Positions 1-64,000 of a stretch of 64,000 nucleotides of DNA are shown piece after piece. Position 1 is the first letter of the stretch. Each line of letters starts with the position of its first letter. Source of the DNA: Kaistia hirudinis (GTDB lineage: Bacteria; Pseudomonadota; Alphaproteobacteria; Rhizobiales; Kaistiaceae). The notes beneath the pieces are model-generated. The model saw nothing but the letters and a program-made list of their open reading frames with translations, made no database searches and had not been told where the DNA came from. The stretch spans positions 372,001-436,000 of the forward strand of contig NZ_JACIDS010000005.1 of the NCBI RefSeq assembly GCF_014196455.1. The letters are read 5' to 3'. A program made the position numbers and the translations under genes.

Positions 1-909
<909 letters not shown>

Positions 910-1033
910 GGCCAATGCCCCCGACATGCGCGCAGGCATCGGAACAGCGTCTTCGGATCAATGTCGTCGCGAGCCTCAATCTGAGAACACGCTGCATGGG
1001 CACGAGGATCTTATCCGTGTCGCTTCGATGCTT

Positions 1034-1798
1034 TCACCGGCTCGTATAGCCGCCGTCGATGACCAACACCTCCCCGGTGACGTAACGGGACGCTTCCGAG
1101 CAGAGATAGACGGCGGCGGCGCCGATGTCCCTTGGCGTGCCGATCATCGGCAGCGGCGTCATCGCCCTCCAGACGGGCGACCATTCCGGGTTGGCGAGAC
1201 CACCGGCTGTCATATCGGTTTCGATGTAGCCGGGCGCGATCGCGTTGGCTCGAATGCCTTCGCCGGCATATTCGCTGGCAATGCTCTTCGTCAGCATATG
1301 CACCGCCGCCTTCGACGCGTTGTACGCCGCCTGCGACTGCGGAATGTTGGAGATGTAGCCCGAGATGGAGCCGATATTCAGGATGACGCCACTCTTTTGC
1401 CGGCGCATCGTCCCGAGGGCCGCCTGGCAGGCTCTGAACACGGCATCGACATTGATGTCCATCAGCCGCCGATAGTCGGCTTCGGCAAAGCTGTGCGTGT
1501 CGCCGTGATAGGCAATCCCGGCATTGTTGACGAGGATGTCCAGCCGGCCATGCAGGGCCGTCGCATCGGCAACAAGCTTGGCCGGCGCCGCCGGGTCCTC
1601 CATGTCGGCCTGAATATACGACACCTTGTGTCCGGCCGCTTCGAGCGATGCCATCACGTCCGGCTTGGGCAGCCGCGACGAGAGGATGACATGGGCCCCC
1701 ACGTCGGCGAGCGCCTCCGCTATGCCAAGCCCGATGCCACGGGTGGCGCCAGTGACCAGGGCAACCTTGCCGGAGAGGGAAAACAGATCGAGGATCAT
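1034..1798 (-). CDS. SDR family NAD(P)-dependent oxidoreductase
   Basis: Classical short-chain dehydrogenase of 254 residues, cytosolic, of the 3-oxoacyl-ACP reductase / gluconate 5-dehydrogenase-like type. The cofactor loop TGATRGIG is at residues 17-24, NNAG at 91-94, and the catalytic Ser144, Tyr159 and Lys163 (YNASK) are all present, so the enzyme should be active; substrate unknown. The start at 1798 has GAGG 8-12 bases upstream. It lies 11 bp after the GMC oxidoreductase on the same strand, so the two are probably one operon acting on the same alcohol or polyol substrate (inference). A longer open frame upstream overlaps the GMC gene and is not a better start. Confidence 0.9.
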   Translation of the reverse strand: MILDLFSLSGKVALVTGATRGIGLGIAEALADVGAHVILSSRLPKPDVMASLEAAGHKVSYIQADMEDPAAPAKLVADATALHGRLDILVNNAGIAYHGDTHSFAEADYRRLMDINVDAVFRACQAALGTMRRQKSGVILNIGSISGYISNIPQSQAAYNASKAAVHMLTKSIASEYAGEGIRANAIAPGYIETDMTAGGLANPEWSPVWRAMTPLPMIGTPRDIGAAAVYLCSEASRYVTGEVLVIDGGYTSR

Positions 1799-1809
1799 GG
1801 TCCCATTCC

Positions 1810-3453
1810 TCAGTTTGTCGTCGTGGGTTGATCGAGCCCGAGTATGAAATCGACGCAGCGATCGCCCAGCATCATGGCCGGGGCGGTCGTATTGCCGGCA
1901 TTGATATTGGGCACGGCCGAAAGATCCGCGACCCGCAGATTGTCGACACCGCGAACCCGAAGCCGGGCGTCCAGCACTGCCATCGGATCGCCATCCGCCC
2001 CCATGCGCGCCGTGCTGGCCGGATGGTAGTTGGTCTTGACGAACCGGCGGCAATGCTCCGCCATGACGTCGTCGCTCAGATCCGGACCGGCCGGCGCTAT
2101 GACCTTTTCAACGCGTTTGCCCAGCGGCCCCGAAAGCAGGACATCGCGGAAGAAGCGCTGCCCCGCGACCATCGTCGCCATATCGTCCGGGTGCTGGAGC
2201 AGGTGCGGAGACACCAGTGGTGGCGCGGCCGGATCGGCCGAACGAAGCTGGACATATCCGCGCGACTTCGGCTTGGCGACGACCGTCGTGATGGTGACGC
2301 CATAGGTATCGTCGAACACTTTCAGGAGATCGCGATCGAGATAGACGATCGGGACGCAGAAGGCCTGGATGGTCGGCGGCGCATCGCGGTCGATCGGGTT
2401 GATGAAGGCGCCCGCCTCGAAGCCCGTCGAAAGGATCCGGCCATTGCGGAACAGCTTGAAGTTCAAGCCGTTCATCAGCATCCGCCAGCCGACGCCCTGC
2501 CGGTAATACCCGTAGGGGCCATTGGCGATCGAGATGACCGGAACTTCCGGATGATCGATCAGGTTCTGTCCGACACCCGGCAGGTCGACGAGGGTCTGGA
2601 TCCCGTGCGCCTTCAGATGAGCCGAAGGCCCGATGCCGGACAGCATCAACACTTTGGGGGTAACGAGGGAGCCGGCGGTGAGGACGATATCGCCCTTCGA
2701 GAAGACCGTATGCTCCTGCCGCTTCGCGTCGGTATAGGTGACGCTGACGGCACGGCCGTTCTCGAAATTGATGCGCGACACCGCGGCGCGCAGGCGCACC
2801 GTCAGCCGCGTGTCGTTCTTGAGCGGTTCGATATAGGCGTAGGCCGCGCTCGACCGTTTCCCGGCCCGATTCATGAACTGGTAGAAGCCGACCCCGCGCT
2901 GCGTCGGTCCGTTGAAATCCGGATTGTACGGTTCGCCCTTTTCCTGGACGCTCTGGACGAACCATCGCGAGACGTCGTCGACATATCCGGGATCGGAAAC
3001 CAGCAAGGGCCCGTCACTGCCGTGCAGCTCATTGCTCAGCCGGTTATTGCCTTCAATGCGGCGAAAGTGCTTGAGGACGGTCGACCACCCCCAGGATGCA
3101 CCTTCATTGTTCCCGCGAAGGATCTCTTCCCATTCATCATAATCCGAGGGGCGGCCGCGCATATAGACCTGCGCATTCACCGACGTGCCGCCGCCGAGGA
3201 CGTTGCCCTGCGGAATGTCATGGACCCGGTCATGCAGGTGCGGCTGCGGCACCGTGTGATGATAGGTCATGTATTTCGAGCCGTTGATCATCTTGAAGAT
3301 GCCGGGCGGCATGTCGAGCAAGGGATGGTGGTGCGAATATCCTGCCTCGAGCAACAGGACCCGGCGATTGCCGTCTGTCACAAGGCGGGCAGCGGCGACG
3401 CACCCGGACGCCCCGCCGCCGATAACGATATGATCGAATGTCTCAGACACCAC
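1810..3453 (-). CDS. GMC family FAD-dependent oxidoreductase (choline/alcohol dehydrogenase-like)
   Basis: Glucose-methanol-choline family flavoprotein of 547 residues, the normal family length. The N-terminal dinucleotide loop IGGGASG is at residues 11-17. GMC signature regions GGTSVNAQVYMRG (about 90-102) and GSLVTPKVLMLSGIG follow, and the C-terminal part has the catalytic-His region NYHPASTARMG and the FAD contact NAGNTTAPAMMLG. Related enzymes oxidise alcohols such as choline, polyethylene glycol or long-chain alkanols; the substrate cannot be read from sequence. Translation starts at GTG with a strong GAGGGAG 5 bases upstream; the next codon is also GTG. The SDR gene follows 11 bp later and could oxidise or reduce the product. 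Confidence 0.9.
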   Translation of the reverse strand: MVSETFDHIVIGGGASGCVAAARLVTDGNRRVLLLEAGYSHHHPLLDMPPGIFKMINGSKYMTYHHTVPQPHLHDRVHDIPQGNVLGGGTSVNAQVYMRGRPSDYDEWEEILRGNNEGASWGWSTVLKHFRRIEGNNRLSNELHGSDGPLLVSDPGYVDDVSRWFVQSVQEKGEPYNPDFNGPTQRGVGFYQFMNRAGKRSSAAYAYIEPLKNDTRLTVRLRAAVSRINFENGRAVSVTYTDAKRQEHTVFSKGDIVLTAGSLVTPKVLMLSGIGPSAHLKAHGIQTLVDLPGVGQNLIDHPEVPVISIANGPYGYYRQGVGWRMLMNGLNFKLFRNGRILSTGFEAGAFINPIDRDAPPTIQAFCVPIVYLDRDLLKVFDDTYGVTITTVVAKPKSRGYVQLRSADPAAPPLVSPHLLQHPDDMATMVAGQRFFRDVLLSGPLGKRVEKVIAPAGPDLSDDVMAEHCRRFVKTNYHPASTARMGADGDPMAVLDARLRVRGVDNLRVADLSAVPNINAGNTTAPAMMLGDRCVDFILGLDQPTTTN

Positions 3454-3695
3454 GCGCTCCCTCGGGATAGTCTTCTCTTTATCTTTGGAAGGGCTCGCGG
3501 ATACGCGCTGGCCCCTCGAAGCGCTGTTCTACGGCCGTCCCCCGTCCCCGCCCGTGTCGCGCTATCCGATATTTGGTCTGCCGGCGCGACACGCCTGTCA
3601 ATACGCCGGATGAGCATACGCGCGCGGCGCACCATGGCGCCTGCTGACCGCGCCGTCTTCGGGGTCTCAACAGAGACAATTTTGGCTGGAGAGGT

Positions 3696-3771
3696 TGGTG
3701 GGCCCACCAGGACTCGAACCTGGAACCAGACCGTTATGAGCGGTCGGCTCTAACCATTGAGCTATAGGCCC
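3696..3771 (-). tRNA. tRNA with CAU anticodon, probably tRNA-Ile2 (lysidine type), less likely elongator tRNA-Met
   Basis: A complete cloverleaf reads on the minus strand. The acceptor stem GGGCCTA pairs with TGGGCCC (one G-T pair), the anticodon stem is GACCG/CGGTC with loop CTCATAA giving CAT, and the T arm is CCAGG-TTCGAGT-CCTGG. The discriminator is A and the 3' CCA is encoded (3696-3698). It lacks the initiator hallmark of an unpaired position 1. I favour Ile2 from its resemblance to alphaproteobacterial tRNA-Ile(CAU), but the two CAU elongators cannot be separated with certainty by eye. Confidence 0.9.
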
Positions 3772-3818
3772 TGCGCGACGATGCCTAGCGTCTTTGCCAG
3801 GGCTTGTCGACCCGCTGT

Positions 3819-5081
3819 TCAGCCGTCGTCATCGGGGAGATCGCGCTGGGTAATCAGGCGTGCGCCGCGCCGGCCGCTGGTGTGAATCCAGAGCCAGTTG
3901 AGCGCCACGGCGAGGCGGTTGCGGACGCCGATCAGGAAGAAGATGTGGGCGATGCCCCAGAGCCACCAGGCGAGCGCACCCTTCAGGCGGATCCAGCCGA
4001 AATCGACCACGGCGGCGCTGCGCCCGATCGTGGCGAGGCTGCCCTGATCGCGATAGTGGAAGCGGTGGATCGCCATGTCGCCCGTGAGCCGCGCCCGGAT
4101 CGTCGCGGCGACATGGGCGCCCTGCTGCTTGGCTGCTGGCGCGACGCCGGGGACCGGCTTGCCGTCGGAGACCAGCATCGCGGTGTCGCCGATCACGAAG
4201 ATCTCCGGATGGTCGGGCACCGTCAGATCCGCCTCGACCATGACGCGCCCGGCGCGATCCTTGGCCGCGCCGAGCCAGTCGGCCGCCGGTGAGGCCTGTA
4301 CGCCGGCCGCCCAGATGACGGTCGCGGCGTCGATCCGTTCCGCGGCGAGCATGACGCCCTCCGCATCGACGCGCGTAACCGCGGTGCCGGTCCGCACCTC
4401 GACCCCGAGGCGTTCCAGCGCCTTGCGCGCATAGGCCGAAAGATCCTCGCGAAAGGCGGCGAGGACGCGCGGCCCCGCCTCGACCAGCACGACACGGGAA
4501 TCCCGCGGATCGAAGGCGCGGAAATCGCCGGGCAGCGTGTGGCGCGCGAGCTCCGCGATCGTACCGGCGAGCTCGACGCCGGTCGGGCCGCCGCCGACGA
4601 TGACGAAGGTCAGCAGCGCGGCGCGCTTCTCGGCCGAGGTTTCGCGCTCCGCCCGCTCGAACGCCATCAGGATGCGGCGGCGGATGGTGGTCGCATCCTC
4701 GAGCATCTTGAGCCCGGGCGCATGCCGCTCCCAATCGTCATGCCCGAAATAGGCGTGACGCGCGCCGGTGGCGACGATCAGCACGTCATAGGGGATCGCG
4801 GCGCCGTCTTCGAGCTTCACCTGCCGCGCTTCCGCATCGATGCCGACCACGGTGCCGAGCAGCGTGGTCACATTGCGGGCGTCGCGCAGGAGGCTGCGAA
4901 TCGGCCAGGCGATCTCGGACGTGGCGAGCAGCGCCGTCGCAACCTGATAGAGCAGCGGCTGGAACAGATGATGGTTTCGCTGGTCGATGAGGGTGACCGA
5001 AACCGGCGCGCCGGCAAGCCCCCTCGCGGCGGCGAGACCGCCGAAACCGCCCCCCAGAATGACGACGCGCTCGATGCTCAT
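3819..5081 (-). CDS. ndh: Type II NADH:quinone dehydrogenase (NDH-2)
   Basis: Non-proton-pumping NADH dehydrogenase of 420 residues that passes electrons from NADH via FAD to quinone at the inner face of the membrane. The first Rossmann loop GGGFGG is at residues 10-15, the second (VIVGGGPTGVELAG) near 160, followed by IWAAGVQASP and FVIGDTAM, the typical C-terminal FAD contacts. A hydrophobic, Trp-rich stretch about 40-50 residues before the C-terminus probably anchors it to the membrane. The start at 5081 is chosen because the family begins right before the first Rossmann strand; an upstream in-frame start (5180) adds 33 unlikely residues. Its promoter faces that of the divergent SIMPL gene. 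Confidence 0.9.
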   Translation of the reverse strand: MSIERVVILGGGFGGLAAARGLAGAPVSVTLIDQRNHHLFQPLLYQVATALLATSEIAWPIRSLLRDARNVTTLLGTVVGIDAEARQVKLEDGAAIPYDVLIVATGARHAYFGHDDWERHAPGLKMLEDATTIRRRILMAFERAERETSAEKRAALLTFVIVGGGPTGVELAGTIAELARHTLPGDFRAFDPRDSRVVLVEAGPRVLAAFREDLSAYARKALERLGVEVRTGTAVTRVDAEGVMLAAERIDAATVIWAAGVQASPAADWLGAAKDRAGRVMVEADLTVPDHPEIFVIGDTAMLVSDGKPVPGVAPAAKQQGAHVAATIRARLTGDMAIHRFHYRDQGSLATIGRSAAVVDFGWIRLKGALAWWLWGIAHIFFLIGVRNRLAVALNWLWIHTSGRRGARLITQRDLPDDDG

Positions 5082-5209
5082 GCCCCCGCCCAGCGTTGGA
5101 TTGATCACGAGATATGGCATCCGCCCGTGCCGGTGCCATCGTAATGCCTGCTTATCCAGCAATAGCCTCCAAACTGCCACTTGTAGACAGCCAAAGGAGT
5201 AATGCTGCC

Positions 5210-5944
5210 ATGACGCCGATCTCGAAGGCCCGCATCACCTGCCGGACCCTGCTGCTGGCCGGCGCATTCGCCGCGGCCTTCGCCGCCCCGGCATTCGCCC
5301 AGTCGGCGCCCGTCGTGCCGACGCTGACCTCTTTCGGCAATGGCACCGCCAGCGCCGCCCCGGACATCGCGGTCGTGACGCTCGGCGTCGTCTCCGAGGC
5401 ACCGAATGCCAAGGACGCCCTCGCCGCCAATGCGACCGACATGACCGCCGTGGTCAAGACGATCGCCGAGGCCGGCATCGACAAGAAGGACGTCGCCACC
5501 ACCGGTCTCTTCGTCGAGCCGATCTATTCCGATGCGAGCAAATCGCCCGACGGCCAGTCGGCGATCACGGGCTATCGCGTGTCGAACCAGCTCACCGTGC
5601 GGATCCGGAACCTCGAATCGTCCGGCCCGCTGCTCGACAAGGTGATCGCCGCCGGCGCCAATCGCGTCAGCGGCATCGCGTTCGAGATCGGCAAGTCCGA
5701 CGAGCTGCGCGACGAAGCCATCAAGGATGCGATCGCGGATGCGCGCTCCAAGGCGGAGCTGATGGCCAAGGCCGCCGGCGTCAAACTCGGCCGGATCCAG
5801 TCGCTCAACGCCAATGAGAATGGCGTCCAGCCCGTGTTCCGCGCCGCGATGATGGCGAAGGATTCGGCGCCGACCCCGGTCATGGGCGGCACGCAGGAGA
5901 TCGGCGCGACGGCGACGATCGTCTTCGAGATCAAGCCGGACTGA
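5210..5944 (+). CDS. SIMPL domain-containing (DUF541) secreted protein
   Basis: 244-residue protein of the SIMPL/DUF541 family (YggE/BP26-like), of uncertain function; relatives are periplasmic, oligomeric and linked to oxidative stress. The N-terminus is a clear signal peptide (TLLLAGAFAAAFAAPAFAQ), with cleavage expected after the AFAQ/S region near residue 31. The mature part starts with the usual VPTLTSFGNGTASAAPDIAVV segment that begins the domain. AAAGGAG lies 10 bases before the ATG and supports this start over upstream in-frame codons. It is convergent with the lipid kinase gene, with one base between stops, and divergent from ndh. Confidence 0.88.
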   Translation: MTPISKARITCRTLLLAGAFAAAFAAPAFAQSAPVVPTLTSFGNGTASAAPDIAVVTLGVVSEAPNAKDALAANATDMTAVVKTIAEAGIDKKDVATTGLFVEPIYSDASKSPDGQSAITGYRVSNQLTVRIRNLESSGPLLDKVIAAGANRVSGIAFEIGKSDELRDEAIKDAIADARSKAELMAKAAGVKLGRIQSLNANENGVQPVFRAAMMAKDSAPTPVMGGTQEIGATATIVFEIKPD

Positions 5945-5945
5945 T

Positions 5946-6872
5946 TCAGTCCGCGACGGCGGCCGGCGGCACCAGGATCTGGAGCGCGCCGGCCATCGTC
6001 TCGAAGACCAGCGGCGTCTGCAGCCGCGCGAGTTCGCCGTCGATCGAAACCCAGAGCCGGGGACGATGGCTCCGCACGGTCAGGTGCGGCGTATCGATCG
6101 AGTTGATCGCCGGATTCTCGCGCCATTGGCCGGCCAGAATATCGAACGCCGCCTCAAGGCGCGGACCAATGCCCGCCCCTTCCGCGAAATGCACGTCGAG
6201 AACGCCTTCGTCGAGGCGCGCCCGCTCGAAGCCGTTCGCCGAGAGGCGGTTGTTCGAGACGAGCAGCGCATAGGCGGAGACGTCCTTGTTGCCCTTGGCC
6301 GTCTCGATCGCGAGCTGCAGCACGCCGGCCCGCGTGAAGGCACGCCAGGTCGCCCGCGTCGCCGCGATATAGCGCGAGAAGGGCAGGCTCGAATCATCGC
6401 GCACCGCGGCGCGCGCCCGCGCCACTTCCGCGAAATAGCCGAGCCCCGCGAGCGTGTGGAAGATGCGGCCGTTGACGCGTCCGAGATCGATCCGCTGCGG
6501 CTTCGCTTCCGCGAGCGCGGCCAGCGCCGGCTCGAGATCCTGCGGCATGCCGAGGCTGCGGGCGAGGAGGTTCATCGTGCCGAGCGGCAGCACGCCGAGC
6601 ACCGTGTCGCCGCCCGCGAGCTTGCGCGCGGCATAATTCACCGAGCCGTCGCCGCCGCCCACGATGATCGTGCCGCATCCGCGGGCCACGGCGCGATCGA
6701 TCGCCGCGATGAAGCGGTCGCCTTCGGCAAGCTCGATCGTGATCGGTTCGCTATGCCCCGCGAAGGCGTCGCGCACGACGCCCTCGACATCATCGGGCCG
6801 GCGGTCGCGGATGGTTCCGGCCCCGGCATTCAGGATGACGACGGTTTCGTTCGAAGTCGCCGCACCCGTCAC
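5946..6872 (-). CDS. Diacylglycerol/lipid kinase family protein (YegS-like)
   Basis: 308-residue soluble or membrane-associated kinase of the DAGK catalytic family. The nucleotide-binding motif GGGDGSVN is at residues 72-79 and the PLGTMN motif at 96-101, both characteristic of the YegS/BmrU/sphingosine kinase group, which phosphorylates lipid hydroxyls using ATP. The C-terminal beta-sandwich with RPRLWVSIDGEL fits the family. Substrate unknown. It starts 15 bp after the carA stop on the same strand, so it is probably co-transcribed with carA, although the functions have no obvious link. Confidence 0.88.
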   Translation of the reverse strand: MTGAATSNETVVILNAGAGTIRDRRPDDVEGVVRDAFAGHSEPITIELAEGDRFIAAIDRAVARGCGTIIVGGGDGSVNYAARKLAGGDTVLGVLPLGTMNLLARSLGMPQDLEPALAALAEAKPQRIDLGRVNGRIFHTLAGLGYFAEVARARAAVRDDSSLPFSRYIAATRATWRAFTRAGVLQLAIETAKGNKDVSAYALLVSNNRLSANGFERARLDEGVLDVHFAEGAGIGPRLEAAFDILAGQWRENPAINSIDTPHLTVRSHRPRLWVSIDGELARLQTPLVFETMAGALQILVPPAAVAD

Positions 6873-6887
6873 GGGCTTCTCCTCGGT

Positions 6888-8165
6888 TCAGCCCTGCTCC
6901 GGAAGGGGCGCCTCGCCCTTGCGCGCGCGCATCAGATTGACGAAGCGCGTGAAGAGATAATGGCTGTCCTGCGGACCGGGCGACGCTTCGGGATGATACT
7001 GCACCGAGAAGATCGGCTTGTCCTTGACGCGGAGCCCGCAATTCGAGCCGTCGAACAGCGAGACATGGGTCTCCTCGACGCTCGCCGGCAGGGAGGCCGA
7101 ATCGACCGCGAAGCCGTGATTCATCGAGGTGATCTCGACCTTGCCCGTGGTCATGTCCTTGACCGGGTGGTTCGCGCCGTGATGGCCCTGATGCATCTTC
7201 TTGGTATCGCCGCCGAGCGCGATGCCGAGCATCTGATGGCCGAGGCAGATGCCGAATAGCGGCACATCGGCCGCGATCACGTCCTTGATCGCCGGCACGG
7301 CATATTCGCCGGTCGCCGCCGGATCGCCGGGGCCGTTGGAGAGAAAGACGCCATCCGGCTTGTGCGCGAGGATGTCTTCGCCCGTCGCCGTCGCCGGCAG
7401 CACGGTGACCTCGCAGCCCGCCTCGGTCAGCAGGCGCAGGATGTTGCGCTTGATGCCGTAATCGACCGCGACGACCTTGAACGTGGACGCGTCCTGCCGG
7501 CCGAAGCCCTCTTTCCAGACCCACGGCGTCTCGTCCCAGCGGAACGACTGGCCCGTGGTGACGTCCTTGGCGAGATCCATGCCGACGAGACCCGGCCAGG
7601 CCGACGCCTCGGCGCCGAGCGCCGCGCGATCGAACACGCCGTCCGGCGCATGCGCGATCACGGCATTGGGCATGCCCTTCTCGCGGATCAGCGCGGTCAG
7701 CGCGCGCGTATCGACGCCGGTGATGCCGATGATGCCGCGCGCCTTGAGCCAGAGGTCGAAACCGCGGAGCGCGCGATAGTTCGACGGGCTGGTGATGTCC
7801 GTCTTCAGGACGCAGCCGCGCACGCCCGAGGCCGAGGCCATGTTGACGGTCTCGATGTCCTCGTCATTCGTGCCGACATTGCCGATATGCGGGAAGGTGA
7901 AGGTGATGATCTGCCCGGCATAGGACGGGTCGGTCAGGATTTCCTGATAGCCCGTCATCGCCGTGTTGAAGCAGACCTCGCCGACGGCATGGCCGATCGC
8001 ACCGATCCCTCGCCCCTCGATGGTCGTTCCGTCGGCGAGGATCAGAAGCGCGGTCGCCTTGGGCTCGGCCCACGCATCCTCACCCCAGGCATCATCGGCG
8101 GTCGTCACATCGGTCATCGGCTGTCCATTGCGTTCGGCGGGCTGGCCCTCGATATAGGGAGCCAT
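6888..8165 (-). CDS. carA: Carbamoyl-phosphate synthase small (glutaminase) subunit
   Basis: Glutamine amidotransferase subunit that supplies ammonia to CarB for carbamoyl phosphate, the precursor of pyrimidines and arginine. The C-terminal class I GATase domain shows the nucleophile in GICLGHQMLG and the His/Glu pair in YHPEASPGPQD; the N-terminal CPSase domain includes FNTAMTGYQEI. Length is 425 from the first ATG; starting at 8117 (MTDVTTADD) gives 409, closer to the usual 380-400, and neither start has a strong ribosome site. carB is not adjacent but lies 12 kb away on the other strand. It is divergent from yqeY. Confidence 0.95.
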   Translation of the reverse strand: MAPYIEGQPAERNGQPMTDVTTADDAWGEDAWAEPKATALLILADGTTIEGRGIGAIGHAVGEVCFNTAMTGYQEILTDPSYAGQIITFTFPHIGNVGTNDEDIETVNMASASGVRGCVLKTDITSPSNYRALRGFDLWLKARGIIGITGVDTRALTALIREKGMPNAVIAHAPDGVFDRAALGAEASAWPGLVGMDLAKDVTTGQSFRWDETPWVWKEGFGRQDASTFKVVAVDYGIKRNILRLLTEAGCEVTVLPATATGEDILAHKPDGVFLSNGPGDPAATGEYAVPAIKDVIAADVPLFGICLGHQMLGIALGGDTKKMHQGHHGANHPVKDMTTGKVEITSMNHGFAVDSASLPASVEETHVSLFDGSNCGLRVKDKPIFSVQYHPEASPGPQDSHYLFTRFVNLMRARKGEAPLPEQG

Positions 8166-8319
8166 CTGCGCACGACAAAACGCGGCCGGACCACAAAGGT
8201 TCGCCGCATGTCGCGCCGGCGCGGAAACTAGGAGAAGCGCCTTTTGCCGTCAAGCGGCGCGTCGAAAGGCAAAGTCTTTCGGTTTCAAAGCCTTAGCCGA
8301 ATCCCGGCTGCGATTGTGG

Positions 8320-8348
8320 TTGAAGGCGCCCGGCTGCGCCCCTATGGT
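8320..8348 (+). promoter_or_regulatory. Predicted sigma-70 promoter of yqeY-rsm22
   Basis: TTGAAG (8320-8325) and TATGGT (8343-8348) are separated by exactly 17 bases, about 40 bp before the yqeY start, in the carA/yqeY divergent intergenic region. Predicted transcription start is near 8355. This is a pattern match only. Confidence 0.5.
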
Positions 8349-8388
8349 GCGCCGGATTTTCCGCCAAAAGAGAGCTCAGGAGAGAGCC

Positions 8389-8841
8389 ATGCGTGAGGCC
8401 ATCACAGCCGATCTGAAGACGGCGACGCTCGCCCGGGACAAGCAGCGCACGGGCGCGCTCCGCCTGATCAGCGCCGCGATCAAGGACCGCGACATCGTCG
8501 CCCGCGGCGCCGGCCAGCCCCAGGCGAGCGATACGGAGCTCGTCGACCTGCTCGCCAAGATGGTCAAGCAGCGGCTCGAATCGGCGCGCATCTATGAAGA
8601 GAACGGCCGCGCCGAACTCGCCGAGCAGGAGCGCGCCGAGATCGCCGTGATCGAGCACTATCTGCCGAAGCAGCTGTCCGAGGACGAGGCCAAGGCCGCC
8701 ATCGCCAAGGTGATCGCCGATACGGGCGCCGCGGGCGTCAAGGACATGGGCAAGGTCATGGCCGAGCTCAAGACGCGCCATGTCGGCCAGATGGACTTCT
8801 CCAAGGCGAGCGCGGCGGTCAAGGCGGCGCTCACCGCTTGA
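8389..8841 (+). CDS. yqeY: GatB/YqeY domain-containing protein
   Basis: 150-residue, helix-rich protein made of the YqeY domain that is also found at the C-terminus of the GatB/Asp-tRNA amidotransferase subunit. A role in tRNA-dependent amidation is suspected from that homology but not established. The start MREAITADLKTA is typical, and AGGAGAG lies just upstream. The conserved ESARIYEENGR, EIAVIEHYLPKQLSEDE and C-terminal G-K-VM segments are present. In many alphaproteobacteria this gene sits between carA and dnaG, as here. Its TGA overlaps the TTG start of the next gene, indicating translational coupling. Confidence 0.93.
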   Translation: MREAITADLKTATLARDKQRTGALRLISAAIKDRDIVARGAGQPQASDTELVDLLAKMVKQRLESARIYEENGRAELAEQERAEIAVIEHYLPKQLSEDEAKAAIAKVIADTGAAGVKDMGKVMAELKTRHVGQMDFSKASAAVKAALTA

Positions 8842-9827
8842 GCGCCGTGGAGCTGCCGCCCGCGCTCCGCGCCGCGGTCGAGGGGCTGCTGGACGGCGTC
8901 TCGACCGACCGGCTCGCGCGGGCCGCTTCCGTGCTGTCCGAACGCTACCGTGCGGAGCTGCGGGACGGCAGGCTGCATGTTTCCGACGACGAGGCGGCGG
9001 CGGCTTATCTCGCCGCCCGCCTGCCGGCAACCTTCGCGGCGAGCCGAAGCGCGCTGGCCGCCGCCGAAGCGGCTCTGCCGCATTTCGCGCCGCTGAGCCA
9101 GCTCGATTTCGGCTCCGGCCCCGGCACCGCCCTCTTCGCCGCCTCCGACACCTGGACAACGCTGCGATCGGCTCATCTCGTGGAAGCGAGCGCGGCGATG
9201 CGCGCCGCCTGCGCAAGGCTGGCCGCAGCCGCGGGCGCGCCGGCGCATGAATGGTCGGCGACGGATCTCGGCGTCACCCTGCCGGCGTTCACGCCGCATG
9301 ATCTCGTCACCATCGCCTATGTGCTGGACGAACTCGACGAGGCCGCGCGGCAGCGCCTGATCGCGGCGGCCTGGCGCGCGACGAGCGGCGCCCTCGTCAT
9401 CGTCGAGCCGGGAACGCCGGCCGGCTGGCGGCGCATCCTCGCGGCGCGCGACGGGCTGATCGCGGAGGGCGCGCGGATCGCGGCGCCCTGCCCGCATGCC
9501 GCGCCCTGTCCCGTCGCCGCGCCCGACTGGTGCCATTTCGCCGTCCGCCTGCCGCGAAGCCGGCTGCACCGGCGCACCAAGCAGGCCGATTCGCCCTTCG
9601 AGGACGAGAAATTTGCCTATCTCGTCGCTTCCCGCACCGAGGCGGAGCCGATCGCGGCGCGCGTCCTCACCCCGCCCCGCGCCGCCTCAGGCCGGGTCGG
9701 ACTGAAGCTCTGCCGCGCCTCGGGCGATCTTGAAGAGGTGCTGGTGACGCGACGCGAGGGCGAAGCCTTCCGTATCGCCCGCCGGCTCGAATGGGGCGAT
9801 GCCGTCCCCTCCGCCATCGGGCGCTGA
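8838..9827 (+). CDS. Rsm22-like small ribosomal subunit methyltransferase-family protein
   Basis: 329-residue bacterial homologue of mitochondrial Rsm22/METTL17, a factor associated with small-subunit assembly. A class I SAM-methyltransferase fold is suggested by the glycine-rich loop LDFGSGPGTA (about residue 90), VEAS after it and the AYVLDEL motif. Downstream is the cysteine/histidine cluster CPHAAPCPVAAPDWCHF, which in METTL17 binds an iron-sulfur cluster (family knowledge). The predicted start is TTG, overlapping the yqeY stop as TTGA; GTG at 8847 is a possible alternative. Placement between yqeY and dnaG fits a ribosome/translation role. Confidence 0.82.
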   Translation: MSAVELPPALRAAVEGLLDGVSTDRLARAASVLSERYRAELRDGRLHVSDDEAAAAYLAARLPATFAASRSALAAAEAALPHFAPLSQLDFGSGPGTALFAASDTWTTLRSAHLVEASAAMRAACARLAAAAGAPAHEWSATDLGVTLPAFTPHDLVTIAYVLDELDEAARQRLIAAAWRATSGALVIVEPGTPAGWRRILAARDGLIAEGARIAAPCPHAAPCPVAAPDWCHFAVRLPRSRLHRRTKQADSPFEDEKFAYLVASRTEAEPIAARVLTPPRAASGRVGLKLCRASGDLEEVLVTRREGEAFRIARRLEWGDAVPSAIGR

Positions 9828-9853
9828 AAGCGCGGGGCGATTTCGGTTATAAT
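9824..9853 (+). promoter_or_regulatory. Predicted promoter of dnaG (-rpoD)
   Basis: A perfect TATAAT (9848-9853) lies 70 bp before the dnaG start. CTGAAA (9824-9829) lies 18 bases upstream and overlaps the stop codon of the preceding gene. Predicted start of transcription is near 9860. Confidence 0.5.
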
Positions 9854-9921
9854 CCCGCCCTTCCGCTTTGCCGCAGGCGGCCCACACCCTACATACTGGT
9901 TGTTTCACACCTCGGATCACC

Positions 9922-11853
9922 ATGCGCTTTCCGCCCTCCTTCCTCGACGAGATACGGGCGCGGCTTCCGCTTTCGTCCATCGTGGGGCGGCGCGTCGCGT
10001 GGGACCGACGCAAGTCGCAGCCGGCCAAGGGCGATTACTGGGCCTGTTGCCCGTTTCACGGCGAGAAGTCGCCCTCGTTCCACGCCGACGACCGCAAGGG
10101 CCGCTATTACTGCTTCGGCTGCGGCGCCTCGGGTGACCATTTCACCTTCCTGACGGAGCTTGAGGGCGTCTCCTTCCCCGAGGCGGTGGAGCGCCTCGCC
10201 GGCGAAGCCGGCCTCGCCATGCCCGCGCGCGACGAGCGCGCCGAGGCGGAGGAGAAGCGCCGCGCCTCGCTCTATGAGGTCATGGAACTCGCGGCCGGCT
10301 TCTTCGAACAGACACTGCAATCGCGCGACGGCGCCGTGGCCCGCGGCTATCTGAACGGCCGCGCGCTCGGCCCGGAGATCCAGCGCCGCTTCCGCCTCGG
10401 CTACGCCAAGAGCGCGCGCAACGCGCTCAAGGAATATCTCGCCGCCAAGGGCGTGCCGCAGGAGGATATGGTCGCGACGGGCCTGTTGATCACCGGCGAC
10501 GACATCCCGGTCTCCTTCGACCGTTTCCGCGACCGCGTGATGTTCCCGATCACGGACTTCCGCGGCCGCATCGTCGCCTTTGGCGGGCGCGCGCTCTCGC
10601 CGGACGCGCAGGCGAAATATCTGAACTCGCCGGAGACCTCGCTCTTCAAGAAGGGCGAGCTGCTCTATAACGGGTTCGAGGCGCGCAAGGCGCTGCAGGG
10701 CGCCGGCACGCTCATCGTCGTCGAGGGCTATGTCGACGTGATCGCCATGGCGATCGCCGGCTTTCCGAATACGGTCGCGCCGCTCGGCACCGCGCTCACC
10801 GAACACCAGCTCGGCCTGCTCTGGCGGCTGACGCCCGAACCGATCCTCTGCTTCGATGGCGACAAGGCGGGCGTGCGCGCGGCCTATCGCGCTGCCGATC
10901 TCGCCCTGCCCCTGCTGGCGCCGGGCAAGAGCGTCCGCTTTGCCCTGCTGCCCGAAGGCCGCGACCCCGACGACCTGATCCGCGAATCAGGGCGCGACGC
11001 GATGAAGTCGGTGCTCGACGCCGCCCGGCCGCTCGTCGACCTGATCTGGATGCGCGAGACGGAACAGGGCGGCCTCGAGACGCCGGAGCGGCGCGCCGCG
11101 TTCGAGGCGCGCATGCGGACCATGGCGCGCGGCATCGGCGACGAGACCGTCCGCCGGCATTATGAGATGGCATTCAGCGAGCGGCTCAAGGCGCTGTTCG
11201 CGCCCGCCGCCGATGTGCAGGGCCGGCGCGAACGCCAGCGTCCCGGCGGGCGGCGGGGTTCCGGCGGGGACGCGCCGCACTATGTTCCGAGCCTCCGAAC
11301 CCGACCGGTTCAGGTGTCCCGCGGGCTTCAGGAAACGCTCAGCCGGGCGACGCCGAAGCCGCGCGAAATCCTCCTGGTGATGACCATGGTCAACCACCCT
11401 GCGTTGATTGCGGAGCACTTTGCAGCATTCGCCGAGATCGAGCTTGCGAATCGCGAACTTGACTCTCTTCGTTCGCAAATCCTAGAGATTGCGGCCGATG
11501 AGCCTCATGTGGCGGCGGAGGCTCTGCGCGGTCGGTTGGCCGGATCGGAGACGGGCGAGTTGATCACGCGCCTCGATCACCAGATTCAGCGCAACGGATT
11601 GTGGCAGGCGGACGCCGCAGCCTCTGACGAGGACGCGCTGGACGGATGGATTCAGGCACTGACCTTGCATAGGAAAGCGCGCACTTTACATAAGGAGCTC
11701 AAGGATGCCGAGGCTGCACTCGCCTCCGACCCGAGCGATGCCAATCTGGCGCACCTCGTCGACATCCAGAACCAGCTGGCGAACAGCGAAGGCACGGAAG
11801 CTCTGATCGAAGGATTTGGAGCGAATTCGGGCAAGCGCCTCAAATCCGTCTAG
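9922..11853 (+). CDS. dnaG: DNA primase
   Basis: 643-residue primase that makes RNA primers for chromosome replication, acting with DnaB helicase. The N-terminal CHC2 zinc finger is formed by Cys43, His46, Cys64 and Cys67 (CPFH ... CFGC). The RNA polymerase core contains RFRDRVMFPI and GFGGR-type segments, and the TOPRIM metal site contains EGYVDVIAM and FDGDKAG. The C-terminal part after about residue 430 is the less conserved helicase-binding region. The start MRFPPSFLDEIR matches the alphaproteobacterial family; an upstream in-frame start would add 18 residues. It is followed 162 bp later by rpoD, the classical macromolecular synthesis arrangement without rpsU. Confidence 0.96.
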   Translation: MRFPPSFLDEIRARLPLSSIVGRRVAWDRRKSQPAKGDYWACCPFHGEKSPSFHADDRKGRYYCFGCGASGDHFTFLTELEGVSFPEAVERLAGEAGLAMPARDERAEAEEKRRASLYEVMELAAGFFEQTLQSRDGAVARGYLNGRALGPEIQRRFRLGYAKSARNALKEYLAAKGVPQEDMVATGLLITGDDIPVSFDRFRDRVMFPITDFRGRIVAFGGRALSPDAQAKYLNSPETSLFKKGELLYNGFEARKALQGAGTLIVVEGYVDVIAMAIAGFPNTVAPLGTALTEHQLGLLWRLTPEPILCFDGDKAGVRAAYRAADLALPLLAPGKSVRFALLPEGRDPDDLIRESGRDAMKSVLDAARPLVDLIWMRETEQGGLETPERRAAFEARMRTMARGIGDETVRRHYEMAFSERLKALFAPAADVQGRRERQRPGGRRGSGGDAPHYVPSLRTRPVQVSRGLQETLSRATPKPREILLVMTMVNHPALIAEHFAAFAEIELANRELDSLRSQILEIAADEPHVAAEALRGRLAGSETGELITRLDHQIQRNGLWQADAAASDEDALDGWIQALTLHRKARTLHKELKDAEAALASDPSDANLAHLVDIQNQLANSEGTEALIEGFGANSGKRLKSV

Positions 11854-12015
11854 ACCGAAAGGTGGCGGAAGGTTAGGCGGACCTTAACGGGAAAAGTCTA
11901 GTTCAAGCGAAGCGCCGGTGAAACCCGCCGGCACGAAACGAAGTTGGATCGGCGTAGGCCTGGCGCGACGGACGGTACAGTCTGGCGCGACGTCGACGCC
12001 AAGACGGAGAAGAGC

Positions 12016-13995
<1,980 letters not shown>

Positions 13996-14023
13996 CGGTT
14001 TGCCCGATGGGCGACGAAATGAG

Positions 14024-14050
14024 AGGGCCGCTCGAAAGGGCGGCCCTTTT
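14024..14050 (+). terminator. Rho-independent terminator of rpoD
   Basis: Perfect 8-bp stem AGGGCCGC/GCGGCCCT (14024-14031 with 14040-14047), 8-base loop, then TTTT. It is 28 bp after the rpoD stop. Confidence 0.9.
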
Positions 14051-14067
14051 CGTTTAGGATATCCGCC

Positions 14068-14649
14068 ATGAACATGCGCGCGCTGACCGGAACGGATGAT
14101 CTGCCCCGCCGCACCTTCACGGTGAAGGAGGTCGAACGCATGGGCGAAGTCGGGCTGATCCGCGAGGGCGAGCGGGTCGAGTTGCTGGGCGGAGAGCTCA
14201 TCCCGATGAACGCGAAGGGCAGCCGGCACGAGACGCTGAAGTTCGAGATCGTCCTGCGCTGGGGCCGCACCTGTCCGCGCGATATGGTCTTCATCCCGGA
14301 GACCACATTTCGGCTCGCCGCCGATACGTTCCTCGAACCTGATTTCCTGGTCTTTCCGCGCAGCATCGGCATCAGCGATATTCGCGGCCCAAACGTCCTC
14401 CTGGCCGTGGAACTGTCGGACTCGTCCCTCGGCTACGACCTCGGCCCGAAGGCGCTCGTCTATGCGCATTTCGGCGTGCGCGAGCTCTGGGTGATCGACG
14501 CCATCGCGCTGAAGATCCATGTCCACCGCGACCCGGCGGAGGGGCGCTATCGCTCGATCACGCCCTGGGGCGCTGAGGATCTCGTCGCGCCGGCCTTCGC
14601 GCCGAGCGAATTCGCGTTGCGGCTCGCCGATTTCGATCTTCGCGATTGA
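14068..14649 (+). CDS. Uma2 family putative endonuclease (DUF820)
   Basis: 193-residue protein of the Uma2/DUF820 family, with a predicted PD-(D/E)XK nuclease fold. Family members are abundant in cyanobacteria and of unknown biological role. Visible family blocks are [26 protein letters not shown] (acidic active-site residue), [10 protein letters not shown] and the K...Y...GVRELWVID block. AGGATATCC precedes the ATG. It begins 18 bp after the rpoD terminator, so it needs its own promoter or read-through. There is no partner gene, transposase or repeat around it, so it appears as an isolated gene. Confidence 0.82.
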
Positions 14650-14720
14650 CCAAGAGCGGGATGGCGCGCGCGACCTCACTTGGCTAGGTTCGGCCCCACG
14701 ACGACAACAGGAGCACGCCC

Positions 14721-15008
14721 ATGGCCGGATTTTTCAGCAAGCTCTTCGGCGGCAAGGGCGCGAGCGAGCCGACGGACGATGCCGTCGAATATCGCGGGCA
14801 TCACATCCGCCCGGCACCGATCTCATCGGGCGGCCAGTTCCAGGTTGCCGGCTTCATCGAGAAGGAAATCGATGGCTCGGTGAAGAGCTATCGCTTCATC
14901 CGCGTCGACAAGCATTCGAGCCGCGACGACGCGGTCGCCCTCATCATCATGAAGGGCCAGCAGATCATCGACGAACAGGGCGACCGGATCTACGACCCCG
15001 CCTCCTGA
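14721..15008 (+). CDS. HlyU family protein
   Basis: 95-residue protein of the family annotated as HlyU transcriptional regulator (Pfam HlyU type, not the ArsR-type Vibrio HlyU). The conserved pattern is complete: YRGHHIRPAPISSGGQFQVA, GFIEKEIDG, YRFIRVDKHSSRDDA and KGQQIIDEQGDRIYD. No DNA-binding helix-turn-helix is evident, so the regulator label is historical and the function is unclear. CAGGAG lies 9-10 bases before the ATG. It is convergent with the large proline-rich gene on the other strand. Confidence 0.8.
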   Translation: MAGFFSKLFGGKGASEPTDDAVEYRGHHIRPAPISSGGQFQVAGFIEKEIDGSVKSYRFIRVDKHSSRDDAVALIIMKGQQIIDEQGDRIYDPAS

Positions 15009-15087
15009 GCGCCGTCCGCGCCGTTAGCATCTCGCATCATATGCAATGGATTCGGGCGAAGCGGCCTCCGCTTCGCCCGAACTGTTC

Positions 15088-17118
15088 TCACTGCGGCGCG
15101 GCGCAGCTTCCATCCGCCTGAGGCTGCGTGCCCTCGGGGCACGGTGCCGGTGCGGGCGCGGGTTCAGGCGCGGGCGCCGGTGCGGGCTCGGCCTGCGGCG
15201 GCGCGGGCGGGGTCGGCTCGGGCGCTGGCGCAGGTGCCGGCTCGGCGGCAGGGGCCGGGGCCGGTTCAGGCGTCGGAGCCGGCGCAGGCGGCGGCTCCTG
15301 GGCGGGAGGCGGCGGAGGCGCGGGCTGCGGCTCGGCTGCCGGCGGCGCCGCCTCCTGGGCAGGAGGCGGCGGCGCAGCGGCAGGTTCCTCCTGCTGCGGA
15401 CGCTTGCGGCGCGGCTTCTCGGCAGGCGCGGTGGGCTCAGCCGGTGCAGCCTGCTCGGCTGCGGGCGGCGGCGGGGCCTGCGTTTCGGCGGGCGGCGGAG
15501 GCACGGCCTCGGCAGGCGCGGCCGGCTGCGGCGCGGGCGCGTCCTCCTGCTGCGGCGGGCGCTTGCGGCGCGGCTTCTCGGCCGGCGCGGCCGGCTGCTC
15601 TGCCTTGGGTGCCGGTTCGGCGGCCGGGGCCGGTTCGGGAGCCGGCGCAGGTTCCGCAGGCTGAGGCGCAGGTGCCGGCTCGGCGGGCTTGGGTGCAGGG
15701 GCCGGCTCAGCCGGCTGGGGCGCGGGTTCTGCCGGGGGATTGACCGGCGGCGCGGCTGGCTGCTCGGCGGCGGGCTTCGGCGGCGGCGGGGCATTGGCCG
15801 CGCGCTCCGCCTGGATGCGCTGCTGCTCGGCGGCGCGTTCGGCCTCCGCCTTCTTCACCGCGGCATCGATCTCGGCCTGCCGGTTGGCGGAGTCGCGGCG
15901 CTGCTGTTCCACGAGAGCGGCCTTTTCCGAGTTCAGCTTCGCGACCTGCGCGGCCAGCGCATTGCCCGAATCCTGAGCGCGATCGCGGCGCAGATCCTGC
16001 CGCTCGCCGGGATTGAGAACCTGGAGGAGCGCGGCCGAGACCAGTCCGCCCACGGCTGCGTCCGGCGACACATATTGCTGGATCATCGGACGGTCGGCCT
16101 GCGGCAGGTCGCGCATGACGCGCTGCGGACGCTGGTCGAAGGAGCCGTCGTCGATATTGGGCCGAAAAACGCCGATCCGCCCGTCGCGTTCATCGGCGAA
16201 CATGCCGTCCTGACGATCGACGAAAACCAGTTCCCGGCCCGGCCGGTCCGGCCTGCCGATCGGCGCATTGTAGTAACGGCCATCCTCGAACTGCGGCTGG
16301 CGCACGTCGCGGGCGCGGCCGAGATAGCCGCCGACCTCGTCGATCGGCGCGGCGTAGCGGCCCACATCGCCGGCACCGAACTGGCCCCGGTCGACGAACA
16401 CCCAGCTTTCGGCAACCGGCGCCTCATAGCGGCGCGGCGCACCATAGGCATAGCCGGTGCTGTCCGGCGCGATCGGCGCCCAGCCGATGGCATCGCGGCC
16501 GACGCGGAAGGTCACCCAGGCCGGCGCCCATTCGTCGCCCGGAACCCAGAACCAGCCATAGTCGGGGTTATAGTCCCAGCGGCCATAGTGATAGGTCGCC
16601 CAGCCGAACGGCTCGTCGGATTCCCAATACCAGCCATAATCATTGGTCCAGACCCACTGGCCCTGCTGATAGGGACGCCAGCCGGCGCCGCGCCGCTTCG
16701 GCACGAAGACATAGCCATAGTCGGGATCGGCGACCCAATAGCCATAGGGCGCGAGCGCATTGAAGAAATAGTCGATCGTGCCGCTCGGCGCGTCATTGAC
16801 GACCGGGGTCGGCCGCGGCCGCGCGGGCGCGGAGACGACCGGCTTCGGCTTGGGCTTCGGCGGCGCTGCGACGACCTTGACTGGCGCAGGCGCGGCCTTT
16901 GCCGGAGCGGCGGCCGCGGCGGCCGTCGCCTCATCATACGAGTCCGTGTCCGTGGTGGCATCGGCCGGCGCCGGCGTGCCGATGGTTTCGGCGACCGGCT
17001 CCGATTTCGGGGTCAGCGAAATCCGGTAGGGGACGTCGACCAACCCGGTCGCAACCCCCGCGGCCGCCACGGCGACGCCGCCGAGCAACGCTGCTGCCAC
17101 GATTCCGAGTGCCTTCAT
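15088..17118 (-). CDS. DUF6600-type envelope protein with very long Pro/Ala-rich C-terminal tail
   Basis: 676-residue exported protein of unknown function. The N-terminus (MKALGIVAAALLGGVAVAAA) is a signal peptide or anchor. About residues 110-215 form a Tyr/Trp-rich block in which Y-G-x-W/F units recur (YGYWVADPDYGYVFVP, QGQWVWTNDYGWYW, YGRWDYNPDYGWFWVPG), the pattern of the DUF6600 family. A middle region of unknown fold follows, then a charged helical, probably coiled-coil segment at about 388-440 (AEIDAAVKKAEAERAAEQQ). The final roughly 235 residues are almost only P, A, E, Q and K with two copies of a KPRRKRP basic motif, ending in a short Cys-containing segment (CPEGTQPQADGSC). Such tails usually span or bind peptidoglycan (inference). 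An alternative start at 17163 has a poorer signal. Confidence 0.8.
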   Translation of the reverse strand: MKALGIVAAALLGGVAVAAAGVATGLVDVPYRISLTPKSEPVAETIGTPAPADATTDTDSYDEATAAAAAAPAKAAPAPVKVVAAPPKPKPKPVVSAPARPRPTPVVNDAPSGTIDYFFNALAPYGYWVADPDYGYVFVPKRRGAGWRPYQQGQWVWTNDYGWYWESDEPFGWATYHYGRWDYNPDYGWFWVPGDEWAPAWVTFRVGRDAIGWAPIAPDSTGYAYGAPRRYEAPVAESWVFVDRGQFGAGDVGRYAAPIDEVGGYLGRARDVRQPQFEDGRYYNAPIGRPDRPGRELVFVDRQDGMFADERDGRIGVFRPNIDDGSFDQRPQRVMRDLPQADRPMIQQYVSPDAAVGGLVSAALLQVLNPGERQDLRRDRAQDSGNALAAQVAKLNSEKAALVEQQRRDSANRQAEIDAAVKKAEAERAAEQQRIQAERAANAPPPPKPAAEQPAAPPVNPPAEPAPQPAEPAPAPKPAEPAPAPQPAEPAPAPEPAPAAEPAPKAEQPAAPAEKPRRKRPPQQEDAPAPQPAAPAEAVPPPPAETQAPPPPAAEQAAPAEPTAPAEKPRRKRPQQEEPAAAPPPPAQEAAPPAAEPQPAPPPPPAQEPPPAPAPTPEPAPAPAAEPAPAPAPEPTPPAPPQAEPAPAPAPEPAPAPAPCPEGTQPQADGSCAAPQ
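15091..15800 (-). repeat. Degenerate GC-rich repeats encoding the Pro/Ala/Glu tail
   Basis: This part of the DUF6600-type gene consists of short, imperfect repeats encoding PAPAPE/PAEPAPAP units, plus two copies of the longer unit PAEKPRRKRP. The repeats are in frame and not interspersed with unique spacers, so they are protein repeats rather than an array. Replication slippage length variation between strains is likely. Confidence 0.85.
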
Positions 17119-17385
17119 GCTTCCACTTCCCTTCCTCGCGCGACGTGCATCTCGACGACGCACCGTCGTTGAACGATTCGCCGCATTCGATCACGAGAAA
17201 GCGGCAATGCGGCGACCCCATCACGAAACAATCGTGGCAGGTCGCCACGCCTCAATCGTCGAAACGGACTGAACGTTCCCTGAACGGACACAATGGCGCA
17301 GACGGAGCGCGAGGGAGTTGGCGGCGGGGGGCTGTGATGCCATCTTGTCGCCCGCGGCAACGGAATCGTGGATCAGAGGCGAGTG

Positions 17386-18312
17386 ATGCAGGGACTTCTC
17401 CGTCGGGCTTCAGCCCTCGCCGCCGCATCGCTGCTCGGCGTCGCGCTCGCGCTGTCGGCCGCCGCCCCCGCGCGCGCCGACGTCCGCCTGCCATCGATGA
17501 AGGATGATCTCTTCGCCCTACCGAAGGTGTTGGAGACCAAGGACGACGGCAATTTCATCGTCGTCGCCTATGACAAGATGCGCGACATCCACCAGCGCGA
17601 CGAGATCCCCGAGCGCAAGGTGAAGTGGCAATATGTGTCGACCGGCGTGAACTGGTCGCAGGGCCACTACGACTACACCGGCGGCAATGGCCGCAAGTTG
17701 CGCTATGTCGGCGTCGGCGCGGTGGACAAGCCGGCGAAGATGATCGTCGTCTTCCTGCACGGCCAGAACGGCACCCGCTTCCTCGGCGCGGACGACTGGA
17801 CCTTCGGCGGAAATTTCAACCGGATCAAGAACATGGTCGTGAAGGCCGGCGGGGTCTATCTCTCGCCCGACTTCACCGACTTCAACGATCGCGGCGCGGC
17901 CGACGTCAAGGCGCTCATGCTCTCCTATGCCAGGCGCTCACCCGGCGCGCCCATGATCCTTGCCTGCGGCTCCTTCGGCGGCAATATCTGCTGGCAGCTG
18001 ATGGAGGACCCGCAGATCAATGCGATCCTCTCGGGCATGCTGCTGCTCGGCTCGCTGGACGATCCCGCCTTCTTCGGCAATCCGGCGATGAAGCCCGGCG
18101 GGCGGCGCATCCCGCTCTATTTCGGTCATGGCAGCGACGACAATGTCTTCGACTGGAAGGCGCAGGCCGCTTTCTACGAGACGATCCGCAAGCAGGCGCC
18201 CGGCTATCCGGCGAAGTTCGTGCTGTTCAACACCGGTTCGCACGGCACGCCGATCCGCATGACCGACTGGCGCCAGGTGATCAACTGGATGCTGTCGGTC
18301 GGCGGGTATTGA
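17386..18312 (+). CDS. Secreted alpha/beta hydrolase-fold protein
   Basis: About 308 residues; signal peptide LLRRASALAAASLLGVALALSAAAPARA, with predicted cleavage before DVRLPS. The alpha/beta hydrolase fold is indicated by IVVFLHGQNGTRF (oxyanion region), the nucleophile elbow CGSFGGN, and late GHGSDDNVFDW (acid) and FNTGSHGTP (His). It is probably a periplasmic or extracellular esterase-like enzyme; substrate unknown. The ATG at 17386 has AGAGGCGAG directly upstream and is preferred over GTG at 17368. It is divergent from the DUF6600-type gene, and the ClbS/DfsB gene follows 28 bp later. Confidence 0.75.
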   Translation: MQGLLRRASALAAASLLGVALALSAAAPARADVRLPSMKDDLFALPKVLETKDDGNFIVVAYDKMRDIHQRDEIPERKVKWQYVSTGVNWSQGHYDYTGGNGRKLRYVGVGAVDKPAKMIVVFLHGQNGTRFLGADDWTFGGNFNRIKNMVVKAGGVYLSPDFTDFNDRGAADVKALMLSYARRSPGAPMILACGSFGGNICWQLMEDPQINAILSGMLLLGSLDDPAFFGNPAMKPGGRRIPLYFGHGSDDNVFDWKAQAAFYETIRKQAPGYPAKFVLFNTGSHGTPIRMTDWRQVINWMLSVGGY

Positions 18313-18340
18313 AGAATCGAACCGGCGTCGCACTGACAGA

Positions 18341-18853
18341 ATGGCCATCCCGTCCGATCGAAAGAGCCTTCTCGCGGCGATCGAGACCAGCTTCGCCAAG
18401 CTCATGGATGTGATCGAGGCGATCCCGACCGACCGGGTCGGCGAGGCCACCATGGAGGGCCACAGCGCCGGTTCGCAGATCAGCGTGCGCGACGCGGTCG
18501 CCTATCTCGTCGGCTGGAACGAACTGGTCCTCAAATGGCAGGCCCGCCGCGAGGCGGGAGCGGCGGTCGATTTCCCCGAGACGGGATATCGCTGGGACGA
18601 ACTCGGACGCCTCGCGGAAAAGTTCTATCGCGACTATGACGACCTGCCCTACCCCGAACTCATCGATCGGCTCCGCCGGGCGAAGAACGACATCGTGGCG
18701 CTCATAGCGGCGCAATCCGACCAGTCGCTCTATGGCGTGCCCTGGTATGGCAAGTGGCCGCTCGGCCGGATGATCCAGCTCAACACGTCCTCGCCCTACG
18801 CCAATACGCGGGCAAGGCTGCAGAAATGGCGCAAGGCCGCGGGACTCGCATAG
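18341..18853 (+). CDS. ClbS/DfsB family four-helix bundle protein
   Basis: 170-residue cytosolic protein of the ClbS/DfsB family (DUF1706), related to DinB-like four-helix bundles. Characteristic blocks are SDRKSLLAAIETSFAKL, SVRDAVAYLVGWNELVLKW, GYRWDELGRLAEKFYRDYDDL and YGKWPLGRMIQLNTSSPYANTRARLQKWRK. ClbS in E. coli hydrolyses the colibactin warhead, but most chromosomal relatives sit away from any colibactin cluster and have unknown roles; none is seen here. It may be co-transcribed with the preceding hydrolase. It is convergent with DUF1003, with 8 bp between stops. Confidence 0.83.
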   Translation: MAIPSDRKSLLAAIETSFAKLMDVIEAIPTDRVGEATMEGHSAGSQISVRDAVAYLVGWNELVLKWQARREAGAAVDFPETGYRWDELGRLAEKFYRDYDDLPYPELIDRLRRAKNDIVALIAAQSDQSLYGVPWYGKWPLGRMIQLNTSSPYANTRARLQKWRKAAGLA

Positions 18854-18861
18854 GCCTTCGG

Positions 18862-19443
18862 TCAGCCCTCGCTGACTTTCCGAGCCCGACTCTCCCGTCG
18901 ATCATCCTCCGCCATGTGCCGCTCCAGCAGCGTCTCGATGCGATCGAGGATGGAGGTGATCTCGCCTGAGCGCAGCTGATCGAGCTTCTCGTGCAGCGCC
19001 GCGATCTCGATCTCGGCCTTGAGGTTGACTTCGTAGTCATGCGCCGCCGCGAGGCGGTCCTTATCCGACTGCCGGTTCTGCGACATCATGATCACCGGCG
19101 CCTGGATCGCCGCGACCATCGAGAGGATCAGGTTGAGGAAGACATAGGGGTAGGCGTCGAAGCTGCCGTTCCAGCGGACCAGAATGAAGGAGTTGAGGAT
19201 CACCCAGAAGATGATCAGCGTCCCGAAGCCGATGATGAAGGCCCAGGACCCGCCGATCTCGGCGACACGGTCCGAAACGCGCTCGCCGAAGGTGAGCTGC
19301 TCCTCGAACTCCGCATTGATGTTGCGCGCGACCGTGCGGCGACGCGCGATCTTCTCGAGCAGCTTGCGATCGCGGGTCGAGAGCGCCTGCGGGCCTTCGG
19401 CGAGCAGGCGCGTGGCGAATTCGCGGATGGCCTGTTCGCTCAT
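18862..19443 (-). CDS. DUF1003 domain-containing membrane protein
   Basis: 193-residue integral membrane protein with two adjacent transmembrane helices (WAFIIGFGTLIIFWVILNSF and the YPYVFLNLILSMVAAIQAPVI segment) followed by the family hallmark MMSQNRQSDKDRLAAAHDYEVNLKAE and a C-terminal coiled coil. Function unknown; the family (CtpA-like) is often linked to cation or stress responses. It starts 6 bp after the stop of the YpfJ metallopeptidase on the same strand, so the two form an operon. Confidence 0.87.
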   Translation of the reverse strand: MSEQAIREFATRLLAEGPQALSTRDRKLLEKIARRRTVARNINAEFEEQLTFGERVSDRVAEIGGSWAFIIGFGTLIIFWVILNSFILVRWNGSFDAYPYVFLNLILSMVAAIQAPVIMMSQNRQSDKDRLAAAHDYEVNLKAEIEIAALHEKLDQLRSGEITSILDRIETLLERHMAEDDRRESRARKVSEG

Positions 19444-19449
19444 CGCACG

Positions 19450-20376
19450 TCAGATGCTGCCCGAGAACGTGTCGCACTGGTCCATGCGGCCGGTCTTGTA
19501 ACCGCGGTTGAACCAGGCGCTGCGCTGGGCGGAGGTGCCGTGCGTGAACGAGTCCGGCACGACATAGCCCTGGCTGCGCTTCTGGATGGCGTCGTCGCCG
19601 ATCTGCGTCGCGGCATTCAGCGCCTCGTCGATGTCGCCCGGGTCGAGCATGCCCTGCTTGTCGGTCCGGTTCGCCCAGATGCCGGCATAGCAATCGGCCT
19701 GCAGCTCGACGCGCACCGACATCTCGTTCGCCTGCGCCTTGCTCATCTGCTGGCGCTGGCGGTTGAACTCAGGCAGCACGCCGACGAGGTCCTGGATGTG
19801 GTGGCCGACCTCATGCGCGATGACATAGGCCTGCGCGAAATCGCCCGGCGCGCCGAAACGGTCGCGAAGCTCGCGATAGAAGGCGAGGTCGATATAGACC
19901 TTGCCGTCGACCGGGCAATAGAACGGGCCCGTCGCCGAACTGGCCGTGCCGCAGGCCGAGCCGGTCGCGCCGGAGAAGAGGACGAGCGGCGTCGGCTTGT
20001 AGGTCTTGCCGCCCGCTGCGAAGATCTCGGTCCAGACATCCTCTGTGCTGCCCAGCACCTTGGAGACGAACTGCTTGCCGGCATCCTCGAAGCCGCCATT
20101 CTGGCTGGTCTGCGTGCTCCGCGGCGAGGACGGCTGGTAGCTGTCCTCCTGCGTGACGGAGCCACTGCCACCGGTCAGCATCGACAGCATCTGCAGCGGG
20201 TTGATGCCGAACACGAGCCAGCCGATGCCGACGAGGACGGCGATGGTGACGAGCGAGCCGCCGCGCAGCGGGATGCCCATGCCGGCCTGCCGGTAGCCTC
20301 CGCCGCCGAGCCCGCCGGAACTGTCGCCGCGCCGATCCTCGACATTGCTGCTTTCGCGCTGGTTGTCGAGACGCAT
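19450..20376 (-). CDS. ypfJ: Neutral zinc metallopeptidase (YpfJ/KPN_02809 family)
   Basis: 308-residue protein with an N-terminal cytosolic segment and a single membrane anchor (SLVTIAVLVGIGWLVFGINP), so the catalytic part is periplasmic. The zinc site is HEVGH in AYVIAHEVGHHIQDL, with typical flanking segments ACGTASSATGPFYCPVDGKVYIDL and a C-terminal SAQRSAWFNRGYKTG. Function of the family is unclear. The start at 20376 has AAGGA about 10 bases upstream; a longer in-frame start lies inside the carB-facing intergenic region and is unlikely. It heads an operon with DUF1003 and is divergent from carB. Confidence 0.88.
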   Translation of the reverse strand: MRLDNQRESSNVEDRRGDSSGGLGGGGYRQAGMGIPLRGGSLVTIAVLVGIGWLVFGINPLQMLSMLTGGSGSVTQEDSYQPSSPRSTQTSQNGGFEDAGKQFVSKVLGSTEDVWTEIFAAGGKTYKPTPLVLFSGATGSACGTASSATGPFYCPVDGKVYIDLAFYRELRDRFGAPGDFAQAYVIAHEVGHHIQDLVGVLPEFNRQRQQMSKAQANEMSVRVELQADCYAGIWANRTDKQGMLDPGDIDEALNAATQIGDDAIQKRSQGYVVPDSFTHGTSAQRSAWFNRGYKTGRMDQCDTFSGSI

Positions 20377-20607
20377 GAGTTCGTGTCCTTCCGCGAGAGG
20401 GTGGCCCCCGGCACCGATGGATGCTGCTGCGAGATTATCCCCGCAGGACGGCGTCCGCCAGCCATGGTGCTTCAACCCTCTGGCGGGCACGGCGGTTCCG
20501 GATCCGCGTGCGGGGGTTCCCCCTCCCCGCCTTTTCCCCTATAAGGCCGCCCTAGCCTGAATCGACCCCCAGCTGAACACTCGCCGGAGCCGCCGCGCGG
20601 GTGCTTC

Positions 20608-23940
<3,333 letters not shown>

Positions 23941-24011
23941 AAGCAGGGCGGGCGAAAACGGCGGAAAACAGCCCTTGCGCTTGCCGCCGTCGTAGAGGAC
24001 ACTCCTTGCTT

Positions 24012-24158
24012 CGGTCCGCCTGACGGCGGGCCGAGGGACGGGGAACGGGGCCGCTTGAAGCGGCGGAGGGTGTTCCCCACCTTGCTGATCTACAGGTGAG
24101 AGCGGGCCGGCTCAGGAGCCGGACCGGATATTTTTGTGTTCGCGCGGCCTTCCGCGCG
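24012..24158 (+). promoter_or_regulatory. Highly structured leader between carB and greA
   Basis: Four hairpins follow one another in the 249-bp gap. They are CGGTCCGCC/GGCGGGCCG (24012-24034, one G-T pair); GGGGAAC...GTTCCCC (about 24039-24078) enclosing CCGCT/AGCGG; CCGGCT/AGCCGG (24107-24122), with ATTTTTG a few bases later; and CGCGCGG/CCGCGCG (24141-24158), which sits 31 bases before the greA ATG. The third could end carB transcription; the set could also be a regulated greA leader. Structures were judged by eye. Confidence 0.45.
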
Positions 24159-24189
24159 GACAAACGACGAAGAAAAGGCTTGGAACACC

Positions 24190-24663
24190 ATGGAAAAGGT
24201 TCCTATGACCGCCGGCGGGCACGCGGCTCTCGAAATCGAGCTGAAGCGCCTCACCTCCGAAGAGCGCCCGCGCATCATCGCGGCGATCTCCGAGGCGCGG
24301 GCGCATGGCGATCTTTCCGAGAACGCCGAATATCACGCCGCCAAGGAGGCGCAGAGCCTCAATGAGGGCCGCATCGCCGAGCTCGAGGACAAGCTGTCCC
24401 GCGCCGAGATCATCGACGTCTCGAAGCTGACCGGAAAGACGGTCAAGTTCGGCGCGACCGTGAAGCTCATCGACGAGGACACCGAGGAAGAGAAGAAGTA
24501 CCAGATCGTCGGCGATCTCGAAGCCGACGTGAAGTCGGGCCGGATCTCGATCTCCTCCCCGATCGCGCGCGCCCTGATCGGCAAGGCCGTCGGCGACACC
24601 GTCGCGGTGCAGGCGCCGGGCGGCGAGCGTTCCTATGAGATCCTCGACGTCCGCTTCAACTGA
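24190..24663 (+). CDS. greA: Transcription elongation factor GreA
   Basis: 157-residue factor that stimulates transcript cleavage by backtracked RNA polymerase. The N-terminal coiled coil carries the conserved acidic tip ([15 protein letters not shown]), and the C-terminal FKBP-like domain contains [21 protein letters not shown] and [16 protein letters not shown]. Length and sequence are standard. The start [10 protein letters not shown] is typical; an in-frame codon 54 bp upstream lies in the structured leader and is unlikely. carB-greA adjacency is common in alphaproteobacteria. Confidence 0.96.
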
Positions 24664-24684
24664 GCCGTCGCGCGCGGTCGTCCG

Positions 24685-25242
24685 ATGACGACCGCGATCG
24701 CCCTGCTGCGCGCCGTGAATGTTGGCGGCACAGGCAAGATCGCGATGGCCGAGCTCAAGGCGTTTTGCGAAGGCTTCGGCCTTCGCAATCCCCGCACGCT
24801 GCTCCAGACCGGCAATCTCGTCTTCGAGACGGCCGACCCACCCGACGGCGCGCTCGAGGCGCGGCTCGAAAGCGCGGCGCGCGAGCATCTCGGCCTCGAC
24901 ACCGATTTCTTTGTCCGATCGGCGGCTGATTGGTCGGCGCGCCTCGCCGCCAACCCCTTCCCCCAGGAAGCGGCGGATGATCCGGGCCATCTCGTGCTCA
25001 TCGCCCTCAAGGGCGAGGCAAAGCCGGACGACATCGCCGCACTCCGCACCGCCATCAAGGGACGCGAGCGGATCGCAGCGGTCGCCGACATGCTCTATGT
25101 CGTCTATCCCGACGGCATCGGCCCGTCGAAGCTGACTCTCCCCCTGATCGAGAAGAAGCTCGGCCTCAAAGGCACCGGGCGGAATTGGAACACGGCGACG
25201 AAGCTTGGCGCGCTCGCGGTAGGCGCTGCGTCATCTCCGTGA
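24685..25242 (+). CDS. DUF1697 domain-containing protein
   Basis: 185-residue cytosolic protein of the DUF1697 family, of unknown function. The family signature is complete at the N-terminus (ALLRAVNVGGTGKIAMAELK, then LLQTGNLVFET), with SKLTLPLIEKKLG and GTGRNWNTATKL near the C-terminus. It starts 21 bp after greA and is probably co-transcribed. It is convergent with the aldo/keto reductase gene, with 12 bp between stops. Confidence 0.85.
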   Translation: MTTAIALLRAVNVGGTGKIAMAELKAFCEGFGLRNPRTLLQTGNLVFETADPPDGALEARLESAAREHLGLDTDFFVRSAADWSARLAANPFPQEAADDPGHLVLIALKGEAKPDDIAALRTAIKGRERIAAVADMLYVVYPDGIGPSKLTLPLIEKKLGLKGTGRNWNTATKLGALAVGAASSP

Positions 25243-25254
25243 CGAGGTTCTTTG

Positions 25255-26268
25255 CTAGAGCGCCGTCGCCGCATGCCGCTCAAGGACTGAGGCAATCTCA
25301 GCCATGACGCCGGCCGGCAGCGGCCCCTTATCGATAGCGCCGAGATTATCGCGTACCTGCGCCTCGGATTTGAAGCCGGGCACAGGAATCGTTTGCGACG
25401 AGCGGGCGAGATTCCAGCCGAGCGCACCCTGAGCAAGGCTGCGACCACCGGTCTGGAGCAATTCGCGCAGAGCCGCGAGACGCGAGAGCGCCTCCGGATC
25501 GGGTTTACCATCGCGGAAGAAGCGCACCCACGCGTGGCCGGCGCCTCGCACATCGCTGGCCCCCAGCGCCGATGTCGCGGAGAACTTGCCGGTCAGAAGC
25601 CCCATGGCGAGCGGCGAGCGATTGAGGCTGGCAAGGTGCTCGCGCTCGCACAGGGCGAGCATGGCGGGATTGTCGTGAAAGACGCTGAGTTCCTGCTGGA
25701 TCGCGACGAAATGCGGAAAAGCCAGCATGCGCGCGGCCAACTCGGCATTATCCGTGCTCCACCCCCAGTTCCGGATCAGACCGCGCTCCGCCAGGCGCTC
25801 CAGCGCCTCGGCCGCCCGATCTGCCTCGGGCTTGGTGAGTTCTCCGGGATGGATCTGATAGAGGTCGATATAGTCCGTGCCGAGCCGATCGAGCGATTGC
25901 CGGCACGCCCACTCCACATAAGCCGGCGAGACGTCGATGCGGCCGAGGCTCTTCGTCACCGGATCATAGGTGAAGCCGAACTTGGTTGCGATCACGACGT
26001 CCAGCCGCCGCCGCCCGAGGGCAGCGCCCAGCACAGCCTCGCTATGGCCGGTGCCATAGGCATCGGCCGTGTCGAACAGCGTGCAGCCGAGGTCGAGCGC
26101 CAGTCGGATGGAGCTGGTGGACTGCGCGTCGTCGATGTCGCCCCAGCCATCGGCCCGACCATCCATCGAGAATGCGCCGCCGATCGCCCAACATCCAAGG
26201 CCGATCGCGCCGACCGTGCGGCCCGAGCGCCCCAGCGATCGCGGCGGCGTGCGGTTCGTCTCATTCAT
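25255..26268 (-). CDS. Aldo/keto reductase
   Basis: 337-residue NADPH-dependent TIM-barrel oxidoreductase. Visible marks are GLGCWAIGG at the N-terminus, FDTADAYGTGHSE (catalytic Asp and Tyr), IATKFGF (catalytic Lys), DYIDLYQIH (catalytic His) and the C-terminal cofactor loop PVPGFKSEAQVRDN. It probably reduces small aldehydes or ketones; substrate unknown. The ATG at 26268 has AGGGAG about 10 bases upstream. The divergent LysR gene, 94 bp away, is the likely regulator. Confidence 0.9.
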   Translation of the reverse strand: MNETNRTPPRSLGRSGRTVGAIGLGCWAIGGAFSMDGRADGWGDIDDAQSTSSIRLALDLGCTLFDTADAYGTGHSEAVLGAALGRRRLDVVIATKFGFTYDPVTKSLGRIDVSPAYVEWACRQSLDRLGTDYIDLYQIHPGELTKPEADRAAEALERLAERGLIRNWGWSTDNAELAARMLAFPHFVAIQQELSVFHDNPAMLALCEREHLASLNRSPLAMGLLTGKFSATSALGASDVRGAGHAWVRFFRDGKPDPEALSRLAALRELLQTGGRSLAQGALGWNLARSSQTIPVPGFKSEAQVRDNLGAIDKGPLPAGVMAEIASVLERHAATAL

Positions 26269-26305
26269 CGAAGCTACTCCCTGATCTCGCAGTAGCATGA
26301 TGGCC

Positions 26306-26324
26306 TTGCCTCCCGAGCCGGCAA
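26306..26324. promoter_or_regulatory. Candidate LysR-type operator between aldo/keto reductase and LysR genes
   Basis: Perfect 5-bp inverted repeat TTGCC-N9-GGCAA in the 94-bp divergent intergenic region, 38 bp before the regulator start. An outer pair, CCTTGC (26304-26309) and GCAAGG (26329-26334), overlaps it. Confidence 0.4.
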
Positions 26325-26362
26325 CAGAGCAAGGTACGCAACGTTCTTTGCAGAAATGAAAA

Positions 26363-27238
26363 ATGCAGCTCGACTGGAACGATCTGAGACTGTTTCTGGA
26401 TGTCGCGCGGCTGGGCGGACTGAGCGCCGCCGTCGGCACGACCGGTCTCAGCGCCGCGACGCTGGGACGGCGGATGACGGAGCTGGAACGCGCGATCGGG
26501 GAGCCGCTGTTTCATCGCTTGCAGAGCGGCTATCGTCTCACCCATGCGGGCGAACAGCTCCTGTCCCGGGCGGCGGAAGTCGAGGCGGCGATGTTGTCGC
26601 TGCGCCAGTGGCGGGAGGGCGTGGCCGGCGAACGGGTGATCCGCCTCTCGGCCGGCGCCTGGACCTCCGCCTTCGTGGCCCGCCACATCGGCACGATCTG
26701 GACCGTTCAAGACCCCTTCGCGCTGGAATTCGTTACAGCCAACGAGAAGGTCGATATCGGGCGGCGCCATGCTGATCTCGGCATCCGCAACCAGCGACCG
26801 ACCGAGCAATGGCTGGCCGGACGGCTGATCGGCCGAGTGGCCTATGCGATCTATGCCGGCGCCACCTCGGTGGGCGGCGCGGCGGCCGGCGTCTTCGTCG
26901 GCGTCAGCGGCGAGGCCGGCCAGACCCGTTCGGCACGCTGGATCCAGGCCCGCCACGGCGACCGGATCAGTGTGCGCGGCAATGACACGGCGAGTGTCAG
27001 GGAACTGGTCGCAGCAGGCGCCGGCCTTTCGGTGTTCCCCTGCTTCGTCGGCGACAGCGATCCCCGCCTTGTGCGCATGACAGAACCAATCACCGAACTC
27101 GAGACCGACCAGTGGCTCGTCAGCCATCATGAGGAGCGTCACGCCCTGGCCGTGCGCACGGTTGCCGACCGGATCGCCGACCTGATGGCGAAACATGGTG
27201 CCTTGTTCCGCGGCGAGGCAGCGCGCGGTTCCGGTTGA
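26363..27238 (+). CDS. LysR family transcriptional regulator
   Basis: 291-residue LysR regulator. The N-terminal winged helix-turn-helix spans about residues 1-60 (LRLFLDVARLGGLSAAVGTTGLS, then LGRRMTELERAIGEPLFHR), followed by a linker helix and a substrate-binding-like effector domain. The divergent aldo/keto reductase is the natural target because of position and the intergenic palindrome; effector unknown. The effector domain has a somewhat short core and an atypical LGIRNQRPTEQWLAGR segment resembling the RHADLAIR motif of the AmpR/GcvA-like groups. It is convergent with lrp. Confidence 0.88.
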   Translation: MQLDWNDLRLFLDVARLGGLSAAVGTTGLSAATLGRRMTELERAIGEPLFHRLQSGYRLTHAGEQLLSRAAEVEAAMLSLRQWREGVAGERVIRLSAGAWTSAFVARHIGTIWTVQDPFALEFVTANEKVDIGRRHADLGIRNQRPTEQWLAGRLIGRVAYAIYAGATSVGGAAAGVFVGVSGEAGQTRSARWIQARHGDRISVRGNDTASVRELVAAGAGLSVFPCFVGDSDPRLVRMTEPITELETDQWLVSHHEERHALAVRTVADRIADLMAKHGALFRGEAARGSG

Positions 27239-27251
27239 CCGGGTCGGCGCC

Positions 27252-27716
27252 CTACCCGATCGGCACCGCCGGGGCGTCCTTGACGCGGCGGATCGTCAGC
27301 GAGGTCTTGACGCTCTCGACGCTGGAGGCCGAGGTGAGTTCCTCGATGAAGGCCTGGAAGGCGCGCAAGGTCGGCGCCACGCATTTCAGGATGAAGTCGG
27401 CCTCGCCGGAGAGCATGTAGCACTCACGCACGATCGACCAGCCCTGCACGCGCGCCACGAAGGCCGAAAGATCGGCCTCGGCCTGGCTGGCGAGCCCGAC
27501 CATGGCGAACATGGTCACGTCGAAGCCGAGCGCCTTCTCGTCCACCAGCGCCCGATAGCCGGTGATGATGCCGCTCTCCTCCAGCGCGCGGACGCGCCTG
27601 AGGCAGGGCGGCGCCGAGATCCCGACGCGCCGCGCAAGCTCCACATTGGTGATACGGCCGTCGTCCTGAAGTTCTTTCAGGATCTTCCAGTCGATGGCGT
27701 CGAGATTGGCCTTCAC
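27252..27716 (-). CDS. lrp: Lrp/AsnC family transcriptional regulator
   Basis: 154-residue feast/famine regulator. The N-terminal helix-turn-helix (LDAIDWKILKELQDDGRITNVELARRVGIS, written in two parts in the family as the AsnC HTH) is followed by a RAM ligand-binding domain with GFDVTMFAMVGLAS and CYMLSGEADFILK. GTG at 27716 has AAGG about 8 bases upstream and gives a standard N-terminus; ATG at 27794 would add 26 unlikely residues but cannot be excluded. In Hyphomicrobiales an lrp gene divergent from trxB and followed by lsrB is a recurrent arrangement. Confidence 0.87.
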   Translation of the reverse strand: MKANLDAIDWKILKELQDDGRITNVELARRVGISAPPCLRRVRALEESGIITGYRALVDEKALGFDVTMFAMVGLASQAEADLSAFVARVQGWSIVRECYMLSGEADFILKCVAPTLRAFQAFIEELTSASSVESVKTSLTIRRVKDAPAVPIG

Positions 27717-27830
27717 GCGCTTGCCTTGGAACGGGCCCGAAACCCGGAGCGATGCCTGAGTCGCCGGTCGCGGCGATTCTGACCGAAGCGCCATGATTCG
27801 GAAACAATTGTCGGTGAGAACTCACAAGAA

Positions 27831-27855
27831 TGCATGGCTCGCGCCCTTGCATGCA
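27831..27855. promoter_or_regulatory. Inverted repeat in the lrp/trxB divergent region
   Basis: TGCATG (27831-27836) and CATGCA (27850-27855) form a perfect 6-bp inverted repeat with 13 bases between, about 70 bp before trxB. The TGCAT/ATGCA half-sites are the same as those in the palindrome upstream of the sRNA at 30043. Confidence 0.35.
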
Positions 27856-27923
27856 CTTATGGCAACCCTCTAGACTTGAGACCCTTTCGGATTTCGGCTC
27901 TCGACACCATTTATCGATCCATC

Positions 27924-28889
27924 ATGCAGCACGCCAAACTCATCATCGTCGGTTCCGGCCCCGCGGGCTACACCGCCGCGATCTATGCCGCGCGCGCCAT
28001 GCTGGAGCCGATGCTCATCGCCGGTATCCAGCCCGGCGGCCAGCTCACCATCACCACCGATGTCGAGAACTATCCCGGCTTCGCCGATGTCATTCAGGGC
28101 CCCTGGCTCATGGAACAGATGCGGCTGCAGGCGGAGCATGTCGGCACGCGCATGGTCAACGACCATATCATCGAGACCGACCTTTCGCAGCGCCCCTTCG
28201 TGCTCAAGGGCGATTCCGGCGAGACCTACACGGCCGACGCGCTGATCATCGCCACCGGAGCGCAGGCGCGCTGGCTCGGCATCGACAGCGAGCAGCGCTT
28301 CAAAGGCTTCGGCGTCTCGGCCTGTGCCACCTGCGACGGCTTCTTCTACCGCGGCAAGGAAGTCTATGTCGTCGGCGGCGGCAATACGGCCGTCGAGGAG
28401 GCGCTCTATCTGGCGCATATCGCGTCGAAGGTGACGATCGTGCACCGCCGCGACCATTTCCGCGCCGAACGGATCCTGCAGAACCGCCTCGCGGCGCTGA
28501 AGAACGTCGACGTGCTCTGGAACACCGAGATCGCGGAAGTCGTCGGCAAGGCCGGCTTCCCGCCCTCCGTGACCGGGCTGAAGCTGCGCAATGTCGTGAC
28601 CGGTGAAGTGACCGAGCGGAACACCGACGGCGTGTTCATCGCGATCGGCCATGCGCCGTCGGTCGATCTCGTGCGCGGCCAGCTCGAGCTGAAGCCGTCC
28701 GGCTACATCTGGACCGAGCCCGGCTCGACCCGCACCAATATCGAGGGCGTGTTCGCCGCCGGCGACGTTACCGACGAGACTTTCCGCCAGGCCGTTACCG
28801 CCGCGGGACAGGGCTGCATGGCCGCGCTCGAAGCCGAGCGCTGGCTGGCCTCGTCGCGCATCGCCGATGTCGCGGCGGCCGCCGAATAG
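27924..28889 (+). CDS. trxB: Thioredoxin-disulfide reductase
   Basis: 321-residue NADPH-dependent flavoenzyme that keeps thioredoxin reduced. The FAD loop GSGPAGYTAAIYAARA is at the N-terminus, the redox pair is CATC within SACATCDGFF, the NADPH loop is GGGNTAVEEALYL, and the second FAD motif is GVFAAGDVTDETFRQAVTAAGQG. Length is standard. The ATG at 27924 is used because the Rossmann fold starts immediately after; an upstream in-frame ATG adds 30 residues inside the regulatory region. Neighbours lrp and lsrB suggest regulation by redox or nutrient state. Confidence 0.96.
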   Translation: MQHAKLIIVGSGPAGYTAAIYAARAMLEPMLIAGIQPGGQLTITTDVENYPGFADVIQGPWLMEQMRLQAEHVGTRMVNDHIIETDLSQRPFVLKGDSGETYTADALIIATGAQARWLGIDSEQRFKGFGVSACATCDGFFYRGKEVYVVGGGNTAVEEALYLAHIASKVTIVHRRDHFRAERILQNRLAALKNVDVLWNTEIAEVVGKAGFPPSVTGLKLRNVVTGEVTERNTDGVFIAIGHAPSVDLVRGQLELKPSGYIWTEPGSTRTNIEGVFAAGDVTDETFRQAVTAAGQGCMAALEAERWLASSRIADVAAAAE

Positions 28890-28966
28890 AATAGTCGTGT
28901 CGAACGAGGCCGGCGCAGGGGCGCGGCCGCATTGAAGCGATCGGCGCCGACGGGGACGCCCTGACC

Positions 28967-29857
28967 ATGGACTGGGACAAGCTCCGCATCTTTCACGCAG
29001 CCGCGCAGGCCGGCTCGTTCACCCATGCCGGCGAGACGCTGGGCATGAGCCAGTCCGCGGTCAGCCGTCAGGTCAGCGCGCTGGAACAGGATCTCGGCGT
29101 TCCCCTCTTCCACCGCCACGCCCGCGGCCTGATCCTCTCGGAACAGGGCGAACTGCTCTATCGCACGTCGCAGGACGTGATGATGAAGCTCGAAGGCGTG
29201 AAGGTGCGCCTGACGGATTCGCGCGAGAAGCCGACCGGCACGCTGCGCATCACCACCACGGTGGCGCTCGGCTCGACCTGGCTCACCGAGCGGCTCAACG
29301 AGTTCGTCGACCTGCATCCCGGCGTGAACCTGCACCTGATCCTCGACGATCAGGAACTCGACCTGACCATGCGCCAGGCCGACGTCGCGATCCGCCTGCG
29401 CCAGCCGGTCCAGCCCGACCTGATCCAGCGCCGGCTGTTCACGACGCACTATCACGTCTATGCGGCGCCGGCCTATGTCGAGCGCTTCGGCATGCCGCAG
29501 ACGCTGGACGACCTCGACAAGCACCGCATCGTGACGTTCGGCGTGCCTGTGCCGCCCAATATTCGCGACGTGAACTGGCTCGAGATCGCCGGCCGCTCGA
29601 CGGACAATCCGCGCGAGCCGATCGTGCGCATCAACAATATCTACGCCATCAAAGCCGCGGTCGAACGCGGAACCGGTATAGCGATCCTGCCCGACTACAT
29701 GATCGAGGCGGATTCCGCGCTCGTGAAGCTGATGCCCGAAGCGCAGGTGCCGAGCTTCCCGACCTATTTCTGCTATCCGGCTGAGCTGAAGAATTCGGCC
29801 CGCGTCACCGCCTTCCGCGACTTCATGCTCGCCAAGGCGCAGAACTGGCAATTCTGA
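28967..29857 (+). CDS. lsrB: LysR family regulator of the LsrB/VtlR type
   Basis: 296-residue LysR regulator. The winged helix-turn-helix is at residues 1-60 (KLRIFHAAAQAGSFTHAGE, SQSAVSRQVSALEQDLGVPL). The effector domain has the RQADVAIRLRQPVQPDLIQR and NNIYAIKAAVERGTGIAILPDY segments. The position directly after trxB and the high conservation of the N-terminal MDWDKLRIFHAAA match LsrB of Sinorhizobium/Agrobacterium and VtlR of Brucella, regulators of envelope, oxidative stress and AbcR sRNA expression (established in those species). Orthology is inferred from order and sequence feel. A candidate AbcR-type RNA lies downstream. Confidence 0.85.
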   Translation: MDWDKLRIFHAAAQAGSFTHAGETLGMSQSAVSRQVSALEQDLGVPLFHRHARGLILSEQGELLYRTSQDVMMKLEGVKVRLTDSREKPTGTLRITTTVALGSTWLTERLNEFVDLHPGVNLHLILDDQELDLTMRQADVAIRLRQPVQPDLIQRRLFTTHYHVYAAPAYVERFGMPQTLDDLDKHRIVTFGVPVPPNIRDVNWLEIAGRSTDNPREPIVRINNIYAIKAAVERGTGIAILPDYMIEADSALVKLMPEAQVPSFPTYFCYPAELKNSARVTAFRDFMLAKAQNWQF

Positions 29858-29942
29858 TCGCCGCCGAGCCCATATTTTAGTCAAGTCCTCGTGATCGATT
29901 CGGACCGGCGCAATGCCGTTGCCCGCGCGCGGTCGTCGCGAC

Positions 29943-29972
29943 GGGCTCGATTTCGGCGACAGAGCCCCTTTT
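29943..29972 (+). terminator. Putative terminator of lsrB
   Basis: GGGCTC (29943-29948) pairs with GAGCCC (29962-29967) across a 13-base loop, followed by CTTTT. The stem is short and the loop rather large, so this is moderate evidence. Confidence 0.5.
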
Positions 29973-30042
29973 CACGGGCTTGCTGCGGCGCAAGACGCCC
30001 AAAAACCCTTGCTGGACCACGATTTCCGGGGCATTCGCAAAA

Positions 30043-30059
30043 TGCATAGCTGCGATGCA
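30043..30059. promoter_or_regulatory. Candidate LsrB/VtlR operator of the sRNA gene
   Basis: Perfect inverted repeat TGCATAGCTGCGATGCA (5-bp arms, 7-bp spacer). It contains two overlapping T-N11-A patterns. Its centre is about 56 bases before the predicted sRNA start, the usual position of a LysR activator recognition site. Confidence 0.5.
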
Positions 30060-30069
30060 CAGATGCTGG

Positions 30070-30100
30070 TTGTTTAGGCAGCCTGACCTATACATATACA
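30070..30100 (+). promoter_or_regulatory. Predicted promoter of the AbcR-like sRNA
   Basis: TTGTTT (30070-30075) is followed by overlapping -10-like sequences CATATA (30093-30098, 17-base spacer) and TATACA (30095-30100). An AT-rich block is conspicuous in otherwise GC-rich DNA. Predicted transcript start is about 30105-30110. Confidence 0.5.
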
Positions 30101-30106
30101 GCCTTG

Positions 30107-30246
30107 TTGATGCGTTGGCCCCCGCTTTCTCCTCCCTGCGGCCCGGCTGACCTCAACTGTTCCCTCTGGAAGGTGTTTGCTGCGCTTTCCCTGCCGCAGC
30201 AACAAAGACTCGCCGGGCCTCGCAAGAGTGCCCGGCCTTTTCTTTT
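30107..30246 (+). ncRNA. Candidate AbcR-like (alpha-r15 family) trans-acting sRNA
   Basis: About 140 nt, no plausible ORF. A first hairpin CCGC/GCGG (30122-30125 with 30138-30141) displays the loop TTTCTCCTCCCT, an anti-Shine-Dalgarno sequence. A single-stranded region has TGTTCCCTCTGG. A second hairpin TTGCTGCG/CGCAGCAA (30177-30184 with 30195-30202) displays CTTTCCCT in its loop. The RNA ends with a perfect terminator. AbcR RNAs of Agrobacterium, Sinorhizobium and Brucella are Hfq-dependent repressors of ABC-transporter mRNAs, carry repeated CU-rich anti-SD loops of this kind and, in Brucella, lie next to the LysR gene vtlR. Family assignment is by structure, motif and synteny, not by alignment. 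Only one copy is seen here. Confidence 0.72.
30212..30246 (+). terminator. Terminator of the AbcR-like sRNA
   Basis: GCCGGGC/GCCCGGC (30212-30218 with 30230-30236), extended by CTC/GAG around a GCAA tetraloop, then CTTTTCTTTT. It is among the strongest intrinsic terminators in the window. Confidence 0.9.
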
Positions 30247-30390
30247 CTGGGGTTAGGTGCGCTTCACGCCGGACAAGGACGATTGCCTTGGACGGACCGC
30301 CAAGCCCTCCCCCATCTGCCACATGGACATGCTGCGCCCCATCGCGGCGCCGGGCTCGGCCCGACGCGACGAAGACGCGTTCAGCCGGGC

Positions 30391-31350
30391 TCACATATAG
30401 AGCGGCTGGTCCTGCAGGCCCTTGTAGAGGTCGGCGACGAAGGGCGCATAGCCGTTGAAGAGTTGCGTCGGCACACGCTCATTGGTGCCGAGCACCGTCT
30501 CGCTCGCCTGGCTCCAGCGCGGATGCGGCACTTCGGGGTTCACATTGGCCCAGAAGCCATATTCCGACGCTTGCAGCTGCTGCCAGAAATTGAGCGGCTG
30601 CTCCTCGACGAAGCTGATCTTGACGATCGATTTGATGCTCTTGAAGCCATATTTCCATGGCGTGTGCAGGCGCATCGGGGCGCCCATCTGCTTGGGCAGC
30701 GGCTTGCCATAAGCGCCGGTCACCATGAAGGCGAGCTCGTTGGTCGCCTCCGCCATGGTCAGCCCCTCGACATAGGGCCAGGGATAGAAGGGCTGGTTCT
30801 GGCCCGGCGCCATGTCCGGATCCATGAAGGTCTCCATGCGGACATATTTGGCCGAGCCGAGCGGCTTGGCGAAGGCGACGAGCGCGGCGAGCGGAAAGCC
30901 GGTCCACGGCACCACCATCGACCAGGCCTCGACGCAGCGATGGCGGTAGACGCGCTCCTCGAACTGCATCGCCTTGAACAGATCGTCGATCGCGACCGTC
31001 TTCGGCGCCTCGACCAGCCCGCCGAACTCGACCGACCAGGGCCGCGTGCGCAGGGCCTGCGCCGCATCGGCGAGGTCCTTGTTGGTGCTGTATTCGTAGA
31101 AATTATTGTAGTGGGTGTTGATCTCCTCCGGCGTGATCGCCTGTTCGGCGACGAAGCGCGGATTGCGCTTGGCCGGATAGAGCGCGGCGCTCGGATCGGC
31201 CTCCTCGGCGGCGTGGCCAAACCGCGGCATGGCGAGCGCGGCGAGGCCGAAGCCTCCGGCGGCCAGAAGCGCGCGGCGATTGAGGAATACGGCCTCGGGA
31301 GTCGCCTCGCGCTCCGCGATCTCCCATCCCCTCGTCCTGCGGATCAGCAT
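30391..31350 (-). CDS. msrP: Protein-methionine-sulfoxide reductase catalytic subunit MsrP (YedY)
   Basis: 319-residue periplasmic molybdopterin enzyme that repairs oxidised methionines in exported proteins. The N-terminus has the twin-arginine export signature NRRALLAAGGFGLAALAMP, the molybdenum ligand is the Cys of YRHRCVEAWSMVVPW, and conserved blocks NFYEYSTNKD, GAPMRLHTPWKYGFK and SASEYGFWANVNPEVPHPRW-like sequence (here QASEYGFWANVNP) are present. AAGGGAG precedes the ATG. The usual heme membrane partner MsrQ is not adjacent on either side. It is convergent with the sRNA terminator. Needs molybdenum cofactor, which the mod operon at 50.6 kb would supply. Confidence 0.93.
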   Translation of the reverse strand: MLIRRTRGWEIAEREATPEAVFLNRRALLAAGGFGLAALAMPRFGHAAEEADPSAALYPAKRNPRFVAEQAITPEEINTHYNNFYEYSTNKDLADAAQALRTRPWSVEFGGLVEAPKTVAIDDLFKAMQFEERVYRHRCVEAWSMVVPWTGFPLAALVAFAKPLGSAKYVRMETFMDPDMAPGQNQPFYPWPYVEGLTMAEATNELAFMVTGAYGKPLPKQMGAPMRLHTPWKYGFKSIKSIVKISFVEEQPLNFWQQLQASEYGFWANVNPEVPHPRWSQASETVLGTNERVPTQLFNGYAPFVADLYKGLQDQPLYM

Positions 31351-31365
31351 GCTCGTCTCCCTTGT

Positions 31366-32828
<1,463 letters not shown>

Positions 32829-32834
32829 GACAGG

Positions 32835-32863
32835 ACGTCGGGCGGCGCGCCCGACGTTTCCTT
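32835..32863 (+). terminator. Rho-independent terminator of aatA
   Basis: 10-bp perfect stem ACGTCGGGCG/CGCCCGACGT (32835-32844 with 32848-32857), 3-base loop, then TTTCCTT. It begins 6 bp after the stop codon. Confidence 0.85.
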
Positions 32864-32931
32864 GACGACAGTGCCTCCCCTTGGTCGTATCGTCCACCAA
32901 ATGGGCGGAACGGCCCCGGGGGAGGAAAGTC

Positions 32932-33375
32932 ATGCACGGCCTGATGGTCCATCATGTGTCGCTCGTCGTCACCGACCTCGAGCGGTCGATCGGCTTCTAT
33001 CAGCGCGCCTTCGGCTTGCGGCGCCTGAACCGGCCGCCTTTCAAGACGCCGGGCGCATGGCTGGAGAGCGGGGCCTTGCAGATTCATCTGGTCGAGAACC
33101 GCGACGGCAGCTTCCGCCCGCACGCCACCGTCGACAATAACGACTGGCACTTCGCCTTCCGGACGGACCAGTTCGACGCCATGCTCGACCATCTCTTCGC
33201 CATCGGCTTCCGCGAGGACGCCGGCGCGGAGGATCCCGACCGGATCCTCGTTCTGCGCCAGGGGCTGGCGGGTTTCCCGCAGCTCTATATCCGCGACCCG
33301 GACAACAACATCATCGAGATCAACGGCGCGCCGGCGGAGCAGCCGCCGCTGTGGCCCGCGGTCGCCGCGGATTGA
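32932..33375 (+). CDS. VOC (glyoxalase/bleomycin resistance/dioxygenase) family protein
   Basis: 147-residue protein with the paired beta-alpha-beta-beta-beta VOC fold. The first half starts MVHHVSLVVTDLERSIGFYQRAFGL (candidate metal His), the central part has NDWHFAFRTDQFDAM (second His), and the end has LYIRDPDNNIIEING (acidic ligand), so metal binding is plausible. Function may be a lyase, isomerase or dioxygenase; not identifiable. GGGGGAGGAAAG before the ATG is a very strong ribosome site. It starts a probable two-gene unit with the cardiolipin synthase 25 bp downstream. Confidence 0.85.
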   Translation: MHGLMVHHVSLVVTDLERSIGFYQRAFGLRRLNRPPFKTPGAWLESGALQIHLVENRDGSFRPHATVDNNDWHFAFRTDQFDAMLDHLFAIGFREDAGAEDPDRILVLRQGLAGFPQLYIRDPDNNIIEINGAPAEQPPLWPAVAAD

Positions 33376-33400
33376 GCCCAAGGGATCGCAGCGCGCCGCC

Positions 33401-34843
33401 ATGATCAGCAGTCACTTCCCGCTCTTCCTGTCTCTGCTGCATTTCACCCTCGCCTCCGCGGTGACGGTGCATGCGCTGCTGACCCGTCTCGCGCCGCAAT
33501 CGACCATCGCCTGGGTCGGCCTCGCCTGGCTGTCGCCCTATGTCGGCCCGCTCCTCTATTTCCTGTTCGGCGTCAATCGCGTCCGCCGCAAGGCGATCAA
33601 GCTGACCAATCCGGACGGCGCGATCGATTCGCAGCTCTCCCCCTTCGCGCTGAAGCCCGAGGCGATGGAGAAGCGCGGCGAGGTGCATCTCGAACCGCTG
33701 GCGCGGTTTGGCCTCCGCCTGACCGGCCGGCCGCTGCTCGCCGGCAATGCGCTGACGCCGCTCATCGACGGCGACGAGGCCTATCCGCGCATGATCGCGG
33801 CGATCGAGCAGGCCGAGACCAGCGTCGCCATGGGCTCGTTCATCTTCCATGACGACGCGGGCGGCGGGCCGATCATCGATGCGCTCATCGCCGCGGCCCG
33901 GCGCGGCGTCGCGGTGCGCGTGCTCGTCGACGGCATCGGCTCGGGCTATATCCGCAGTGCCGTCTGCGCGCGCCTGACCGCGAACGGCGTGCGCGCCGAG
34001 CGCTTCATGCATGAAGTGGCGCCGTGGAAGATGTCCTTCGTCAATCTGCGCAGCCACAAGAAGGTGCTCGTCATCGACGGACGCCACGGCTTCACGGGCG
34101 GCATGAACATCGCCGCCGTCAATCTGTTCCGCAAGATCAAGATCCCCCCGTCCCAGGCGGTGCAGGACGTGCATTTCACCGTCGAGGGCCCGGTCGTGGC
34201 GCATCTCATGGAGACCTTCGCAGAGGACTGGGCTTTCACCACCGGCGAGGTCCTTGAAGGCCCGGCCTGGTTCCCGGAGATCGGGCCGGCCGGCGATATC
34301 CCGGCGCGCGGCATCGCCAGCGGTCCCGACGAGGACAATGAGAAGCTGATGTGGACCATGGCGGCGGCGATCGGCCGGGCCGACCGCTCGGTGCGCATCC
34401 TGACGCCCTATTTCGTGCCGGATGACCGCATCAATGCGCAGCTCTCGCTGGCCGCGGCCCGCGGCGTGTCGGTCGAGCTCGTGATCCCCGAGCGTTCCAA
34501 CCACGCCTATATGGACTGGGCGATGAACGCCCTGTTCGCGCCGCTGCTGCGCACCGGCTGCGTCATCCGCCGTGCGCCGGGGCCGTTCGACCATTCGAAG
34601 CTGATGACGATCGACGGCGCGTGGACGCTGCTCGGTTCGGGCAATTGGGATGCGCGCAGCCTCCGCCTCAATTTCGAGTTCAATGTCGAGGCCTATTCGG
34701 CGGCCTTCGCGGCGACCTGCGACGCGATCATCGATGCGAAAGCTGCGAACGCGGTCCCGGTCACGCTGGAGGCTCTGAAGAGACGTTCGATCGTGGTGCG
34801 CCTCCGCGATGCCGCGACGCGCCTCGCCTCGCCCTATCTCTGA
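33401..34843 (+). CDS. cls: Cardiolipin synthase (phospholipase D family)
   Basis: 480-residue membrane enzyme that condenses phosphatidylglycerol (or phosphatidylethanolamine with PG in some types) to cardiolipin. Two N-terminal transmembrane helices (about residues 3-25 and 34-55: WVGLAWLSPYVGPLLYFLFG) precede two PLD catalytic motifs, HKKVLVIDGRHGFTGGMN and HSKLMTIDGAWTLLGSGNWD, both with the H-K-D residues intact. Length fits the ClsA type. Convergent with corA; stops are 6 bp apart. Confidence 0.92.
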   Translation: MISSHFPLFLSLLHFTLASAVTVHALLTRLAPQSTIAWVGLAWLSPYVGPLLYFLFGVNRVRRKAIKLTNPDGAIDSQLSPFALKPEAMEKRGEVHLEPLARFGLRLTGRPLLAGNALTPLIDGDEAYPRMIAAIEQAETSVAMGSFIFHDDAGGGPIIDALIAAARRGVAVRVLVDGIGSGYIRSAVCARLTANGVRAERFMHEVAPWKMSFVNLRSHKKVLVIDGRHGFTGGMNIAAVNLFRKIKIPPSQAVQDVHFTVEGPVVAHLMETFAEDWAFTTGEVLEGPAWFPEIGPAGDIPARGIASGPDEDNEKLMWTMAAAIGRADRSVRILTPYFVPDDRINAQLSLAAARGVSVELVIPERSNHAYMDWAMNALFAPLLRTGCVIRRAPGPFDHSKLMTIDGAWTLLGSGNWDARSLRLNFEFNVEAYSAAFAATCDAIIDAKAANAVPVTLEALKRRSIVVRLRDAATRLASPYL

Positions 34844-34849
34844 AACGGC

Positions 34850-35815
34850 CTAAAGCCAGCCGCGCCACTTGAAATAGAGGTAAGGCAGGATGGCCGACAG
34901 GACCATCACGGTCAGCGCGACCGGATAGCCGAAGGCCCAGGTCAGCTCCGGCATGTCGCGGAAGTTCATGCCGTAGATCGTCGCGATCACCATGGGTGGC
35001 AGCAGGATGGTCGAGACCACGGTCAGCACGCTCACGACGCGGTTCTGCTCGTTCGAGATCAGGCCGAGCGTCGCGTCGAGCAGGAAGGTGATTTTGCCCA
35101 GCACGAAGGTCACATGGTCTTCCAGCGAGCGGATGTCGCGCAGCATCAGCTTGAGCCGCGCCGGCAGGCTGTCGGCCTTGACCGCGCGCTCGGGCATCAT
35201 GGCCGAGGCGTACTGCACCAGCCGCTCGAGCGAGGCGAGGCTTTCGCGCGCCTTGGAGGCGAGGTTCCCCTGCTCTCCCAGTCCCTCCAGCGAGGTCGCC
35301 AGAGAACGGCGCCGCCGCGGTCCGCTCTTGCGGTCGAAGATCTCGTCGTTGAGCTTGTCGACCGACTGCGTGATGCGCTCGATCACATCCGCCGTGCGGT
35401 CGATGAAGGCATCGAGCAGGCCTGCGAATGCTCCGGCCGGCGTGGTGCAGGGAAAGTCGGATTTCGGCGCGCGCTGCATGAACTGCTTGAAGGCGGTCAT
35501 GTCCGCATAGCGCAGCGTGACGAGCCGGTCCTTGCGCACGGCGAAGGTGAACGGCGTGAGGCCCGGCGTTCCCTGGTCGACGCCGACGAGAAGGCTCGCC
35601 GTCATGAACAGGATCCCGTCCTCGACATAAAAGCGGCTCGAAAACTCGATCTCGCGCGTTTCCTCGCGCGTCGGGATCAGGCCGCCGAGGAAGGCCTCCG
35701 CCTCGCGCTCCTCGACTTCGGTCGGCTCATAGAGGTCGATCCAGGCGGGCGTCCCTCCGGAACCCGGCGCCAATGGCTCGGGTCCCCGTGTCGAAATCGC
35801 ATAGGCGGTGAGCAT
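34850..35815 (-). CDS. corA: Magnesium/cobalt transporter CorA family protein
   Basis: 321-residue divalent-cation channel. A large cytosolic N-terminal domain is followed by the long stalk helix and two C-terminal transmembrane helices; the selectivity motif YGMNF lies between them (ATIYGMNFRDMPELTW), and the end is YFKWRGWL. Length and topology match pentameric CorA. It is likely to take up Mg2+, but Zn2+ efflux (ZntB-like) is possible since the families share this motif. CGCAGG lies 6-11 bases before the ATG. Confidence 0.9.
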   Translation of the reverse strand: MLTAYAISTRGPEPLAPGSGGTPAWIDLYEPTEVEEREAEAFLGGLIPTREETREIEFSSRFYVEDGILFMTASLLVGVDQGTPGLTPFTFAVRKDRLVTLRYADMTAFKQFMQRAPKSDFPCTTPAGAFAGLLDAFIDRTADVIERITQSVDKLNDEIFDRKSGPRRRRSLATSLEGLGEQGNLASKARESLASLERLVQYASAMMPERAVKADSLPARLKLMLRDIRSLEDHVTFVLGKITFLLDATLGLISNEQNRVVSVLTVVSTILLPPMVIATIYGMNFRDMPELTWAFGYPVALTVMVLSAILPYLYFKWRGWL

Positions 35816-36029
35816 GTCGAACCTGCGGCAGTCGATGCGCGCTTGCGCGGCGCATGAAATTTCCGTTCACCACAAGTGATTGCAGTCACTTGCGCCGATG
35901 ACCGGCTTTTGTCATGACCGCGACGAACTCGCGCGGAATCCCTTTGCCGAGATGCGTTACCATGCGCCCCGACGGTTCGCCAACCGACTCGGCTTCCGGC
36001 CGGGGAGCAACAACAAGGAAGTGTCAGAC

Positions 36030-36539
36030 ATGAAGAATGTCCGCAAGATGATCGCCGCCTTCGCCCTCTCGGCGACGCTGGGCAGCGCGGCCTATGCCGC
36101 CGACGCCAGCAAGTACGAGGAGCCGGACGTTCGCGGCGGCGTCAAGGTCGGCATGCTCGAGTGCCAGATCGATGGCGGCATCGGCTACGTCATCGGCTCG
36201 GCCAAGGAGATGACCTGCGTCTTCAAGCCCACGCATAAGGGCCGCGTCGAGCACTACACCGGCAACATCAAGAAGCTCGGCGTCGATCTCGGCGTGACCA
36301 AGCAGAGCGTGCTGGCCTGGGCCGTGTTCGCCCCGGTCGCCGGCTATCAGCGCGGCGCCCTCTCGGGCCTCTATCTCGGCGCGACGGCCGAGGCGACCGT
36401 GGTCGCCGGCGTCGGCGCCAATGTGCTCATCGGCGGCACGGGCGGAGCGATCGTGCTGCAGCCCATCAGCGTGACCGGCCAGCTCGGCATCAACGTAGCC
36501 GCCGGCGGCGCCGCACTGACGCTCTACGCCGCGAACTGA
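36030..36539 (+). CDS. DUF992 domain-containing exported protein
   Basis: 169-residue protein with a signal peptide (MIAAFALSATLGSAAYAA) and a mature DUF992 domain: GVKVGMLECQIDGGIGYVIGS, MTCVFKP, HYTGNIKKLGVDLGVTKQS and a glycine-rich C-terminal half. Function unknown; the family is practically restricted to Hyphomicrobiales and is probably periplasmic or outer-membrane associated. AAGGA lies about 10 bases before the ATG. Upstream in-frame codons would extend it through the corA-facing intergenic region and are rejected. A very strong terminator follows. Confidence 0.86.
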   Translation: MKNVRKMIAAFALSATLGSAAYAADASKYEEPDVRGGVKVGMLECQIDGGIGYVIGSAKEMTCVFKPTHKGRVEHYTGNIKKLGVDLGVTKQSVLAWAVFAPVAGYQRGALSGLYLGATAEATVVAGVGANVLIGGTGGAIVLQPISVTGQLGINVAAGGAALTLYAAN

Positions 36540-36562
36540 TCGCGCCTCATCTGAGCTTTTGC

Positions 36563-36599
36563 GAAGGCCCGCGCCCCCCGGCGCGGGCCTTCTGCTTTT
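36563..36599 (+). terminator. Rho-independent terminator of the DUF992 gene
   Basis: 12-bp perfect stem GAAGGCCCGCGC/GCGCGGGCCTTC (36563-36574 with 36581-36592), 6-base loop, then TGCTTTT, 23 bp after the stop. Confidence 0.9.
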
Positions 36600-36746
36600 C
36601 TCGCCCCGGTTCGCCTTTCGGGCCGGCGCCTTGCCATTCCTGCCCGTCCCTGAGACGATGTCGCCGCGGTCCGGGCGTCCGGGTCCGGTTCTCGCATCCA
36701 GCCATGAGAATGAGCCAAGAACATTTCATGAACGGAGGACGCGACC

Positions 36747-38804
36747 ATGGACAGGGATGGAGGCGACACCGGCAGACGTGCCGGCCCGAAAGCGGTGGCG
36801 CTCGTCGGCCCTTTCGGCAGCGGCAAGACCACGCTGCTGGAGGCGATGCTGGCCCGGACGGGCGCCGTCGCGCGACAGGGCTCGGTCACTGACGGCACCT
36901 CGGTCGGCGATACGTCGGCCGAGGCGCGCGCACATCAGATGAGCGTCGAGCTCAACATCGCCGAGACGGGCTTCATGGACGAGCGCATCACGCTCCTCGA
37001 TTGCCCCGGTTCGGTCGAGTTCGCCGCGGAGGCCGATGCGGTGCTGGCCGTGGCCGATTGCGCCGTGGTGGTGGCGGAAGCGGACGCCAAGAAAGTGCCC
37101 GCGCTGCAGCTCATCCTGCGCGAACTCGAAGAGCGCGGCATCCCGCGCTTCCTGTTTCTCAACAAGATCGACCGCAGCGCGCTCGACATGCAGGAGGCGC
37201 TCGCGCTGCTCCAGCCTGCGAGCCGTGCGCCGCTGCTGCTGCGCCATATCCCGCTGCGCAAGCAGGGCATCGTCACGGGCTTCGTCGATCTCGCGCTGGA
37301 GCGCGCCTTCCTCTATCGCGAGCACGCGCCGAGCGAGGTCGTCGCGCTCGAAGCCGCGGACCGCGCCGAAGAAACGAAGGCGCGCTATGCGATGCTCGAA
37401 AAGCTCGCCGACTATGACGATACGCTGATGGAGGAGTTGCTCGAAGATATCGAGCCCTCGCGCGAGCGCATCTTCACCGATCTCGTCGCCGATACGCGCG
37501 CCGGCCTGCTCTGCCCGGTCCTGATCGGCTCCGCCCTGCATGGGCATGGCGTCGGCCGCCTGATGAAGGCCATCCGTCACGAGGCGCCCGATATCGGCGA
37601 CACGATCGCCCGTCTCGGGCTCGCCCCCGAAGGCGAGCCGACCTTCCAGGTCGTCCGCACCATCCACACCGGCCACGCCGGCAAGATCTCGGTCGGCCGC
37701 GTGCTGCGCGGCGCGATTGCCGACGGCACGGAATTGCAGGGTCCGGACGGACCAGTCGGCCGCGTCTCGGGCGTGTTGCGCCTGCTGGGACAGCAGATGG
37801 CGAAGCGCGAGACGGCGACGGCCGGAGAGGTCGTGGGCCTCGGCAAGCTGGACGGTGCGCGCACGGGCATGACGCTCGCGGCCGGCAAGACGGCGCCCGA
37901 ACAGATCGCGCCGGCCCGCCCGGTGATCCCGGTCCTGTCGCTCGCGGTCAGCCCGCTCGACCGCAAGGACGAGGCGAAGCTCACCGCAGCCCTTGGGCGC
38001 CTCGCGGAAGAAAGCTCAGGCCTCGCGCTCGCCCTGGACGAGGAGGCCGGCGAGATCCGCCTCGAAGGCCAGGGCGAGATGCAACTGCGCGTCGCGATGG
38101 AGCGGCTCGCGGGACGATACGGTCTCATGATCGAGTCGCAGCCGCCGAGCGTGCCCTATCGCGAGACGATCCGCGCCGAGGCGAAGGTGCGCGGCCGGCA
38201 CAAGAAACAATCGGGCGGCCATGGCCAGTTCGGCGATTGCGTGCTGGAGATCCGGCCGAATCCCCGTGGCGGCGGATTCCACTTCGAGGAGGCGATCACA
38301 GGCGGCGTGGTGCCGCGTAACTATATCCCGGCGATCGAGGCCGGAATCCGCGACGTGCTGAAGCGCGGCCCGCTCGGTTTTCCAGTCGTCGATGTCGCGG
38401 TGAAGCTGGTCGATGGCTCCTATCACAGCGTCGATTCCTCCGACCAGGCCTTCCGCATGGCCGCGCAGATCGGCATGCGCGAGGGGCTCGAGACCTGCCG
38501 CTCGGTGCTGCTCGAGCCGATCCTGCATGTCTCGATCTCCGTGCCCTCCGAGGCGAGCGCCCGCGTCAACATGATGGTGACGCAGCGGCGCGGCCAGTTG
38601 CTCGGCTTCGATGCGAAGCCTGGCTGGCCCGGCTGGGATGTCGTGGAGGCGGAAATCCCCGAAGGCGAGATGCGCGGGCTGATCGTCGAGCTCCGCTCGG
38701 CGACGGCCGGCGTTGGCTCGTTCGAGAGCCGCTTCGATCATCTCGCCGAACTCACGGGACGGTTGGCCGAGCAGGTCACGGAGCGGCGCGCCCGCGCCGC
38801 GTGA
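36747..38804 (+). CDS. EF-G2-like translational GTPase (elongation factor G paralogue)
   Basis: 685-residue protein with the full domain order of EF-G: G domain, OB-like domain II (about 290-385), domain III, domain IV with GHGQFGDCVLEIRP, and domain V. The G domain is unusual. The P-loop is GPFGSGKTT (residues 21-29), not the AHxDxGKTT of classical EF-G; switch I lacks RGITI; G3 is DCPGSVEF (85-92) with Ser89 where EF-G has the catalytic His; G4 NKID (139-142) is normal. This matches the EF-G2/EF-G-like class, whose role in translation is unclear. It should not be read as the main translocase, which must be elsewhere. GGAGG precedes the ATG. Confidence 0.85.
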   Translation: MDRDGGDTGRRAGPKAVALVGPFGSGKTTLLEAMLARTGAVARQGSVTDGTSVGDTSAEARAHQMSVELNIAETGFMDERITLLDCPGSVEFAAEADAVLAVADCAVVVAEADAKKVPALQLILRELEERGIPRFLFLNKIDRSALDMQEALALLQPASRAPLLLRHIPLRKQGIVTGFVDLALERAFLYREHAPSEVVALEAADRAEETKARYAMLEKLADYDDTLMEELLEDIEPSRERIFTDLVADTRAGLLCPVLIGSALHGHGVGRLMKAIRHEAPDIGDTIARLGLAPEGEPTFQVVRTIHTGHAGKISVGRVLRGAIADGTELQGPDGPVGRVSGVLRLLGQQMAKRETATAGEVVGLGKLDGARTGMTLAAGKTAPEQIAPARPVIPVLSLAVSPLDRKDEAKLTAALGRLAEESSGLALALDEEAGEIRLEGQGEMQLRVAMERLAGRYGLMIESQPPSVPYRETIRAEAKVRGRHKKQSGGHGQFGDCVLEIRPNPRGGGFHFEEAITGGVVPRNYIPAIEAGIRDVLKRGPLGFPVVDVAVKLVDGSYHSVDSSDQAFRMAAQIGMREGLETCRSVLLEPILHVSISVPSEASARVNMMVTQRRGQLLGFDAKPGWPGWDVVEAEIPEGEMRGLIVELRSATAGVGSFESRFDHLAELTGRLAEQVTERRARAA

Positions 38805-38815
38805 CGGCGACAAAT

Positions 38816-40315
38816 TCAGCCGGCGGGATCGGCTTCGGCCGTTCCGCCGGTCGTTAGCCAGCCGATGACGCCGGAGAGGATGGCGAGCACCCCGCAAAGT
38901 AGCGTCGCGGCGGCAAATCCGGTGACGGTCGCCTGCGCCCAGAGCGCCGTCGCCGTGCCGTCGGCGAGCGGTAGGGTGCCGCCGAAGCCCGCCTCGGTGA
39001 CGCGCCGCGCCGTCTCGCCATCCGCCCCCGCCAGTGCAACCCGGAAGCCGGCGCCGATGGCGATGCCGAGCGAGGCGACCGCGAGCAGGCTGGCGACGCG
39101 CGCCACGGCATTGTTGATGCCGGAGGCCGCGCCCCGCCGCGCCTCGGGCGCCGCATTCATCACCGCCGTCGAGAGCGGCGCGACCGTGATGCCCATGCCG
39201 AGACCCATCAGCAGCATGACCGGCACGACGGCGATCCAGAAGCCGCCATGCGCGACCGCAGGCGCCAGCAGGCAGAAGGCGATGCCGGTCAGGATCGGCC
39301 CCACCGTCAGGCATGGCCGCGTGCCGATGCGATCGGCGAGAACGCCGCCATAGCGCGACAGGAGTGCCATGACGATCACAAAGGGCAGGAAGACCGATCC
39401 GGCCAGCGTCGCCGGATAGGCATGCGCCTGGATCAGCGCCGTCGGCAGGAAGAACAGCGCGCCGGACAATGCGAAATAAAGCAGAAGCGTCAGAAGGTTG
39501 ACGCCGGCGAAGGTGCGGTTCGCGAAGAGCGCGAGCGGCATCATCGGCGTCGGCGCCATCCGCTCCCAGACCACGAAGCCGACCAGGACACCGGCACCGA
39601 CACACGTCGCGGCCCAGGCGATGAACCGGTTTGCGTCCGCCCCACCCTCGCCGAGCCGCGTGAGCCCGAACGCGACGAGGCCGAGCCCGACGACCGCCAG
39701 GGCACCGCCGGTCCAGTCCATCCGCTGACGCGCGTGAGCGGCGTCGGCGGGCACATGGCGGCGGCAGACGAGGAGCGCGATGAGGGCGATGGGCAGGTTG
39801 ATGAGGAAGATCGCGCGCCACGATCCGGCATCGACGAGAGCGCCGCCGAGGATGGGGCCGATCGCCGGCGCGATCGACGACGCGGCCGCCCAGGCGCCGA
39901 TCGCCCGGCCGCGCTCCGCCGCGGGATAATGCGCCGAGATGAGCGCCAGCGAGCCCGGCACCATGAGCGCACCGCCGACGCCCTGGATCGCGCGGGCGAT
40001 GATGAGCATCTCGGCCGAGGTTGCGAGCCCGCAGGCCGCCGAGGCCAGCCCGAACAGCGCGATGCCGATCATGAAGACGCGGCGAAGCCCGAACGCATCG
40101 CCGGCCGCCCCGCCGAGCAGCGTGAAGGCGGCGAGCGTCAGCGTATAGGCATTGGACGTCCACTGCGCCTCTGTGAAGCTCGCGCCGAGGCCGCCGCGGA
40201 TCGCCGGCAAGGCGACCGGCACGACCGAGCCATCCATGAAGGCCATGCCGGAGGCGAGGATCGTCGCCACCAGCACGCCGGTCCGCGCCGGCGCGCCGGC
40301 TTCGCCCTGAGACAT
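38816..40315 (-). CDS. MFS drug-efflux transporter, DHA2 (14-TM) family
   Basis: 499-residue inner-membrane proton antiporter with about 14 predicted transmembrane helices. The DHA2 family pattern is present: LATILASGMAFMDGSVVPVALP in helix 1, the motif A-like GGAAGDAFGLRR loop, GVGGALMVPGSLALI in helix 4 and GRAIGAWAAASSIAPAIGPILGG (motif C region) in helix 5. Likely exports hydrophobic cations or antibiotics; no membrane-fusion partner is adjacent, and no regulator gene is nearby. Convergent with the EF-G2-like gene. Confidence 0.87.
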   Translation of the reverse strand: MSQGEAGAPARTGVLVATILASGMAFMDGSVVPVALPAIRGGLGASFTEAQWTSNAYTLTLAAFTLLGGAAGDAFGLRRVFMIGIALFGLASAACGLATSAEMLIIARAIQGVGGALMVPGSLALISAHYPAAERGRAIGAWAAASSIAPAIGPILGGALVDAGSWRAIFLINLPIALIALLVCRRHVPADAAHARQRMDWTGGALAVVGLGLVAFGLTRLGEGGADANRFIAWAATCVGAGVLVGFVVWERMAPTPMMPLALFANRTFAGVNLLTLLLYFALSGALFFLPTALIQAHAYPATLAGSVFLPFVIVMALLSRYGGVLADRIGTRPCLTVGPILTGIAFCLLAPAVAHGGFWIAVVPVMLLMGLGMGITVAPLSTAVMNAAPEARRGAASGINNAVARVASLLAVASLGIAIGAGFRVALAGADGETARRVTEAGFGGTLPLADGTATALWAQATVTGFAAATLLCGVLAILSGVIGWLTTGGTAEADPAG

Positions 40316-40531
40316 TCATTCCCCCGCTTGCCTTGCCGCGCCGCGCAACGGCCCGAATTTGGTCGCCCGGATCGCAACCGATCGGACGCTCGGCTCTGAT
40401 GATGCGCTCCCGCATCGCGCTTGTCGCCGCCTGATGCGGACGGCGCGGAAATGCGCGCCGAGACGGCGAGGTTGCCTGCCGCCGCACGATTGACCAAGCT
40501 CGGCATGCGAATCGATCCCGGGAGCCGAACC

Positions 40532-41779
40532 TTGTCGCGACGTTTCAGCCTTCTGCCCGCCCTGATCGGCGCAGCGATGCTCGCGTTCGCCGGTGCGGCG
40601 TCCGCACAGTCGCAAGGCGCAGTCGAGGCGAGTTTCCAGCAATGGCTCGCCGCCAAGGTCGTGCCCGACGCGAAGAAGGCCGGCGTCTCCCAGGGGACGC
40701 TCAACGCGGCGCTCGCCGGGCTGACGCTCGACTGGAAGCTGCCCGACCTCGCCCCGCCGGGCGCGCCGAAGGGCCGCGAGGAACCGCAGCGCCAGGCGGA
40801 ATTCTCCGGACCGGCGCGCTATTTCAACGAGGCCAAGCTCGCCGGCCTGACGACGGCCGGCCGCGCCCGCACGCAGCAATGGTCGAAGACGCTCGCCGCG
40901 ATCGAGAAGCGCTATGGCGTTCCCGCGTCGATTCTCGTTGCCATATGGGGTCGCGAGTCAGGCTATGGCGCCGCGAAGATCCCCTACCCCGCCATCCGCA
41001 CGCTCGCGACCGAAGCTTTCATGGGCGCGCGCAAGGCGAGCTTCTATCCCGAGTTGATCGCCGCCCTGCAGATCCTCGAAGGCGACCACATCCCGCTGTC
41101 GGAGATGCGCAGTTCCTGGGCCGGTGCGCTCGGCCAGCCGCAGTTCATGCCGACGAAATATCTGACCACCGCCGTCGATTTCGACGGCGACGGCCGGCGC
41201 GACATCTGGGAATCGGTGCCGGACGTGCTCGCCTCGATCGCCAATTATCTCAAGCAGAACGGCTGGGAGCCCGGCGTCGGCTGGGGCGTCGAGGTCGTGC
41301 TGCCCGCGGGTGTCGCCTGCAGCCTCGAGGGCCCGGACCAGGGCAAGCCGCTCGCACAATGGGAGGCGATGGGCATTCGCACCGTCGACGGCAAGCCGCT
41401 CGCGGGGCGCAACGGCAAGCGGATCGGTCATCTGATGATGCCCGCAGGACGTCACGGCCCGGCCTTCATCGTCTCGAAGAACTTCTACATCCTGAAGACC
41501 TATAACAACTCCGATCTCTACGCGCTGTTCATCGGCCATCTGGGGGATCGCATTCGCGGCGGCGGCGCGATCCGCGGCACCTGGGACGATGTCGGCGGCT
41601 TCAAGCGCTCGGATGTGCGCGCCATGCAGGAGCGCCTGACGGCCCGCGGCGTGGATGTCGGCAATGTCGACGGGCTCGTCGGCTACAAGACCCGCATCGC
41701 GATCGGCGAGTGGCAACAAGCGAACGGCCGCGCCGACACCTGCTTCCCGGATGCGGCGCTGTTGAAGGCGATCCGGTAG
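40532..41779 (+). CDS. Lytic murein transglycosylase, MltB type with peptidoglycan-binding domain
   Basis: About 415-residue GH103 enzyme that cleaves the MurNAc-GlcNAc bond with 1,6-anhydro product. Signal peptide SLLPALIGAAMLAFAGAASAQ. The catalytic Glu is in AIWGRESGYGAAK, followed by ALQILEGDHIP, GALGQPQFMPTKYL and VDFDGDGRRDIW. The last 60 residues are a peptidoglycan-binding domain (RSDVRAMQERLTARG, VDGLVGYKTR). TTG at 40532 has GGGAG 8 bases upstream; ATG at 40505, which has no ribosome site, would add 9 residues. A second, shorter paralogue lies at 46368. Confidence 0.88.
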   Translation: MSRRFSLLPALIGAAMLAFAGAASAQSQGAVEASFQQWLAAKVVPDAKKAGVSQGTLNAALAGLTLDWKLPDLAPPGAPKGREEPQRQAEFSGPARYFNEAKLAGLTTAGRARTQQWSKTLAAIEKRYGVPASILVAIWGRESGYGAAKIPYPAIRTLATEAFMGARKASFYPELIAALQILEGDHIPLSEMRSSWAGALGQPQFMPTKYLTTAVDFDGDGRRDIWESVPDVLASIANYLKQNGWEPGVGWGVEVVLPAGVACSLEGPDQGKPLAQWEAMGIRTVDGKPLAGRNGKRIGHLMMPAGRHGPAFIVSKNFYILKTYNNSDLYALFIGHLGDRIRGGGAIRGTWDDVGGFKRSDVRAMQERLTARGVDVGNVDGLVGYKTRIAIGEWQQANGRADTCFPDAALLKAIR

Positions 41780-41888
41780 GGCGCGTTGTGCGGAGTTCCA
41801 GCAGCCATCGTCCGATGGGTCAAGTCCACCGCGCTTCCGACTGCCAGACGTATTCGCGCCACAACCTCCTCTGTTGCCATTGCGCAAC

Positions 41889-41917
41889 TTGCAGCCGAGT
41901 AATTGGGCCGGCTGCAA
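41889..41917. repeat. Inverted repeat upstream of the autotransporter gene
   Basis: Perfect 9-bp arms TTGCAGCCG (41889-41897) and CGGCTGCAA (41909-41917) with an 11-base spacer, inside the 300-bp gap 41780-42079. There is no T-tract on either side, so an operator or a mRNA hairpin is more likely than a terminator. Nothing else was recognised in this gap. Confidence 0.5.
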
Positions 41918-42079
41918 AACGGCTCTGGCTGGCCCCACGATCAGATGTCTAACTTATTGATGGGACTCGCATTGGGGGCGATGCGAGGAGAACGTGCGGA
42001 ACCATGCGTCCGCCTGCGTCCTTCTGGTCGTCCAAAGTTGGCAGTGCGCCGTCATCTTTGGATCAGCCGGGGGGCCGTC

Positions 42080-45000
42080 ATGTTTGATTCCGCTGCGAAG
42101 ATATCGCGCTGCCAATCCCACTCCACCGGGCATCGCCCAGCATCTGGGTTCGGACGAGCACACCGCCATCTTCTCCTGACGTCGGCGCTTGTTCCGGCCA
42201 TGGCGGCGGGCTCGCTGATGCTGACCGGCGGTTCGGCGCTGGCGGCCTGCACCGTCACCGGCACCACGACGCTCGTTCAATGTGACTCGTCCGTTGTCGG
42301 CGTTTCGATGGTGCCGGGCGTCGGTTCGTTGACCGTCCGCGACGTCGACACGGTGTTCGTCGGCTATGGCTCGCCGCTGACCTCCGGCACCTATGACCAG
42401 ACCGTCTGGCTGACCGGCAATACAGTCGTGAACAACCCGAACTACAGCGCCCTGGTCATGCAGTTCGGGACCGATCAGTCGGCCAATGTCATTCCGGTCA
42501 CCGTCAATGTCGACGTCACGATCGACAGTGCCGTGCGTGCTACCGCAGCCGCCGGCTTCGGCACGATCTGGATCCGCAACGACTATGCCGGCAACATCTC
42601 CATCAACAATGCCGGAACCATCGACTGGCAGGGACCGACCAGCTATCCCGGCAATGCTGCCATCGACGGTGCCACCAATCTCGGCGCCGTCACGATCGTC
42701 AATTCCGGCACCGTGACATCGAACGCCCGAGGCATCTATGCCGACGGCAATTCTCGTGGTGTGACCGACGGCGAGGAGCAGACCGTCTCGGTGACCAATA
42801 CCGCCACCGGACATGTGACCGCCACAACGGCCGGCATCCGTGTGATCGACTATTACGGACTGGCCGAGATCGTAAACGAGGGCACGGTCGAAGCGACGCT
42901 GCAGCACGCGCTCATCGCCTGGTCGGCCAATGGCGATGCCACCATCAACAATTCCGGCACCGCCATCTCCGGCAACGACAACGCCATCTTCGCGGCGACG
43001 GAGACGGGTGATGCCAGCGTCTACAACAGCGGCACCGTCGTCGCCGAGGGCGATCCGGCGCTCGACGCAGCCCACAACGCGCTCAAGGCGGCGCAGGGGT
43101 ATAATGGCCTGCGCGCTGCCGTCGACACGGCCGGCGACGTCGAGATCGCCAATGGGGCGACCGGCTCGGTCACCGCGAACCGCGACGCCGGAATCCGTGC
43201 CGAAACGCCAAAGGGCGACATCACGATCGTCAACAACGGCACGGTGACAGGACGTATCGGCATCTCCGCCGATAGCGGCTTCGTATCGGGCTACACGTCC
43301 GCGTCGGTTGCCCGGACCGACGGCGCCATTTCGATCACCAATATCGGACGCGTCTCCGCAACCGATCTCGCCGTCTGGATGGACGCGACGACAAACAGCC
43401 TCGTGAACACCGGCACGCTCGCCTCGAGCGGCCCGACCACGGTTGCGACCGGCGACGGCAATTCCACCGTCGTCAATAGCGGCACCATCTCGGCCGGCTC
43501 GGCGAACGGGGTGGCGGTCGCCATGGGAGCCGGCAGCAACCGGTTCGTCATGTCCGACACGTCAAATCTGGTCGGCAAGGTGACGAATGCGAGCACCGGC
43601 AACATGCTGGAGCTGACCGGCGCCGGAAGCGGAACGCTGAATCTCGGCGACGTCAGCGACACCGGCACCTATGAAGGCTTCACCAATCTGACGAAGTCAG
43701 GCTCGGGCCTCTGGGTCCTGACCGGGAGCGGCGGCAGCCTGACGGGTACCACCACCATCAATGCCGGTGCGCTGCAGCTGGCGCAGGGAGCCTCGTCGGC
43801 CTCGGTCTTCACGGTGGATGGCGGCGTGCTCTCGGGTTCCGGCTCGATCGGCGGCCTGGTCGTCAACGCGGGCGGTACGGTCTCGCCCGGTTATTCGCCG
43901 GGGACGCTCACCGTCAATGGCGACGTCGCCTTCGCTGCTGGCTCGACCTATGTCGTCGACGTCGCTGCCTCTGGAGCGCACGACCTGATCGCGGCGAGCG
44001 GAACGGCAAGCCTCACCGGCGGAACGGTGCAGGTGAACGCAGCGCCCGGCGCCAACCCCTTCACCACCTATGCCATCCTCTCCGCAGTGGGCGGCGTCAG
44101 CGGAACGTTCGACAGCGCGACGACCAACTACGCTTTCCTCGATCCGCTGCTCAGCTACGACGCCAACGACGTCTATCTGAAGCTGATGCGCAACGCCGTC
44201 GCGTTCACGGCGCTGGCGGGCACGGCCAACCAGAAGGCTTCGGCCTTCGGGACGGAGTCGCTCGGCCTCGGCAATCCCGTCTATGACGCGGTGCTGACCC
44301 TGACGGCAGCGCAGGCACCCGGCGCCTTCGACGCGCTGTCCGGGGAGGCCTATGCCAGCGCGACGTCGATCATCGCGCAGGATTCGATCTATCTGCGGCA
44401 GGCCGTCACCGGCCGGGTCTGGCAGAGCCTCGACACCAAGGGCGTCGGCGGTCCGAACGCCGCCGCGCTGGGCGCGGCCACCGGTCTCGCCGTCTGGGGC
44501 CAGGGCTATGGCGCCTGGGGCGATATCGACAGCGACGGCAATGCCGCATCCGTGAGCCGAGATACCGGCGGCTTCTTCGCCGGCGTCGACGGTGCGGTTG
44601 CCGATGGCGTCCGCCTCGGTGTTCTCGGCGGCTATGGCCGCTCGACCTTCGAGATCGACGACCGCGCCTCGTCCGGCGACATCGACACCTACAGCCTCGG
44701 CGGCTATGGCGGTGCGCGCATCGGCGCCATCGGCCTGCTCGGTGCCGCCAGCTATAGCTGGAACGATACCTCCATCGGCCGCACCGTCGCCTTCCCGGGC
44801 TATGTCGGCGCCAACAATGCGAGCTACCAGCTCGGCACCACCCAGCTCTTCGGCGAGGCCAACTGGCACTTCGATCTCTCGCCTCCGGGCGCGGAGACGG
44901 CCTATGGCAAGGCCTGGCTCGAGCCCTTCGTTGCGCCGGCCTATGTCAATCTCGGCTCGGCGGACGTCACCGAATCCGGCTCGTCCTCGGCCCTCACCGG

Positions 45001-45337
45001 GACGACGGGCGGCGAGGACCTCTTCTATGTGACGCTCGGTGCCCGCGCGGCGACCATGATCAAGCTGGAGAACGAGGCGAGCATCGTGCCGCGCATCATG
45101 CTGGCCTGGCAGCACGCCTTCGACGATGTCGATCCGACCGCGCAGCTTGCCTTCGTCGGCGGAGGCCTGCCCTTCTCCGTCGCCGGCGTCCCGATCGCCG
45201 AGGACACCGCCGTCGTCAATGCCGGCGTCGACTACAACTTCAACAGCAAGGTCTCCGCCGGCCTGACCTATAGCGGCCAGTTCGGCGACGGCCTCCAGGA
45301 CAACGCCGTCAAGGGCAATCTCGACATCAAGTTCTGA
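42080..45337 (+). CDS. Autotransporter outer-membrane beta-barrel protein (type Va secretion)
   Basis: About 1085-residue secreted protein. An N-terminal positively charged extension leads into a signal sequence (LLLTSALVPAMAAGSLMLTGGSALAA). Residues of roughly 60-500 are a beta-helix passenger made of irregular NSGTV/INNAGT repeats. A passenger-associated PATR-type repeat (FTNLTKSGSGLWVLTG, then TTINAGALQLAQG) is near 530-575. A C-terminal barrel of about 285 residues starts near 800 (LAVWGQGYGAWGDIDSDGN) and ends with the BAM-recognised terminal Phe (GNLDIKF). No adhesin or enzyme domain is recognised, so the passenger role is unknown. In-frame start codons further upstream would only lengthen the N-terminal extension. 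A strong terminator follows. Confidence 0.88.
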   Translation: MFDSAAKISRCQSHSTGHRPASGFGRAHRHLLLTSALVPAMAAGSLMLTGGSALAACTVTGTTTLVQCDSSVVGVSMVPGVGSLTVRDVDTVFVGYGSPLTSGTYDQTVWLTGNTVVNNPNYSALVMQFGTDQSANVIPVTVNVDVTIDSAVRATAAAGFGTIWIRNDYAGNISINNAGTIDWQGPTSYPGNAAIDGATNLGAVTIVNSGTVTSNARGIYADGNSRGVTDGEEQTVSVTNTATGHVTATTAGIRVIDYYGLAEIVNEGTVEATLQHALIAWSANGDATINNSGTAISGNDNAIFAATETGDASVYNSGTVVAEGDPALDAAHNALKAAQGYNGLRAAVDTAGDVEIANGATGSVTANRDAGIRAETPKGDITIVNNGTVTGRIGISADSGFVSGYTSASVARTDGAISITNIGRVSATDLAVWMDATTNSLVNTGTLASSGPTTVATGDGNSTVVNSGTISAGSANGVAVAMGAGSNRFVMSDTSNLVGKVTNASTGNMLELTGAGSGTLNLGDVSDTGTYEGFTNLTKSGSGLWVLTGSGGSLTGTTTINAGALQLAQGASSASVFTVDGGVLSGSGSIGGLVVNAGGTVSPGYSPGTLTVNGDVAFAAGSTYVVDVAASGAHDLIAASGTASLTGGTVQVNAAPGANPFTTYAILSAVGGVSGTFDSATTNYAFLDPLLSYDANDVYLKLMRNAVAFTALAGTANQKASAFGTESLGLGNPVYDAVLTLTAAQAPGAFDALSGEAYASATSIIAQDSIYLRQAVTGRVWQSLDTKGVGGPNAAALGAATGLAVWGQGYGAWGDIDSDGNAASVSRDTGGFFAGVDGAVADGVRLGVLGGYGRSTFEIDDRASSGDIDTYSLGGYGGARIGAIGLLGAASYSWNDTSIGRTVAFPGYVGANNASYQLGTTQLFGEANWHFDLSPPGAETAYGKAWLEPFVAPAYVNLGSADVTESGSSSALTGTTGGEDLFYVTLGARAATMIKLENEASIVPRIMLAWQHAFDDVDPTAQLAFVGGGLPFSVAGVPIAEDTAVVNAGVDYNFNSKVSAGLTYSGQFGDGLQDNAVKGNLDIKF

Positions 45338-45402
45338 TCATCGAGCGAGACTGCGCCCTCTCCTCCGGCACGACACTGGAGGAGACCTGGCCGACCATCA
45401 CC

Positions 45403-45449
45403 AGAGCCGCTCAGCGTTTCAAGAGATCGCTGAGCGGCTCTTTCTGTTT
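45403..45449 (+). terminator. Rho-independent terminator of the autotransporter gene
   Basis: 14-bp perfect stem AGAGCCGCTCAGCG/CGCTGAGCGGCTCT (45403-45416 with 45428-45441), 11-base loop, then TTTCTGTTT. Confidence 0.92.
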
Positions 45450-45511
45450 GTGGGCCACGCTCCCTGCCAAAGCAGGTATCCGCGTCGTTCGAAATCGATC
45501 GGGCGGGGGTC

Positions 45512-45540
45512 TTACAGACTCGCGCTTTGCGTACTATCTT
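45512..45540 (+). promoter_or_regulatory. Predicted promoter of the small ORF at 45576
   Basis: TTACAG (45512-45517) and TATCTT (45535-45540) are 17 bases apart, giving a predicted start near 45547, about 29 bases before the small ORF. An overlapping TACTAT could be an alternative -10. Confidence 0.4.
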
Positions 45541-45575
45541 GGACCCATCGTCAACGTTCGAAAGGAGGTGATCTC

Positions 45576-45653
45576 GTGTCTCATTGTCGTTCGCCGCGCG
45601 CGTCGCTCATGCAGGTCCGGATCTCTGCCTCTGTCGGAGTTTCCGCCGCGTAA
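45576..45653 (+). CDS. 25-residue small ORF with full-length Shine-Dalgarno (leader peptide or small protein)
   Basis: GTG-started ORF encoding 25 residues (MSHCRSPRASLMQVRISASV, then GVSAA). The upstream AAAGGAGGTGATC (45561-45573) is complementary to about 13 nt of the 16S rRNA 3' tail, far longer than any other ribosome site in the window, and ends two bases before the start codon. The ORF is followed by a hairpin CCGGGC-TCC-GCCCGG (45663-45677) and a strong terminator at 45694, then yaiI. It could be a leader peptide of yaiI, an independent small mRNA, or a non-translated ribosome-binding RNA. It was recognised from signal structure only; the peptide resembles nothing I know. Confidence 0.5.
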   Translation: MSHCRSPRASLMQVRISASVGVSAA

Positions 45654-45693
45654 GTGATGGTTCCGGGCTCCGCCCGGACGCGGTAAGACAATG

Positions 45694-45726
45694 GAAGGGC
45701 CGCCACGCAGGCGGCCCTTCTCATTT
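45694..45726 (+). terminator. Rho-independent terminator between the small ORF and yaiI
   Basis: 11-bp perfect stem GAAGGGCCGCC/GGCGGCCCTTC (45694-45704 with 45710-45720), 5-base loop, then TCATTT. Because it lies 31 bp before the yaiI start it can act as the end of a small transcript or as an attenuator. Confidence 0.85.
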
Positions 45727-45756
45727 GGAATGAATGCCATGACTTCGGAAGGAGCT

Positions 45757-46233
45757 ATGACGCGCCCGATCCTCGTCTATGTCGATGCCGACGCCTGTCC
45801 GGTGAAGGCGGAGATCTACAAGGTCGCCGAGCGGCATCGGCTTGAGGTGTTCGTCGTCGCCAATGCGCCGATCGCGGTGCCGCGCGAGCCCTGGATCCGC
45901 CGCGTCGTCGTCGGCGAGGGGCTGAACGTCGCCGACGACTGGATCGCCGAACGCGTGTCGCGCGGCGACATCGTCATCACCGCCGACATCCCGCTCGCCG
46001 ATCGCGCGGTCAAGGCCGGTGCCGATGTGATCGCGCCGAATGGCAAGCCCTTCTCGCCGGACTCGATCGGCATGGCGCTGGCGACGCGGAACCTGATGGA
46101 GGATTTGCGCTCGGCCGGCGCCATCACCGGCGGTCCCCGCCCTTTCTCCCCGCGCGATCGTTCGACATTTCTGTCCGCGCTCGATCTCGCCATCGTCCGC
46201 CTGAAAAGGGCCGGCTTCGTCTCCGGCGCATAG
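45757..46233 (+). CDS. yaiI: YaiI/YqxD family protein (UPF0178, DUF188)
   Basis: 158-residue protein of the UPF0178 family with a PIN-like fold. It begins [21 protein letters not shown], has [43 protein letters not shown] with the conserved acidic residues of a PIN-like nuclease site, and ends with [19 protein letters not shown]. The RNase role is inferred from fold; function unproven. ATG at 45757 follows GGAAGGAG but with only two bases after GGAG; ATG at 45739 is an alternative. It lies just behind the small ORF and terminator. Confidence 0.88.
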
Positions 46234-46367
46234 CATCGGCGCAACGCAGCCGCGCAAACGCGATGGTCAACGCTATTTCGACTGCAATTGCTTGCGTTCC
46301 GAATTAGTCTCGCGCAGCGCGCTGGGGGCCGGCGCAAGAAGAAACGCGAGGAAGACGCAGGCTGATC

Positions 46368-47189
46368 ATGAATTCTTCGAAACTCCGAATCCTGGCTGTA
46401 TCCCTGCTCCTGGCAGCCGGCCTCGCACGAGCCGAAGCCGTCCAGTGCGGCAAGGATCCGTCGCAATTCCCGGCCTGGCTCGAGAGCTTCAAGAGCTATG
46501 CGGCATCCAAGGGCATCTCGCAGCGGACGCTGAGCATCGCGTTCGACGGCGTCACCTATGATCCGCGCGTCATCAAGCTCGACCGGAACCAGAAGCACTT
46601 CAAGCAACCCTTCGAGGTCTATTCGAAGCGCGTCGTCTCGCCCGGCCGCGTGGCGCGCGGCAAGCAGCTCTTGCAGCAATATGCGCGCACGCTGGATCGC
46701 ATCGAGAAGACCTATGGCGTCCCCGGCCCGATCCTGATCGCGATCTGGGGCATGGAGACCGATTTCGGCGCGGGCAGCGGCAACATGTCGACGATCCGCT
46801 CCGTGGCGACGCTCGCCTTCGACTGCCGCCGCACCGATTTCTTCCAGGAGCAACTCCTCGATGCGCTCCTGATCGTCGAGCGCGGCGATCTCACCCCGGC
46901 CCAGATGAAGGGCGCCTGGGCAGGCGAACTCGGCCAGACGCAGTTCATGCCATCCTCCTATGTGCGCTTCGCGGTCGATTTCGACGGCGACGGCCATGCT
47001 AACCTCCGCGGCAGCCCCAACGACGTGCTCGCCTCAACGGCCAACTACCTCAAGGGCTATGGCTGGCAGCGCGGCGGCAGCTGGGAAGAGGGTTCGGCCA
47101 ATTTCAACGTGCTGCGGCAGTGGAACAAGGCCGAGGTCTACGCCAAGAGCGCGGCGCTCTTCGCCGACAAGCTGGTCGGCAAGCAGTAG
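46368..47189 (+). CDS. Lytic murein transglycosylase, short MltB type
   Basis: 273-residue periplasmic GH103 enzyme. The signal peptide is ILAVSLLLAAGLARAEA. Catalytic Glu is in IAIWGMETDFGAGSGN; LLIVERGDLTPAQMKGAWAGELGQTQFMPSSY and VDFDGDGHANL follow. It is shorter than the paralogue at 40532 because it lacks the C-terminal peptidoglycan-binding domain. A pair of Cys (VQCGKDP and AFDCRRTD) may form a disulfide in the periplasm. The gene stands alone, with 134 bp before it and 366 bp after it. Confidence 0.9.
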   Translation: MNSSKLRILAVSLLLAAGLARAEAVQCGKDPSQFPAWLESFKSYAASKGISQRTLSIAFDGVTYDPRVIKLDRNQKHFKQPFEVYSKRVVSPGRVARGKQLLQQYARTLDRIEKTYGVPGPILIAIWGMETDFGAGSGNMSTIRSVATLAFDCRRTDFFQEQLLDALLIVERGDLTPAQMKGAWAGELGQTQFMPSSYVRFAVDFDGDGHANLRGSPNDVLASTANYLKGYGWQRGGSWEEGSANFNVLRQWNKAEVYAKSAALFADKLVGKQ

Positions 47190-47378
47190 CCGGAGGCCCA
47201 TCAGCCCAATTGACGCCGTCCCGGACGACAATGGGACGGCGAGCCTATCGCTGAGACACAGTGCCATTCCGGCGACCGGTGGAATAGCTAGGATGGTTCC
47301 GTCCCGTCGCATCCCCCCGACGACGCGACAATGGCGGCAGGATTTCGCGTTTTTCCGCGAGCCTGGAGGAGCCGCTCA

Positions 47379-47418
47379 CGACGCCGGAAGCCCACGACGA
47401 ACGTGGATTCCGGCGTCG
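47379..47418. repeat. Long intergenic palindrome
   Basis: Arms CGACGCCGGAA (47379-47389) and TTCCGGCGTCG (47408-47418) are perfect, and an inner pair CCACG/CGTGG (47392-47396 with 47402-47406) closes a 5-base loop. It lies in the 47190-47555 gap, lacks a T-tract, and looks like a dispersed intergenic palindrome. I saw nothing else in that gap. Confidence 0.6.
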
Positions 47419-47555
47419 GATGCGCCGGCCCAGCCGATTGACGTTCCTCCTGCATCGGCACACCAGCGGCCGCGCCGCCGTTGGTTATTGCCGTGGCGGC
47501 GAATTCGGCCGCAGCCATCTTGCGGCTCCCTGCGATTCGGCGGAAAACGCCCGCC

Positions 47556-48800
47556 ATGTCGAACCCATCCAACGCGCCCAGACCAACCGTCGCCATCATT
47601 GGCGCCGGTCCGGCCGGCCTGATCGCCGCCGAGCGGCTCGCCGCTGCCGGCGTTGCCGTCACGGTCTATGACCGCATGCCGAGCGCCGGCCGCAAGCTGC
47701 TCATGGCGGGCCGCGGCGGCTTGAACCTCACCCATTCCGAGCCGATCGAGCCCTTTCTCAATCGCTACGGTCCGGCGGCGAACACGCTGCGGCCGATCAT
47801 CGAGGCGTTTCCGCCGGCTTCGCTCGTCGCCTGGGCCGAAGGCCTCGGCGAGGCGACCTTTGTCGGGTCGAGCGGCCGCATCTTCCCGAAATCCCTCAAG
47901 GCGTCGCCGCTGCTGCGCGCGCTGCTCGGCCGGCTGACCGCGCTCGGCGTCACCTTCGCGATGCGGCACGAATTTCGCGGCTGGACGGAGGACGGTGCGC
48001 TGCTCTTCGCGCGCCCCGACGGCGAGGTCACCGCACGGCCCGACGCGGTTCTGCTCGCGCTCGGCGGCGCGAGCTGGCCGCGCCTCGGCTCGAATGGAGC
48101 GTGGACGGAGATTCTCGCGGCCCGCGGCGTGCCCGTCGCGCCGCTGAAGCCGGCCAATGTCGGCTTTCGCGTCAGCTGGTCGGAGAGCTTCCGCACGCGC
48201 TTCGCCGGCGAACCGCTGAAGGCCGTCGCGATCAGCTTCGAGGGACAGACCGTCCGCGGCGAGGCAATGGTCACGGCCTATGGCATCGAAGGCGGAGCGA
48301 TCTACGCGCTGTCCTCCGCGCTCCGCGACGCGATCGAGCGTGACGGCGGCGCGACGATCCCCGTCGACCTCCGCCCCGGGATGAACGAGGCGCAGATCGC
48401 CGAACGCATCGCCCGGCAGAACCCGTCGCAATCGCTCGCCAACCGTCTGCGCAAGGCGCTGCATCTCGCCCCGGTGGCGATCAATCTGCTGCGTGAAGCG
48501 GCCGAGGGCCAGCTGCCACGCGACGCCGAGGGGCTCGCAGCCCGCATCAAGGCGGTCCCCGTCCGCCTCGACGCCACGGCCGGCATCGAGCGGGCGATCT
48601 CCAGCGCGGGCGGCATTCCGTTCGCGGCGCTCGATGCGCAGCTGATGATCCGCGCCCTGCCCGGCGTCTTCGCCGCGGGCGAGATGATCGATTGGGAAGC
48701 GCCGACGGGCGGCTATCTGCTGCAGGGCGCCTTTGCGACCGGCGTCGTGGCCGCATCGGGCATTGCGAACCATCTCGGCATCGCTTTGCCGGCGGGCTGA
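47556..48800 (+). CDS. NAD(P)/FAD-dependent oxidoreductase, TIGR03862/HI0933 (BaiN-like) family
   Basis: 414-residue flavoprotein. The FAD loop is GAGPAGLIAAERLAAAG, followed by the family-specific GRKLLMAGRGGLNLTHSE block, LALGGASWPRLGSNG, and the C-terminal FAD contact GVFAAGEMIDWEAPTGGYLLQGAFATG. The HI0933/BaiN family is widespread, reduces unknown substrates and is not assigned a pathway here. The ATG is chosen because the Rossmann strand begins about 10 residues later; an upstream in-frame start would add 25 residues. It is convergent with the ModE-like gene. Confidence 0.9.
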   Translation: MSNPSNAPRPTVAIIGAGPAGLIAAERLAAAGVAVTVYDRMPSAGRKLLMAGRGGLNLTHSEPIEPFLNRYGPAANTLRPIIEAFPPASLVAWAEGLGEATFVGSSGRIFPKSLKASPLLRALLGRLTALGVTFAMRHEFRGWTEDGALLFARPDGEVTARPDAVLLALGGASWPRLGSNGAWTEILAARGVPVAPLKPANVGFRVSWSESFRTRFAGEPLKAVAISFEGQTVRGEAMVTAYGIEGGAIYALSSALRDAIERDGGATIPVDLRPGMNEAQIAERIARQNPSQSLANRLRKALHLAPVAINLLREAAEGQLPRDAEGLAARIKAVPVRLDATAGIERAISSAGGIPFAALDAQLMIRALPGVFAAGEMIDWEAPTGGYLLQGAFATGVVAASGIANHLGIALPAG

Positions 48801-48819
48801 CCGCGCGCAGCTTGAAGCG

Positions 48820-49224
48820 CTATCGCATCAGGGTCTTGAGCTCGGCGATACCCGCGGCGACCACCGCGTTGGCCTCGTGCTCCATGGACCGGTAGCGCTC
48901 CAGGATGCGCCTCCCGAGATCGGTCACGCGCGCGCCACCGCCCCCGCCCGCCCCGCCCTTTTCCGTCTCGATCAGCGGTTCGAGAAACGCGTCGTTCATT
49001 TCGCGGACCAGCGTCCAGACGCGCTTGGGGCTCATTTCGAGCCGTGCCCCCGCAGCGGCCAGCGATCCGGTGGCTTCGACCGCATCGAGCAGGTCCGCCT
49101 TGCCGGGACCGAGCGCGAAGCCCGGCTTCAGCACGAGGCGGAAGCGCAGCCCCTCTGTCTGGTTGGTGACGCGCATGGCGAACGGATCCCGCAAGACTCT
49201 GGCCATCAGGTCTCTCGCCATCAT
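48820..49224 (-). CDS. ModE-type winged-helix regulator lacking a molybdate-binding domain
   Basis: Up to 134 residues with the N-terminal ModE/LysR-like winged helix: GKADLLDAVEATGSLAAAGARL, EMSPKRVWTLVREMN and GGARVTDLGRRILERYR. The C-terminal TOBE (Di-Mop) effector part of E. coli ModE is absent, as in many alphaproteobacterial versions, where molybdate may be sensed by another protein such as a molbindin. It is a strong candidate to bind the ModE-like box 1.3 kb away before modA. Start uncertain: ATG at 49224, 49221 or 49206 (GAGAG just upstream of the last). Confidence 0.8.
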   Translation of the reverse strand: MMARDLMARVLRDPFAMRVTNQTEGLRFRLVLKPGFALGPGKADLLDAVEATGSLAAAGARLEMSPKRVWTLVREMNDAFLEPLIETEKGGAGGGGGARVTDLGRRILERYRSMEHEANAVVAAGIAELKTLMR

Positions 49225-49302
49225 GCGCCATCGGCGAGAAGCGGTCGATCTCTTCCGCGGGCTCGTCGAGCACGGCGCGGATTTCAGCGGGTCGGCCGCG
49301 TT

Positions 49303-49557
49303 TCAGCCCTCGACGTCGAACGAGACGGGCGCCAGGCGCACCGCGAGCGAACTCTGCGGCGCGCCGACGGCACCGGCCTGCTGCGTGCGAACGCCATTGG
49401 CATCGATCGTCGTGCCGGTCGAAACACCGCCGAAGGAGTGGATGGCGACGATCGCGACGAGCACCGCGGCGTAGGCTGCCATCCAGATGTAGAAGGCGCG
49501 ACGGGTCGCGGCCTCTCTGCGTCCCTTGCCTCTGTGGATTCTATCGTCGTTGCGCAT
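49303..49557 (-). CDS. Small single-pass membrane protein of unknown function
   Basis: About 84 residues. A basic N-terminus (RNDDRIHRGKGRREAATRR) is followed by one transmembrane helix (AFYIWMAAYAAVLVAIVAIH) and a short tail, probably exported, ending SFDVEG. No family recognised. GGGGAA lies about 7 bases before ATG 49557; ATG 49584 is an alternative. The gene lies between the ModE-like gene and the GST gene, all on the minus strand but with gaps of 78 and 231 bp, so operon membership is uncertain. Confidence 0.6.
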   Translation of the reverse strand: MRNDDRIHRGKGRREAATRRAFYIWMAAYAAVLVAIVAIHSFGGVSTGTTIDANGVRTQQAGAVGAPQSSLAVRLAPVSFDVEG

Positions 49558-49639
49558 GATCGTTCCCCGGTCGCGGACCCCCATCCCGACCTCCTCATTC
49601 CAAGCTTCGAGTGCGGCAGCCGTTCGAAGGCAATGTGGC

Positions 49640-49676
49640 GATGGCCGACAGTTGTGATGGCCAAAATGAGGCCATC
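49640..49676. promoter_or_regulatory. Three GATGGCC half-sites upstream of the small membrane protein gene
   Basis: GATGGCC occurs at 49640-49646 and 49656-49662, and its complement GGCCATC at 49670-49676. The last two form a perfect 7-bp inverted repeat with a 7-base spacer. The cluster lies 83-119 bp before the gene start on the minus strand, a suitable place for an operator. Regulator unknown. Confidence 0.35.
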
Positions 49677-49723
49677 GGCGAATCGCCGAAACTGTTGCTG
49701 CAACATGACATTAGGAAACAAAG

Positions 49724-49759
49724 TTCACGCCGTCTGTGATGAAAGTCACACCGCGTGAA
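49724..49759 (-). terminator. Hairpin after the GST gene, enclosing a CRP-like palindrome
   Basis: Outer arms TTCACGC (49724-49730) and GCGTGAA (49753-49759) enclose TGTGA-N6-TCACA (49735-49750), the CRP-site consensus. On the minus strand the hairpin is followed by CTTTGTTT and lies 30 bp after the GST stop, so terminator function is the simpler reading; a CRP/FNR-family binding site is the alternative. Confidence 0.45.
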
Positions 49760-49788
49760 CGAGCGCCTGGAAAGTCGTATCGGACGCC

Positions 49789-50409
49789 CTAGGGACGCCA
49801 CTCGATCCCGACATGGCGCGGCCGATCCGCGACACGGTCGAGCCAGTTGCCGATCGCCGGATAGGCGGAGAGATCATAGTCGGCATCTTCCGCCGCATGC
49901 GTATAGGCGTAGAGCGCGATGTCGGCGATCGAGAAGCGAGGGCCGGCGAAGAACGGCGACGCCGCGAGGCGCCCTTCCATGACACCGAGCACGCGATGGC
50001 CCTTCTGCTGCCATTCCTCAAGCCGGTGCGCCATCGTCTGCCGCCCGCCGGGCGTCAGATGCAGCCAGTTGCGCGCCACCGCGATGACGGGCTCGTGGCT
50101 GTACTGCTCGAAGAACATCCACTGGAAGCACAGCGCCCGCTCATAGGAATCGGACGGGATCAGCTCCGTTCCCTCGGCGAGATGGATCAGCATCGCGCCG
50201 GATTCGGCCAGCGGCCGCCCATCGGGGAGGATCAGGAGGGGAACCTGCGCATTCGGGTTAAGCGCCAGGAATTCCGGCGACGCCGTCACGCCGCTGCCCT
50301 TCTCGACATCGACGATGCGAAACGGCCGGCCGAGCTCATGCAGAGCCAGGCGGATCTTGTAGCAGTTCCCCGAGAGCTGCATCGAATAGAGCGTGTAGGC
50401 GTCGCTCAC
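49789..50409 (-). CDS. Glutathione S-transferase family protein
   Basis: 206-residue cytosolic protein. The N-terminal thioredoxin-like domain (YTLYSMQLSGNCYKIRLALHELG, PNAQVPLLILPDGRPLAESGAM with the cis-Pro and the glutathione-binding E-S) is followed by an all-helical C-terminal domain containing FSIADIALYAYTHAAEDADYDL, the N-capping motif of GSTs. Probably conjugates or reduces small electrophiles; no specific substrate. A terminator-like hairpin follows. It is divergent from modA with 188 bp between starts. Confidence 0.9.
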   Translation of the reverse strand: MSDAYTLYSMQLSGNCYKIRLALHELGRPFRIVDVEKGSGVTASPEFLALNPNAQVPLLILPDGRPLAESGAMLIHLAEGTELIPSDSYERALCFQWMFFEQYSHEPVIAVARNWLHLTPGGRQTMAHRLEEWQQKGHRVLGVMEGRLAASPFFAGPRFSIADIALYAYTHAAEDADYDLSAYPAIGNWLDRVADRPRHVGIEWRP

Positions 50410-50551
50410 GGTCTTCTCCCGCTATTCCGATCCGGTAGCGGCAAGCTTAGGCGGCGCGGGTGCAGCCGTCCAATTCACGCTGCTGAAGCATGCATCAAGC
50501 GAAGCGATCGATCCGGCGCGCGCGTCTCGCCGGGAGACCTCGGTTGATCGC

Positions 50552-50579
50552 ATCGATATTTCCGTGCAGAAATGTCGAT
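50552..50579. promoter_or_regulatory. ModE box (molybdate-responsive operator) of modA
   Basis: ATCGATATTTC (50552-50562), 6-base spacer, GAAATGTCGAT (50569-50579): 10 of 11 arm positions are complementary. It matches the architecture of the E. coli ModE site (ATCG...TATA arm, six-base spacer, TATA...CGAT arm). It ends 18 bp before the modA ATG, where repressor binding would block initiation. Confidence 0.72.
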
Positions 50580-50597
50580 AGATCCACGGAGCCTCCC

Positions 50598-51395
50598 ATG
50601 TCACCCAACCGCCTTCGCCGCAGCCTCATCGTCCTTGCCGGCGCCGTCCTCATCACCGCGCCGCTCTCGGCGACGCTCGCCCATGCCGCCGACGTCACGG
50701 TCTTCGCCGCCGCGAGCCTCAAGAACGCGCTCGACACCGCCGTGTCCGCCTACAAGGCCAAGACCGGCAAGGACGTCGCGGTCAGCTATGCCGCGTCCTC
50801 GGCGCTCGCCAAGCAGATCGAAGCCGGCGCGCCGGCGGACATCTTCTTCTCCGCCGATCTCGACTGGATGGACTACCTCGCCAAGAAGGACCTGATCGAC
50901 GGCGCTTCGCGCGTGACGCTGCTCGGCAACACGCTGGTTCTCGTCGCGCCGAAGGATTCGACCGCGTCGCTCGAGATCAAGCCGGGCTTTCCGCTGGCCG
51001 AAGCGCTCGGCGCGGATGGCAAGCTCGCCATGGGCGCGGTCGCCTCGGTGCCGGCCGGCAAGTATGGCAAGGCGGCGCTGGAGAAGCTGGGCGTCTGGGC
51101 CGCCGTGGAGCCGCATGTGGCGCAGGCCGACAATGTCCGCGGCGCGCTCGCCTTCGTCGCCAAGGGCGAGGCGCCTTTCGGCATCGTCTATGGCACCGAT
51201 GCGCATGCCGAGAAGGCGGTGAAAATCGTCGCCACCTTCCCCGAGGATACGCATCCGCCGATCGTCTACCCCGTCGCGCTGACCAAGACCGGCACCAGCG
51301 CCGACGCGAAGGCGTTCCTCGACTATCTGCTGTCCTCCGATGCGAAATCTGCCTTCGAGGTTCAGGGCTTCACGCTTCTCGGCAGCAAGGGGTGA
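50598..51395 (+). CDS. modA: Molybdate ABC transporter substrate-binding protein
   Basis: 265-residue periplasmic molybdate/tungstate-binding protein. Signal peptide LIVLAGAVLITAPLSATLAHAA, then the hallmark VTVFAAASLKNALDTAV, SYAASSALAKQIEAGAPADIFFSAD and a GFTLLG end. The ATG has CGGAG upstream. A ModE-like operator lies immediately upstream, predicting repression when molybdate is plentiful. It is the first gene of modA-mop-modB-modC. Confidence 0.95.
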   Translation: MSPNRLRRSLIVLAGAVLITAPLSATLAHAADVTVFAAASLKNALDTAVSAYKAKTGKDVAVSYAASSALAKQIEAGAPADIFFSADLDWMDYLAKKDLIDGASRVTLLGNTLVLVAPKDSTASLEIKPGFPLAEALGADGKLAMGAVASVPAGKYGKAALEKLGVWAAVEPHVAQADNVRGALAFVAKGEAPFGIVYGTDAHAEKAVKIVATFPEDTHPPIVYPVALTKTGTSADAKAFLDYLLSSDAKSAFEVQGFTLLGSKG

Positions 51396-51397
51396 CG

Positions 51398-51607
51398 ATG
51401 ATGAAGTTGAGCGCCCGCAACCAGATGCACGGCAAGATTGTATCGATCGATATGGGCGTCACCACCGCCCGCGTCAAGATCGATGTCGGCCACGGCATCG
51501 TCATCACCTCCTCGATCACCAATGAGGCCGTCGACGATCTCGGCCTCGCCGTGGGCGACAGCGCCGTCGCGGTCATCAAGGCCTCGGACGTGATCATCGG
51601 CAAGTGA
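51398..51607 (+). CDS. mop: Molbindin (TOBE-domain molybdate-binding protein)
   Basis: 69-residue single TOBE/Mop domain: KLSARNQMHGKIVSIDMG, ARVKIDVGHGIVITSSITNEAV, then LGLAVGDSAVAVIKASDVIIG. Molbindins oligomerise as hexamers and store or buffer molybdate in the cytosol. Its ATG is 2 bp after the modA stop with AGGGG upstream, so it is co-translated with modA. A separate molbindin between modA and modB is not the commonest arrangement and could supply molybdate to the effector-less ModE-like regulator (inference). Confidence 0.9.
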   Translation: MMKLSARNQMHGKIVSIDMGVTTARVKIDVGHGIVITSSITNEAVDDLGLAVGDSAVAVIKASDVIIGK

Positions 51608-51704
51608 CCGGCGTCGCCGCCCGGCCCGTGCCCCGGCGGCCCTCGCGGCACCCTGGATCGACGCGCCATAGCGAGGCGCGCCGAATCCGGCGAGAGTGAA
51701 CGCC

Positions 51705-52400
51705 ATGGAGCAGCTCTTCACGCCCGAGGAATGGACGGCGATCGATCTCAGCCTGAAGGTTGCGACCGTCGCGACCCTAGCCAGCCTGCCGGTCGGGATC
51801 GCGATGGCGATGCTGCTCGCGCGCGGCCGCTTTCCGGGACGCAGCCTCCTGGCCGGCATCGTCTCGCTGCCGCTCGTGCTGCCGCCGGTGGTGACCGGCT
51901 ATCTGCTGCTGCTCGCCTTCGGCCGCAAGGGACCGATCGGCGCGTTTCTCGACCAGACCTTCGGCCTCGTCTTCGCGTTCCGCTGGACGGGCGCGGCCCT
52001 CGCCTCGGCCATCATGGGCTTCCCGCTGATGGTGCGCGCCATCGGCCTCTCCATCGAGGCGATCGACCGCAGGCTCGAAGACGCCGCCGCGACGCTCGGC
52101 GCGGGGCGGATCGTCGTCTTCCTGTCCGTGACGCTGCCGCTCGCCATCCCCGGCATCCTTGCGGGTGCCGTGCTGGCCTTTGCGCGCTCGCTCGGCGAGT
52201 TCGGCGCCACCATCACCTTTGTCTCCAACATCCCCGGCGAGACGCAGACCATCCCGTCTGCGATCTATGCGCTGATCCAGTCGCCCGATGGCGAGACGGG
52301 CGCGCTGCGCCTCACCCTCGTCTCCATCGTGATCGCGATCGGCGCCATGCTGCTGGCGGAATGGCTGGCGGCGCGGTTCCGTGCGGGGGAGCGGACGTGA
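51705..52400 (+). CDS. modB: Molybdate ABC transporter permease
   Basis: 231-residue inner-membrane permease with about five helices. The EAA-like loop is EAIDRRLEDAAATLGAGRIVVFLSVTLP and the typical ModB end is SLGEFGATITFVSNIPGETQTIP. ATG at 51705 is preferred; GTG at 51696 is possible. It overlaps modC by 4 bp (GTGA), so the two are translationally coupled. The 97 bp after mop holds no obvious promoter or terminator. Confidence 0.94.
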   Translation: MEQLFTPEEWTAIDLSLKVATVATLASLPVGIAMAMLLARGRFPGRSLLAGIVSLPLVLPPVVTGYLLLLAFGRKGPIGAFLDQTFGLVFAFRWTGAALASAIMGFPLMVRAIGLSIEAIDRRLEDAAATLGAGRIVVFLSVTLPLAIPGILAGAVLAFARSLGEFGATITFVSNIPGETQTIPSAIYALIQSPDGETGALRLTLVSIVIAIGAMLLAEWLAARFRAGERT

Positions 52401-53470
52401 CGCTGGATGTCGATGTCCAGAAGCGGCTCGGCGCGTTCGAGGTCGCGATGCGCTTCCAGACCGGCGGCGGCATCACGGCCCTGTTCGGCCCGTCCGGCTC
52501 GGGCAAGACCACGCTGGTCAACCTGATCGCGGGCCTGCTGCGGCCCGACAAGGGCCGCATCGCGCTCGGCAGCCGCGTGCTGGTGGATACGAATACCGGC
52601 GTCTTCCTGCGCCCCGCCGAGCGGCGCATCGGCTATGTCTTCCAGGAGGGCCGCCTCTTCCCGCACCTCTCCGTCCGCTCGAACCTGATGTTCGGCCGCT
52701 GGCTGACCCCGGGCGCCCGGCGCTGGGGCGATTTCGACGCCATCGTGGATCTGCTTGCGATCCGGCCCCTGCTCGCCCGCCGGCCACGCGATCTCTCGGG
52801 CGGCGAGAAACAGCGCGTCGCGATCGGGCGCGCGCTCCTGTCGAGCCCGGAATGCCTGCTGATGGACGAGCCGCTGGCCGCGCTGGATCCCGCGCGCAAG
52901 GCCGAGATCCTGCCCTTTGTCGAGCGACTGCGCGACGAGATGAGGCTGCCGATCGTCTATGTCAGCCATTCGGTCGAGGAGGTCGCGCGGCTGGCCGACA
53001 CGGTGGTGCGGATCGAGGGCGGCCGGGTCCTGGCGAGCGGTCCAGTCGGCGAGGTCTTCGCCACCATCGACGCCGAAGGCGGCTTCGAGGCCGGCGGCGT
53101 GCTGACCGCGCGTCTCGTCACCGAAGCCGGGGCCGACGGGCTGGCGCGTCTCGAACATCCGGCCGGCGCGCTGCTGGTGCCGCATGTCGGCCGTCCCGCG
53201 GGCAGCCTCGTGCGCCTCTCGATCCGCTCGCGCGATGTCACGATCGCCGTCGGCGAGCCGGGCCGCCTCTCGGTCCGCAATCGCCTTACCGCGCGCATCA
53301 CCGCGATCGCGGAGCTGGCGCCGCCGGACGTCGCGATACGGCTCGATGTCGGCGGCGAGCCACTGGTCGCGCGGATCACGCGCGACGCGGTGCGCGAACT
53401 CGGCCTCGAACCCGGTCAGATGGTGACGGCGCTGGTGAAGGCGGTCGCGCTCGACGAGCGGCGGGGCTGA
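52397..53470 (+). CDS. modC: Molybdate ABC transporter ATP-binding protein
   Basis: 357-residue ATPase. Walker A GPSGSGKTTL is near residue 36, the family-typical RRIGYVFQEGRLFPHLSVRSNLMFG, signature LSGGEKQRVAIGRAL, Walker B CLLMDEPLAALDPARK, and switch His in VSHSVEEVARLADTVV. The C-terminal part is a TOBE domain (about 290-357) that binds molybdate for feedback control in other ModC proteins. GTG start overlaps the modB stop. Convergent with rlpA, with 9 bp between. Confidence 0.95.
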   Translation: MTLDVDVQKRLGAFEVAMRFQTGGGITALFGPSGSGKTTLVNLIAGLLRPDKGRIALGSRVLVDTNTGVFLRPAERRIGYVFQEGRLFPHLSVRSNLMFGRWLTPGARRWGDFDAIVDLLAIRPLLARRPRDLSGGEKQRVAIGRALLSSPECLLMDEPLAALDPARKAEILPFVERLRDEMRLPIVYVSHSVEEVARLADTVVRIEGGRVLASGPVGEVFATIDAEGGFEAGGVLTARLVTEAGADGLARLEHPAGALLVPHVGRPAGSLVRLSIRSRDVTIAVGEPGRLSVRNRLTARITAIAELAPPDVAIRLDVGGEPLVARITRDAVRELGLEPGQMVTALVKAVALDERRG

Positions 53471-53479
53471 GCCGCAGGC

Positions 53480-53884
53480 TCAGGCCGGGCAGGCGCCGCG
53501 GAGCGCCGCCTTGGCATCGACCGTGGTGACACGGACATGCGCGGTGCCGCTGGAAATCATGCCGAGCTGCTGTGCGGCGGCCTTGGAGAGGTCGATCACG
53601 CGTCCGCCGGAATAGGGACCGCGATCATTGATGCGAACGACGACGAACTTGCCGTTCCTGAGGTTCTCGACCTTGACGCGCGTCCCGAAGGGAAGCGAGC
53701 GATGGGCGGCGGTCATGGCGCTCGGATTGTTCCGTTCGCCGCTCGCCGTCTTGCCGCCGAGCTTGTACCAGGAGGCCCTGCCGCACTGGCTGCCGGCCTC
53801 AGCCGGTGTTGTTCCCACAGAATAGGCCGCGGCAGCGGCAAGGAAGCTGGCGGCAAACGCCGCAACACGTAGTTTCGAACCCAA
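53480..53884 (-). CDS. rlpA: RlpA-like septal ring lytic transglycosylase family protein
   Basis: 134-residue secreted double-psi beta-barrel protein without a SPOR domain. After a signal peptide ([18 protein letters not shown]) it has [38 protein letters not shown], catalytic-Asp region [20 protein letters not shown] and [12 protein letters not shown]. RlpA enzymes cleave denuded glycan strands at the septum. TTG at 53884 has GGAGAG 9 bases upstream and gives a compact signal peptide; GTG at 53923 would add 13 residues. The absence of a SPOR domain means septal targeting is not assured. Confidence 0.83.
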
Positions 53885-54071
53885 TGCGGATCTCTCCGTT
53901 TTCGCGCTCGCTCGGCGCGGCACCCACCCGATTTCCCAAGAAGAACCTGAGCTTCGTTGTTCATCAACGGGACGAAAAAGGCGAGAATGCGGCAGAGATT
54001 GTCAACCAATCTGACTCAATCTTAGCAAGCCGGCAAAGCAATGGGATGAATCGGCGTGGGAAGGAATGCCG

Positions 54072-54863
54072 TCAGCCCTGCTCCAGACGCTCGATCAGTG
54101 CCATGGCGGCGTGCGGCGCCTTGGGCTTGAAGCCATTGATCATGAAGATGAAAACGTCGCGCGCCGCACCTTTGCCCTGCGCCTCGGCGAGGAGCGGGAG
54201 ATCGTCCGGCGTACTGCCACCTTCCCAGCTCCGCGCGCGGCGCTCCCAGTCGGCGAGCGCGGCTTCGGAATAGCCCTTCGGATGGGCTTCATCGGCGCTC
54301 TGGAGCCGCGCATAGACGAAATCCGCCGTCGGGTCCGCGATCAGCGGGAAGGTCTCGGAGTCCGCGACGACGATGCCGACGCCATAGCGGCGTGCCAGCG
54401 CGACGAAGGCGGCATCGACGAAACTCGCATGGCGGACCTCGACGACATGGCGCAGGCGCACCCCGTCGGACTCCTTCGGCAGCAGCGCGAGGAAGGCCTC
54501 GAAATCCTCCGGATCGAACTTCTTCGTCTCCATGAACTGCCAGTTGATCGGCCCGAGCTTGGCGCCGAGTTCGGTGACGCCGCTGCCGATCAGCCGTTGG
54601 ATCGACTCCCCGGCCTCGGCCAGCACGCGCCGGTTGGTGGTGAAGCGCGATCCCTTGAGTGCGAAGACGAAACCGTCCGGCGTCTCGCCCGCCCATTTGC
54701 GGAAACTCTCCGGCTTCTGTGTCCCGTAATAGGTTCCGTTGATCTCGATCGCGGTCACATGGTCGGCCGCGTAGGCGAGCTCGCGCTTCTGCGGCAGGCC
54801 TTCGGGGTAGAAAGTTCCGCGCCAGGGCTCGAACACCCAGCCGCCAATACCGACATAGATCAT
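54072..54863 (-). CDS. DUF72 domain-containing protein
   Basis: 263-residue TIM-barrel-like protein of the YecE/DUF72 family, of unknown function. Marks: YVGIGGWVFEPWRGTFYPEGLPQKRELAYAADHVTAIEIN beginning (read in two blocks), FVFALKGSRFTTN, LGPINWQF, VVEVRHASFVD, ADFVYARLQSADE and a C-terminal DVFIFMINGFKPKAPHAA. The family is often linked to radical-SAM or Fe-S neighbours, not here. Starts are divergent from the short DUF2892-type gene. Confidence 0.85.
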   Translation of the reverse strand: MIYVGIGGWVFEPWRGTFYPEGLPQKRELAYAADHVTAIEINGTYYGTQKPESFRKWAGETPDGFVFALKGSRFTTNRRVLAEAGESIQRLIGSGVTELGAKLGPINWQFMETKKFDPEDFEAFLALLPKESDGVRLRHVVEVRHASFVDAAFVALARRYGVGIVVADSETFPLIADPTADFVYARLQSADEAHPKGYSEAALADWERRARSWEGGSTPDDLPLLAEAQGKGAARDVFIFMINGFKPKAPHAAMALIERLEQG

Positions 54864-55001
54864 GGAAGCCTCTTCATCCGAGCGCTAAGCGTGGACCAGA
54901 CTACCCTCGGCCTTTCCGCCCGGCCACCCGGAATGGAACAGCGATCGACGGAACGCGCCGCCGGGCAGCACGTTGTCCAGTGCAACACAGGAGCGATAGC
55001 G

Positions 55002-55250
55002 ATGATCTTCCGTTCGAGACCCCAGCCGCCGGCCCCCCTTCCCGAGATCTCGGCGACCGGCCGCGCCGTGTCCGTGCTCGCGGGCCTCGTGCTCGCGGCA
55101 GCGGCGGTCCGCCCGCGTCCCAACCGCTTCCTCTCCGTGCTCGCGCTCGCGACCGGCTCCTACCTCGCCTATCGCGGCGCGACGGGCCACTGCCCGATCA
55201 CCGAGGCGCTCGAGGAGCAGTTCGGTGACCGGGATCAGCGGATTCGCTAG
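55002..55250 (+). CDS. Small membrane protein of the DUF2892/YgaP-like type
   Basis: 82 residues. Two short hydrophobic segments (GRAVSVLAGLVLAAAAVRPRP and RFLSVLALATGSYLAYRGATGHCP) match the DUF2892 pattern, in which the TGHC cysteine is conserved. Function unknown. CAGGAG lies 9 bases before ATG. The reading frame continues upstream across the DUF72 gene start region, but no start there has a ribosome site. It is convergent with the YeaQ-like gene, 8 bp apart. Confidence 0.72.
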   Translation: MIFRSRPQPPAPLPEISATGRAVSVLAGLVLAAAAVRPRPNRFLSVLALATGSYLAYRGATGHCPITEALEEQFGDRDQRIR

Positions 55251-55258
55251 GGGCTGCG

Positions 55259-55513
55259 TCAGGCGCGCCTGCGCGTGACGGCACCCCAGATCAGCAGGAT
55301 GATGATAGCGCCGACGATGGCGCCGATGAATCCTGCCTGATCGTTCGGGCCATACCAGCCGATCGCCTGGCCGAGCCATGTCGCGATGAAGGCGCCGGCG
55401 ATGCCGAGCAGGATGGTGAGGATGAAGCCCTTCGGCTCGTTGTCGCCGGGCATGATGAACTTGGCGATGACGCCCGCGACGCCGCCGATGATGATCGTCC
55501 AGATGATGCCCAT
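55259..55513 (-). CDS. GlsB/YeaQ/YmgE family stress-response membrane protein
   Basis: 84-residue protein of three short hydrophobic segments: WTIIIGGVAGVIAKFIMPG, KGFILTILLGIAGAFIATWLGQ and GFIGAIVGAIIILLIWG. It matches the transglycosylase-associated GlsB/YeaQ family, small inner-membrane proteins induced by stress. ATG at 55513 is preferred because GGGAG is 8-9 bases upstream; GTG at 55519 is too close to it. Confidence 0.85.
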   Translation of the reverse strand: MGIIWTIIIGGVAGVIAKFIMPGDNEPKGFILTILLGIAGAFIATWLGQAIGWYGPNDQAGFIGAIVGAIIILLIWGAVTRRRA

Positions 55514-55678
55514 AGGCACGCTCCCTCGCCTTCGTGGATCGCGCCGCCTCCCGCGAATCGCCCCTCGGCGCGGTGGCGGCTATGGTGCACGCGATCGCGC
55601 GCTTTGACGAGCCGTCCCCTTGCTTGCATCGCGGCGCCGCGCGCCACCGCGTCGCCTCCCCGGTGACGGAGCCCGCGG

Positions 55679-56098
55679 TCAGTCGAACTTGACGCTGCCG
55701 CGCATCGACTTGATGCCCGAGCGCTTGGCCTTGCCTTCGAGGCGCTTTTCCTTCGAGGCCTTGGTCGGCTTGGTCGCGCGCCGCGGCACGGGCGGCGGGA
55801 CCGCCTCGCGGATCAGCTCCACCAGCCGCTCCACCGCATCGACGCGGTTCCGCGCCTGGTCGCGATGGCGCTGCGCCGTGATGACGATGACGCCGTCCTG
55901 CGTCAGCTTCGAGCCGGCAAGCCGCATCAGCCGCACAGCCACGGCATCGGGCAGCGAGCGCGAGCGGCGCGCGTCGAAGCGGATTTGAACCGCGCTCGAC
56001 ACCTTGTTGACGTTCTGCCCGCCGGGGCCGGATGAGCGGATGAAGCTCTCCTCGATCTCGCTCTCGTCGAGGAAGATCGTCTCTGTCACGGGGATCAT
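55679..56098 (-). CDS. arfB: Alternative ribosome-rescue factor ArfB (YaeJ), peptidyl-tRNA hydrolase
   Basis: 139-residue release-factor-like hydrolase that rescues non-stop stalled ribosomes. The catalytic GGQ is in SSGPGGQNVNKVSSAVQI, and the C-terminal tail is a basic stretch (KPTKASKEKRLEGKAKRS) that enters the empty mRNA channel; both essential parts are complete. ATG at 56098 has GGAGG 9 bases upstream; the in-frame codon 18 bases further upstream lacks this. Not linked to ssrA or smpB here. Confidence 0.93.
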   Translation of the reverse strand: MIPVTETIFLDESEIEESFIRSSGPGGQNVNKVSSAVQIRFDARRSRSLPDAVAVRLMRLAGSKLTQDGVIVITAQRHRDQARNRVDAVERLVELIREAVPPPVPRRATKPTKASKEKRLEGKAKRSGIKSMRGSVKFD

Positions 56099-56188
56099 GG
56101 CGGGGACCTCCGGCACACCCTGGCTGCTGGAGGCACCCTATCGCACAGCCGCGACCGTTCGGCGAGGACCTCGGCGCGTCGTGGCGAC

Positions 56189-56449
56189 CTATTGGCCGGC
56201 CTTCGCCTCGCCGATCGCCTTGTCGTAGGCCGCGCAGATTTCGTCGAGATCGCTGGTGCGCTCCGCCGTGCGGTCGACCTCGATCTGCTTCTGGCGCCAG
56301 GCGTCCGCCTGGTTCGGATCCTTGGCGACGATCGCCTTGACCAGATCCGAAAGCTGGATCGACTTCGCCTGCAATTCGTCCTCTGAACAGGCGAAGGCGG
56401 CGGGCGTCGCGGCGAGAAGAAGCGAGAGAGCGAGGAGCGTGCGTCGCAT
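56189..56449 (-). CDS. Small secreted protein of unknown function
   Basis: 86 residues: signal peptide MRRTLLALSLLLAATPAAFA, then a mature helical, charged part of about 65 residues (SEDELQAKSIQLSDLVKAIV, DAWRQKQIEVDRTAERTSDLDEICAAYDKAI) with two cysteines that could pair in the periplasm. No family recognised. Ribosome site weak. It lies 90 bp after arfB in reading direction and divergent from the SDR gene at 56581. Confidence 0.6.
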   Translation of the reverse strand: MRRTLLALSLLLAATPAAFACSEDELQAKSIQLSDLVKAIVAKDPNQADAWRQKQIEVDRTAERTSDLDEICAAYDKAIGEAKAGQ

Positions 56450-56580
56450 GGCTGAGCTGAATCCCTGTCGCCTGAATTGTCCTACGCCGATATAGATCGA
56501 CTGTGAAATCATGCCAGCCCTGCGTGTCTTTTTGCAGGCAGCCGGACCCCGCCCGTTCACCAGCCATCGGAGACATCGCC

Positions 56581-57408
56581 ATGATCCATCCCGCCATCGC
56601 CCCCGGTCATGTCGCGCTGATCACCGGCGGCGCATCGGGCATCGGCCTCGCCGCGGCCAGCGCCTATCGCGCGCTCGGCATGCAGGTCGCCATCGCCGAT
56701 CTGCGGCAGGACGCGCTCGACGCGGCGCGCGCGACGCTCGGCAGCGACACGCAGGCGATCCGCACCGATGTTTCCGATCGCACCTCGGTCGAGGCGATGC
56801 GCGACGCGACGCTGGCGAAGTTCGGGCGCATCGACGTGCTCATGAACAATGCCGGCACGGGCCATGGCGGCCCCGCGCTCGGCGACCTCGCCAACTGGCA
56901 GCGCGTGCTCGGCACGAATCTGTGGGGTGTCGTCAACGGCGTGCAGGCGATCGTGCCGGGCATGGTCGCCTCGGGCCGGCCCGGCCTTGTCATCAACACC
57001 GGCTCCAAGCAGGGCATCACCACGCCGCCGGGCGACACGGCCTATAACGTCTCCAAGGCCGGCGTGAAGGTGCTGACCGAGGGGCTGGCGCATGAACTGC
57101 GCAACACCGAGGGCTGCGCCGTCACCGCCCATCTGCTCGTTCCCGGCTTCGTCTTCACCCATCTGACGGCCGAGGGCCGGGCCGAAAAGCCCGCCGGCGC
57201 CTGGACGCCGCAGCAGACGGTGGATCTCATGCTGGAGTCGATCGCGCGCGGCGATTTCTACATCCTCTGCCCCGACAATGAGGTGGATCGCGCCACCGAC
57301 GAGAAGCGCATCCTCTGGGCCGCCGGCGACATCGTCGAAAACCGCCCGCCGCTGTCGCGCTGGCACAAGGATTGGGCCGACGTCTTCAAGGCGTCGCTGA
57401 AGCCCTGA
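56581..57408 (+). CDS. SDR family NAD(P)-dependent oxidoreductase
   Basis: 275-residue classical short-chain dehydrogenase. Cofactor loop TGGASGIG is near residues 15-22, NNAGTG near 95, catalytic Ser in VINTGSKQG and Tyr/Lys in TAYNVSKAGVKVLTEGLAHEL. The C-terminal half has the DFYILCPDNE segment seen in a group of proteobacterial SDRs, substrate unknown. GGAG lies 9 bases before ATG. The 3' end overlaps that of the converging ATPase gene by 23 bp. Confidence 0.9.
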   Translation: MIHPAIAPGHVALITGGASGIGLAAASAYRALGMQVAIADLRQDALDAARATLGSDTQAIRTDVSDRTSVEAMRDATLAKFGRIDVLMNNAGTGHGGPALGDLANWQRVLGTNLWGVVNGVQAIVPGMVASGRPGLVINTGSKQGITTPPGDTAYNVSKAGVKVLTEGLAHELRNTEGCAVTAHLLVPGFVFTHLTAEGRAEKPAGAWTPQQTVDLMLESIARGDFYILCPDNEVDRATDEKRILWAAGDIVENRPPLSRWHKDWADVFKASLKP

Positions 57409-57958
57409 TCGCGGCCAGCACAAAATCGGCGCGCGCCTCGACATCGATCCGCGGCAGTTCCACCGTCCGGTAGCCGAGTTCCGCCAAAGCGGCCACGATC
57501 GCCTCAAATTCCGCCGTCGCGGCGGAAAGATCGTGCCGCCGCTCGGCATCGCCGGCAAAGATTTCCGGCCAGGGTGGCGCCAGGAAGACCGGGTCGCCAT
57601 AGCGCAGCGTGCGCGCCGCCGCCTCGACGGGCGCGGGAACCGTGCGGCCCGTCCGCCGATACCAGGCGAAGGCCTCGATCACGCCGCGATCGAGAAATGC
57701 CGGCCCCGGCACCGCACGGGCGGCTGCGAACTGCGCGCTGGCGCGCGCCAGCATGAGGTCGACGAAGCGGTCCATGTCCAGCCATGGCAGGCCCCGTCCG
57801 CCGCTCGCCGTCTCCTCGCGCACGATCTGCCGCCCGGCCTCCTCGAAGGTCGCATAGCCCCTCCGTGCCAGCGCGGCGAGGAGGGTCGACTTGCCTCCGC
57901 CTGAACAGCCCGTGAGGAGGACGGGCGCGGTGGCGGGTCGCGCGGTCTTGTCGATCAT
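57386..57958 (-). CDS. AAA family ATPase (AAA_28-type P-loop protein)
   Basis: 190-residue predicted ATP-binding protein. Walker A is GCSGGGKSTLL at residues 17-27; EEAGRQIVREE, GRGLPWLDMDRFVDLMLARA and the acidic FLDRGVIEAFAW follow, typical of the AAA_28/NadR-like kinase group. Likely a small-molecule kinase or a toxin-antitoxin-unrelated ATPase; function unknown. Its last 23 bases overlap the end of the converging SDR gene. Confidence 0.82.
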   Translation of the reverse strand: MIDKTARPATAPVLLTGCSGGGKSTLLAALARRGYATFEEAGRQIVREETASGGRGLPWLDMDRFVDLMLARASAQFAAARAVPGPAFLDRGVIEAFAWYRRTGRTVPAPVEAAARTLRYGDPVFLAPPWPEIFAGDAERRHDLSAATAEFEAIVAALAELGYRTVELPRIDVEARADFVLAAIRASATP

Positions 57959-58472
57959 GGCAGCCTCGTTTGCCGGCTTGGTTGATGGGAAGGACAGCGC
58001 GAAAATCCCCGCCGGCCATTGGCCGCGAGGCTTCGCTTCGAAGAGGTCGCGCGAGGCGGCCTGCTGCCTGCGCGCGGACGGCGCGCCGGCTGAATTGAAT
58101 AGATGAGGTGCCCGAGCCGCCCGTTTACGGCAGCCGGCGCCCCGCGCCGACGAGATCTGCGACCGGTACCGACGGACCGTGGGTGTTTCGTTGCTGGGTC
58201 ACCCGGCGGCAAGTCCCACGCCAGCCTCCTCCTTACGGAAGAAGCCGAACGCCCGCCGCTGGCCCGCGTGTACGGACCCGGCGCATCGGAGTTCCGGCCG
58301 CCCTTTGGGGCGAGGCTCGTGACGCCCTCGCCCCCAAGGCCCGCCGAGCCCCACCCGCAAACGGAACGACCGGTTCGCCCTCTTCGGTGGGCGGGGATGA
58401 AGGGAGTATGCGCTCGGTCGGAGGGGGCGGGGATAGATTACTTTCCCGGGCTCGTCCGGCGCGCACCGGCCT

Positions 58473-58520
58473 GCCCCCTCTCCCGCTTGCGGGGGAGGGC
58501 TGGGGAGGGGGTGATCAGGC
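58473..58520 (+). repeat. REP-like palindromic element, copy A
   Basis: CCCTCTCCCGC-TT-GCGGGGGAGGG hairpin (58476-58499) followed by CTGGGGAGGGGGTGA. It matches the reverse complement of the element at 58583, and resembles the CCCTCTCCC...GGGGAGGG palindromes dispersed in many Hyphomicrobiales genomes. Confidence 0.75.
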
Positions 58521-58582
58521 CGCGGCGGCCGGAGATTATCGAGCACAGGCTGGCGCCACAACTCGAGCGATCGTGCAGGTTG

Positions 58583-58626
58583 GCTCCCTCCCTCGCCCTC
58601 CCCCGCTTCGCGGGAGAGGGAACGCG
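58583..58626 (-). repeat. REP-like palindromic element, copy B (inverted)
   Basis: CCCTCCCCCGC-TTC-GCGGGAGAGGG hairpin (58596-58620), preceded by CTCCCTCCCTCG. In reverse orientation its order (hairpin, then GAGGGAGGGAG) equals copy A. The two copies, 100 bp apart and inverted, form a BIME-like pair. Confidence 0.75.
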
Positions 58627-58722
58627 CCACTGCCCCCTCTGCCGATGCGCTTGGCGCTCACTGATCCCGGCCATTGTCACGCTGGCGCGGCGGGTTCATC
58701 CTGCGGGTGGGAGGACGTCGCC

Positions 58723-59448
58723 ATGATCATCCGCCGCCTCGGTATTGCAGTCGTCGCGTTCGGCCTCGCCGTGGCCGGCGCACTCGCGCAGACCCTGCCG
58801 TTGCCGGAGAACCTCGTCGGCGCCTCCAGCGATGCCGGAGAAGCGCTGCTCGTCGGCGCCGAGGCGCGCGAGGCCTATTTCCCGCTCGCCGACAATTTCG
58901 TCACCCAGAAGACGCAGTCTTTCTGCGGCGTCGCCTCGATGACCATGGTATTCAACGCCATGGCCCTGCCCGCGCCAGCCGTGCCGGAATATGAGCCGTT
59001 CAAGACCTTCACGCAGGACAATGTCCTCGACGAGGCCACCGAGGCGGTGATCCCCAGGGCGACGATCCTGAAGCAGGGCATGACGCTCGACCAGCTCGGC
59101 GCCGCCATCGCCACGAAGCCAGTCGAGGCGAGCGTGCGCCACGCCGCGGATTCGAGCCTCGACACCTTCCGCAGCGAAGCGCGGGATTATCTGGCGCAGA
59201 AGGGCCATTTCGTCATCGTCAATTATCTGCGCAAGGCCATGGGCCAGCAGACCGGCGGCCATATCTCGCCGCTCGCGGCCTATGACGCCGAGGCGGACCG
59301 CTTCCTGATCCTCGACGTCGCCCGCTACAAATATCCGCCGGTCTGGGTCACCGTCGCCGATCTTTATGCCGCGATGAACACGCCCGATGCGGACAATGAC
59401 AACAAGACGCGCGGCTATGTGCTGATCGCGAAGAAGACGGTGCAGTAG
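58723..59448 (+). CDS. Exported phytochelatin synthase-like family protein
   Basis: 241 residues with a signal peptide (IAVVAFGLAVAGALAQ) and a papain-like core. The catalytic Cys is in KTQSFCGVASMTMVFNAM, the His in GGHISPLAAYDAEADRF and the Asp in ILDVARYKYPPVWV, matching the triad of plant phytochelatin synthase and its bacterial half-length relatives, which mostly cleave glutathione to gamma-Glu-Cys rather than polymerise it. Location is predicted to be periplasmic. GGAGG lies about 9 bases before ATG. It is convergent with the monooxygenase, 7 bp apart. Confidence 0.87.
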   Translation: MIIRRLGIAVVAFGLAVAGALAQTLPLPENLVGASSDAGEALLVGAEAREAYFPLADNFVTQKTQSFCGVASMTMVFNAMALPAPAVPEYEPFKTFTQDNVLDEATEAVIPRATILKQGMTLDQLGAAIATKPVEASVRHAADSSLDTFRSEARDYLAQKGHFVIVNYLRKAMGQQTGGHISPLAAYDAEADRFLILDVARYKYPPVWVTVADLYAAMNTPDADNDNKTRGYVLIAKKTVQ

Positions 59449-59455
59449 CGCGCCC

Positions 59456-61048
59456 TCATGCGCCTTTCATGAGCGTCTCGAAATAGTCCGCCAGGCCATC
59501 GTGGCGGAAGGACGGGCCGCGCCACCCGATATAGCCATCCGGCCGCACGAGGAAGGCCGACGCCCCGCCATAGGCCGCACCGAAGCGGCGGGCCGGATCG
59601 TGCAGCACCGCGACGCCGGGCTGCTGCGGGCCATCGGCGACGATCGCGACGAAACGCAGCGGCACGTCATGGCTGCGCCGCCAGTCGGCTGCGAAGGCGG
59701 CGAAATCGACCAGCGCGCCGGCAACATCCTCGCCATCGATGCGCGCGAGCAGGACGTGATCCGTGCCGGCCAGCATGTCGAACAGGCGGAGGGGAAAGCC
59801 GAGCCCCTGACGCGCGAGGCCGCTGACATCCGCAGCCCGGTCGCCCGGCACAAGGCCCGCGACCCCCGGTCCGGCATCGTCGCGCACGATCCGGCTCTCA
59901 TGATAGGCGACGAGGATCTGTGCATCGACAAGGCGCGCATTGGCCTTGTCGATTTCGCGGCCATAATTCTCGCTGGCGGCCCGCGTGCGGGCGATGACGT
60001 CGGCCCCAACCGGCCGGCGCTCGGCCTCGTAGCTGTCGAGCAGGTCCGCCGCCGCCTGTCGCTTCAGCACGAGCGCCAGCTTCCAGGCGAGGTTATGGAC
60101 GTCCTGAATGCCGGTGTTCATGCCCTGCCCGCCCGTGGGCGGATGGATATGCGCCGCATCGCCCGCGATCAGCAGACGGCCATGGCGATACAGGCTGGCG
60201 AGACGCATCGATATGCGGAAGATCGACGACCAGCGCAGATCGGAGAGCCGAGCGCCATCGGGCAGAAGATCGTCGGCAATGGCCTGCAGATCCGCAAGGC
60301 TCGGGCCCGGCATTTCGGTCTGGATGCCGTGGTCGGAGCCGGCGAGGTCCTGGACGCTTTGCGGCGCCAGCATCGACACGCGATAGCGTCCGCGCCCGGG
60401 CAGCGGAATGGCGATGAACATGTCGGGCGGACCGCCCTCCACGGGGCGCACCGCGCGAAGGGCGCGGCCATAGGCGAGATCCCAGTCGATATGCACGTCG
60501 CCGAGCATGAACGACCAGGGATAGGCGTCGCCGTCGAAGCTTGCGCCGATCTCCTTGCGGATCCGGCTATGGGCGCCATCGCAGCCGACGACATAGGCGA
60601 ATTCGGCGCTCTCCAGGGCCGCCAAACTGTCGCGAAGCTCGACAAGGACGCGATCCGCCCCCGCCGTCACGCCGATCAGCTCCACGCCGCACTCGACATG
60701 GATCCCCAGTTCGTTCAAGCGGGCCGTGAGCAGGCGTTCGGTCTCGTATTGGGGCAGCCCCAGCGCGGCATAGGGCAGGTCGAGCTCGGGCACGACCTCG
60801 TCCGGCATCGTCTTGCCATTGATGATCGACCGCATGCCGGTCAGCCAGAGCCCGGCATCGACCATGTCGCGCGCGAGACCCATGGATTCCCAGATTTCCA
60901 GTGTCCGCGGCGTGACGCCGATGGCGCGGCAGAAGCGCGAAGGCTCCGCCGCCTTGTCGATGATCCGGCACCGCACGCCATGCCGCGCCAGTTCGATCGC
61001 AAGACTGAGCCCAACCGGACCCGCCCCGACAACCAGGACATCCGTCAT
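59456..61048 (-). CDS. FAD-dependent aromatic monooxygenase (PheA/TfdB type)
   Basis: 530-residue class A flavin monooxygenase. The FAD loop is GAGPVGLSLAIELARHG, the DG motif is VVGCDGAHSRIRKEIG, and the GD motif is IAGDAAHIHPPTGGQGMNTGIQDVHNLAWKL. The C-terminal thioredoxin-like domain (about 380-530) contains FVRPDGYIGWRG, which places it in the phenol/resorcinol hydroxylase-like group. Substrate unknown, probably an aromatic compound. GGGGAGG lies upstream of ATG 61048; a longer in-frame start exists at 61108. No ring-cleavage dioxygenase gene is adjacent. Confidence 0.9.
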   Translation of the reverse strand: MTDVLVVGAGPVGLSLAIELARHGVRCRIIDKAAEPSRFCRAIGVTPRTLEIWESMGLARDMVDAGLWLTGMRSIINGKTMPDEVVPELDLPYAALGLPQYETERLLTARLNELGIHVECGVELIGVTAGADRVLVELRDSLAALESAEFAYVVGCDGAHSRIRKEIGASFDGDAYPWSFMLGDVHIDWDLAYGRALRAVRPVEGGPPDMFIAIPLPGRGRYRVSMLAPQSVQDLAGSDHGIQTEMPGPSLADLQAIADDLLPDGARLSDLRWSSIFRISMRLASLYRHGRLLIAGDAAHIHPPTGGQGMNTGIQDVHNLAWKLALVLKRQAAADLLDSYEAERRPVGADVIARTRAASENYGREIDKANARLVDAQILVAYHESRIVRDDAGPGVAGLVPGDRAADVSGLARQGLGFPLRLFDMLAGTDHVLLARIDGEDVAGALVDFAAFAADWRRSHDVPLRFVAIVADGPQQPGVAVLHDPARRFGAAYGGASAFLVRPDGYIGWRGPSFRHDGLADYFETLMKGA

Positions 61049-61176
61049 TCGCGCCTCCCCATCGGCCGATGGCCGACCAGAGAACAGCACAATCGACGGC
61101 AAGAGCACAGCCCCGAGCAGATCGGCCGGGTTTGGCCCGGGACGGGCCGCCGCTTCCCCCGATCGCTACGAGCGCG

Positions 61177-61728
61177 TCACCCTTCGCACGCGCGCTGGAT
61201 CGCGGCCAGCATCCGGCCGCGGATCAGGCCACTCACCGGGCGGATCAGGTACCAATAGGGCGCGAACTGGCGGCGCGTCGCGGCGTCCGGGCAGAAGACG
61301 CGCGTCTCCGTGGTCAAGGTCGTGAACCCGCCCGGCTCCTGCGTCGCGGAGAAGCCGAGGACCAGCTTCGCGACGCCCGGCTCGTCGAAGGCCAGGAAAG
61401 CGGGGCCGTCCGCAACGGGCACGAGACCGAAATTCGGCTTCCAGAACCGTCCGACCAGTCCATAGACCCGTTCGCGGCCGGCGCGCTCGTCGAGCAGCGC
61501 GAACTTGTCCATGCCGAAGGCCGGCGGAAGCTCTGCCTGTCGCCCCGAGACGAGGCCGAACAGGCGCATCGGCAATTCCCGGAGGCCGATCGCAGCGCGA
61601 ATGAAACGATCCGACCGGGGCTCATAGGTCGCGGCGGCCGCCAGGACGGCGTGCGGCTCCGCCGTCATGCGCCGGGAGTGCCGTTCGCTGAACTGATGCA
61701 CCGGCAGATAGTCGTCAAGGAGCGACAT
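61177..61728 (-). CDS. Hypothetical protein, DUF2867-like
   Basis: 183 residues beginning MSLLDDYLPVHQFSERHSRRM, with a middle block GRFWKPNFGLVPVADGPAFLAFDEPGVAKLVLGFS, then TTLTTETRVFCPDAATRRQFAPYWYLIRPVSGLIRGRMLAAI. The last segment resembles the YWxxIxPxS end of SRPBCC/DUF2867-like proteins, so a lipid- or small-molecule-binding fold is possible but unproven. ATG at 61728 has GGAT a few bases upstream; ATG at 61746 is an alternative. It is 128 bp downstream of the monooxygenase start in the opposite gene-reading sense and probably separately transcribed. Confidence 0.55.
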   Translation of the reverse strand: MSLLDDYLPVHQFSERHSRRMTAEPHAVLAAAATYEPRSDRFIRAAIGLRELPMRLFGLVSGRQAELPPAFGMDKFALLDERAGRERVYGLVGRFWKPNFGLVPVADGPAFLAFDEPGVAKLVLGFSATQEPGGFTTLTTETRVFCPDAATRRQFAPYWYLIRPVSGLIRGRMLAAIQRACEG

Positions 61729-61848
61729 GCTGATATCCAGGCGCACCCCGTCGCACGCCGGTTCGGTTCGAGATGCTCACTGTGCGCCTGCCGCCGCGAG
61801 CGACCAATGGCCGAAATGGTCGCGGCGCGGGGCGAGCAGCGCCCGCGC

Positions 61849-64000
61849 CTACCGCTTGCCCTTCCGCCCCGCATGGCTCCCGGCCCGTCCCGCCGTCGAG
61901 CGACCGCCGGGGCGGTGGTTCTTGGTCATCGGGTCCGGCTTGACGGGGCGCTCGCCGATATCGGCGGCCTTGGACGTCATGTTGGAGCTCTCTCCCATCT
62001 CGTCGAGATCGGGCTTCCGCGCCCGCGTCGCGACGGGAACCTCGGTGCGTTTCACCGTCATCTCGTCGAGCGAATTCTTGCGCGCGCGGCTCGCCGGCTC
62101 GTCGGCCAGCTCCGACCGGTCGCGGTCGAAGCCGCGACTCTGGCGGCGGCGCTGGCGATCCGCCTCGGTCTCGGGCGGCATGTTGGCGGCGTTGCCATAT
62201 TTGCGCGTGCCGCGGAAGCCGCCGGTACGGTCGTCGATCTCGCTCTGGCGCGCCAGCGGATCGTCGGCGATGGCGAGTTCCGTTTCCTTGAGCCGCTTGA
62301 TCTCGTCGCGCAGCCGCGCGGCGGTCTCGAATTCGAGGTTCATCGCCGCCTCGCGCATGCGCTTTTCGAGGTCGTCGAGATGCGCCTTCAGATTATTGCC
62401 GACCAGCGGCGTATCGGCGAGGCCGGCATCGACCGTGACGTGATCCTGCTCATAGACCGAGGACAGGATGTCGCCGATCGACTTCTTGACCGATTCCGGC
62501 GTGATGCCGTGCTCGAGATTATAGGCGACCTGCTTCTCGCGGCGACGATTGGTCTCCGCCATCGCCCGCTCCATCGAGCCGGTGATGTGATCCGCATAGA
62601 GGATGACCTTGCCGTCGACATTGCGCGCCGCACGGCCGATCGTCTGGATCAGCGACGTCTCCGAGCGCAGGAAGCCTTCCTTGTCGGCATCGAGGATCGC
62701 CACCATGCCGCATTCGGGAATGTCGAGGCCCTCGCGCAGCAGGTTGATGCCGATCAGCACGTCGAAGGCGCCGAGGCGCAGGTCGCGGATAATCTCGATG
62801 CGCTCCAGCGTATCGATGTCGGAGTGCATGTAGCGCACGCGCACGCCGTTCTCGTGCAGATACTCCGTCAGGTCCTCGGCCATGCGCTTGGTCAGCGTGG
62901 TGACGAGGGTGCGATAGCCCTTCTTCGCGACTTCGCGCACTTCGCCGAGCAGATCGTCGACCTGGCTCTTGGCGGGGCGGATCTCGACGGGCGGATCGAC
63001 GAGGCCGGTCGGGCGGATGACCTGCTCGACGAAGACGCCGCCGGTCTCCTCCATTTCCCAGCTTCCGGGCGTCGCCGAGACATGGACCGATTGCGGCCGC
63101 ATCGCGTCCCATTCCTCGAAGCGCAGCGGCCGGTTGTCCATGCAGGACGGCAGGCGGAAGCCATATTCGGCCAGCGTCGCCTTGCGGCGGAAGTCACCGC
63201 GATACATGGCGCCGATCTGCGGGATCGTGACATGGCTCTCATCGGTGAAGACGAGCGCATTGTCCGGCAGATATTCGAACAGGGTCGGCGGCGGCTCGCC
63301 CGGCAGGCGGCCGGTCAGATAGCGCGAATAATTCTCGATGCCGGCGCAGGAGCCCGTCGCCTCGATCATCTCGATGTCGAAGCGGCAGCGCTGCTCAAGC
63401 CGCTGCGCTTCCAGCAACCGCCCGGCGGCCTCCAGCTCGGCGAGGCGCGCGCGCAGCTCGGTCTTGATCGATTGGATCGCCTGGTTGAGCGTCGGCTTCG
63501 GCGTCACATAGTGCGAATTCGCATAGACCTTCACGAATTTGAGGTCCGCCGTCTTCTGTCCGGTCAGCGGGTCGAACTCGGTGATGGTCTCGACCTCGTC
63601 GCCGAACAGCGAGACGCGCCAGGCGCGGTCCTCGAGGTGGGCCGGGAAAATCTCGACCGTGTCGCCGCGCACGCGGAAGGAACCGCGCACGAAATTCAGA
63701 TCCTGCCGCTTGTATTGCAGCGCGACCAGGTCGGCGAGCAGCTGACGCTGATCGAGCTTCTCGCCGAGCGCGATGCCGAAGGTCATGGCGGTATAGGTCT
63801 CGACCGAGCCGATACCGTAGATGCACGAGACCGAGGCGACGATGATCACGTCGTCCCGCTCCAGCAAAGACCGCGTCGCCGAGTGGCGCATGCGGTCGAT
63901 CTGCTCGTTGACCGAGGATTCCTTCTCGATATAGGTGTCGGTCCGCGGCACATAGGCCTCGGGCTGGTAGTAGTCGTAATACGAGACGAAATATTCGACC
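61849..64000 (-). CDS. uvrB: Excinuclease ABC subunit UvrB, C-terminal 717 residues (5' end outside window)
   Basis: DNA damage-verification helicase-like subunit of UvrABC. The visible part begins in [25 protein letters not shown] (split here as [12 protein letters not shown] and PRTDTYIEK), the beta-hairpin flank, then [38 protein letters not shown] and the helicase motifs [13 protein letters not shown] and QTIGRAARN, ending with the UVR domain near [27 protein letters not shown]. The N-terminus with Walker A is outside. Beyond UVR are about 120 low-complexity, charged residues rich in R, D, G and P. This tail is longer than in E. coli UvrB. Confidence 0.95.

Follow-up and report, generated by a model that had tools for sequence, protein, structure and literature searches.

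An AbcR1-type small RNA gene downstream of lsrB in Kaistia hirudinis and its predicted action on transporter mRNAs

Gene order and features of the locus

The window analysed here is the whole 64,000-nt stretch of Kaistia hirudinis DNA presented above. Near its middle are situated, in this order, a gene for an lrp-type regulator, trxB, lsrB (a LysR-type gene), a structured sRNA gene of approximately 140 nt, and the convergent msrP (Table 1). The sRNA gene, between lsrB and msrP, lies 247 nt past the lsrB stop codon and shares its strand. The genes trxB, vtlR and abcR are ordered likewise in Agrobacterium tumefaciens (PMC7486931; here and below, statements citing PMC numbers refer to those parts of the papers that were available). 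A location beside trxB-lsrB/vtlR, one of the marks of AbcR genes, is thus found at the Kaistia locus. An earlier note, made from the sequence without database searches, had described an LsrB/VtlR-type LysR gene adjoining the sRNA, and the orthologue was identified as the gene that follows trxB.

The same note had placed the 5′ end of the RNA near 30107. It is better set at 30104–30106, in view of the −10 and −35 hexamers and the positions at which the covariance-model matches begin (30103 for model R2 and 30104 for model R1; see below). The note had also described the region as free of ORFs. Mechanical ORFs do overlap it on both strands, yet they are unlikely to be coding, because an alignment of the genus shows single-base indels there.

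Table 1. Features in the vicinity of the sRNA gene, in window coordinates
Feature	Position	Strand	Basis or remark
lrp-type regulator	27252–27794	−	Gene order upstream of trxB
trxB, thioredoxin-disulfide reductase, synteny partner	27834–28889	+	TIGR01292, 408.6 bits (cut-off 343.45)
lsrB, LysR regulator of the LsrB/VtlR type, probably activating the sRNA	28967–29857	+	Directly after trxB; orthologues upstream of ar15 matches
LsrB-type dyad TGCATAGCTGCGATGCA, predicted binding site	30043–30059	+	Includes GCAT-N3-TG-N3-T at 30044–30056
−35 TTGTTT	30070–30075	+	TTG invariant in 18/18 aligned promoters
−10 CATATA, 17 bases after −35	30093–30098	+	CATAT invariant in 18/18
AbcR-type sRNA gene	30105–30246 (5′ end inferred, ±2)	+	Model R2 match; fold z −3.11
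aSD1 CUCCUCCC, loop of stem-loop 1	30129–30136	+	8-mer identical to S. meliloti aSD1 (PMC8844928)
aSD2 UUCCCUCU, between stem-loops 1 and 2, within block CAACUGUUCCCUCUGGAAGGUG	30160–30167	+	Conserved block
Third CU-rich motif CUUUCCCU, loop of stem-loop 2	30185–30192	+	UCCCU in 15/15 rows of alignment A2
Rho-independent terminator and U-run	30212–30246	+	Sequence and fold; helix kept across the family
Mechanical ORF overlapping the sRNA	30177–30458	+	
Mechanical ORF overlapping the sRNA	30074–30394	−	
msrP, convergent to the sRNA	30391–31350	−	

Structure and motifs of the RNA

Two hairpins with CU-rich loops, as described earlier, could be read directly from the sequence: TTTCTCCTCCCT (30126–30137) is the loop of hairpin 1, CTTTCCCT that of hairpin 2, and TTCCCTCT the linker. 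The segment 30100–30250 folds with −58.8 kcal/mol, and none of 200 shuffles folded equally well. Two details required correction. The linker had been called unpaired; it is present, but its UUCC can pair with a downstream GGAA. The terminator had been called perfect; it too is present, but consists of a 7-bp stem (arms GCCGGGC, 30212–30218, and GCCCGGC, 30230–30236, followed by CTTTTCTTTTC) plus 3 bp with one bulged U. A simple promoter/terminator scan did not list this + strand terminator; it accepts loops of up to 8 bases, and that of the 7-bp stem is longer.

The motifs are arranged as in an AbcR RNA: loop 1 holds aSD1, while aSD2 follows stem-loop 1 and precedes stem-loop 2. This aSD2 has one C fewer than the S. 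meliloti motif UUCCCCUC (PMC8844928). The third CU-rich motif was kept in all 14 Kaistia-genus genomes seen. Its CCC occurs in 17 of the 37 rows of alignment A3 (9 from the genus and the genus labelled g3, 8 from others), and is absent from L017, a locus of the same family, and from three rows of loci L110 and L111.

Individual folds, which agree in most rows though not in all, contain an outer helix (CAGCUGA/UCAGCUG type), stem-loop 1 with the aSD1 loop, the UUCC/GGAA hairpin, stem-loop 2 and the terminator. They were the source of the common structure, since RNAalifold applied to A3 gave 7 pairs only. In the 37 sequences, 131 cells showed double changes, as against 60.6 in shuffles and 48–63 in slid controls; 23 of the 31 pairs had a double change, and 77.0% of the cells were paired (69.1% in shuffles). 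This excess is partly built in, because the structure was derived from these same sequences. Alignment A2, with 15 rows, superseded an earlier one, A1, in which some rows were wrongly oriented. Across A2 the stem arms change, while the promoter, the motifs, the terminator and the block ACUGUUCCC(C)UCUGGAAGGUGUU are kept.

Promoter and putative LsrB-binding site

In the whole window there is a single dyad of the form TGCAT-N7-ATGCA, where 0.02 would be expected, the pattern having been chosen after the dyad was seen. In 18 upstream regions, hand-chosen and including 7 from the genus or g3, the elements GCAT, TGC, TTG (−35) and CATAT (−10) are invariant and fixed in spacing. The published placing of the LsrB box at −61 to −49 (PMC8844928) would put +1 at 30105.

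The published 13-base LsrB consensus is found 8 times in the window, against 6.0 expected, which is not significant. GCAT-N3-TG-N3-T was therefore rejected as standalone evidence; being as common as chance, it carries weight solely through its position and conservation. Its TG is replaced by AG in 3 of 15 aligned relatives. A consensus promoter scan reported no promoter at the sRNA (neither −35 nor −10). As regards the LsrB-activated sigma-70 promoter characteristic of AbcR genes, then, box and hexamers are conserved, but such a scan misses them.

Homology and family membership

A match in Rfam and conservation of the CU loops had been proposed as the test of AbcR (alpha-r15) identity. The two halves of that test disagreed: there was no ar15 match in the window, whereas the CU loops are conserved both in the genus and in other families. 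At gathering thresholds, Rfam found one tRNA only in the window. The ar15 model (RF02345) matched nothing there even at E 10, and gave no match to the sRNA locus at E ≤10 when the K. hirudinis genome was searched. Around the sRNA, four Rfam matches at E ≤10 were seen, the best being anti-hemB (14.7 bits) and SorX (13.0 bits), which is chance level.

In 7 of 7 relatives tested (six of the genus and one of genus g3), the ar15 model did match the sRNA locus at E ≤10, with 18.8–24.1 bits. Unrelated places in the genomes of those relatives scored up to 27.7 bits, and 12 of 14 control genomes had ar15 matches at E ≤10; the low scores in the relatives are support by position only. Neither the window copy nor the 7 relatives reach the gathering score of 40 bits, so the sRNA is not an RF02345 hit. 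Rfam was set aside as the deciding test because it is too narrow, giving sub-threshold scores only, at the same locus in relatives.

A covariance model trained without the genus, R2, detected the sRNA decisively, in agreement with the identity first proposed. It was built from 26 LsrB-linked or ar15-type sequences (alignment A4), none from the genus and none belonging to loci L001–L019. Of these, 14 come from genomes of other families and 12 were so judged by title only; five belong to the Rfam ar15 matches over cut-off, to which Kaistia is linked via intermediates. R2 matched window positions 30103–30244 with 66.4 bits (E 2.6e-17 for 64 kb), and the next match had 8.9 bits. It is apparent that homology in sequence and structure, a further mark of AbcR, is found by a model to which the genus did not contribute. 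R2 also recovered 19 of 19 loci collected by DNA similarity (44.8–87.6 bits), among which the window copy ranks 15th.

Of 61 genomes searched, 19 supplied those loci: every one of the 14 genus members (K. hirudinis included), 4 further members of the family and 1 genome from a different family. Both aSD blocks, aSD1 and aSD2, persist in 13 of the 13 other genus genomes searched, with lsrB in each fetched stretch, and can be recognized in further families of the order as well. In L015, from genus g3, ACUGUUCCC(C)UCUGGAAGGUGUU is nearly intact. In Pleomorphomonas, Roseibium, Cohaesibacter, Tepidamorphus and others, the region downstream of LsrB contains the block as CAGCUGUUCCCCUCUGGAAG, preceded on its 5′ side by a CUCC-type motif. 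When 30 Rfam ar15 loci from genomes of the order were fetched with 1.5-kb flanks, an LsrB orthologue was found upstream in 20 (18 of 28 distinct places, the 30 including two pairs from identical places); 17 of the 30 had full-length matches, with 60–74% identity.

With a second covariance model, R1 (37 sequences, alignment A3), 297 genomes of the order were searched and 153 had matches at E ≤0.001, the weakest of which may be chance. At the same E limit the Rfam ar15 model had matches in 24 of 199 genomes, 7 over cut-off, in a sample differing from that of R1. Among 80 LsrB loci, 26 had R1 matches of at least 42 bits, 12 of them training loci and 6 Kaistia loci already in the DNA-similarity set; two of the 26 (L054, also far from lsrB, and L057) are on the opposite strand and two (L058 and L090) more than 1 kb downstream.

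The whole K. hirudinis genome contains a single R1 match, which bears out the single copy noted earlier. Elsewhere in the order, genomes G049 and G208 (loci L110, L111, L134 and L135) each have a tandem pair of ar15 copies following lsrB, as well as a third match located on a separate contig. In Sneathiella, three tandem R1 matches each are located downstream of lsrB (L092:6030-6630 and L097:6024-6660), so the RNA seems to have been multiplied there. As a separate observation, the LsrB of record L030 (NZ_JAIUIE010000003.1, Mesorhizobium sp. BR1-1-16) is 97% identical to that of the window; the name of this strain is probably out of date, and it probably belongs with Kaistia.

The Kaistia RNA is an AbcR1-type sRNA, a homologue of alpha-r15/AbcR and a new member of a known family. 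With AbcR1 of S. meliloti and A. tumefaciens it has in common the position downstream of trxB-lsrB/vtlR, the Rho-independent terminator, the CUCCUCCC of aSD1 in the first loop, and an aSD2 placed ahead of stem-loop 2 and behind stem-loop 1; a putative LsrB-type box and a putative sigma-70 promoter also correspond. It differs from them in the aSD2 that is one C shorter, the extra CU motif in loop 2, the single copy without a tandem AbcR2, a score below the Rfam cut-off, and a regulator without the C144 partner. The high-scoring ar15 loci L110 and L111 have a shorter stem-loop 1 than the Kaistia RNA.

Motif matches in transporter mRNAs

Duplex energies of the whole sRNA with transporter mRNAs were uninformative and were replaced by contiguous motif complementarity. 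Within the K. hirudinis genome, 15 LivK-type genes (PF13458) were compared with 46 GC3-called ORFs of the window. The LivK set comprised 16 of 26 PF13458 matches, those from profile position 1 or 2, less L216, which had no start; L215 was kept, its start looking wrong. The other sets were all 14 PF00496 matches (SBP_bac_5) and 30 of 38 PF00126 matches (LysR). Start codons were picked by Shine-Dalgarno score, several motifs were tested, and the p values are uncorrected.

The longest perfect complement of loop 1 upstream of the start averaged 6.8 in LivK-type genes and 4.6 in window ORFs (p 0.0012), a difference attained by letter-shuffled loops in 1 of 500 cases. Loop 1/aSD1 matches of at least 8 nt were found in 7 of 15 LivK-type genes, as against 1 of 46 window ORFs (Fisher p 1.0e-4) and 0 of 30 LysR genes. 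Among the LivK-type genes, L211 had the longest match (11 nt), followed by L208, L209, L210 and L213 (9 nt each). Little difference between LivK-type genes and window ORFs was seen for the 16S 3′ tail (p 0.087). Compared with the 30 LysR genes, aSD1 gave p 1.6e-4 for the LivK-type genes and 0.0017 for the 14 SBP_bac_5 genes, none of which has an aSD1 match of at least 8 nt. The 16S tail also matches LivK-type genes slightly better than LysR genes (p 0.026), and part of the LivK signal accordingly reflects Shine-Dalgarno strength. In addition, the LivK-type genes may share GGGAGGAG by descent.

For aSD2, matches of at least 7 nt occur in 5 of 14 SBP_bac_5 genes and in one of the 30 LysR genes (p 0.031 when match lengths are compared), a weaker signal than that of LivK. 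The third motif gave p 0.059 for transporter ribosome-binding sites against window ORFs, and 0.038 and 0.21 against LysR genes, likewise uncorrected. In S. meliloti, two motifs with partly different targets have been demonstrated (PMC8844928). The pattern observed here, which is exploratory, fits such an arrangement at the level of predicted pairing.

The computed features (sequence and structure, homology, synteny, the conserved promoter, the occurrence of one copy only, the hfq gene and the motif match) are best explained by an AbcR1-type sRNA that would be activated by LsrB and, with the assistance of Hfq, would block the translation of transporter mRNAs; the probability of this reading is put at roughly 0.88. 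LsrB would bind the dyad and activate the sigma-70 promoter at 30070–30098, yielding an RNA of about 140 nt that would end at 30241–30246. Together with Hfq, its C/U-rich motifs (aSD1, aSD2 and perhaps the third) would pair with purine-rich ribosome-binding sites in mRNAs for transporter substrate-binding proteins, and translation would thereby be blocked. An hfq gene is present in the K. hirudinis genome (111.5 bits), and the sRNA ends in a U-run. Transcription, activation by LsrB, Hfq binding and repression of the targets are all predicted here from sequence.

The LsrB regulator and alternative explanations

LsrB of A. tumefaciens has C144 and C273 as a conserved redox pair (PMC11975290). 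The window LsrB has one cysteine only, C269, with V140, V232 and I240 at the other positions; C269 occupies the position of A. tumefaciens C273, and a valine that of C144. The cysteine columns correspond to C144, C236, C244 and C273, the numbering being shifted by 4 throughout; this correspondence was deduced from the L110 and L111 columns rather than from the A. tumefaciens protein itself. Among 143 distinct LsrB-type proteins, a sample weighted towards relatives of the window protein, cysteine is present at both the C144 and C273 positions in 7, and none of the four positions is filled in 113. In 78 of the 143 there is no cysteine whatever.

These data bear on an alternative that is compatible with the homology half of the explanation favoured above, namely that the RNA is an AbcR homologue by descent operating in a different circuit. 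LsrB would then act without sensing oxidants through a disulfide, and the RNA would respond to metabolism or growth, possibly reaching some different targets through the third CU motif. We regard this as possible but on balance unlikely. The solitary cysteine, the valine at the C144 position, and the retention of the third CU motif throughout the genus speak for it; conservation of the promoter box and of aSD1 and aSD2, and the slight enrichment of the third motif in transporter ribosome-binding sites, speak against it. Moreover, one cysteine might suffice, because in A. tumefaciens substitution of C273 alone led to higher H2O2 sensitivity whereas that of C144 alone had no effect (PMC11975290).

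It is very improbable that the sRNA is merely the lsrB 3′ UTR and terminator with chance CU tracts. The distance of 247 nt from the lsrB stop and the shared strand would allow it, but the region has its own conserved promoter and box, covarying internal helices, and motifs conserved across families. Equally improbable is convergence on CU motifs by an sRNA of the SorX type or of another alphaproteobacterial kind. SorX (RF02784) resembles the Kaistia RNA in its CU-rich model consensus, is Hfq-dependent and represses a transporter (PMC9438474), and its model does match positions 30171–30243. At 13.0 bits (E 3.2), however, this match is far under the cut-off (46.6) and extends over no more than hairpin 2 and the terminator, and an AbcR model trained without the Kaistia sRNA already matches the locus. 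SorX is also 3′-UTR-derived, being released by cleavage from the end of an OmpR-type transcript (PMC9438474), and with such a parent gene the idea that it represents the same locus in Rhodobacter was rejected. Least probable of all is membership of the NfeR1/ar14 family (RF02344), which consists of anti-Shine-Dalgarno sRNAs of the same order with several redundant CU motifs of similar style (PMC8844928) and is represented in the K. hirudinis genome, since the ar14 model hits other places and not the sRNA locus (cut-off 58.8), which the LsrB-linked model matches.

The two ar14/NfeR1-type RNAs, over the Rfam cut-off, are situated outside the window at C8:56854-56974 and C1:829444-829566 of the K. 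hirudinis genome (G000). Two families of anti-Shine-Dalgarno sRNAs thus coexist in this genome, at different loci.

A second, SorX-like RNA after lsrB

In Kiloniella, Sneathiella, Magnetovibrio and others, a different element follows lsrB, with the core ACGUCUCCCAGACGUGAAGCCUCCCUGUU (some letters vary) and then a terminator (L061, L075, L079, L081, L083, L088, L091–L093, L095, L097, L098, L101, L103, L106, L107, L109 and L140–L169). The 21-mer CAGACGTGAAGCCTCCCTGTT is present in 74 of 385 genomes of the class; its reversed control was found in none. When 30 loci were fetched by the core alone (L140–L169), LsrB was upstream in 26. Within 800 nt downstream of lsrB in 80 loci, the AbcR core was observed in 20 and the SorX-like core in 20, one locus having both, as compared with 3 and 1, respectively, in 693 background blocks; by these strict patterns, 41 of the 80 have neither, some because the contig ends.

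The helices of the SorX-like RNA covary. In whole-locus scans of 8 LsrB loci with this element, no Rfam cut-off was passed; one SorX-like locus searched deeply matched the SorX model with 27.8 bits (E 9.2e-5), below its cut-off of 46.6, and the SorY model with 22.4 bits. R1 matched 10 of 30 SorX-like loci in the direction of the RNA (9.9–27.5 bits, 6 with at least 16 bits), and common descent with AbcR is possible on this basis. An LsrB-like dyad, chosen post hoc, precedes 23 of 49 SorX-like elements (5.0 in shuffles), and the published LsrB consensus precedes 8 of 49 (1.5 in shuffles).

Together with the C144/C273 pair being present in just 7 of the 143 LsrB-type proteins, these results moderately favour the view that an LsrB-linked anti-Shine-Dalgarno sRNA is an old alphaproteobacterial feature with at least two RNA types at one genomic position, AbcR in the Hyphomicrobiales and the SorX-like RNA in other orders, in a circuit that would be older than, and independent of, the thiol switch of Agrobacterium LsrB.

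Significance

In the part of the literature that was searchable, Kaistia was not found together with AbcR (a 2018 review of AbcR in Rhizobiales may already note such members), nor SorX together with LsrB or VtlR, nor LsrB together with Rhodospirill* and sRNA. The core letters of the SorX-like element returned, by title, papers on human cancer or nuclear import.

The interest of these findings lies mainly in the widening of the family, in a regulator poor in cysteines, and in the occurrence of another RNA type at this genomic position. The Rfam model covers part of the AbcR family only, and annotation therefore misses members of the Kaistia type. The missing cysteine partner raises a testable question, namely what LsrB senses where the disulfide cannot form.

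Kaistia is free-living. In most Rhizobiaceae and Brucellaceae alpha-r15 has been described, and its regulon has been read as an aid to host colonization (PMC8844928). The presence in Kaistia of an AbcR homologue, together with matching ribosome-binding sites in transporter genes, suggests that the basic job of this RNA is the ranking of nutrient uptake.
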